Below, piece by piece: positions 1 through 33,334 of a stretch of DNA of 33,334 nt (position 1 is the stretch's first letter; each line of letters starts with the position of its first letter). Both the position numbers and the translations under genes were made by a program. Origin of the DNA: an uncultured Bacteroidota bacterium. GTDB taxonomy: Bacteria; Bacteroidota; Bacteroidia; B-17B0; Aurantibacillaceae. The notes below the pieces were generated by a model, which worked only from the letters and a program-made list of their open reading frames with translations, searched no databases and was not told where the DNA came from. The stretch spans positions 1 to 33,334 of the forward strand of contig CAITNS010000004.1 in NCBI GenBank assembly GCA_903893815.1, read 5' to 3'.

Positions 1-1
1 T

Positions 2-1099
2 GTTTGTTTAGGTCAATCAACAACGTTATCAGGAGCAGGCGCATCAACCTATACTTGGTCAGGAGGAATAACTAACGGTACAGCTTTTACGCCAACAGTA
101 AATGCAACTTATACAGTAACAGGTACAGATGTTAATGGATGTAGTAGTGCAGGAGTTCAATCTATTATAGTTAATAATCTTCCTGCTGCAAATATTAATA
201 CATCAGGTCCAACTACATTCTGTCAAGGAGGTTCAGTAATTTTAACAGCAGATGCAAGTAATAGTTATTTATGGAGTAACGGAGCAACAACTCAAAGCAT
301 CAGCACATCACAGTCTGGAAATTATACTGTGCAAGTGAGCGATATTAATGGATGCTCATCTTCATCTAGTGTAACTTCAGTTAACGTTAATCCAACTTTG
401 GTTGCTAATATTACAGCAGCAGGGGCAACAACATTTTGCCAGGGTGGTTCAGTGCTTTTAACGGCTAATAGTGCTAATAGTTATTTATGGAGTAATGGCG
501 CTATTACACAAACAATAAATGTTACACAAGCAGGCAATTATTCAGTACAACTTACTTCGGGAGCTGGCTGTTCGGGTAGTTCTAGCATAACAACCATTGT
601 TGTAAATCCATTACCAAATGTTACTTTAGGTTCAATTCAGAGTCCGTTATGTGTGAACAATGCTACAGTTCCATTATCGGGTAATCCGGCAGGAGGAATT
701 TATAGTGGAATAGGCGTTAGTGGAAGTAGTTTTGATCCAGCGGTTTCAGGTGCAGGTACATTTACAATTAATTATACTTATACCAATGTTAATATGTGTT
801 CGGCAATTGCTAATCAAACAGTCAATGTAAATTTATGCACTGGCATTTTAGAGTTAAATAATGAGACGGTATCTGTTTATCCAAATCCAACAAGTACTAT
901 CATTAATGTGAAAATGAACACAACATTAATTAACAATGCAACGCTTGAGTTATATGATGCTACTGGCAAATTAATTACGCAACAAAAAGTAGTTAATGAG
1001 TATAGCTCACTTAACTTAAATGGATTGGCCAATGGTATTTACTCAGTGCGCATAATTACAGATAATAAACAAACTATTAAACGAATAGTTAAACAATAA
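2..1099 (+). CDS. T9SS-sorted Ig-like repeat surface protein, 3' part
   Basis: The gene is cut by the left window edge. The frame is open from base 2, giving 365 residues to the TAA at 1097-1099; the GTG at 329 is internal, not the start. Visible are about four Ig/PKD-like modules of 65-75 residues. Two are close copies of each other, with TTFCQGGSV, NSYLWSNGA and GNYxVQ blocks and a closing GC pair. The last roughly 75 residues form a type A T9SS sorting domain: VYPNPTS, then NGIYSVRI and a basic IKRIVKQ end. In this family the tail directs export across the outer membrane and is then usually cleaved. The protein is therefore most likely a secreted or cell-surface adhesin-like protein. Ligand and full size are unknown because the N-terminus is missing. 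Sorting domain call is firm; function is inference. Confidence 0.85.
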   Translation, partial: VCLGQSTTLSGAGASTYTWSGGITNGTAFTPTVNATYTVTGTDVNGCSSAGVQSIIVNNLPAANINTSGPTTFCQGGSVILTADASNSYLWSNGATTQSISTSQSGNYTVQVSDINGCSSSSSVTSVNVNPTLVANITAAGATTFCQGGSVLLTANSANSYLWSNGAITQTINVTQAGNYSVQLTSGAGCSGSSSITTIVVNPLPNVTLGSIQSPLCVNNATVPLSGNPAGGIYSGIGVSGSSFDPAVSGAGTFTINYTYTNVNMCSAIANQTVNVNLCTGILELNNETVSVYPNPTSTIINVKMNTTLINNATLELYDATGKLITQQKVVNEYSSLNLNGLANGIYSVRIITDNKQTIKRIVKQ

Positions 1100-1426
1100 T
1101 AAATCAACAAACATCCTATGTTGATTTATCAACGTGGAGCGGCAATGGAATTTATTTTCTACAAATTTTTGATTTACAAAATAATATCATCGAAAACAGA
1201 AAAATTGTACTGCAATAACTTTAATACAAGGTGGGATTTTCCCACCTTGTTTAAAATTTAAAAATTATTATTCGTTAACTACAGGGTTACAGATAAAAAT
1301 ATAGAAGATTATGAAATGTCCTATTTCTTCGAAATGAGAAAGTGTGGCTATAATGTAGTTTAAATATTTTCTTTTTATTATGCTTATAGCAGCGTTATAA
1401 AAATGTAAGTTGTTGTAAATTAAAGT
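1100..1426. other. Gene-free interval between two T9SS cargo genes
   Basis: About 330 AT-rich bases between the stop of the Ig-like protein and the orphan sorting-domain tail. It holds one clear hairpin terminator (1226-1250). No other coding frame, tRNA or riboswitch-like fold was seen. Confidence 0.6.
1226..1250 (+). terminator. Hairpin terminator after the Ig-like protein gene
   Basis: Perfect 11-bp inverted repeat, acaaggtggga / tcccaccttgt, with a 3-base loop (ttt, 1237-1239), followed by a weak T/A run. It lies 127 bases after the stop of the upstream gene. It could stop transcription in either direction. Confidence 0.65.
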
Positions 1427-1543
1427 TTACTGCAATACAACTTTCCTTATATCAAACGTATTTCCTTGTGCATTTATTGTATCAATAAAATAGACTCCGT
1501 TTCCGTTATAAGTTTTGCGGCTACTATAAAATACTTGCTCCAG
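1427..1543 (-). pseudogene. Orphan T9SS sorting-domain tail (remnant)
   Basis: On the minus strand this stretch reads as 38 residues, starting LEQVFYSSRKTYNGNG, continuing VYFIDTINAQGNTFDIRK and ending VVLQ and a TAA at 1427-1429. The NG-x-YFI ... RKVVLQ pattern is the typical end of a type A T9SS sorting domain. It has no start codon and is closed upstream by an in-frame TAA (1544-1546). It begins five bases past the stop of the SBBP-repeat gene, in a different frame. It is best read as the leftover C-terminus of an older version of that gene, or of a lost neighbour, after recombination replaced the upstream part. A chance match is possible but unlikely given the density of matching positions. 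Confidence 0.6.
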
Positions 1544-1548
1544 TTATT

Positions 1549-3690
1549 TTACTCTTTGATAAACTTTGCAATCTTCAATAAATTACCATTCTCATTAAAT
1601 AGCTGTAAAAAATAAATACCACTGCTTAACTCTGCGATAGAAACCGTATTGTTGTATTTACTTTCCTGAACTATTTGCCCAATGCTATTTACTATTTTAA
1701 CATCCGTAAATTTAATGGGTGAACTAATTGTTAGTTCTGCTGAAGCAGGATTTGGATAAATTTTTATAGAATTATTTTTTAATTCGTTTAAAGAAGTACA
1801 CACACTAACACTCTGTGTATAACTTGAATTTGAATTACATAAACCGTTTGAAACAGATATTGTATAAATGGTTGTGACACTAGGTGTTACAATAATTGAA
1901 GATGAAGATGAACCATTTGACCATGAATAAGTTGATGCACTTGAATTAGCAGTTATTGTTGCTGTTTCGCCAACACAAATTAATGTATTAGTTGAACTTA
2001 TATTTAATGTTGGTAACGAATTAACTGTTACAGAAGTTGTGGCAGTTGCATTTGAGCAACCATTTGCATACGTTACAATTACAGAATAATTACCTGCTAC
2101 ATTAGTTGTAATTTGTTGAGTTGTTGAACCATTAGACCAAAGGTAGGATGAACCACTACTTGAAGTTAAGGTAATGTTACTGTTTTGGCAAAAAGTTGTT
2201 GGTCCATTTATGCTGATAGATGGAACGGGTAATGATCCAATTTTTTGAATATAAATATCTTTCAATCCGTTAGAAATTAAATTTGTTATTCCTACTCCTG
2301 GATCAAAATCCGCAGTGTTAGAAAAAAATCCGGCAGAATAAACATTGCCGCTATTATCAGCTAAAATAGCCAATCCCCTATCTTCGCCAACGCCACCATA
2401 GGATTTGGCCCCAACAAAATTACCATTTCCATCCAATTCCCATAGAAATATATCATTAGATGTTCCTGCGGTAGAAGTCAAATTATATATTGAATTTCCA
2501 GGATCAAAATCTGAAATACCTGCATAAAATCCGGTTGTATAAGAGTTTCCTAAATTATCAATAGCAATTGATAATCCTTCATCATTACCAGATCCTCCCG
2601 ATTTTTTAGCCCAAACAAAATTACCGTTAGCATCCAATTTATTTATATAAATATCTGTACCGCCAAGTGGGGTTAAATTGAAAGTACTAGCACTAGGGTC
2701 AAAATCAAGAGTATATAAGAAAGTGCCCGTAATGTAAACATTACCTAAATTATCGATAGCCATACCATTAACAATATCTTGCTGGTTTCCTCCAATTGAT
2801 GCAACCCAAGTAAGCAACCCTGTTGTACTTAATTTAGCAATAAAAACATCTTGCGTTCCACCATTAGAAGTAACGCTTTGAACTCCTGCACCAGGATCAA
2901 AGTCAACAGTTTGACTATAGTGTCCTGTAATGTATATATTGCCGCTACCATCTATAGAAATAGATTTTGCTTCATCAGAAGATGCGCCTCCAATGCTTCT
3001 ATACCAAGTCGTCCCTCCAATAAGACCAGTATTAGTACTAATTTTAACGACAAAAATATCTTTTCCTCCAAATGCAGAAGTTAAAATAGCAGTTGTAACT
3101 CCTGGATCAAAATCTGCTGTACCGCTAAAATAACCTGTAAGGTAAAAATATCCATTATTATCTAATGCTATAGAATTTGCTACATCATCACCAGTACCCC
3201 CGTAATGCTTTGCCCAAATAGTAACACCATTATTATCTAACTTCCAAACAAAGCAATCAGACCCAGACCCAGTCCCTGCTATGCTTGCATAATTAGGCAA
3301 AACAATTGATGCCCCTAAAGTGATATTATTTGAGCTATAAGAACCTGCTACATACAAAGAACCACTATTATCGACGACTATTTTTTTTATTGATATAGAC
3401 GACGATCCTGATGTTTCTTTCTTAGCCCAAACAAAATTACCGTTTGAATCAAATTTGCATACAAAAATACTAGATGGTATGCCTGAGCTTGTCATAGTGT
3501 AGGTTGCAACACCTGGATCAAAATCAATAGTGCCACGAAAACTACCCGATATAAAAAAATTACCATTGTTATCAACTGCAATCGAATTTGCTTGATCATC
3601 ATAAATCCCACCTAGTCCTTTTGTAATAAAACATTGTGAATAGCTCCAATTAACTATTACTAAAAATAATAAAATAATAAAATGTTTCAT
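1549..3690 (-). CDS. SBBP/beta-propeller repeat protein with T9SS sorting domain
   Basis: 713 residues. A signal peptide (MKHFIILLFLVIVNWSYSQ) is followed by about seven repeats of roughly 60 residues up to about residue 480. Each repeat follows the pattern GG-x-DD-x-SIA-x-DN-x-GN-x-Y-x-TG, and six keep a DFDPG/S block. This is the SBBP repeat; seven copies fit one seven-bladed propeller. Two Ig-like modules follow, the first with TTFCQ and SYLWSNG blocks nearly identical to those of the convergent gene at 2-1099. The protein ends in a type A T9SS sorting domain (IYPNPASAELTI ... SSGIYFLQL ... IAKFIKE). It is probably exported through the T9SS and surface-bound or released; the ligand is unknown. 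Its start lies 3 bases after the stop of the nuclease-like gene upstream, so the two are probably co-transcribed. Confidence 0.87.
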   Translation of the reverse strand: MKHFIILLFLVIVNWSYSQCFITKGLGGIYDDQANSIAVDNNGNFFISGSFRGTIDFDPGVATYTMTSSGIPSSIFVCKFDSNGNFVWAKKETSGSSSISIKKIVVDNSGSLYVAGSYSSNNITLGASIVLPNYASIAGTGSGSDCFVWKLDNNGVTIWAKHYGGTGDDVANSIALDNNGYFYLTGYFSGTADFDPGVTTAILTSAFGGKDIFVVKISTNTGLIGGTTWYRSIGGASSDEAKSISIDGSGNIYITGHYSQTVDFDPGAGVQSVTSNGGTQDVFIAKLSTTGLLTWVASIGGNQQDIVNGMAIDNLGNVYITGTFLYTLDFDPSASTFNLTPLGGTDIYINKLDANGNFVWAKKSGGSGNDEGLSIAIDNLGNSYTTGFYAGISDFDPGNSIYNLTSTAGTSNDIFLWELDGNGNFVGAKSYGGVGEDRGLAILADNSGNVYSAGFFSNTADFDPGVGITNLISNGLKDIYIQKIGSLPVPSISINGPTTFCQNSNITLTSSSGSSYLWSNGSTTQQITTNVAGNYSVIVTYANGCSNATATTSVTVNSLPTLNISSTNTLICVGETATITANSSASTYSWSNGSSSSSIIVTPSVTTIYTISVSNGLCNSNSSYTQSVSVCTSLNELKNNSIKIYPNPASAELTISSPIKFTDVKIVNSIGQIVQESKYNNTVSIAELSSGIYFLQLFNENGNLLKIAKFIKE

Positions 3691-3693
3691 AGC

Positions 3694-4119
3694 TTATATT
3701 TTATTCCACTTATTTTCAAAATCAATAATATCAGATAAAACTAAATTATCAACACCATTTTTAATTTCTTGCCATTTGTTCATGTTATTCCTTTTCATCT
3801 GAATTTTAGCAACTTCTTTATGAGTTAAAATAAAAAATCTTGAAACAAGTAATTTATCTATGATAACAAAAATCCATATATCAGGATGAGGAACATCCGG
3901 AGTCTTATACTTTTGAAAAAAGCCAGTTACTATTCTGTTTTTATTGGTGGTTTTAATTTCAATGGTAATTGCTTTATTTTCTTCTTTTAACACAATAATG
4001 TCAACAGCTTTTTTATTGCCTAAAGTCAAATTAAATTGTATATTTCGTTTAGCAAGTTCTGAGCATACAGCATATTCTCCCGCTAAGTTGAGATTATATT
4101 TTTCTTCTTGGTTTTTCAT
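3694..4119 (-). CDS. Small PD-(D/E)XK nuclease-like protein
   Basis: 141 residues, no signal peptide or membrane segment, so cytoplasmic. An N-terminal helix with Glu15 (GEYAVCSELAKR) is followed by strand-forming stretches carrying Asp40 (KAVDIIV) and Glu54-Ile-Lys56 (ITIEIKTT). This E ... D ... ExK spacing is the core of the PD-(D/E)XK nuclease fold. The C-terminal half (WIFVIIDKLLVSRFFILTHK) could complete the sheet. The family as a whole includes restriction enzymes, resolvases and repair nucleases; the substrate here cannot be told. It is the first gene of a two-gene unit with the secreted SBBP-repeat protein, 3 bases apart, an odd pairing of a cytoplasmic nuclease fold with an exported protein. 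The fold assignment is inferred from motif spacing only. Confidence 0.6.
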   Translation of the reverse strand: MKNQEEKYNLNLAGEYAVCSELAKRNIQFNLTLGNKKAVDIIVLKEENKAITIEIKTTNKNRIVTGFFQKYKTPDVPHPDIWIFVIIDKLLVSRFFILTHKEVAKIQMKRNNMNKWQEIKNGVDNLVLSDIIDFENKWNKI

Positions 4120-4309
4120 ATTTATTTATATTTAAAGTTTTAATTATTTGATAGGCTCAATTTTTCGTGTTGAAAGATTATCCGTTCTTGTTTTTATTTT
4201 ATCGCAGATAAACTACTAATGGTTAGTTATTAATATGGAATTAAATATGATTATTAGCCATTTTAAATCAATTGATAATCAAACATATTAAATACTCTTC
4301 AAGATTAAA

Positions 4310-4329
4310 ATTGCATCTTATTGCATCTT
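4310..4329. repeat. Tandem 10-base repeat upstream of the HTH gene
   Basis: Two adjacent copies of attgcatctt, ending 43 bases before the ATG at 4373. The place and head-to-tail arrangement would suit a regulator binding site, possibly for the protein encoded just downstream. This is inference only. Confidence 0.35.
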
Positions 4330-4372
4330 CATTTTAAAAAAATAAATTACCTTAGAAGTAGTTTATTTGTGT

Positions 4373-5647
4373 ATGCAAAAAATATCTAACGAGCGTTTTG
4401 ATCATTTATATTTACGTGAATTATCTTCACGTTTACAAAAGCATTTATTAATTGAAGTAAAAGAATTTAATGATTGTAAACTTGCCTCCGAAAAACTTTT
4501 AAAGAGCGGCTTTGTAATATCGGCGCACACCTTAGCTCGATTTTTTGGGATTTTAAAAAGTAACCACAGACCATACACTTCTACTCTTAATTTAATGTGT
4601 GAGTTTATTGGGACAGATTCATATACTGCTTTTTGTACTGAGGTGAAACAAAAAACAGAACACGCTTTATATGGCCCAATAGATGCTTTTAAAACTGGAC
4701 CTTTTTCATTAATTACTCTTGAAATTGCTTTAGCTAATGAGGATTGGAAAAGTGTTCAAGAAATAGTGAGCAATTTTAAGATTGATGATCCTTTTAAAAA
4801 TGACCTCGTTATGCTGCTTGGTAAAAGCGTGCGATATAGCCAGAAAAGGGAACTATTATTAAAAAAATTAATAGAGATTGAACATGGTAGACATTTATTT
4901 TATGAAAGTTATGTGGATGAAGATGACCCAGGAGGATATTATTCGCATGCGTTAAAAAAATACTATCAATCTAGTTTCTCAAATTCTGATAGTCAACTTT
5001 TTCTTCACTGTTTTTTATTATCTAAATCAATTTATTTAAACGAGACCTTTGATTTAACTTTATTAAAATCATCCATTTTTAATGTAGATTTATCATTTAA
5101 AGAATTACATTTTCATGAAATTTCGCGGTATTTAGAATTGCAAATTTTGCTCGATTTTAAAAAAGGCTTTTTAAAAAACAATTTACTTAACCATTTAGAA
5201 CAAGTTACAGAACTAACTGCAGGATATGTATATAATGATAAGTGCACGCAGGAATTACTCAATCATGATAGATGCTGGATTGTTGCCCGTAGTTTAAAAG
5301 CTTTATCATTTTCAGGGTTTTTAAAAGACGCATTAAAACATGACGGTTTTAGGATACTAATTGAAGAACTTTATAGAGGTTCTTCCAAAAATATAGGAAG
5401 TATTGCTGAATTAATTATTCAATTTGTAGTGCATGGTATGAACAAGTCGCCAGGTAAAGGAAATGATTTCTTTCCGCCAAAACGAATAACTGCCTTACAC
5501 GATAATGAAACAAATTCAAGAATTGTTATTGAAGCAGCCACCTCATTAATTTATGCCGAAGAAAAAATAAAAACTATCCTTGAAAAAAATGTGTATTCAT
5601 TTGCTAAAAAAACAGGTCACACCTGGTTGTTTGAATTGCTAGAATAA
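4373..5647 (+). CDS. Putative HTH-domain protein, otherwise uncharacterised
   Basis: 424 residues from ATG 4373; a TTG two codons earlier (4367) is a weaker start. The first 90 residues (LSSRLQKHLLIE ... DCKLASEKLL ... SAHTLARFFGILKS) resemble an N-terminal helical DNA-binding module common in Bacteroidota, with an S-x-TL-x-R-x-FG signature. The rest is rich in Leu, Lys and Phe helices with no catalytic motif I recognise and could form a TPR-like solenoid. No signal peptide or membrane segment is visible. It stands alone on the plus strand between two minus-strand units, and its stop codon directly abuts the stop of the DUF1801 gene. A regulator role is inference; the C-terminal function is unknown. 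Confidence 0.6.
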   Translation: MQKISNERFDHLYLRELSSRLQKHLLIEVKEFNDCKLASEKLLKSGFVISAHTLARFFGILKSNHRPYTSTLNLMCEFIGTDSYTAFCTEVKQKTEHALYGPIDAFKTGPFSLITLEIALANEDWKSVQEIVSNFKIDDPFKNDLVMLLGKSVRYSQKRELLLKKLIEIEHGRHLFYESYVDEDDPGGYYSHALKKYYQSSFSNSDSQLFLHCFLLSKSIYLNETFDLTLLKSSIFNVDLSFKELHFHEISRYLELQILLDFKKGFLKNNLLNHLEQVTELTAGYVYNDKCTQELLNHDRCWIVARSLKALSFSGFLKDALKHDGFRILIEELYRGSSKNIGSIAELIIQFVVHGMNKSPGKGNDFFPPKRITALHDNETNSRIVIEAATSLIYAEEKIKTILEKNVYSFAKKTGHTWLFELLE

Positions 5648-5992
5648 TTAATAAGTCTTTTTAAGTGTAATGATAATTTTTTTTAGAACTTTTACATCAA
5701 TGTCTTTTTCGGGATTAATTCGGTAAACTTTTATTTGCTTTCTTCCTTCACTCACAAAATTGGGAAGATTAATCAAATAACCTCTCACAAATCCAATATA
5801 AATTTCGTGCTTTCTTTTAGCACTATACGAAAGATAACAAAACCATTTTCCTTTGTAGTAATAAAAAGGAGTATTAAATTTCCAATTTTCTTCTAAAGAC
5901 ATTTCTTCGATAAAATATTGCCTCAGAAATAATAAACAAGATTGTTGAGGCTCTGGAATTTTTATTAAAAAATGATCAAGAGATTGTTCCAT
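5648..5992 (-). CDS. DUF1801 (YdhG-like) domain protein
   Basis: 114 residues. The pattern LIKIPEPQQSCLLFLRQYF ... FNTPFYYYKGKWFCYLSY ... IYIGFVRG fits the small DUF1801 / YdhG-like fold, whose structural relatives include frataxin-like domains. Biochemical role is not known. No signal peptide. It is the last gene of the polysaccharide operon, 11 bases after the stop of the second RemB/Wzi-like gene, so it is probably co-transcribed with it. Whether it contributes to glycan synthesis is unclear and it may simply be a passenger. Its stop codon (5648-5650) directly follows the stop of the convergent gene (5645-5647), with no room for a terminator between them. Confidence 0.75.
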   Translation of the reverse strand: MEQSLDHFLIKIPEPQQSCLLFLRQYFIEEMSLEENWKFNTPFYYYKGKWFCYLSYSAKRKHEIYIGFVRGYLINLPNFVSEGRKQIKVYRINPEKDIDVKVLKKIIITLKKTY

Positions 5993-6003
5993 ATTTTAAA
6001 GAA

Positions 6004-7626
6004 TTAAAAATCTCTATAAAAATTATGAATGCTGGTTTTTACTCCAAAATAAATATAGGGTGATTGCAATTCATAGTTTAATTCATCCTTCACACTACGT
6101 TGAATGTAGCCTAACTCAAAACGTAAATTCATTTGTGGAATCGCATAGTACGTAAATTTAATATCGCTCTGCATAAATTTCAACTTATTGCCTTGTGTTG
6201 TTTTATGACCATACTCAAAAGGCCGTGTAACATAGCTAACAAAAATATTTTGTCCTAAATTAGACCCAAATGCATCCATACCAATCACAGCTGAGACTCC
6301 TTTAAAACTTAACATCCAACGGTTTGCTCTGTAACTTACAAAAGCTAAATACTCCTTAAAATTCGCACCAAAAGGATGTGCTAATGCTTGGCCGTAATTT
6401 GAATAATTTTGTTGCACACTGCCATGTGTGTATGTATAAGGTCGAACCTGGTTATATTCTACTTGTAGTGTTAATCCTTTTACTCTAAAGGCATTAATAT
6501 ACTTGGCACCAAATTGCCAGCCTTGCTTATTAGCCCACCAACCATTACGTTTTCTTAATTCTTTAAAGAAAAATTCATCTGCTACTGCTTGGGCGTATAT
6601 TTTTAAACTTTTAAATACTTTAAATGACGCATTCAATCCCATCATGGAATTGTCTGGAGATCCAACAGAATATTCTTGTGGACGATAAAACACAATTGGA
6701 TTTAAATAATTTACATCAAAAGTTCGCACGCGATTTGTATCTGTGCCTTGCCAAATAACATTTTCAAAAAATGAAATATTCAAATTTTTTAGCGCATTAA
6801 AACTTAAATAGTGAAAAGTACCGTACTTGTTTTGCATACTTTTTTGCGAACCATCATATCTCGAAAAATCTCTTAACCAAGAATACCAAACATTATATTG
6901 AATTCGCCAAATATTAGCGTTAATTCCAAAATAAGGGTTGTTATTTGAAAAATCAGATAATAACAATGAACGATAACCATCGCCAATAAAATGCTTGTCT
7001 TTTCCTAATTGAAAATTAAATGTTTTATTTGGACTATACGAAATATAACCCGTTAAATTAGAAAAACTATAACTACCATCTTTATTTTTAAACGCTCGGC
7101 CAAGGCCAGGAATCAACTCTGTTGTTTGAATAGTTGTATCTATAAAACCTGGATAACTAACACGACCTCCAATAGCAGTTGCTGCAAAAGTGAAATTATT
7201 ATTAATATTAAATTTCACATGAGCCCCTCCAAAAGTTTCAGTTACAAATTTAGAAGCTAAAGCATCGTAACCAGCTTGTAAATCAATTATTGGCAATGCC
7301 TGTAAATTAAGTTGATTTATTTTATTTGGCCCTTCGTTAAATGTTTTACTCAAAAAAAAGTTTTTGATGGGATAATGTAAAAAGCCAAGGGAAGTATCAG
7401 AAAAATTTTGTAAAGTTGAGGATATGTATGGCTTGAAAGATGAATGAAATTCGATACTTGGATTTTTTATATCCCAAGCATCTATAGTTTGCTGAACATC
7501 AAGATTAATAAAACTATTTTGCGCTTGCGGATTGTTTTGCGAAAAAACAGAGGTAACAACAAAACATAGTGAAATAATTACATCACGAAATAAAAAAGCT
7601 AACCGTATTTTCTTTACTCGTTTCAA
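6004..7626 (-). CDS. RemB/Wzi-like outer-membrane beta-barrel protein
   Basis: 540 residues with an N-terminal signal segment (RDVIISLCFVVTSVFSQ). The rest alternates aromatic and polar residues as in outer-membrane barrels and ends in an aromatic residue (FYRDF). The block FIGDGYRSLLLSD is the conserved core shared with the paralogue at 8734-10299. The family covers the capsule-assembly protein Wzi and the Bacteroidota protein RemB, linked to gliding and surface polysaccharide in Flavobacterium johnsoniae. Its likely role is holding or organising surface glycan at the outer membrane. It starts 2 bases after the WecA-like gene stop, so translation may be coupled. RemB versus Wzi cannot be decided from the sequence, so no symbol is given. 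Confidence 0.8.
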   Translation of the reverse strand: MKRVKKIRLAFLFRDVIISLCFVVTSVFSQNNPQAQNSFINLDVQQTIDAWDIKNPSIEFHSSFKPYISSTLQNFSDTSLGFLHYPIKNFFLSKTFNEGPNKINQLNLQALPIIDLQAGYDALASKFVTETFGGAHVKFNINNNFTFAATAIGGRVSYPGFIDTTIQTTELIPGLGRAFKNKDGSYSFSNLTGYISYSPNKTFNFQLGKDKHFIGDGYRSLLLSDFSNNNPYFGINANIWRIQYNVWYSWLRDFSRYDGSQKSMQNKYGTFHYLSFNALKNLNISFFENVIWQGTDTNRVRTFDVNYLNPIVFYRPQEYSVGSPDNSMMGLNASFKVFKSLKIYAQAVADEFFFKELRKRNGWWANKQGWQFGAKYINAFRVKGLTLQVEYNQVRPYTYTHGSVQQNYSNYGQALAHPFGANFKEYLAFVSYRANRWMLSFKGVSAVIGMDAFGSNLGQNIFVSYVTRPFEYGHKTTQGNKLKFMQSDIKFTYYAIPQMNLRFELGYIQRSVKDELNYELQSPYIYFGVKTSIHNFYRDF

Positions 7627-7628
7627 AT

Positions 7629-8723
7629 TTATTTGATGATAGATTTTTTCTTTTGTTCAGATTTATAACAAAGATGAACCATTAAAATAAATATAGCACT
7701 GCAGCCTAAAACAGCAAATAATGATAAACTAGGATTTAAATAATAACTTAATAATGAAACAGCAACTGTAAGCAAACTAAATACATAAATTATTATAACC
7801 GTTTTTACATGTGAAAAACCGCAATCTAATAATCGGTGGTGTAAGTGGTTTCTATCTGCTGCAAAAGGAGATTGCCCCTTTGCTGCTCTTAAAATAAAAA
7901 TTCGTAAAGTATCAGTTAAAGGATAAGATAAGGTGGCAATTACAAAAATTGAATTAGAAATATGCACCCAAAAATCATCCACTCGGGTTACGGGATACTC
8001 TATTAATTTAATACTTAAAACACAAATAAACATGCCTATAATTAATGAGCCACTATCGCCCATAAATATTTTTGCAGGAGAAAAATTAAATATTAAAAAT
8101 CCTAATAATGCTCCCGATAAGGAAAATGATAGTGATGCCAATGTATATTCATTCGCAAAAATAAACCAGATACCAAAAACAGAAGAAGCTATAAAGCCAA
8201 CGCCAGCAGCTAAACCATCAATTCCATCTATTAAATTCATAGCATTTACAACCACTATATAAGTAAACAAGGATAAAAATATACTGCCCCATTGCGGAAT
8301 TTCATTAATACCAAAAATACCATGTAATCCAGTAATTCTAATATCTCCCATTAAAACTAAGATTAATCCAACCAAGATATTTGCGAATAATTTTTTTACC
8401 GGCGATGTGCCAATAATATCATCTTTTACACCAACAAAAAACAAAACCAAACTTGTTGCAACTAATATTTTAAATTCTTTTACTGACTCATAAATTTGAT
8501 CGTATTCATGTAAATCATCGATGTTATACCAAAGTGAAAAAGAAAATAATGTAGCTGCATAAATAATAATACCTCCAATTGTTGGCACCGCTCTTTTGTG
8601 AACCTTCCTGTCTTCTGAAGGTAAATCAATTAATCGTTTTAAAACGGCCACTTTTATGAGAGCCGGCGTTGAATATAATACAACTGCAAATGCAGTGATA
8701 AATACTAAAATCAATATAGCCAT
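7629..8723 (-). CDS. WecA/MraY-family undecaprenyl-phosphate sugar-1-phosphate transferase
   Basis: 364 residues, about ten to eleven membrane helices. Family landmarks are in order: VGVKDDIIG (acidic Mg-binding pair), NAMNLIDGIDGLAAG, FNFSPAKIFMGDSGS and the PFAADRNHLHHRLL histidine motif near the C-terminus. Enzymes of this family move a sugar-1-phosphate, in WecA GlcNAc-1-P, from a UDP-sugar onto undecaprenyl phosphate at the inner membrane, the first step of lipid-linked glycan assembly. The HLHHRL motif and the context favour a WecA/TagO type over MraY. The actual sugar is not shown. It lies between two RemB/Wzi-like barrel genes, 10 bases after one and 2 bases before the other, and downstream of the GDP-fucose genes. 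Confidence 0.88.
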   Translation of the reverse strand: MAILILVFITAFAVVLYSTPALIKVAVLKRLIDLPSEDRKVHKRAVPTIGGIIIYAATLFSFSLWYNIDDLHEYDQIYESVKEFKILVATSLVLFFVGVKDDIIGTSPVKKLFANILVGLILVLMGDIRITGLHGIFGINEIPQWGSIFLSLFTYIVVVNAMNLIDGIDGLAAGVGFIASSVFGIWFIFANEYTLASLSFSLSGALLGFLIFNFSPAKIFMGDSGSLIIGMFICVLSIKLIEYPVTRVDDFWVHISNSIFVIATLSYPLTDTLRIFILRAAKGQSPFAADRNHLHHRLLDCGFSHVKTVIIIYVFSLLTVAVSLLSYYLNPSLSLFAVLGCSAIFILMVHLCYKSEQKKKSIIK

Positions 8724-8733
8724 GTTTTATTAT

Positions 8734-10299
8734 TTAAAAATCGTAATAAGTATTATATAAATTTGACTTTATACTAATTGTGTAAAATGTTGTTTTGTTG
8801 TTTGATTCATTAAATCCTAAAAAATCTTGAAATCTATAATTATAGCCTAAAGATACATTAAAATTATAAGCGGCATTAATGGTATAACCTAATTGAATTT
8901 TTGTAATTGTGTTATTATATAATGAAAACCTGTTTAATGTTAGCCACTGCAAATTTAATTTAGCATTTAAAAAAGCTCGGCGGTATTTATAGTCGCCCAA
9001 AAAAACTAATTCTTTACCATAGCCTGGTGTGTATGCTAAATTTTGGTTGTAATGCGAAAAACTTTGGTTGCTATATGTCCCAAAAGGGCTATTGTAGGAG
9101 CCTTCAGCAACATCATTATATTCTGCTTGCAGCATTAAATTTTTCATAGTAAAAGCATCAAAATATTTAGCTCCTACTTGATATCCAAAACTGTTTCCTG
9201 AAGCATATGTATTGCTAAAATCGTCTCCCATAAATTGACCATAAACCGATATTTTATTTGTGATTTTTACATTTGCTGTTGCGCCAACAACAATATTATT
9301 TTTATTATTTAAACCATAAAATCCTAAGTTGGTGAAAATAACAGGATTAAAATATTGCCATTCTAAATGCTGCCTATTCATACTATCAGCGGCATTCCAA
9401 ACCATCCCTTGAAATAACCCAATATTAATTCGCTTATTAACATTGTAACTTAAATATTGAAAAGACACTGCCTTTTTTTGAAATAAAGGTTCAGTATTTT
9501 TTGGTGTAATAGCTCCGCCAGTTGTTAAATTCATTAAAACAGCATAAATATTAGTGTATTGAAGTTTCCCTTTTAACCACTCAGAGGTAATTCTTATATA
9601 AGGATAATTAAAGGCATTATCACTTAATAAAATGGATCGATACCCATTTCCAATTTTTTGCTTTCCATGCCCAACTTGTATGTTTAATCTATTGATAGGT
9701 TGATAGGAAATAAAGCCCGAAGAAAACGCGTAATCATAACCTGTTGTTTTAAATACTTTATAACGGCCTTGGCCAGGAACAACTTTGGTTTGTTTATTAA
9801 AGTTAGAAATATAATAAGGAAATTGACTTTGGTTTTCGGAAAATAGTGTTTCAAAATAAAAATCCTTTCCAATACTTCCACTTGCTATAAAACCACGGGT
9901 ATTTGTTGAAATACGTTGTGATTTTGTGGTATCATATTCTGCTTTTCCTAATTCAATATTTAATAAAGGATCCACTTTAAATTCATATTTTCCAGTTTTT
10001 GATTTTATATGAATTAAATGATCGAAAAAGAATTTTTGAATAGCAATATCATCCGCAACGTATTTGAATATTTTGTAGGAAGTGTCCGCTATAAATTCAT
10101 ACTTTTTATTGAAAAAAGGAATATAGGGCTGGATGCTTGAATGCGTTTGTTCAGAATCTAATCTGGCTAATTGTTTTTGACTAAGGTTATTAAAAAAATA
10201 ATCGTTTGGTAAATTGTAGAATTGAGATTTTAAAGAGCTAGACAAAAGACATAAGATAAAGGACATAAGAAGTAAAAATCTCTTAGATGAAAATCGCAT
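8734..10299 (-). CDS. Second RemB/Wzi-like outer-membrane beta-barrel protein
   Basis: 521 residues from ATG 10299, which opens a clean signal peptide (MRFSSKRFLLLMSFILCL ... KSQ). In-frame alternatives are ATG 10320 and TTG 10335; the latter would overlap the end of fcl by 7 bases. The mature part is barrel-like and ends TYYDF. It shares the GNGYRSILLSD core and the NPVIF, AEYN and closing NxYYDF-type blocks with the paralogue at 6004-7626, but overall the two have diverged a good deal. It probably acts in surface glycan organisation or gliding-related surface structure, as for RemB/Wzi relatives. It sits between fcl and the WecA-like gene in the same operon. Just inside the start region is a short direct repeat (two gacataaga copies near 10248-10270). 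Confidence 0.78.
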   Translation of the reverse strand: MRFSSKRFLLLMSFILCLLSSSLKSQFYNLPNDYFFNNLSQKQLARLDSEQTHSSIQPYIPFFNKKYEFIADTSYKIFKYVADDIAIQKFFFDHLIHIKSKTGKYEFKVDPLLNIELGKAEYDTTKSQRISTNTRGFIASGSIGKDFYFETLFSENQSQFPYYISNFNKQTKVVPGQGRYKVFKTTGYDYAFSSGFISYQPINRLNIQVGHGKQKIGNGYRSILLSDNAFNYPYIRITSEWLKGKLQYTNIYAVLMNLTTGGAITPKNTEPLFQKKAVSFQYLSYNVNKRINIGLFQGMVWNAADSMNRQHLEWQYFNPVIFTNLGFYGLNNKNNIVVGATANVKITNKISVYGQFMGDDFSNTYASGNSFGYQVGAKYFDAFTMKNLMLQAEYNDVAEGSYNSPFGTYSNQSFSHYNQNLAYTPGYGKELVFLGDYKYRRAFLNAKLNLQWLTLNRFSLYNNTITKIQLGYTINAAYNFNVSLGYNYRFQDFLGFNESNNKTTFYTISIKSNLYNTYYDF

Positions 10300-10328
10300 A
10301 TCTAATACCTCATAACTCATCTCTAATC

Positions 10329-11270
10329 TTACCAAGCTTTAACACCTTCTTTTTTCTTAAAATCATCGTACACTTGTTCAATGCCTTCTGGCAATTCAAT
10401 TTTATGTTTCCAACCTAAAGAATGTAAATAAGATACATCCATTAATTTACGGGGTGTGCCATCTGGTTTAGATAAGTCATGAACAATCTCTCCTTTGTAA
10501 CCAACAATATCTTTAATTAATAAGGCTAAATCCTTAATTGTTAAATCTGTTCCAGAACCTATATTCACAAATTGTTCACCATCATAAGTATTCATTAAAA
10601 ACACACAGGCATCTCCTAAATCATCGGCATGCAAAAATTCACGCATAGGAGTTCCTGTTCCCCACATTTCAACTGATGGTAAATTATTTTCTTTAGCATC
10701 ATGAAACTTTCTGATTAATGCTGGTAACACATGAGAGTTATTTAAATTGTAATTATCATTTGGGCCATACATGTTTGTTGGCATCACCGAAATAAAATTA
10801 CAACCATATTGACGTTTGTAGCTTTCACACATTTTAATGCCTGCTATTTTTGCAATAGCATAAGGTTCGTTAGTTTCTTCTAAAAGACCAGTCAATAAAT
10901 ATTCTTCCTTTAATGGTTGAGGAGCCATTTTTGGGTAAATACATGAACTCCCCAAAAACATTAATTTTTTTACACTGTTTAAATATGAGTTATGAATCAC
11001 ATTATTTTGAATCATTAAATTCTCGTAAATAAAGTCTGCTCTGTAAATATTGTTGGCTTGAATACCTCCAACTTTTGCCGCTGCTAAAAAAACATAGTCC
11101 GGTTTTTCGTTAGCAAAAAAATCACTAACGGCTTGTGAGTTGCGTAAATCTAATTCTTTTGATGTGCGAGTAATGATATTACTATAACCTTTGCTTTGAA
11201 GGTTTCGCATAATAGCAGAGCCAACCATGCCACGGTGACCTGCAATATATATTTTGGAATCATTGTTCAT
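10329..11270 (-). CDS. fcl: GDP-L-fucose synthase
   Basis: 313 residues, close to the family's usual length. N-terminal NADP-binding motif [10 protein letters not shown], then the SDR active-site blocks FLGSSCIYP (Ser) and [10 protein letters not shown] (Tyr-x3-Lys), and a C-terminal substrate part with [14 protein letters not shown]. It epimerises and reduces GDP-4-keto-6-deoxy-D-mannose, the product of Gmd, to GDP-L-fucose in the cytoplasm. It lies in the gmd operon but is separated from gmd by a toxin-antitoxin pair; its start overlaps the end of hepT by 11 bases. Product and role are firm. Use of the fucose in a capsule or O-antigen-type glycan is inferred from the neighbouring WecA-like and Wzi-like genes. 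Confidence 0.95.
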
Positions 11271-11607
11271 TACTGTTTTGTAAAATTTCTGTTATTTGAA
11301 AATGAAGTTCAGGGATATCATCTTGTATTACTTCCCAAACAATATCATAATCAGTGCCTTCATAATCGTGAATTAATCTATTACGAAGGCCCACCATGTT
11401 TATCCACTCAATTTGAGAATGTTTTAATTTAAAATCGGAATCGATTTTTTTTGATGCTTCTCCAACAATTTCTAAAGCTCGTACTACTGCTCTTTTTAAT
11501 ATTTCATCTTTGTAAAACGACTCGATAGTGCAGTTTTTGCAGGCATTAATAATAAAAGAAGATTCTCTTTCAATATGCCTTATTAACTCAATCGATGATT
11601 TGTACAT
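11260..11607 (-). CDS. hepT: HepT-family (DUF86) toxin, putative ribonuclease
   Basis: 115 residues, all helical in appearance, the size of HEPN toxins. It carries the HEPN catalytic motif R-x4-H-x-Y as Arg75 ... His80, Tyr82 (RNRLIHDY) after a conserved helix ([15 protein letters not shown]). Family members cleave RNA and are silenced by the partner MntA nucleotidyltransferase, which adds AMP to the motif tyrosine. That tyrosine is present. The start overlaps the end of mntA by 20 bases, and the end overlaps fcl by 11 bases. The motif is intact, so the toxin is probably functional; activity is inferred from family knowledge. Its place between gmd and fcl is unusual. Confidence 0.88.
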
Positions 11608-11893
11608 ATTTAATATCTTTTAAAATTGAGCTGTAAATAAATGGCGTAAGGGACTCTTTTGTTACCATGTCGAAATTTTCTCCGAAATGCTCTTCTAAAT
11701 AAATCGCAATCTTCATGAAATTTTTAAAATTTTTATATCCTTCTTCAAACTCAATTAAAAAATCTAAATCACTATTTTCGTTTTGGGTTCCTCTAGCAAC
11801 TGAGCCGAATAAACCAATACGAGCCAAGTGAAAGTTCTTTAGAACTTGCTTGTCTGTATTTAATGTGTTTATAATTATATCTGCAGTTACCAT
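11588..11893 (-). CDS. mntA: MntA-family minimal nucleotidyltransferase antitoxin
   Basis: 101 residues. The nucleotidyltransferase motif GS-x10-D-x-D is exact: Gly30-Ser31 and Asp42, Asp44 (GSVARGTQNENSDLDFLI). A third acidic residue is probably Asp75 (ENFDMVT). MntA proteins use ATP to AMPylate the HepT tyrosine and so neutralise it. The gene starts 7 bases after gmd and overlaps hepT by 20 bases, giving antitoxin-first order as in known MntA/HepT pairs. There is no room for a promoter between gmd and mntA other than within gmd itself. That suggests expression tied to the fucose genes. Function is by family motif, not shown here. Confidence 0.87.
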   Translation of the reverse strand: MVTADIIINTLNTDKQVLKNFHLARIGLFGSVARGTQNENSDLDFLIEFEEGYKNFKNFMKIAIYLEEHFGENFDMVTKESLTPFIYSSILKDIKYVQIID

Positions 11894-11900
11894 ATAATTT

Positions 11901-12989
11901 TTACTCTTTATAATTTAATACTTTATGCCCGCCGTCTAATAAATATTTATCGCGTTTAAATATTTCTACATCAGAGGCTACCATTTCTTTGCAAAGCTCA
12001 GCAACAGTGTAAGTTGGAGTCCAACCCATATTTGTTTTTGCTTTAGTGGCATCACCTACTAATAATTCAACCTCAGCAGGACGATAATATTTTGGATCAA
12101 TTTCCACTAATACTTTCCCTGTAGAAATATCAATTCCCTTTTCATCTTCTGCTTTACCTTCCCACTTTAAAGTGATTCCCACTTCGGCAAAAGACATATT
12201 TATAAATTCGCGAACTGTAATTTTAATACCTGTTGCTAAAACATAATCTTCTGCAACATCTTGTTGCAACATACGCCACATACCTTCTACATAATCTTTT
12301 GCATGCCCCCAATCTCTTTCGGAGTCAATATTTCCCATAAATAGCTTGTCTTGTAATCCCAAACTAATTTTAGCAGCGGCGCGAGTAATTTTGCGTGTTA
12401 CAAAAGTTTCGCCACGTAAAGGACTTTCATGATTAAATAAAATCCCATTACAAGCAAACATGCCGTATGCTTCGCGATAATTTTTAGTAATCCAAAAAGC
12501 ATATAATTTAGCTACACCATAAGGGCTGCGAGGATAAAATGGAGTTGTTTCGCGCTGAGGAACTTCTTGAACCAAACCATATAATTCAGAAGTAGATGCT
12601 TGATAAAAACGAGTTTTCTTTTCTAATCCCAAAATACGAATGGCTTCTAAAATTCTTAAAGTCCCAATACCATCGGCATTAGCTGTATATTCTGGTGTAT
12701 CAAAACTCACTTTTACGTGGCTCATCGCTGCTAAATTGTAAATCTCATCTGGTTGCACTTCCTGTACAATTCTAATCAAATTAGTACTGTCGGTTAAATC
12801 GCCATGATGCAATTTAAAGTTGACATGCTTTTCATGTTGATCTTGATATAAATGATCAATTCTATCTGTATTAAATAATGAACTTCTGCGTTTTACTCCG
12901 TGTACCGTGTACCCTTTGCTTAATAGTAATTCCGACAGATATGCTCCGTCTTGACCCGTTACTCCTGTAATTAATGCTACTTTACCCAT
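11901..12989 (-). CDS. gmd: GDP-mannose 4,6-dehydratase
   Basis: 362 residues, normal family length. N-terminal Rossmann motif [16 protein letters not shown]; active-site blocks QASTSELYG and [11 protein letters not shown] (Tyr-x3-Lys); [15 protein letters not shown] is characteristic of Gmd. It converts GDP-D-mannose to GDP-4-keto-6-deoxymannose with NADP as internal cofactor, the first step to GDP-L-fucose and related sugars, in the cytoplasm. It is the first gene of the eight-gene minus-strand operon running to 5648, which includes fcl. The 121-base gap to the divergent DUF3098 gene holds the promoter region. No strong -33/-7 pair was found on the gmd side; taatattg around 13003-13010 is one mismatch off the -7 pattern. 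Confidence 0.96.
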
Positions 12990-13061
12990 ATTATATGTTA
13001 TAGAATAGCAATATTACGAAAAATTAACGAAAAAATGATACGATTTTTAGAGGATTAAGCC

Positions 13062-13091
13062 TTTGTTAAACGAAGTTTTTTAATAGCTTTG
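13062..13091 (+). promoter_or_regulatory. Bacteroidota-type promoter of the DUF3098-uppP unit
   Basis: TTTG at 13062-13065 and TAGCTTTG (matches TAnnTTTG) at 13084-13091, separated by 18 bases. This is the expected layout for the main sigma factor of the phylum. The ATG of the first gene follows 19 bases after the -7 element. Confidence 0.6.
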
Positions 13092-13110
13092 CTAATCTAA
13101 AAAAACAATA

Positions 13111-13344
13111 ATGAAAACTACATTTGGCAAACAAAACTATCAAATTTTAATTTGGGGAGTTGTATTAATTATTCTTGGATATTTATTAATGATTGGTGGT
13201 GGAAGTGAAGATCCAAATGTATTTAATCCAGCTATTTTTGATACACAACGTATTACCATTGCTCCCATGGTTTGTTTGTTAGGTTTTGTAACGATTATTG
13301 TTGCCATTATGTGGCGTCCAAAAACTAAAAACGAAGAGGCATAA
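13111..13344 (+). CDS. DUF3098 small membrane protein
   Basis: 77 residues with two membrane helices (about residues 11-29 and 49-66), the loop GGSEDPNVFNPAIFD and the block RITIAPMVCLLGF, all typical of DUF3098. The family is largely confined to Bacteroidota and is commonly found beside uppP and ftsX, though its role is unknown. Here it opens a short operon: 9 bases to the next small membrane gene, then uppP. The promoter at 13062-13091 fits it well. An envelope-related function is inferred only from the neighbourhood. Confidence 0.85.
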   Translation: MKTTFGKQNYQILIWGVVLIILGYLLMIGGGSEDPNVFNPAIFDTQRITIAPMVCLLGFVTIIVAIMWRPKTKNEEA

Positions 13345-13353
13345 TTAATTACT

Positions 13354-13539
13354 ATGTCGCTTGTTTTAAAAAAAACTATCGGGTTTGTTGTAATACTATT
13401 TATAATAGGAATTGCTATCGATTACTCTAGTGTGAAAGTGTTTACTCCTAAATATTTTATCGCAAAAACATTTGGTTGCATAATAGCTGGGGTGATTTAT
13501 TTTTTTGTAATGACGTACTTTTCTAAAAAAGCTAAATGA
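13354..13539 (+). CDS. Small two-helix membrane protein, unknown family
   Basis: 61 residues, predicted two membrane helices (about residues 7-24 and 35-55) and a basic end (SKKAK). I do not recognise a family. The case for a real gene rests on context: it lies 9 bases after the DUF3098 gene, its TGA (13537-13539) overlaps the uppP ATG in an ATGA junction, and codon use matches its neighbours. The junction suggests translational coupling with uppP. It may be a partner of UppP or of the DUF3098 protein. Confidence 0.65.
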
Positions 13540-14330
13540 CGTATTTTGAAGCATTAATTATTGCCATTATTGAAGGATTAACTGAGTTTTTGCCAGTTTC
13601 CTCAACTGGTCACATGATGATTGCCACTGCCGTATTAGGAATTAAAGCAACTCCTTTTGTAAAATTATTTACTATTGCTATTCAATTAGGTGCTATTTTA
13701 TCGGTAGTAGTTTTGTACTTTAAACGATTCTTCAGATCCTTTGATTTTTACACCAAATTAGTGGTAGCCTTTATTCCTGCAGCAATTTTTGGGGTATTGT
13801 TGGGCGATTATATTGATGCTGCTCTCGAAAATTTAATGGGAGTTGCTGTTGCGTTATTTATTGGAGGAATTATATTATTGTTTGTAGATAAATGGTTTAA
13901 AAACAACAATCAAGATGCAGAAAAAGATATCACTTATCCTAAAGCTTTAAAAATTGGATTACTTCAATGCTTAGCTATGTGGCCTGGCATGAGCCGAAGT
14001 GCTTGTACGATTATTGGAGGGATGACCCAAGGTTTAACACGCAAAAACGCCGCTGAATTTTCGTTTTTTTTAGCGGTACCTACTATGTTTGCCGCTACGG
14101 CAAAAAAATTGTTGGATTTTTACAAAGATGGCATTACTCTTAACGGACAAGAAATTAATATTTTGATTTTTGGAAACGTGATTGCTTTTGTTGTAGCGTT
14201 GTTAGCAATCAAATCCTTTATTGGATTTTTAAATAAATATGGCTTTAAAGGCTTTGGTTGGTATAGAATTATTGTAGGAGGAATATTGATTGTTTTATTC
14301 CTGTTAAAAGTTCCTATTGAGATTATTTAG
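13536..14330 (+). CDS. uppP: Undecaprenyl-diphosphatase
   Basis: 264 residues, usual length, polytopic membrane protein. Both active-site blocks are present: [15 protein letters not shown] (residues about 13-27) and the Arg-containing [14 protein letters not shown]. UppP removes the terminal phosphate from undecaprenyl diphosphate to renew the lipid carrier used for peptidoglycan and surface glycans. It is also linked to bacitracin resistance. It is the third gene of the DUF3098 operon, starting inside the stop of the gene before. Its TAG stop is followed two bases later by a REP-like hairpin. The carrier lipid it regenerates would be used by the WecA-like enzyme encoded at 7629-8723. Confidence 0.96.
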
Positions 14331-14332
14331 AT

Positions 14333-14356
14333 GTGGCTTCGACTCCGCTCAGCCAC
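14333..14356. repeat. REP-like hairpin repeat, copy 1
   Basis: Arms gtggct (14333-14338) and agccac (14351-14356) enclose tcgactccgctc. The gene-flanking side is atgtggctt, directly after the uppP stop. A diverged copy lies at the clpX stop. The core cttcg-act-ccgctcag type is found scattered in many Bacteroidota genomes. It may act as a terminator or transcript-end stabiliser between two convergent genes. Confidence 0.6.
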
Positions 14357-14390
14357 CAATATTACTTTTGGGAATGAGGTTGTTGAAGTG

Positions 14391-15098
14391 TTAATACGGA
14401 ATAATAGCAATTCCAAGAGAAAAAGGATTGATGCCCTTTGGTCCTTTACTTGTAAATACTTCGCTAAAATAATAGCTCGCTGTTAAACACACTTGTTCCA
14501 CACCAATTCTAAATACTACTCCATAACGCCAAGGATTCACGTTTTTAATATTATATAAACGTATGCGTCCATCGGCATCATCGCTCTTTTTAAAATTAGA
14601 AACGACATAGCCAATTTTGGCGCCGAGCATCATTTTGAATATAGTTGTTGTTTTTGTTCTAAACCTTAATTCTAATGGTATTTCAAAACTTCTTTCATTA
14701 TATCGATTAGCAATATATGGGATAGTTTTAGGTTCAATCAATGTTGCTACATTTTGATTTGAACTATCCAATTGATAAACGAAATTAGCATTAGAACTAA
14801 AATTGTGGCTGTAAAATCCTAAGCCATATCCAAAACTAAAATTGGAATTTTTAATAGGTTTATCAAACAAGGTATAAAAGCCGAAGCCTAAACATTTCCA
14901 ATCTGTTTTAATGTTTGAAGGCGCGCCTAACCAATTAGTGTAATTAGCTTCAAAAATCAATCGGTCTTTAGGATCAGCCTTATAATTTTTAAGATCAAAT
15001 TCGGAAATTATTTTTTTGTTTTTAGTAGTGTCTTTTTGTGCTTTGGTTGTGAAAGCAAAACTCAAAAACAATAAACAGTATACGACGATTTTTTTCAT
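14391..15098 (-). CDS. Outer-membrane beta-barrel protein, uncharacterised
   Basis: 235 residues with a signal peptide (MKKIVVYCLLFLSFAFTTKAQ) and a C-terminal part of alternating strands (SNFSFGYGLGFYS, FEIPLELRFRTKT, YGVVFRIGVEQV, FSLGIAII) ending in Pro-Tyr. This fits the small outer-membrane barrel group often named PorT-like, but I cannot place it in PorT itself. It is a single gene, convergent to uppP and divergent from clpX. A -7 element in minus orientation lies at 15107-15114. Substrate and role unknown. Confidence 0.7.
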   Translation of the reverse strand: MKKIVVYCLLFLSFAFTTKAQKDTTKNKKIISEFDLKNYKADPKDRLIFEANYTNWLGAPSNIKTDWKCLGFGFYTLFDKPIKNSNFSFGYGLGFYSHNFSSNANFVYQLDSSNQNVATLIEPKTIPYIANRYNERSFEIPLELRFRTKTTTIFKMMLGAKIGYVVSNFKKSDDADGRIRLYNIKNVNPWRYGVVFRIGVEQVCLTASYYFSEVFTSKGPKGINPFSLGIAIIPY

Positions 15099-15106
15099 TG
15101 GGTTAT

Positions 15107-15114
15107 CAAAAATA
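15107..15114 (-). promoter_or_regulatory. -7 element of the outer-membrane barrel gene
   Basis: On the minus strand this reads TATTTTTG, a match to TAnnTTTG, 8 bases before the ATG. No good -33 TTTG is visible, so the call is tentative. Confidence 0.35.
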
Positions 15115-15198
15115 AAGCTTTTTAAGGGATAAAAAAATTCAGTTTCTATCTAATTATAAAATAGTGCCTGATGCTGAAATTGCTACGTTTTATAGTTT

Positions 15199-15226
15199 TT
15201 TGATTGATGCTTTTATTGTACTTTTG
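15199..15226 (+). promoter_or_regulatory. Probable clpX promoter
   Basis: TTTG at 15199-15202 and TACTTTTG at 15219-15226, 16 bases apart, slightly short of the usual spacing. The -7 element ends 17 bases before the clpX ATG. Confidence 0.45.
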
Positions 15227-15243
15227 CATGATAATATATTAAA

Positions 15244-16485
15244 ATGGCAAAAGCAGGTCCAATTTTATGTTCGTTTTGCGGACGAGACAAAAAAGAAGTA
15301 AAAGTTTTAATTGCAGGTGTAACAGGTCATATTTGTGATGTCTGTATTTCGCAAGCATTTAAAATTGTGAGTGAAGAAGCTGGCTCTCAAGGCAATCAAC
15401 AAGTACAACATGCTTTAAGCGTATTGAAACCTCATGCTATTAAAAAACATTTAGATGAATACATTATTGGACAAGACGAGGCTAAAAAAATATTAAGTGT
15501 AGCGGTTTACAATCACTTTAAGCGTGTAGCGCATGTAGCTGATGCCAAAGAAGAAATTGAAATCGATAAATCAAACGTAATTTTAGTGGGTGAAACTGGA
15601 ACAGGTAAAACCTTAATGGCTCGTACCATTGCTAAATTATTAAATGTACCATTTTGTATTGCTGATGCTACTGTGTTAACAGAAGCTGGTTATGTGGGCG
15701 AAGATGTTGAAAATGTATTAACTCGTTTATTGCAAGCTGCTGATTATGATGTGCCAAGTGCAGAACGCGGTATTGTGTTTATTGATGAAATTGATAAAAT
15801 TGCCCGCAAAAGCGACAATCCTTCTATTACACGCGATGTAAGCGGTGAAGGTGTGCAACAAGCCATGTTAAAATTATTAGAAGGCTCGGTAGTGAATGTA
15901 CCGCCACAAGGTGGACGTAAACATCCCGATGCTAAAATGATACAAGTAAACACCAAAAATATCTTATTTATTTGTGGTGGTGCATTTGATGGTATTGATA
16001 AAAAAATTGCACAACGTTTAAACACACAAGCAGTTGGTTATTCGGCATCGGTAGCTAAAGACGAAATTGATAAAGCTAATTTATTACAATACGTATCTCC
16101 ACAAGATTTAAAATCTTTTGGCTTAATACCAGAATTAATAGGGCGTTTGCCTGTTCTAACTTACTTAAAGCCTTTGGACAGAGAAACGCTTCGCTCCATA
16201 TTAACAGAGCCTAAAAACGCCTTAATTAAGCAATACAAACACTTGTTTAAAATGGAAGGCATTAAATTAGAATTTGAAGAAGAGGTTTTAAACTTAATAG
16301 TTGATAAAGCTTTGGAATTTAAATTAGGTGCTCGTGGCTTACGTGGTATTTGCGAATCGATTATGGTTGACTTTATGTTTGACGCACCAAGCGACGAGAA
16401 AGCTCCTAAAAATTTAACGATTACCTTAGACTACGCTTTAGAGAAATTAAAAAGTGCGAGGTTGACACAATTGCATGTGGCTTAG
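15244..16485 (+). CDS. clpX: ATP-dependent Clp protease ATP-binding subunit ClpX
   Basis: 413 residues, normal length. N-terminal zinc-binding domain with Cys9, Cys12, Cys31, Cys34; Walker A GETGTGKT; pore loop GYVGEDV; Walker [24 protein letters not shown]; sensor-2 region LGARGLRGI. ClpX is the AAA+ hexamer that recognises tagged proteins, unfolds them and feeds them to ClpP. clpP is not in the window, so clpX is a single gene here, with its own promoter. The final residues HVA and the TAG stop fall inside a segment resembling the edge of the REP-like repeat after uppP. The extreme C-terminus may therefore have been altered by that repeat. A bidirectional terminator follows. Confidence 0.97.
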
Positions 16486-16507
16486 GTTTGACTTCGCTCA
16501 GCTACCC
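16477..16507. repeat. REP-like repeat, copy 2, overlapping the clpX stop
   Basis: Diverged copy of the repeat after uppP: gtggctt edge at 16477-16483, then the core gacttcgctcagct and closing acc. The edge supplies the last clpX codons and stop. Arms pair less well than in copy 1. Confidence 0.5.
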
Positions 16508-16510
16508 TTG

Positions 16511-16555
16511 ATCATAAAAAAACCTCTGTAATAATTTACAGAGGTTTTTTATGAT
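16511..16555. terminator. Bidirectional terminator between clpX and the desaturase
   Basis: Stem of about 20 bp (atcat, A run, acctctgtaa / ttacagaggt, T run, atgat) with one unpaired A and a three-base loop. A and T runs flank the GC part on both sides, so it can serve both convergent genes. Confidence 0.85.
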
Positions 16556-16563
16556 TTAATATT

Positions 16564-17313
16564 TTACTTCTTTACTCTTACCAATTTAATCACTTTAATT
16601 TTATCTAAAAATAAAATGATTGGATAGGTTGGATCAAACTCGTACCACTTAGCGGCAAAGTTTGGTCTAGCTCCTGCATGATGATGGTTGTTTTGAAATA
16701 ACTCTCCCATCAATAAAAAATCCCACAGTAAGGTGTTTTTTGATTTATCACCTTCTTCAAAGTTACGGTATCCGTATTTATGTCCTGCCCAGTTTACAAT
16801 AGCACCTTGTATTGGTCCCATTAAAAAATGGATTGGTAATAATAAAAATATGGTCCAATGATAACCTGGTACGTAAATAAAAACTAACAAATACACTACA
16901 AAGTACAATGTACCAAAGCCAATACGTGTAAACCAGCTATCTGCTACTTTATCAATGGCAGGGTATTCAGGAAAATTACGGTCAAATTTTTCTTCAATCA
17001 CTACACGTTTGTTTAATACATCATTGTATATTTTTTTTGTGTGCATCATCATTGTGTACACATCTTTAAAAAAGTGTGGTGTGTGAGGATCTTTTTCAGT
17101 ATCGCTATAAGCATGGTGCATGCGGTGTAAAATTGCATAAGCACGTGCATTTAAATACGAAGAGCCTTGTGTAACCCAAGAAAAAATATAAAAGAATTTT
17201 TCCCAAAATTTATTCATCGTAAACATTTTGTGAGCGCTGTAACGGTGTAGGAAAAATGTTTGTCCGAAAAGAGAAAGGTACCAGTGTAATATTAAAAATA
17301 AAAGAATAATCAT
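16564..17313 (-). CDS. Acyl-CoA (fatty acid) desaturase
   Basis: 249 residues with paired membrane helices and the three histidine boxes of membrane di-iron desaturases: HRYSAH (23-28), HRMHH (63-67) followed by AYSDTEKDPH, and NNHHH near residue 210. These enzymes insert a double bond, commonly delta-9, into fatty acyl chains, adjusting membrane fluidity. It is shorter than eukaryotic stearoyl-CoA desaturases but has every box. It is a single gene, convergent with clpX and sharing the terminator at 16511-16555. Position of the double bond and the acyl carrier are not shown by the sequence. Confidence 0.88.
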   Translation of the reverse strand: MIILLFLILHWYLSLFGQTFFLHRYSAHKMFTMNKFWEKFFYIFSWVTQGSSYLNARAYAILHRMHHAYSDTEKDPHTPHFFKDVYTMMMHTKKIYNDVLNKRVVIEEKFDRNFPEYPAIDKVADSWFTRIGFGTLYFVVYLLVFIYVPGYHWTIFLLLPIHFLMGPIQGAIVNWAGHKYGYRNFEEGDKSKNTLLWDFLLMGELFQNNHHHAGARPNFAAKWYEFDPTYPIILFLDKIKVIKLVRVKK

Positions 17314-17415
17314 TATAGTAGTGTTTTAATTAGTTCGTTGTAAAGGTCAACATTAAAAGTGGTTATTTGTTTAAATTTATCGTTAAACATTGCAAAGCTA
17401 CCATTTTTAGGGTAT

Positions 17416-17449
17416 AAAAAAACCCTTCACAACTTGTAAAGGGTTTTTT
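17416..17449 (-). terminator. Terminator of the atp operon
   Basis: Inverted repeat aaaaaaccctt (17417-17427) / aagggtttttt (17439-17449). On the minus strand the stem is followed by a run of seven T, 18 bases after the atpG stop. The inner bases can extend the stem with one mismatch. Confidence 0.85.
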
Positions 17450-17466
17450 GTTAAAAAATGGTTTTC

Positions 17467-18345
17467 CTACCCGTTTAATGCTTCGGCGCCGGCTACAATT
17501 TCCAAAATTTCAGTTGTAATAGCTGTTTGACGAGCTTTGTTATAACTAATTTTTAAGTCACGTAACATGTCTTTAGCGTTATCTGTTGCTTTATGCATCG
17601 CAGTCATACGAGCTCCGTGCTCAGAAGCTAATGAATCTAATAAAGCTTTGTAAAATTGAGTTTTTAATGAACGAGGAATTAAATCGCTTACGATAAATTC
17701 TTTACTTGGTTCAAAAATATAATCTGTATTTGAAGATGTGCCTGCAGATGCAGTTGCTTCAACTGGCAAAAATTGTTCTGCTTGTACAATTTGTACTGCT
17801 GCATTTTTAAACTGATTATAAACCAAGACTACTTTATCAAAATCTTTTAATACAAAAGCATCCATTACTCTTTCGGCAATTGGTGCAACAGTGTTGTAAT
17901 TCAAATTATCAAATACTTCGTTTACATTATGTGGTAAATGAGAACCATGAATAATATAATCAGTACGCTTAAAAGCATCTGTCACTTTTTTACCAATTGG
18001 TAATACAGTAATAGAACATCCATTGTATTCGTTATTAATTAAACTCCATGTTTTTTTAATAATGTTTGCATTAAAACCACCTGCTAATCCACGATTAGAA
18101 GAAATGGCAATTAATAATACATTTTTTGGAGCAGCTTTGCGCGCGTAAGCATTTTCAGAAGTATCCAAACTTGAACTTACGTTTTGTAAAATTTCTTGCA
18201 ATTTGTTTGCGTAAGGACGCATTTGCGTAATTGCATCTTGCGCACGTTTCAATTTAGCAGCACTTACCATTTTCATGGCACTCGTAATCTGCATGGTTGA
18301 ACCAACGGATACAATTCTATTTCTTACTTCTTTTAAATTTGGCAT
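17467..18345 (-). CDS. atpG: F-type ATP synthase subunit gamma
   Basis: 292 residues. N-terminal helix MPNLKEVRNRIVSVGSTMQI-TSAMKMVSAAKLKR, the middle block SSNRGLAGGFNANI, and the C-terminal helix TDNAKDMLRDLKISYNKARQ followed by AITTEILEIVAGAEAL are all characteristic. Gamma is the rotating central shaft linking the c-ring to the alpha/beta head. It is the last gene of the operon; atpD and atpC do not follow it and are presumably elsewhere, as usual in Bacteroidota. The 79-base gap before it contains a nested inverted repeat, and a strong terminator lies downstream. Confidence 0.97.
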   Translation of the reverse strand: MPNLKEVRNRIVSVGSTMQITSAMKMVSAAKLKRAQDAITQMRPYANKLQEILQNVSSSLDTSENAYARKAAPKNVLLIAISSNRGLAGGFNANIIKKTWSLINNEYNGCSITVLPIGKKVTDAFKRTDYIIHGSHLPHNVNEVFDNLNYNTVAPIAERVMDAFVLKDFDKVVLVYNQFKNAAVQIVQAEQFLPVEATASAGTSSNTDYIFEPSKEFIVSDLIPRSLKTQFYKALLDSLASEHGARMTAMHKATDNAKDMLRDLKISYNKARQTAITTEILEIVAGAEALNG

Positions 18346-18353
18346 CTTTATGA

Positions 18354-18422
18354 AATGTTAAATGTTGAATTTTAAATGTTGATTGAATATAATTTAAAAT
18401 TTAGCATTTATAATTTAACATT
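18354..18422 (-). repeat. Nested inverted repeat between atpA and atpG
   Basis: Outer arms aatgttaaat (18354-18363) / atttaacatt (18413-18422), perfect 10 bp; inner arms aattttaaat (18368-18377) / atttaaaatt (18392-18401), perfect 10 bp. All A/T rich, so the fold is weak. It begins directly after the atpA stop on the transcribed strand and could influence transcript processing. Confidence 0.5.
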
Positions 18423-18424
18423 AC

Positions 18425-20002
18425 TTAGTTATATTTTGCTGATAATTCTTTTGCAGTTGCTTCTAATACGCTAGTAATTGAGTCATCAAATTTACCTGCT
18501 TTTAAAGCGTCTAATTGTTCTTTGTTTTTACGCTCGCAAACATCTAAGAATTCTTTTTCAAATTCTCTTACTCTATTTACAGGAATAGAACGTAGTAAGT
18601 TTTTAGTTCCTAAGTAAATAATAGCAATTTGTTGTTCAACACGTAGTGGCGAAGCGTTAGCTTGCTTCAAAATCTCCACGTTACGAGCACCTTTATCTAA
18701 TACTGATTTTGTAGCAGCATCTAAGTCAGAACCGAATTTAGAGAAAGCCTCTAACTCACGGTATTGAGCTTGATCTAATTTTAAAGTACCTGCTACTTTT
18801 TTCATAGATTTAATTTGAGCATTACCTCCAACACGCGATACCGAAATACCTACGTTAATTGCTGGACGAACACCTGAGTTAAATAAATTTGTTTCTAAGA
18901 ATATTTGACCATCCGTAATAGAAATTACGTTTGTTGGAATATACGCAGAAACGTCACCCGCTTGTGTTTCGATAATTGGTAAAGCTGTTAATGAACCTCC
19001 ACCTTTTACAATCGGTTTTAAAGACTCTGGTAAATCATTCATGTTACGAGCGATATCATCAGAAGCGTTAATCTTAGCAGCACGTTCTAATAATCTACTA
19101 TGAAGGTAGAAGACGTCACCAGGATACGCCTCACGTCCAGGAGGACGACGTAATAATAATGACACCTCACGGTAAGCTACAGCTTGTTTAGATAAATCAT
19201 CGTATACAATTAATGCAGGACGACCAGTATCTCTAAAGAATTCACCCACTGCTGCACCAGCAAATGGAGCGTAAAATTGCATTGGAGCAGGATCAGAAGC
19301 GTTAGCCGCAACTATTACCGTGTAAGCCATTGCTCCATTTTCTTCTAACGTACGGACAACGTTCGCTACTGTAGAACCTTTTTGAGCAATTGCTACATAT
19401 ATACAGAATACAGGTTTTCCTGCATCATAAAATTCTTTTTGATTGATAATAGTATCTAACGCTACTGTTGTTTTACCAGTTTGACGGTCACCAATGATTA
19501 ACTCACGTTGTCCACGTCCAATTGGAATCATCGCATCAATTGCTTTGATACCTGTTTGTAAAGGCTCAGTAACTGGCTGACGGTAGATTACACCTGGCGC
19601 CTTACGCTCTAAAGGTAATTCATACGTTACGCCTTGAATTGGTCCTTTACCATCAATAGGATTTCCTAAAGTATCAATAACACGACCTAACATACCTTCA
19701 CCAACGTTAATTGATGCGATACGACCAGTACGTTTTACTGAAGAGCCTTCGCTAATTCCAGTACTTGCACCTAATAATACAGCACCTACGTTATCTTCTT
19801 CCAAGTTTAATACAATTCCTTGTAAACCTGTTTCAAATTCAATCAACTCACCTGATTGAACTTTAGATAAACCGTAAATACGAGCGATACCATCACCTAC
19901 TTGTAATACAGATCCAACTTCTTCTAATTCAGCTTCCGATTTGAAACCTGATAATTGTTGTCTTAAAATTGCAGATACTTCTGCTGGTTTTACTTCAGCC
20001 AT
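18425..20002 (-). CDS. atpA: F-type ATP synthase subunit alpha
   Basis: 525 residues, usual length. Beta-barrel N-terminal domain with [11 protein letters not shown], Walker A GDRQTGKT, the [11 protein letters not shown]-type block ([17 protein letters not shown]), the arginine-finger segment [10 protein letters not shown], and a helical C-terminal domain. Alpha alternates with beta in the F1 head and holds non-catalytic nucleotide sites. The gene lies 19 bases after atpH and 79 bases before atpG. Every key motif is intact. Partner beta subunit (atpD) is absent from the window. Confidence 0.98.
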
Positions 20003-20021
20003 TTTATTGTATGGTTAATTA

Positions 20022-20561
20022 TTAATTTAATGCTTTGTTTGTTAATTCTTTTTTCAAGTTCGATAACTGACGGGCAACTGATTTATCTAATTGTTTATCG
20101 CCAATTTTTAAAATAAATCCTCCAATGATATTCGCGTCTAATTTCTCTACTAATTCAACTTCTCCGTTTAATTGAGATTTTACTAAATCTAATGCCTTTT
20201 GTTTAGTAGCAGCGTCCAAACCGTTAGCCGATGTAACTACCGCTGTTAAAATATTTTTGTGAGAACGGTATTGCTCAATAAATTCATTTGCCATTTCTGG
20301 AATAACATTCTCTCTTCTTTTAGAAGCTACGATTGTCAAAAATCCTGAAGTAATTGCATTAAACTTTCCGTCAAAAACTGCTTTAATTGTCGCAATTTTT
20401 TTGTCAGATTTAATGATAGGGCTATTTAAAAAAGTAATAAATTCTCTAGAGTTTTCGCATACATCTTTTACTTGAAGCATATCAGAATAAACAGCCTCTA
20501 ATTGGCCTTTTTCAACTGATAAGTCAAGTAATGATTTAGCGTATCTTGATGCAACTATCAT
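20022..20561 (-). CDS. atpH: F-type ATP synthase subunit delta
   Basis: 179 residues, normal. Starts MIVASRYAKSLLDLSVEKGQ, with the family's RYAxALxxLA-type opening, and has the C-terminal KIGDKQLDKSVARQLSNLKK block (family G-x-x-x-DxSVxxxLxxL). Delta links the head to the peripheral stalk b subunit. It lies between atpF and atpA; the 76 bases before it contain an imperfect hairpin. Confidence 0.94.
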   Translation of the reverse strand: MIVASRYAKSLLDLSVEKGQLEAVYSDMLQVKDVCENSREFITFLNSPIIKSDKKIATIKAVFDGKFNAITSGFLTIVASKRRENVIPEMANEFIEQYRSHKNILTAVVTSANGLDAATKQKALDLVKSQLNGEVELVEKLDANIIGGFILKIGDKQLDKSVARQLSNLKKELTNKALN

Positions 20562-20585
20562 AGTTTAAATTTAAGATTTAAGATT

Positions 20586-20634
20586 TAAGAAATTAGAAGT
20601 TTTGTTTTAACACAATCTTACTTCTAAAATCTTA
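20586..20634 (-). repeat. Imperfect hairpin between atpF and atpH
   Basis: Arms taagaaattagaagt (20586-20600) and acttctaaaatctta (20620-20634) pair over 15 bp with two mismatches; a tandem aagattt repeat flanks the left arm. A/T rich, no T run in the transcribed direction, so more likely a processing or spacing element than a terminator. Confidence 0.4.
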
Positions 20635-20637
20635 CTT

Positions 20638-21153
20638 TTAATTTAAGTTAACGTCTTTCATTAAGTTGTTTACTAAAGCCTTTTGCTTTTCATCGCTTGA
20701 CAATTCGCTGCGTAAAATTTTCTCAGCAATTTCAATGGATAAAGTAGCTACTTGATTTTTTAATTCAGCAACCGCTGCGTTTTTTTCGTTAGTAATTTGC
20801 TCACGAGCAGATGACATAATACGATCCGCTTCTGCTTGAGATTTAGCTTTTGCTTCAGCAATGATAGCGTCTTTTGTGTCGCGTGCTTCTTTTAATAAGT
20901 TATCACGTTCAGCACGAGCTTCTGCTAAAATCTTTTCGTTATTAGATTTTAACTCACGCATATCGTTTAAGGCGTTTTCTGCGCTTGCTAAAGCATCTTC
21001 AATTCCTTTTTCACGAGTTTTAATAGCTGTTAAAATTGGTTTCCAAGCAAATTTGCCTAATAATACCAATAATAAAATAAAGGTAATGGTTGTCCAAAAT
21101 ATTAAACCAATCGCTGGTTCAATTAAACTTGCTAAAATGAATGTACTTGTCAT
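20638..21153 (-). CDS. atpF: F-type ATP synthase subunit b
   Basis: 171 residues. One N-terminal membrane helix (about residues 10-33, GLIFWTTITFILLLVLLGKF) followed by AWKPILTAIKTREKGI, then a long charged Ala/Lys/Glu coiled coil. This is the peripheral stalk that keeps the head from turning. Only one b-type gene is seen, so the stalk is probably a b homodimer. It follows atpE after 119 bases that hold a strong hairpin. Confidence 0.95.
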   Translation of the reverse strand: MTSTFILASLIEPAIGLIFWTTITFILLLVLLGKFAWKPILTAIKTREKGIEDALASAENALNDMRELKSNNEKILAEARAERDNLLKEARDTKDAIIAEAKAKSQAEADRIMSSAREQITNEKNAAVAELKNQVATLSIEIAEKILRSELSSDEKQKALVNNLMKDVNLN

Positions 21154-21223
21154 CTTTTAAAAATTAAATGCGGTTTTTGTACTATATTTTATTCTGTTTA
21201 TAACAGAGGTAATTTTTTAATTT

Positions 21224-21260
21224 AAACCAAAGCCATTACCAACCGTAATAGCTTTGGTTT
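21224..21260 (-). ncRNA. Strong hairpin directly after atpE (transcript element)
   Basis: Arms aaaccaaagccattac (21224-21239) and gtaatagctttggttt (21245-21260) pair over 16 bp with a single mismatch (G-U on RNA) and a five-base loop. It starts 12 bases past the atpE stop on the transcribed strand. No T run follows, so it is not a typical terminator. It may stabilise the 3' end of the atpE segment after processing, favouring extra c-subunit synthesis. Structure is seen; role is inference. Confidence 0.6.
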
Positions 21261-21272
21261 GTTTGTTGAAGA

Positions 21273-21491
<219 letters not shown>

Positions 21492-21520
21492 TTATTGGTT
21501 ATTAATTAATCTTTAAATTC

Positions 21521-22750
21521 TTAGTGTCCTGCTGTTGCGTGATCATCATCCGTTGTATGAGCGCCGTCTTCATTATGGTCAGCTACTGCCGAACCAATAA
21601 ATAAAGCGGTTAACATCGTAAATACATACGCTTGTAAAAATGCTACTAAACATTCTAATACATCAATAAATAAAGCAAATGCTACAGATACTGGTGCAAT
21701 GTAAATAGTTTTGAAAACGAAAATTAAACCTACTAATGAAATAATGATAATATGTCCTGCTGTCATGTTAGCAAATAAACGCATCATTAAGGCGAATGGT
21801 TTTGTTAAAATACCTACAACTTCAATAGGGATTAAGATTGGCCAAATTGCTTTTGGAGCATGAGGCAAGAAAATATGTGACCAGTAGTTTTTATTACCGT
21901 TAATGTTAGTTACAATCATCGTTGCAACTGATAATACTAAAGTAAAAGCAATATTACCTGTTAAGTTAGCTCCAATTGGAATCATACCAAACACATTATT
22001 AATTAAAATCATGAAGAAAACCGTCAATAAATAAGGAACAAACTTTTCAGAACCATGTCCAATGTTTCCTTTAGCGATATCATCACGTACAAACAAAATT
22101 AATGGCTCAAAAAATGATTGTTTTCCTCTTGGTGCAGATGTAACACCTTGTGTTTTATAAGCTTTCGCAATCGACATAAATATCCACATAATAACAATTA
22201 CCGAAATAAACATCTGAGTAACATTTTTAGTAATTGAAAAATCTAATGGTGCAGCATTTGATACACTCACTTCTTTATCTATTGCTGTTAATGTAACGTA
22301 TTGACCATATTCGTTTGGCGTTGCGTTAGCGTAATACACCTTTTCTTCAAACATCACAAAACGTTCTCTGTTTTTCTCAACGATTGTTTTTCCTTCATTA
22401 TCATGGTGAAATTCAGAAGACATAAAAAACACAATACCATTATTCCCTTTTAAAATAACTGGCAATGGAGCAGCAACTGCATCATGACCTTCACCCCAAA
22501 AATGCCAAGAGTGGGAATCCGAAACGTGTTCAATAGCAATAGCAGAAATGTCGATTGGACCATTAGCTTCGTGAGCATCGTGTCCATGGGCATCATGAGC
22601 GGCAACCGCAGTGTCTGCAGAATGACCATGCTCAATAGTGTCCTCTTGAGGTTCTGAAGCCGATAAATTATTAGAAACCCCAATAAATAGGGAAAATATC
22701 AATAAAAAGATACTTGTAAAGCGTTTGTATGTATTAATTTTACTAGTCAT
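21521..22750 (-). CDS. atpB: F-type ATP synthase subunit a with long His-rich ends
   Basis: 409 residues, much longer than the roughly 270 of E. coli. An N-terminal signal-like helix (about 10-32) and a long presumed periplasmic segment (about 33-175) precede the usual membrane core. The core includes the essential Arg in KPFALMMRLFANMTAGH. The extension is rich in His, Asp and Glu (for example EHGHSADTAVAAHDAHGHDA), and the C-terminus has a second His/Asp patch (DHNEDGAHTTDDDHATAGH). N-terminal extensions are common in Bacteroidota; the histidine patches could bind metal or buffer protons, which is inference. Subunit a forms the half-channels for protons. It is the first gene of the operon; the -7 element is at 22789-22796. 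Confidence 0.95.
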   Translation of the reverse strand: MTSKINTYKRFTSIFLLIFSLFIGVSNNLSASEPQEDTIEHGHSADTAVAAHDAHGHDAHEANGPIDISAIAIEHVSDSHSWHFWGEGHDAVAAPLPVILKGNNGIVFFMSSEFHHDNEGKTIVEKNRERFVMFEEKVYYANATPNEYGQYVTLTAIDKEVSVSNAAPLDFSITKNVTQMFISVIVIMWIFMSIAKAYKTQGVTSAPRGKQSFFEPLILFVRDDIAKGNIGHGSEKFVPYLLTVFFMILINNVFGMIPIGANLTGNIAFTLVLSVATMIVTNINGNKNYWSHIFLPHAPKAIWPILIPIEVVGILTKPFALMMRLFANMTAGHIIIISLVGLIFVFKTIYIAPVSVAFALFIDVLECLVAFLQAYVFTMLTALFIGSAVADHNEDGAHTTDDDHATAGH

Positions 22751-22788
22751 TACGAAAAAAGGTATTTGTAAGCTTTAAAATTCGGGTG

Positions 22789-22796
22789 CAAATGTA
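22789..22796 (-). promoter_or_regulatory. -7 element of the atp operon
   Basis: Minus strand reads TACATTTG, matching TAnnTTTG, 38 bases before the atpB start. At the -33 position only TTTCGG is seen (18 bases upstream). Confidence 0.4.
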
Positions 22797-22878
22797 GGGA
22801 TAAAATGACAAAACCGAAACTTTTTTTAAGGTTTTAGACAAAGAAATTACATAATACGTTGAAATTTTTTAAAGATTC

Positions 22879-23754
22879 TTAAAACACCACGTAATCCTGA
22901 GGATTAATCGCGAAACCATTATACCACAACTCAAAATGTAAATGCGGTCCTTTGCTATTTTCGCCAGTATTGCCAACTACGCCAATTGGCTCGCCAGCTT
23001 GCACAAAATCTCCCACTTTTTTAGTAATACTTGATTGATGCTTATAAACACTTGTAATATTATTATTGTGCTGAATTTGAGTAACATAGCCATCTTCGGT
23101 GGTAAAGCCTGCGAAAATAATAGTGCCATCAAGTGTGGTTTTAACAAATTCGTTTTCTTTGGCGGCGATATCTGTTCCAAAATGCCCTTCCTTAATATTA
23201 TAAGATGTAGTAATAATTCCTTTAATAGGTGTGAAAAAGAAGAAATTACTCAAAGCATTAATTTTGTTAGCCGAAACCTTATCACTAGTTGATTCCAACT
23301 GATTACTTTCTATATCCGAACGCAATTTAATGTCCTGATCGCTAGGCTTAATATCAATATTAGTATATTTACCTGTTGAATCCTTGGCTGGCTTAGCTGT
23401 TCTGCCTTCTGTTTTACCAGAAAACACATTTAATAGGTTATTTATATACCAGTCTCTGGCTGCCAGCGTATTTTCTAAAGAATCTGCCTTGGCGCTTAAT
23501 GATAAAATATCTTTTCTATCATCCACATTTCCGTACCCAGGAATATACTCTCTTAATGGTGTAAAGGCTACTAAACTAATCACTAAAGTGGTCATCACAA
23601 TAGTAACCGAACCTAATAATATGATTAATCCCAAGGGAGAAAGGCGTAAAGAGAACTTTTCGGCAAAGGAATCGTCGTTTAATATTACCAAACGGTATTT
23701 ATTCCGTAATTGATCGGTAAAAATTTTCCAACGACTATTTTTGGTTTCAGACAT
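22879..23754 (-). CDS. M23 (LytM-type) peptidoglycan endopeptidase, membrane anchored
   Basis: 291 residues. A cytoplasmic N-terminus, one membrane helix (about residues 41-66), a short coiled coil (residues about 80-110), then the C-terminal M23 domain. The zinc ligands are present: GHFGTD (His ... Asp) and HLHFE (His-x-His). YKHQS precedes the latter. Such enzymes cut peptide bridges in peptidoglycan from the periplasmic side, or act as activators. It is divergent from sprE over a 67-base gap. The same pairing of an M23 gene next to sprE is seen in relatives, from general knowledge. Cleavage specificity unknown. Confidence 0.9.
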   Translation of the reverse strand: MSETKNSRWKIFTDQLRNKYRLVILNDDSFAEKFSLRLSPLGLIILLGSVTIVMTTLVISLVAFTPLREYIPGYGNVDDRKDILSLSAKADSLENTLAARDWYINNLLNVFSGKTEGRTAKPAKDSTGKYTNIDIKPSDQDIKLRSDIESNQLESTSDKVSANKINALSNFFFFTPIKGIITTSYNIKEGHFGTDIAAKENEFVKTTLDGTIIFAGFTTEDGYVTQIQHNNNITSVYKHQSSITKKVGDFVQAGEPIGVVGNTGENSKGPHLHFELWYNGFAINPQDYVVF

Positions 23755-23764
23755 AGGTTCTGCA

Positions 23765-23772
23765 CAAAAATA
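23765..23772 (-). promoter_or_regulatory. -7 element of the M23 peptidase gene
   Basis: Minus strand reads TATTTTTG, matching TAnnTTTG, 10 bases before the ATG. No clear -33 box. Confidence 0.35.
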
Positions 23773-23803
23773 TACTAAATTTACGATTTTGACGTTATTA
23801 CCT

Positions 23804-23811
23804 TATTTTTG
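23804..23811 (+). promoter_or_regulatory. -7 element of sprE
   Basis: TATTTTTG matches TAnnTTTG and ends only 10 bases before the TTG start, so the leader would be very short. TTTG at 23788-23791 is only 12 bases upstream, too close for a standard -33 box. Confidence 0.3.
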
Positions 23812-23821
23812 AATCTTTTTT

Positions 23822-26527
23822 TTGAAATTTATAAAAACACATATCATCTCTTGTTTAGCTTTACTAATCCTTTTATCAGGCTGTAAAACTAATAAAAACA
23901 CCTTTATTCATAGGGGTTACCACAATTTAACGGCTCGTTATAATGGTTATTACTACGCTACCGAAAGTATTAAAGAGGGCGAAGAAAAAATAAGAACTAG
24001 CTATAAATATGACTATGATCGCTTACTGCCGGTTTATTTAGTTCCAACAAATGAAAGCTCAAAGGCTACTTTCCCTGAATTTGATAAAGCCATTAAAAAA
24101 TCCTCTAATTGCATTAGTCGCCATACCATCAAAGACAAGAAAAAAGGAACAGAAATTACAACGGCCGGAAGATGGATTGATAATAACTGGAATGTGATTG
24201 GTATTTCTCATTTTTATAAGCGCGAATTTTTTTCGGGAATAGAAGCTTTTGAATATGTAATTAGAAGTTATAAGTCAAAAGATAAATATAAGGCGCTAAT
24301 TTGGTTAGGCCGTTCTTATAATGAAATTGGTTCGCCATCGCAAGTAGAACCTATTATTAGTTTATTAAAAGAAGACAAGAAAACATCAAAATACGCTAAG
24401 AAACAATTGCCCGCTTTACAAGCTGATTATTATATGAAACGTGGCATGTATAAAGAAGCGCAAGATGCTCTAGAAAATGCCTTAAAAGGTGGTGATGCAA
24501 AAAACGCTAGTGCTGTTTCAAAATTTTTATTAAAATTTAAACGTCCTTCAAAAAAAACAAGAGCTCGATATAATTTTATTTTAGGGCAATTAGCTGAAGA
24601 AAAAAGAGACAACAAAAAAGCGATCCAGTATTACAAAAAAGTAATTGATTTAAAGCCTGATTATGAATTTGTGTTTAATGCCAAAATTAAACAGGCGCGT
24701 TTATTTGACATTAAATCAGGAAACATTGCAAAGTTAAAGCGTGAGTTGTTGAAAATGACGCGTGATGTTAAAAATGCAGAATTCTTAGATGTTATCTATT
24801 ATACATTAGGTGAAATTTTTGAAAGAGAAAAAAACGAAACAGATGCTATTGTTAACTATAAATTATCGGTAAAAAATAGCATCCAAAACCCAAAACAAAA
24901 AGCTTTATCTTATCTTAAATTAGGAGAAATTAGTTTTGAACAAGCTAATTACACTGCCGCTGGTGCTTACTATGACAGTACCATGATTACGTTGCCTAAA
25001 GATTATAAAGATTATACAGTAATTAGTAAACGAAAAGAAACTTTAGAAACTTTAATAGGCTACATCAGAACGATACAACGTGAAGATAGTTTGCAGCGTA
25101 TTGCCAAAATGAGCGAAAGTGATAGGACGCAATTTATCACTAAAATGATTACTAAAATTGAAGAAGAAGAGGAACGAAAAAAAGAAGAAGCTGAAGCCCT
25201 TCAATCACAAAATGCTAATCCAAATCCAAACGCACCCGCTCCTATAACAAATAATGGTTTACCAACAGTAAGTAACGGCCAAAAAGGCGAATGGTATTTT
25301 TATAACCAAACCACTTTAAGTTTTGGATTAAACGACTTTATTAAAAAATGGGGCAATCGCAAATTAGAAGATAACTGGAGAAGAAGTCAAAAAGCACTCG
25401 TGTTTGAAAATCAAACTAATACTAACGATAGTGTTGCTGATGCAGTGGCTGGAGGAACAAAAATAAAAAACACAAATGATAGAAAAAGTGTTGATTTTTA
25501 TTTATCAGATTTACCTTTAAATGACTCTTTAATTAAACGCTCTGATAAGCGCATAGTTGATGCTTATTATAATTTGGCAAGCACCTACAAAGAAGAATTA
25601 AACAATAACAAAAAAGCCATTGCTACTTTTGAAGAGTTGAATTCGCGATATGCTGATAATAAATACAAGCTCTCTACTTATTTTCAGTTGTACCGAATTT
25701 TTACATCTGTCAAAAATCAATCACAAGCTGATTACTATAAAAATAAAATTTTAAATGAGTATCCTAATAGCGAGTATGCTCAAATTATTAAAAACCCAAA
25801 ATACATTTCGGATAAAGCAGCGCAAAAAGGAGAGGTTGAGTTGTTTTACAACGATGTGTATAATGATTACACAACTAGTAATTACAGCGCGGCTTATAGT
25901 AAATGTAACGAAGCAGATGCAAAGTTTGGGAAAAATGATTTTTCGCCAAAATTCGCCTTCATTCGCGCTATTTCTATTGGTAAATTAAAAGGTGTTGATT
26001 CGTTAGATGCTGCTTTAAAAATGGTACAAGTACTATATCCTAAAGACGATGTAACAAAAGAAGCACAGAATATTATTGAATTAATTTATAATTCAAAACA
26101 TCCTAGCGAAGCAACAGGCAATGGAAATAATAACATTAATAAAACAGACACCTTTAGTTTAGATTTAAATTCTCAACACTTTGTTGTAGCTATTTGCCCA
26201 GATGATGCTGCTATTGCAAATGCTTTTAAATCTGCTTTAGCTGATTATAATAATAGTTTTTACAGCAATGCTAATTTGTCCATCTCAAGTAGTTTGTTTG
26301 GCGCTGCCGATCAAATTACCAATGTAAAAACATTTAAAAATGCGCAGGAAGCGATGGAATACATTGATAACTTGAAAAAAGATAAAACCGTGTTTTCAGG
26401 TAAAGTAAAAATAGAAATGTTTACCTTAATGGCCATTTCTGCTGATAACTTGCCAAAATTGTATAGAAAAAAACAGGTGAGTTACTACAAGCCTTTTTTT
26501 GATGATCATTACAAATTACAGAAGTAA
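23822..26527 (+). CDS. sprE: SprE/PorW-type T9SS and gliding lipoprotein
   Basis: 901 residues. A short hydrophobic signal ends in the lipobox LSGC with Cys21 as the lipid-bearing residue. The family's start block (HRGYHNLTARYNGYYYATES) follows. Then come TPR-like helical repeats, an Asn/Pro-rich linker near residue 465 (NANPNPNAP), and a second TPR-like half with WGNRKLEDNWRRS. SprE in Flavobacterium and PorW in Porphyromonas are lipoproteins needed for T9SS export and gliding. The start is TTG 23822: a stop lies 12 bases upstream and no ATG or GTG comes before the signal peptide. It heads a plus-strand run with bactofilin and atpZ. The T9SS cargo genes at the left of the window are its likely clients. 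Confidence 0.87.
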   Translation: MKFIKTHIISCLALLILLSGCKTNKNTFIHRGYHNLTARYNGYYYATESIKEGEEKIRTSYKYDYDRLLPVYLVPTNESSKATFPEFDKAIKKSSNCISRHTIKDKKKGTEITTAGRWIDNNWNVIGISHFYKREFFSGIEAFEYVIRSYKSKDKYKALIWLGRSYNEIGSPSQVEPIISLLKEDKKTSKYAKKQLPALQADYYMKRGMYKEAQDALENALKGGDAKNASAVSKFLLKFKRPSKKTRARYNFILGQLAEEKRDNKKAIQYYKKVIDLKPDYEFVFNAKIKQARLFDIKSGNIAKLKRELLKMTRDVKNAEFLDVIYYTLGEIFEREKNETDAIVNYKLSVKNSIQNPKQKALSYLKLGEISFEQANYTAAGAYYDSTMITLPKDYKDYTVISKRKETLETLIGYIRTIQREDSLQRIAKMSESDRTQFITKMITKIEEEEERKKEEAEALQSQNANPNPNAPAPITNNGLPTVSNGQKGEWYFYNQTTLSFGLNDFIKKWGNRKLEDNWRRSQKALVFENQTNTNDSVADAVAGGTKIKNTNDRKSVDFYLSDLPLNDSLIKRSDKRIVDAYYNLASTYKEELNNNKKAIATFEELNSRYADNKYKLSTYFQLYRIFTSVKNQSQADYYKNKILNEYPNSEYAQIIKNPKYISDKAAQKGEVELFYNDVYNDYTTSNYSAAYSKCNEADAKFGKNDFSPKFAFIRAISIGKLKGVDSLDAALKMVQVLYPKDDVTKEAQNIIELIYNSKHPSEATGNGNNNINKTDTFSLDLNSQHFVVAICPDDAAIANAFKSALADYNNSFYSNANLSISSSLFGAADQITNVKTFKNAQEAMEYIDNLKKDKTVFSGKVKIEMFTLMAISADNLPKLYRKKQVSYYKPFFDDHYKLQK

Positions 26528-26557
26528 TTTTATATATTCGTAAATAAAAAAGAGAAT

Positions 26558-26968
26558 ATGTTTGGAAAATCAAATAGCAGTAATGAAGTTGAAATTTCAT
26601 CATTCAACAAAATTGGAAGTGGAACTACCATTACTGGTGATATTAAGTCTAATGGAGATGTCAGAATAGATGGCGCCTTAAAAGGTAATATTAATATTAC
26701 AGGAAAATTAGTAGTTGGTCCATCTGGAAATATTGAAGGTAATATTATTTGTCAAAATGCAGATATTTCTGGAGAAATTCACGGAAAAGTAACTGTTAGC
26801 GAATTTCTATCATTAAAAGCAAGTGCTAAAGTTTTAGGTGATATCGTTACAGGAAAAATATCTATTGAACCTAACGCTACATTTACTGGTACTTGTAATA
26901 TGGGTGCCGTAGTAAAAAACATAACTAATGTCAGCGAAAAACGAGAATCCGCAACCCAAACCGCTTAG
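26558..26968 (+). CDS. Bactofilin (polymer-forming cytoskeletal protein)
   Basis: 136 residues with the short repeating glycine-rich beta-helix pattern (IGSGTTITGDIKSNGDVRID, then GALKGNINITGKLVVG, GNIEGNIICQNADISGEIHG). Bactofilins polymerise without nucleotides into filaments often tied to cell shape, wall synthesis or stalk formation. The N-terminal tail is short (MFGKSNSSNEVEISSFNK), with no membrane helix. The gene follows sprE by 30 bases and its 3' end overlaps the start of atpZ by 41 bases, suggesting coupling. The link to SprE or to the M23 peptidase is suggested by position only. Confidence 0.9.
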   Translation: MFGKSNSSNEVEISSFNKIGSGTTITGDIKSNGDVRIDGALKGNINITGKLVVGPSGNIEGNIICQNADISGEIHGKVTVSEFLSLKASAKVLGDIVTGKISIEPNATFTGTCNMGAVVKNITNVSEKRESATQTA

Positions 26969-27158
26969 TGCTTACGCAAAGTATAGCGCATTAGGCATTC
27001 AAATGGCAGTAATTATTGGCGGTGGTTGTTATGGTGGTTTTAAATTAGACGAGCGTTATCAAAATACAACCCCTATCTTTACCATCATTTTAAGTTTAGT
27101 TTCCATTGGCTTGGCAATGTACATTGTACTAAAAGATTTTATTAAGCCAAGCAAGTAA
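26928..27158 (+). CDS. AtpZ/AtpI-family protein
   Basis: 76 residues, two membrane helices (about residues 22-40 and 49-67), with the family's G-x-x-x-G helix and a conserved DERYQNTTP turn. AtpZ/AtpI proteins help assemble the c-ring or carry Mg/Ca near the F0 part. Normally this gene precedes atpB; here the atp operon is on the opposite strand, about 4 kb away, beyond the M23 gene. It begins inside the end of the bactofilin gene and is 8 bases from the next gene. Confidence 0.82.
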   Translation: MSAKNENPQPKPLSAYAKYSALGIQMAVIIGGGCYGGFKLDERYQNTTPIFTIILSLVSIGLAMYIVLKDFIKPSK

Positions 27159-27166
27159 GCCAGAAT

Positions 27167-27547
27167 ATGCAAAATCAAAAAAAATACTATTTACAATTTA
27201 TTACTATTTGCATTGGAGCTTTAGTGCTATCATATGGCTTAAGCCAATTACAAAATCGATATTTTAGCACTTCTCATTTTTGGATTCCAACTTTGTTTTT
27301 TGCATTAGCTACAATAGGTACAAATGCTTTATTAACTAAAGGCGACAAGCAATCGAAAGAATTTGTTTTTAAAACTTTGGCCATGAGCATGGCACGTTTA
27401 TTAGTATGTATGATTTTTGTCTTTATTTATTCCTTAGTAAATAAACCCGAAGCTTTGGCTTTCACTTGTCATTTTATGATTCAATATGTATTGTTCACCA
27501 TTTTCGAAATGTCCTTCTTATTAAAATATATTAAACAAGCCGATTAA
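27167..27547 (+). CDS. Four-helix membrane protein, AtpI position
   Basis: 126 residues with four predicted membrane helices and little else: a basic start (MQNQKKYY), helices near residues 8-24, 36-54, 68-88 and 97-118. I do not recognise a family by motif. Its place, directly after atpZ, is where Bacteroidota usually have a membrane protein before atpB, so an ATP synthase assembly role is possible. An 81-base gap separates it from the C1 peptidase gene. Confidence 0.65.
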   Translation: MQNQKKYYLQFITICIGALVLSYGLSQLQNRYFSTSHFWIPTLFFALATIGTNALLTKGDKQSKEFVFKTLAMSMARLLVCMIFVFIYSLVNKPEALAFTCHFMIQYVLFTIFEMSFLLKYIKQAD

Positions 27548-27628
27548 GGATTAAAATTGCCAATCAACCAATTATATAGAATTCCCCTTTCATAATCACT
27601 TACCTTTAACATAACAAATACAAACACC

Positions 27629-28816
27629 ATGAAAAAATTTATACTATCATCACTAGCTGTTTGCTCGCTAACATTTTCTCAGGCGCAAACACAAGCACCG
27701 TATCAAGGTCCGCTTACCAATATGAAAGGTAGCGAATACAAATTTACCGTTGTAAAAAGCTTAGATGCAACAGCCGTGCAGAACCAAGGCAACACAGGAA
27801 CTTGCTGGTCGTTTTCTTCTATGTCATTTTTTGAAAGCGAATTAATTAGAATGGGAAAAGGAAAAGATTTTAATATGGCCGAAATGTTTGTGGCTCGTAA
27901 AGCTTATCCATTAAAAGCTGATAATTATGTGCGTATGCATGGCAGAGCTAACATGGCTGAAGGCGGTGGTTTTTCTGACGTTGTAAATGTGATTAAAAAA
28001 TACGGCATGGTTCCAGAAGAAGTTTATACTGGCAAGAAAAATCCAAAAGAAAACCATAATCACTCGGTATTAGAATCAACCTTAAAAGGAATTACTAGCG
28101 CTGTTGCAAATGACAATAATAGTAAAATTGATTTTGAAGCTATGCACCAAGCGGTTGAAAGTACTTGTGATGCATTCTTAGGAAAAGCTCCAGAAAAATT
28201 TATGTATAAAGGAAAAGAGTATACTCCAAAATCATACTACGAAGCAACTGGCTTAAATATTGATGATTATGTATTCTTAACGTCTTTTACTCACCATCCT
28301 TTTTACAGCAAATTTACTTTAGAAGTGCCAGATAACTGGAACTGGGATCAAATGTATAATTTACCATTAAATGAGTTTCAAGAAGTAATGACAAATGCCA
28401 TCAACACTGGATTTACATTTGCTTGGGCATCTGATGTAAGCGAAAAAGGATTTAAATTTAAAGATGGTTTAGCAGTTGTTCCAGAAATGCCTTTCTCGGA
28501 AATGAGTGATGATGAAAAAGCGGATTTAACAAAAAAGCCACACGCTCAATTTAAGGTAACTCAAGAAAATCGTCAGCAAGCGTTTGATAATTACGAAACA
28601 CAAGATGACCATGGAATGCATGTGGTTGGTATCGTAAAAGACCAAAACTCTACGCCATATTACATCGTAAAAAATTCTTGGGGTAAAGATAGAAATGAAT
28701 GTGATGGCTATTTTTATGCTTCTGAAAGCTACGTATTATACAAAACAACTAGTATTATGTTGCATAAAAAAGCAATTCCTGCAGCAATCGCTAAAAAATT
28801 AGGCATCGTTCAGTAA
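27629..28816 (+). CDS. Secreted C1-family cysteine peptidase (PepC/BleH-like)
   Basis: 395 residues with a signal peptide (MKKFILSSLAVCSLTFSQAQ). The papain-fold triad is visible: oxyanion Gln53 and catalytic Cys59 (NQGNTGTCWSFSS), His in DDHGMHVVG, Asn in VKNSWG. The overall layout is of the aminopeptidase C/bleomycin hydrolase group, usually cytoplasmic, but here it has an export signal and no T9SS tail, so it is probably periplasmic. It likely trims peptides. It is transcribed alone and ends in a strong terminator. Substrate not known. Confidence 0.87.
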   Translation: MKKFILSSLAVCSLTFSQAQTQAPYQGPLTNMKGSEYKFTVVKSLDATAVQNQGNTGTCWSFSSMSFFESELIRMGKGKDFNMAEMFVARKAYPLKADNYVRMHGRANMAEGGGFSDVVNVIKKYGMVPEEVYTGKKNPKENHNHSVLESTLKGITSAVANDNNSKIDFEAMHQAVESTCDAFLGKAPEKFMYKGKEYTPKSYYEATGLNIDDYVFLTSFTHHPFYSKFTLEVPDNWNWDQMYNLPLNEFQEVMTNAINTGFTFAWASDVSEKGFKFKDGLAVVPEMPFSEMSDDEKADLTKKPHAQFKVTQENRQQAFDNYETQDDHGMHVVGIVKDQNSTPYYIVKNSWGKDRNECDGYFYASESYVLYKTTSIMLHKKAIPAAIAKKLGIVQ

Positions 28817-28837
28817 CCGTTAAAATAAACTAATTAA

Positions 28838-28877
28838 AAGCGCTTAGTGAAAAACTTTCGCTAAGCGCTTATGTTTT
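28838..28877 (+). terminator. Terminator after the C1 peptidase gene
   Basis: Arms aagcgcttag (28838-28847) and ctaagcgctt (28861-28870), extended inward by tgaaa / tttcg with one G-T pair, then atgttttt. It lies 21 bases after the stop codon. Confidence 0.82.
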
Positions 28878-28882
28878 TATAC

Positions 28883-28890
28883 TAATTTTG
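28883..28890 (+). promoter_or_regulatory. -7 element of the coiled-coil membrane gene
   Basis: TAATTTTG matches TAnnTTTG and ends 21 bases before the ATG at 28912. The -33 region overlaps the terminator just upstream, so no clear second box. Confidence 0.35.
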
Positions 28891-28911
28891 AAGGAATTAA
28901 CTATTTGTATT

Positions 28912-29832
28912 ATGGAAGAAAACGCTCAGAACGAAAATCGTAAAAAATCAGGTTTACTTTGGATATTAATTGCCCTATTAGCAATTACTAACGGAATTAC
29001 CTTTTGGATGTACTGGCAAGAAAAAAATAAAGCAGCCAATGAAATTGTTGTGAAGGAGCAAGTGATTGTTGAACGCGATAATGTAAAATCAGATTTATTA
29101 CAATTACAAAAAGATTTTGATAACCTTCAAACAAACGATAAAACCTTACAAGCAGAGATTGAAGCCAAGAAAGCAGAGATTGCTCAATTATTAGTGGATG
29201 CCGAAAAACACAAAGGCGATGCGTATATCATTTCTAAGCTAAGAAAAGAATCAGAAACGCTTCGTCAAATTATGAGAGGTTATGTAAGAACAATTGACTC
29301 ATTAGGAACTTTAAATAAAACCTTGATTGTAGAAAAAGATAATGTTTTAAAAGAACTTAGTAACGAAAAAGGCAAAACAACCACTTTAAGTAAAGAGAAA
29401 GAAGTATTAAGTGCCACTATTCAAAAAGGCTCTATTTTATCTTGTTCTAATGTAATGGCTAAAGGTGTAAAGTTTAAAAGTGGCGGTAAAAAAGAAACTG
29501 AAACTACCAAAGCATCTCGCGTTCAAAAAATTAAAGTGTCTTTTACTTTAGGCGAAAACAAAATTGCACGTTCTGGTGAAAAAACAGTTTTTGTAAGAAT
29601 TGTAACACCTGATGGAAAAGAGATGGCAAAAAATTATGACGACAATTACCGCTTTACTTTTGATAAATCAAGTGGCTACTTTGCAGGCAAACAAGCCTTG
29701 AATTATGCTAATGTAGAAATCAGCGGCGTTACTTATTGTGAAGGTAAAGAGCCTTTAGTGCCTGGTAATTACATTATCGAAGTATCTTGTGATGGCGTTA
29801 TTATTGGAGGAACAAGTTTACGTTTAGATTAA
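28912..29832 (+). CDS. Membrane-anchored coiled-coil protein, unknown function
   Basis: 306 residues from ATG 28912; a TTG eight codons earlier is in frame but less likely, as it overlaps the -7 element. A charged start (MEENAQNENRKKSG) is followed by one membrane helix (about 15-33), then a long coiled coil (about 45-165). A C-terminal part (about 170-306) with beta strands follows (KIKVSFTLGENKIARSGEKT, VFVRIVTPDGKE, NYIIEVSCDG) and looks like an Ig-like sandwich. No enzyme motif. Topology suggests a periplasmic coil and head. I do not recognise the family. A good terminator follows. Confidence 0.75.
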   Translation: MEENAQNENRKKSGLLWILIALLAITNGITFWMYWQEKNKAANEIVVKEQVIVERDNVKSDLLQLQKDFDNLQTNDKTLQAEIEAKKAEIAQLLVDAEKHKGDAYIISKLRKESETLRQIMRGYVRTIDSLGTLNKTLIVEKDNVLKELSNEKGKTTTLSKEKEVLSATIQKGSILSCSNVMAKGVKFKSGGKKETETTKASRVQKIKVSFTLGENKIARSGEKTVFVRIVTPDGKEMAKNYDDNYRFTFDKSSGYFAGKQALNYANVEISGVTYCEGKEPLVPGNYIIEVSCDGVIIGGTSLRLD

Positions 29833-29847
29833 AAAACACATTTATAT

Positions 29848-29882
29848 AAAAAAGCCGCTAATCCTATATTAGCGGCTTTTTT
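29848..29882. terminator. Bidirectional terminator
   Basis: Perfect 15-bp arms aaaaaagccgctaat (29848-29862) and attagcggctttttt (29868-29882) with loop cctat. A and T runs on both sides serve the convergent genes on either side. Confidence 0.9.
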
Positions 29883-29888
29883 ATTTTT

Positions 29889-30449
29889 TTACTTTTCAGG
29901 TTTAGTGTTCTTAGCTCTTTGCGTTTTCTTCTTTTCTGGAACAACCATTACTTCTCCCATTTTTTGATGTATTTCAGGTTTTGGCTCTACACATTTCACT
30001 TTTCCTTTCACTGTTGGTTTTATATGTGGCTTTACAAATGGTTTTGCTGTGTCTTGTTTTGGAGGCATGGCTCTTACACCTCCCATAATTGGATTTATAA
30101 CTTCAACATCGCCCTTTTCATGAATAGTAGTTTGTGCTGATACAGATGATGCATTAAAGAGCCACATACCAAATGTAAAATACAAAATAACGGCAAAACG
30201 TTTAGTAAAATTAAATCCTTTAAACTCGTTATAAAAAGCATCAAAGCTCAAAGACGTTAATTGTGTTTTCTCAAAACGGCCACAAACTTTTTCATCTTGT
30301 TTACCTGCAAAAAACGCTTTGATCTCGTCTAGAGATTTATTACTGAAATCAATAACAGTTTTTACACATTTACCACAAAAGGCGCCTTGTTCGTTTGGCG
30401 TAAAAGAATCCCAGTTTTCGTGACAGGGTTTTTGAATTGAAATTTCCAT
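29889..30449 (-). CDS. Membrane protein with N-terminal Cys motif, unknown
   Basis: 186 residues from ATG 30449; a TTG start at 30467 is less likely. The N-terminus has the Bacteroidota pattern PCHENWDSF, FCGKC and VCGRF: four cysteines likely binding a metal, in the cytoplasm. One membrane helix (about 92-114) follows, then a Pro/Lys-rich, probably periplasmic tail of about 70 residues with no fold visible. In relatives the same N-terminal module is fused to various periplasmic domains; here the tail is short. A role in sensing or signalling across the membrane is possible but not shown. Confidence 0.65.
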   Translation of the reverse strand: MEISIQKPCHENWDSFTPNEQGAFCGKCVKTVIDFSNKSLDEIKAFFAGKQDEKVCGRFEKTQLTSLSFDAFYNEFKGFNFTKRFAVILYFTFGMWLFNASSVSAQTTIHEKGDVEVINPIMGGVRAMPPKQDTAKPFVKPHIKPTVKGKVKCVEPKPEIHQKMGEVMVVPEKKKTQRAKNTKPEK

Positions 30450-30549
30450 AATCGTTAGTTTTTGCAATTAAGATGCAGAAGAATTATTAATTCCATAAAT
30501 GAAAAAAAAGTTTTGGACTACGATCGAACTCACAAAACTAAAATCGAAC

Positions 30550-30927
30550 CTAATAAGGAAAGATGTGGATGTATATAATCCTTGAAAGCTTATAGTTTTT
30601 TATTGAAAACACAGAGAGAACAAACAATATTGCTAACACCACTAAAATTGTAGGAATGTTTGGTAAAAAAACATACAATGTCAAAAACGTTAAAATTGCC
30701 TGAAAAACTGCCAAACCATAACTAATGTACATCGCCCCAATAAAATAACCTGGCTCTCTATCAAAATGATATTGACAGTTTTCACAATTATCTTTCATAA
30801 CTGGTAATTGTAACAATTTAGTCTTTTTTTGATACACGTCTCCATTTCCACAATTCGGACATTTTTCTTTCATGATTCTCATAAATAAATTGCCTTTAAT
30901 CAATTGTTTTTTACTAACTGCATTCAT
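30550..30927 (-). CDS. DUF983 zinc-ribbon membrane protein
   Basis: 125 residues. CPNCG (22-26 region) and CENC form a zinc ribbon, followed by FDREPGYFIGAMYISYGLA and two membrane helices, typical of DUF983. Function in the family is unknown; it is common in Bacteroidota and alpha-proteobacteria. Single gene, divergent from the AraC regulator. A -7 element in the minus orientation is at 30947-30954. Confidence 0.85.
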   Translation of the reverse strand: MNAVSKKQLIKGNLFMRIMKEKCPNCGNGDVYQKKTKLLQLPVMKDNCENCQYHFDREPGYFIGAMYISYGLAVFQAILTFLTLYVFLPNIPTILVVLAILFVLSVFSIKNYKLSRIIYIHIFPY

Positions 30928-30946
30928 AATAATACATTTTAAGATA

Positions 30947-30954
30947 CAAATTTA
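30947..30954 (-). promoter_or_regulatory. -7 element of the DUF983 gene
   Basis: Minus strand reads TAAATTTG, matching TAnnTTTG, 19 bases before the ATG. No clear -33 TTTG. Confidence 0.4.
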
Positions 30955-31031
30955 TAGAAACAATATTATTTACCGTTAAACGAATTACGCTTCTAATAGC
31001 ACAATTAAGACATTTTGCGTACTTTTATAAA

Positions 31032-31898
31032 ATGACGCAAAAACTGCCAGTATATAAAATTGAGCATTTTAAATCTTTATCTCAACAACACGACTTTTAT
31101 GCTAATTACTTTATACCTCATATCAAACATCATCACTTTGCAACAAATGCTCATAAACATGATTTTTATTTAATTGTGCTATTTACAAAAGGACACGGAA
31201 CACACGAAATTGATTTCAATAAATATGACATTAAATCTGGCGCTGTTTTTATGATGACACCTGGACAAATGCATAACTGGAATTTGTCGAAAGATATTGA
31301 TGGCTATGTGTTTTTTCATACCAAAAATTTTTATGATAAATCATACGCCAATTCTGGAATAAATAACTACCCCTTTTTTCAATCCATACATCAACCTCCT
31401 GTAGCGTATGTAAATAAAGAATGTACTAAACTACTTAGTGAAAAATTTGAAGGCCTTATAAGAGAACATGAAGGCCATAAACCTTTTAAATATGAAAAAA
31501 TACATTGTTTGATAACCCTAATTTATATTGAACTATCACGACATTATTTACCAAAAGTTCAAAACAAGCATGAAAGCTATTTATTGAAAACACGAACATT
31601 AGAACAATTTATAGACACACATTTTAAATCAAAAAAATACCCTCATGAATATGCAAGTCTTATGAACATAAGTGAAAAGCATTTGAATCGCATAAGTAAA
31701 GAATGTTTAAATAAAACCACTACCGAATTAATCGCAGAAAGGGTTATTTTAGAAGCAAAACGTTTATTGATTCATTCTCAACAAAACGTGTCGCAAATAT
31801 CCGCTGAATTAGGCTATGATAATAATTCGTACTTTTCCCGCTTCTTTAAAAAACATGCTGGACAAACTCCTGTTGAATTTTTTAATGCTAACAAATAA
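31032..31898 (+). CDS. AraC-family transcriptional regulator
   Basis: 288 residues. N-terminal cupin-type sensor (HAHKHDFYLIVLFTKGHG-like block with paired His, and GAVFMMTPGQMHNW), then a C-terminal double-HTH: ASLMNISEKHLNRISKECLN and VSQISAELGYDNNSYFSRFF ending KKHAGQTPVEF. Such regulators bind a small ligand in the cupin and activate nearby genes. It starts the plus-strand unit with the DUF4442 gene 2 bases downstream, so those two are probably co-transcribed. Inducer is unknown. Confidence 0.93.
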   Translation: MTQKLPVYKIEHFKSLSQQHDFYANYFIPHIKHHHFATNAHKHDFYLIVLFTKGHGTHEIDFNKYDIKSGAVFMMTPGQMHNWNLSKDIDGYVFFHTKNFYDKSYANSGINNYPFFQSIHQPPVAYVNKECTKLLSEKFEGLIREHEGHKPFKYEKIHCLITLIYIELSRHYLPKVQNKHESYLLKTRTLEQFIDTHFKSKKYPHEYASLMNISEKHLNRISKECLNKTTTELIAERVILEAKRLLIHSQQNVSQISAELGYDNNSYFSRFFKKHAGQTPVEFFNANK

Positions 31899-31900
31899 AT

Positions 31901-32356
31901 ATGAAGGTATCAGAAAACATATTAAAATGGGGAATGCGATTATACCCACCTCTTTTACTTCAACGCATTTGGGTTCAAAAAATTCATAAAGATTTTAAAG
32001 GTGCTGATATAAAAATCAATCGTAGCTTATTTACACTAAACTTTGGCAAAGCCATTTTTGGTGGTACTATTTATTCGGGTACCGACCCATTTTATGCGAT
32101 GTTATTTGGGCAAATACTAAGAAACAAAAATTATCATATTACTATCTGGTTAAAAAGTGCAAGTATTCAATTTTTAAAACCTGCTCGTACGGACTTGTTT
32201 TATAAAATTCACATTACAGAAGAAATGATCAAAGAAGCAGAAACAGAACTTAACAATAAAGGTGTTTTTGTGAAGACCTATGCGATTGAGGTCTATTCTA
32301 AAAATAAAGAATTAACTGCTATTGCCAGAAATGAGATATATATCAGGAAAAAATAA
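31901..32356 (+). CDS. DUF4442 hotdog-fold thioesterase-like protein
   Basis: 151 residues. The motif NRSLFTLNFGKAIFGGTIYSG with TDPFYAMLFG fits DUF4442/YiiD-C-like hotdog proteins, related to PaaI-type thioesterases. These act on acyl-CoA or acyl-carrier substrates. It has no signal peptide. It starts 2 bases after the AraC-type gene, which may control it. The substrate is not shown. Confidence 0.75.
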   Translation: MKVSENILKWGMRLYPPLLLQRIWVQKIHKDFKGADIKINRSLFTLNFGKAIFGGTIYSGTDPFYAMLFGQILRNKNYHITIWLKSASIQFLKPARTDLFYKIHITEEMIKEAETELNNKGVFVKTYAIEVYSKNKELTAIARNEIYIRKK

Positions 32357-32424
32357 TCTCGATATCTAAAATAAACTAATACTTTTATCCATTCAAAAAA
32401 ATTATAGCCTTTTAAACCAACCTT

Positions 32425-32982
32425 ATGTCAATCAACAAAAAATTGCAAGAACGAAACGGAGAATTGTGTGAATTATGTAATAGCGAAACAGCCATGCATG
32501 AATACACAGTTAGCCCAAAAAATGATGAATCCATTGAAAGCCAAGTGGCTTTATGCAATACCTGTTTAGTAGCAGTTGATAGTAAAGAGGCTAGTTTTCA
32601 TTGGCGTTGTGTTGAAGGCAGTATTTGGAGCGCAGAGCCAAGTGTGCAAGCTTTAAGTTATAGAATATTACAAAACTATAAAGAAGAAGATTGGGCAAAT
32701 AATTTAATTAGTTCCGTTGATTTAGATGAAAATGTAATTCAATGGGCATTAAGCGCATTTGAGGTAGCCGATGTGCACAAAGATGCATTTGGTAATACTT
32801 TAGAAAACGGAGATACTATTGTTTTAACACAAGCTCTTAATGTGAAAGGAACAAATTTTACTGCCTCAAAAGGAACTGTAGTAAAGAAAATAAAATTAGT
32901 TCACGATAACGTTGAACAAATGGAAGGTAAGATAAATGATCAAATGATTGTGATACTTTGCAAATACACTAAGAAAAATTAA
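32425..32982 (+). CDS. PhnA-type zinc-ribbon protein
   Basis: 185 residues. N-terminal zinc ribbon with CELC (15-18) and CNTC, followed by the block SFHWRCVEGSIWS. The C-terminal half (DAFGNTLENGDTIVLTQALN, VKGTNFTASKGTVVKKIKLV) is the SH3-like PhnA/YjdM domain. Despite the name, relatives are not proven to act on phosphonates. It is 68 bases from the DUF4442 gene and has a strong terminator. No phosphonate genes are seen nearby. Confidence 0.87.
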   Translation: MSINKKLQERNGELCELCNSETAMHEYTVSPKNDESIESQVALCNTCLVAVDSKEASFHWRCVEGSIWSAEPSVQALSYRILQNYKEEDWANNLISSVDLDENVIQWALSAFEVADVHKDAFGNTLENGDTIVLTQALNVKGTNFTASKGTVVKKIKLVHDNVEQMEGKINDQMIVILCKYTKKN

Positions 32983-32983
32983 T

Positions 32984-33019
32984 AAAAAGAGGCTATCTCT
33001 TTTGAGACAGCCTCTTTTT
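32984..33019 (+). terminator. Terminator after phnA
   Basis: Arms aaaaagaggct (32984-32994) and agcctcttttt (33009-33019), with an inner tctc/gaga extension across one mismatch. It lies directly after the stop codon. Confidence 0.87.
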
Positions 33020-33334
33020 AAAAAATTCTCTCGTCCTGAAATAGGTTGTCACCTAAACAACTTAAAAGATGGAAAAGCAAACAGAACACAAAAAGAAACG
33101 TAGTCAGCGAGATTACAGTTTATCCTTTAAATTACAGTTAATAGGAGAATTAGAAAGAGGGGAACTTAATTTTTCTCAAGCTACTAAGAAGTTCGGTATA
33201 CAAGGACACACAACAGTTTCTAAATGGTTAAGAAAATATAGTACCTTAGATTGAAAAGAACTACCTGTCGTGATTCATAAAAAGACACCAGAACAAAAGA
33301 TAAAAGAGCTAGAAGCGCTTCTTGCCATTGAGAA
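33020..33334 (+). mobile_element. Left end of an IS3-type insertion sequence (partial)
   Basis: The region from just after the phnA terminator to the window edge holds a short leader and an orfA-type transposase gene. The exact left end cannot be fixed without the right inverted repeat; it lies between 33020 and 33068, with gttgt / acaac (around 33045-33061) as a small inverted repeat. The IS continues past the window. Confidence 0.6.
33069..33334 (+). pseudogene. IS3-family transposase OrfA, broken by an in-frame stop
   Basis: The first 61 residues have the orfA helix-turn-helix (SLSFKLQLIGELERGELNFS, QATKKFGIQGHTTVSKWLRK). After KYSTLD comes TGA at 33252-33254, and the same frame then stays open to the window edge (KELPVVIHKKTPEQKIKELE, ALLAIE), which looks like the usual leucine-rich coil. 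Relatives commonly have Trp after LD, so a TGG-to-TGA change is the simple reading. The gene is cut by the edge, so orfB and its state are unseen. Confidence 0.72.

Follow-up and report, generated by a model that had tools for sequence, protein, structure and literature searches.

The 449 bp between two convergent cargo genes, A and B, near the start of the window (the whole stretch of 33,334 nucleotides analysed here, from an uncultured Bacteroidota bacterium) contain the 3' ends of three former genes, which are probably fossils of earlier occupants of the locus, left behind as other genes replaced them. Comparison with related species suggests, as far as sequence goes, that cargo genes were overwritten by others bringing their own export signal. 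T9SS cargo genes are numerous, with at least about 150 sorting domains in this genome among the matches listed, and the tails give the direction of change: as a fragment of 13 or 39 codons cannot be ancestral to a whole gene, the turnover of genes can be ordered in time.

Gene ends in the gap between A and B

Genes A and B both end in a T9SS sorting domain (Por_Secre_tail, PF18962 / TIGR04183) and are predicted to be exported. Gene A (2..1099, plus strand), which is cut by the contig start, encodes Ig-like repeats and an A-type sorting domain ending in KRIVKQ (PF18962, 54.6 bits with a cut-off of 27). Gene B (3690..1549, minus strand, stop at 1551-1549) encodes SBBP repeats (86.1 bits) and a complete sorting domain (PF18962, 43.9 bits with the same cut-off); it lies behind an open reading frame for 141 aa on the same strand (3694..4119), for which a Pfam search gave nothing above cut-off and which falls within the stretch missing from the congener G014. 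A 426-aa gene with its upstream edge (4335..5647, plus strand) has an orthologue in G014:C35 and serves as the anchor for comparison of the two genomes. In the gap itself, tail A (1099..1218, plus strand) comprises the last 39 codons and the stop of an IVLQ-type cargo gene in a frame other than that of A. It is followed on the same strand by a hairpin (1220..1255, -19.6 kcal/mol, z -5.5) and by what is left of a DUF481-like gene (1263..1304), 13 final codons with their stop, reading NYYSLTTGLQIKI. On the minus strand, tail B (1427..1543), again from an IVLQ-type cargo gene, has 38 final codons and a stop in a frame different from that of B. For each of the three tails there are whole genes elsewhere whose ends match it.

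The preliminary description had noted a 38-codon sorting-domain end, out of frame, behind the SBBP gene, and this feature is real. It begins 5 bases past the stop of B on the same strand (codons 1543..1430, stop 1429-1427) and reads LEQVFYSSRKTYNGNGVYFIDTINAQGNTFDIRKVVLQ. Scored against 12 related sorting domains combined in a profile, it reaches 49.0 bits (E 3.4e-14) and tail A 78.4 bits, compared with a top score of 11.6 bits in 20 triplet-shuffled windows; the next frames of the window are B itself (14.8 bits) and A itself (11.0 bits). Tail B belongs, as does tail A, to one sorting-domain subtype, here labelled IVLQ from its last residues. Both tails match the last 37-39 of the approximately 78-80 residues of the IVLQ alignment and are therefore not complete domains; neither is found among the matches listed for PF18962 and TIGR04183 (150 each, from 208 and 185 candidates scored, respectively). 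The search with the tail for its gene of origin, as had been proposed, recovered related cargo ends in the same genome, namely those of the whole cargo proteins on C58 and C60 (54% identity), and no clear source gene, the best matches in this genome and elsewhere being 54-57% identical. Among 19 other species of the genus no orthologue of gene B was found, the best long match having 45% identity. Tail A is 59-62% identical to the C58 and C60 genes and matches the end of an RCC1-repeat cargo gene of the congener G015 (G015:C22) at 79% in protein and 81.5% in DNA over 119 bp. Differences by codon position (7/3/13 between tail A and the G015 gene, 9/5/16 between tail B and the C60 gene, 9/4/15 between two whole genes) follow a coding-like pattern, by which the tails look recently orphaned.

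At gene A the junction can be placed closely. Gene A has 82.8% DNA identity to a partial gene of G014:C53 over window positions 1-1103; both genes sit at contig ends and the comparison covers the known ~1.1 kb up to the stop. From 1100 onwards identity to this relative drops from 7-9 to 4-5 per 10 bases and that to the IVLQ gene climbs from 3 to 8-9, so that the junction marks the end of homology to the new gene and the start of homology to the old one. The two parents have almost the same, AT-rich sequence here (about ATAAATC). Four A-type relatives (on C55, on G004:C6 and two genes of G014:C53) end in KQQ and a stop; in the window the end of A reads CAA TAA TAA ATC, with a second in-frame stop after that of A; one possible reading is that the last Q codon has mutated and that the native stop comes after it. 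The terminator that lies behind the C55, G004:C6 and G014 genes was sought behind A and not found. Two places in the window fit a looser pattern with up to 3 mismatches, one at 1210, where it overlaps the end of tail A, and one at 30918, and we regard both as chance. As a search of the window for the native terminator of A yielded no more than these two loose matches, insertion of the whole gap between an intact A and an intact B is unlikely. The gene from which tail A derives may have had its terminator in the hairpin at 1220-1255; a scan with a simple terminator pattern listed nothing at these positions.

The third remnant is identified by gene order. The 426-aa gene, which is present in 2 of 20 genomes of the genus (its own included), is 77% identical in protein to its G014 orthologue and 81.8% identical in DNA over 4335-5635. 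Directly upstream of this orthologue, on the same strand, G014:C35 has a whole 275-aa frame that ends in YYYSLTTGIQIKI and that Pfam relates to DUF481 at 20.0 bits, just under the cut-off of 21.1. The remnant at 1263..1304 matches G014:C35 over 41 bp at 87.8% (E 1e-7, or 5.6e-11 with the gap alone as query), and homology between the window and G014 resumes at 4335. An earlier occupant is thus seen at the same locus in a relative, and since the fragment cannot be the ancestor of the whole DUF481-like gene the window represents the derived state. As this tail does not come from a cargo gene, shared sorting-domain sequence could not have guided the event that left it. No whole gene corresponding to tail A or tail B was found at this locus among the genus genomes compared.

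Probable replacement of genes and exchange of sorting domains in congeners

An earlier occupant is also seen at a second locus, in which the partners are those of the A junction with their roles reversed. The contig C55 of the same genome and G015:C22 have 2.1 kb upstream in common (1958 bp at 74% and 164 bp at 77%), after which C55 continues with a 1223-aa A-type cargo gene and G015 with an RCC1-IVLQ cargo gene. In G015:C22, 19 bp past the stop of the latter gene, there follow approximately 7 last A-type codons and an A-type terminator (92 bp at 85%, E 2.6e-25).

Different sorting domains are further found on similar cargo bodies. Genes with a LamG body carry an IVLQ domain in four cases (C58 and C60 of the same genome and two in G015), a KFVKE type in G004:C8, an A-type sorting domain with an A-type terminator in G004:C6, and in G014:C4 a hybrid, whose last 23 codons are in-frame IVLQ from GIYF on; one LamG body thus occurs with at least three kinds of sorting domain. 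The G004:C6 and G014:C4 genes have a common Ig-like module (323 bp, 95% identical in DNA) whose end falls at the YPNP codons; past these they differ, G004:C6 going on as A-type. Taken together, the congener cases and this variety give good support to exchange, and indicate that sorting domains as well as whole cargo genes have been exchanged in nature.

It had been proposed that recombination swapped the C-terminal part of a cargo gene and left the old tail behind, as evidence of exchange of sorting domains or modules. Recombination at cargo genes that leaves an old tail agrees with both congener comparisons, i.e. C55 with G015:C22 and the window with G014:C35. A swap confined to the C-terminal part fits less well, given that A is 83% identical in DNA to its G014 relative over the whole known 1.1 kb, so that the incoming piece was probably most or all of the gene. 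In place of a single old tail there are three leftover tails, one of which is not from a cargo gene. The idea of sorting-domain or module exchange draws support from the different domains on one LamG body, but the junctions of the window itself could be deletions.

Probable replacement of former occupants and its alternatives

If the tails were left by successive replacements, the ancestor would have had a DUF481-like gene beside the 426-aa gene, as in G014. An IVLQ-type cargo gene with its terminator would have arrived on the plus strand and overwritten the DUF481-like gene down to its last 13 codons, and an A-type cargo gene would later have done the same to this IVLQ gene, sparing its last 39 codons. 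A further IVLQ-type cargo gene would have arrived on the minus strand, and B would have overwritten all of it but the last 38 codons. We infer this order of events, and that B took the same route as A; the right-hand join was probably made by short-homology or illegitimate recombination, in the case of A at the A-type stop. Each incoming gene would retain its own complete sorting domain and stop, and is hence predicted to remain exportable, with the old tail reduced to untranslated DNA. At A and at the RCC1 gene of G015:C22 the sequence past the new stop would run into the terminator of the resident, and such reuse could explain why breakpoints lie between the new stop and the old terminator. 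A wider picture, which we offer tentatively, is that in this lineage cargo loci undergo serial overwriting and that the right breakpoints are limited to the interval from the incoming stop to the terminator of the resident, such that a layered record of gene ends accumulates; together with the breakpoints at YPNP and GIYF, the sorting domain and its stop might then constitute a travelling module by which many surface proteins enter the T9SS.

The same arrangement might alternatively have arisen if A and B had each once preceded an IVLQ-type gene on its own strand and deletions had removed the DNA from their stops to the last 38-39 codons of these tandem neighbours, with no swap in the window, a course of events that is possible, though we consider it doubtful. 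That deletion can produce such tails is seen in G010:C14, in which the 3.7 kb of sequence shared with G014 (88%) comprise a gene X and the neighbour upstream of it; this homology stops 23 nt past the stop of X, and a 192-codon, 5'-truncated LamG frame follows. Likewise, an internal deletion on C16 of the same genome left 14 out-of-frame last codons, and in the window two deletions need fewer breakpoints than two replacements. Against this, the deletions must have occurred twice side by side, each with both breakpoints near gene ends, and the states of C55 and G015:C22 can be derived by one replacement but require an insertion and a deletion under this model. It is on account of this case, of the DUF481-like end and of the missing terminator of A that replacement of former occupants is favoured for the window; at the junction of B, for which there is no sister locus for comparison, deletion of a tandem neighbour could still apply.

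Three other explanations appear far less probable. Tandem duplication of gene ends, perhaps retained as silent donors for gene conversion, has precedents in G132:C19, where three copies of the last ~47 codons of a LamG gene lie behind that gene, in a partial copy of a gene's own end at L195 and in the in-frame IVLQ end of G014:C4 from GIYF on. The tails of the window, however, differ in type from the genes that they follow, and a comparison of 1090-1560 with the remainder of the window and with loci of the same genome (~0.5 Mb including the window) shows no recurring 22-base sequence, which makes such an origin very improbable here. Joining of unrelated contigs at similar sequence during metagenome assembly might be suspected from the start of the contig inside the repetitive gene A and from several contigs of other genomes that end in such tails; yet a search for a long repeat of the gap elsewhere in the genome found none, and the DUF481-like end sits where the gene order of G014 predicts, so that an artefact is likewise very improbable. 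Both tails are open and show coding-like codon-position differences from their relatives, as might be expected of spare sorting domains expressed by frameshift or read-through. Recent orphaning, however, yields the same codon pattern, the tails amount to only about half a sorting domain, complete ones are already present at the ends of A and B, and the stop of A is followed by a second in-frame stop; expression of this kind is thus the least credible possibility. Replacement of former occupants accordingly continues to be the reading that we prefer.

The arrangement has partial parallels in known systems. In silent-copy arrays such as pilS/pilE, partial 3' copies without a start lie beside an expressed gene. 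The tails of the window are likewise startless 3' parts, but they are single and, for both A and B, of another type than the adjoining expressed gene, which the copies match in such arrays; G132:C19 is nearer to a silent-copy array than the window. Mobile elements that integrate at the 3' ends of genes leave the displaced old end behind a complete one, as in the window, but there the displaced end repeats the restored gene, which the tails do not.

Among T9SS cargo genes, one report describes recombination at the hagA-kgp locus of P. gingivalis between genes with shared, nearly identical 3' ends, for which homologous recombination was proposed, as well as remnants of cargo genes between hagA and kgp in strain HG66 (PMC9328147). 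In contrast to this locus, as described there, the partners in the window are of different types and small ends lie just past a stop. Sorting domains are reported in a second study to be exchangeable in the laboratory between cargoes within a species, an exchange between P. gingivalis and T. forsythia having failed (PMC11285876). Natural exchange in congeners fits this laboratory exchangeability, the present case differing in that exchange is deduced from natural genomes. In titles and the beginnings of abstracts, with most subscription journals outside reach, nothing was found on remnants of tails or on sorting domains that pass in nature from one cargo gene to a different one, and little on how T9SS cargo genes diversify.

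Occurrence of orphan ends and related gene fragments

Tails of this kind are rare in the genome itself. From 151 sorting-domain places compiled among the matches listed, 150 reached a stop (one was dropped), and up to 600 bp behind each of these 150 ends was scanned. Under a general profile built from sorting-domain ends of the same genome, tail A alone stood out (18.9 bits), tail B scoring 8.8 bits with noise at 8.6. The IVLQ profile gave 75.7 bits for tail A, 49.0 for tail B and 16.5 for the next match, which lies behind C81, antisense and inside another frame (controls: shuffled at most 6.0 bits, reversed at most 7.9). BLAST with the 150 ends returned five frames at E <=0.05, namely A, B, one on C16 (5.8e-6) and two weak ones (0.018 and 0.034), and none in controls. 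Within these 150, a convincing tail a short way past a complete sorting domain is limited to A and B.

At E 1e-5, 4 of 87 genomes from the order have matches to the IVLQ subtype, as do 33 of the 395 sampled from the class (the present one included). The subtype has 50 matches in the class sample, of which nine lie in frames of at most 53 aa: two in the window, three in the G132:C19 array, three at contig ends and one with internal stops. Outside the genome 145 distinct cargo 3' ends, 77 of them best matched by the IVLQ profile, were scanned for same-strand tails of at least 16 bits within 400 bp, and three had one (L211, with a tail of another type, and L161 and L195, with tails of their own type), in a scan that is blind to the remnants in L062 and L067; controls gave none in shuffled sequence and three on the reverse strand, two of which are a facing gene pair in L170 and the third lies at the edge of L255.

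In L211, from another genome, the end of a different domain type lies close behind an IVLQ stop. Two orphan tails (1213-1335 and 3238-3396) flank one IVLQ cargo gene there, and both resemble the domain of the frame at 3-590. In the G132:C19 array (L161:3368-6450) the three orphan copies behind the LamG cargo gene are spaced at 502, 502 and 906 bp and have a sharp left edge in common; between copies two and three lie two frames that by appearance are a candidate toxin-antitoxin pair. Rfam had no match in L161 or in the window. Genes for ParE-like toxins (PF05016) lie near IVLQ cargo ends in two genomes, at L016:740-1021 (C60 of the same genome, 51.3 bits) and L162:291-629 (31.3 bits).

The LamG genes of L015, L016, L065 and L066 have conserved 5' and 3' blocks, partly with their flanks, at different sites in two genomes, with a LamG middle that is not alignable as DNA, suggesting from sequence a dispersed, mosaic gene family. 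On C16 a 151-aa frame (L081, minus strand, 320-840) matches the N-terminal part of the 1005-aa cargo gene of C48 at 38-54% and then runs out of frame into the C48-type last codons. Finally, frames of 73 codons on C47 (L013:2744-2962) and 84 codons on C15 (L014:2101-2352) contain little beyond a sorting domain and are perhaps relics of whole domains.
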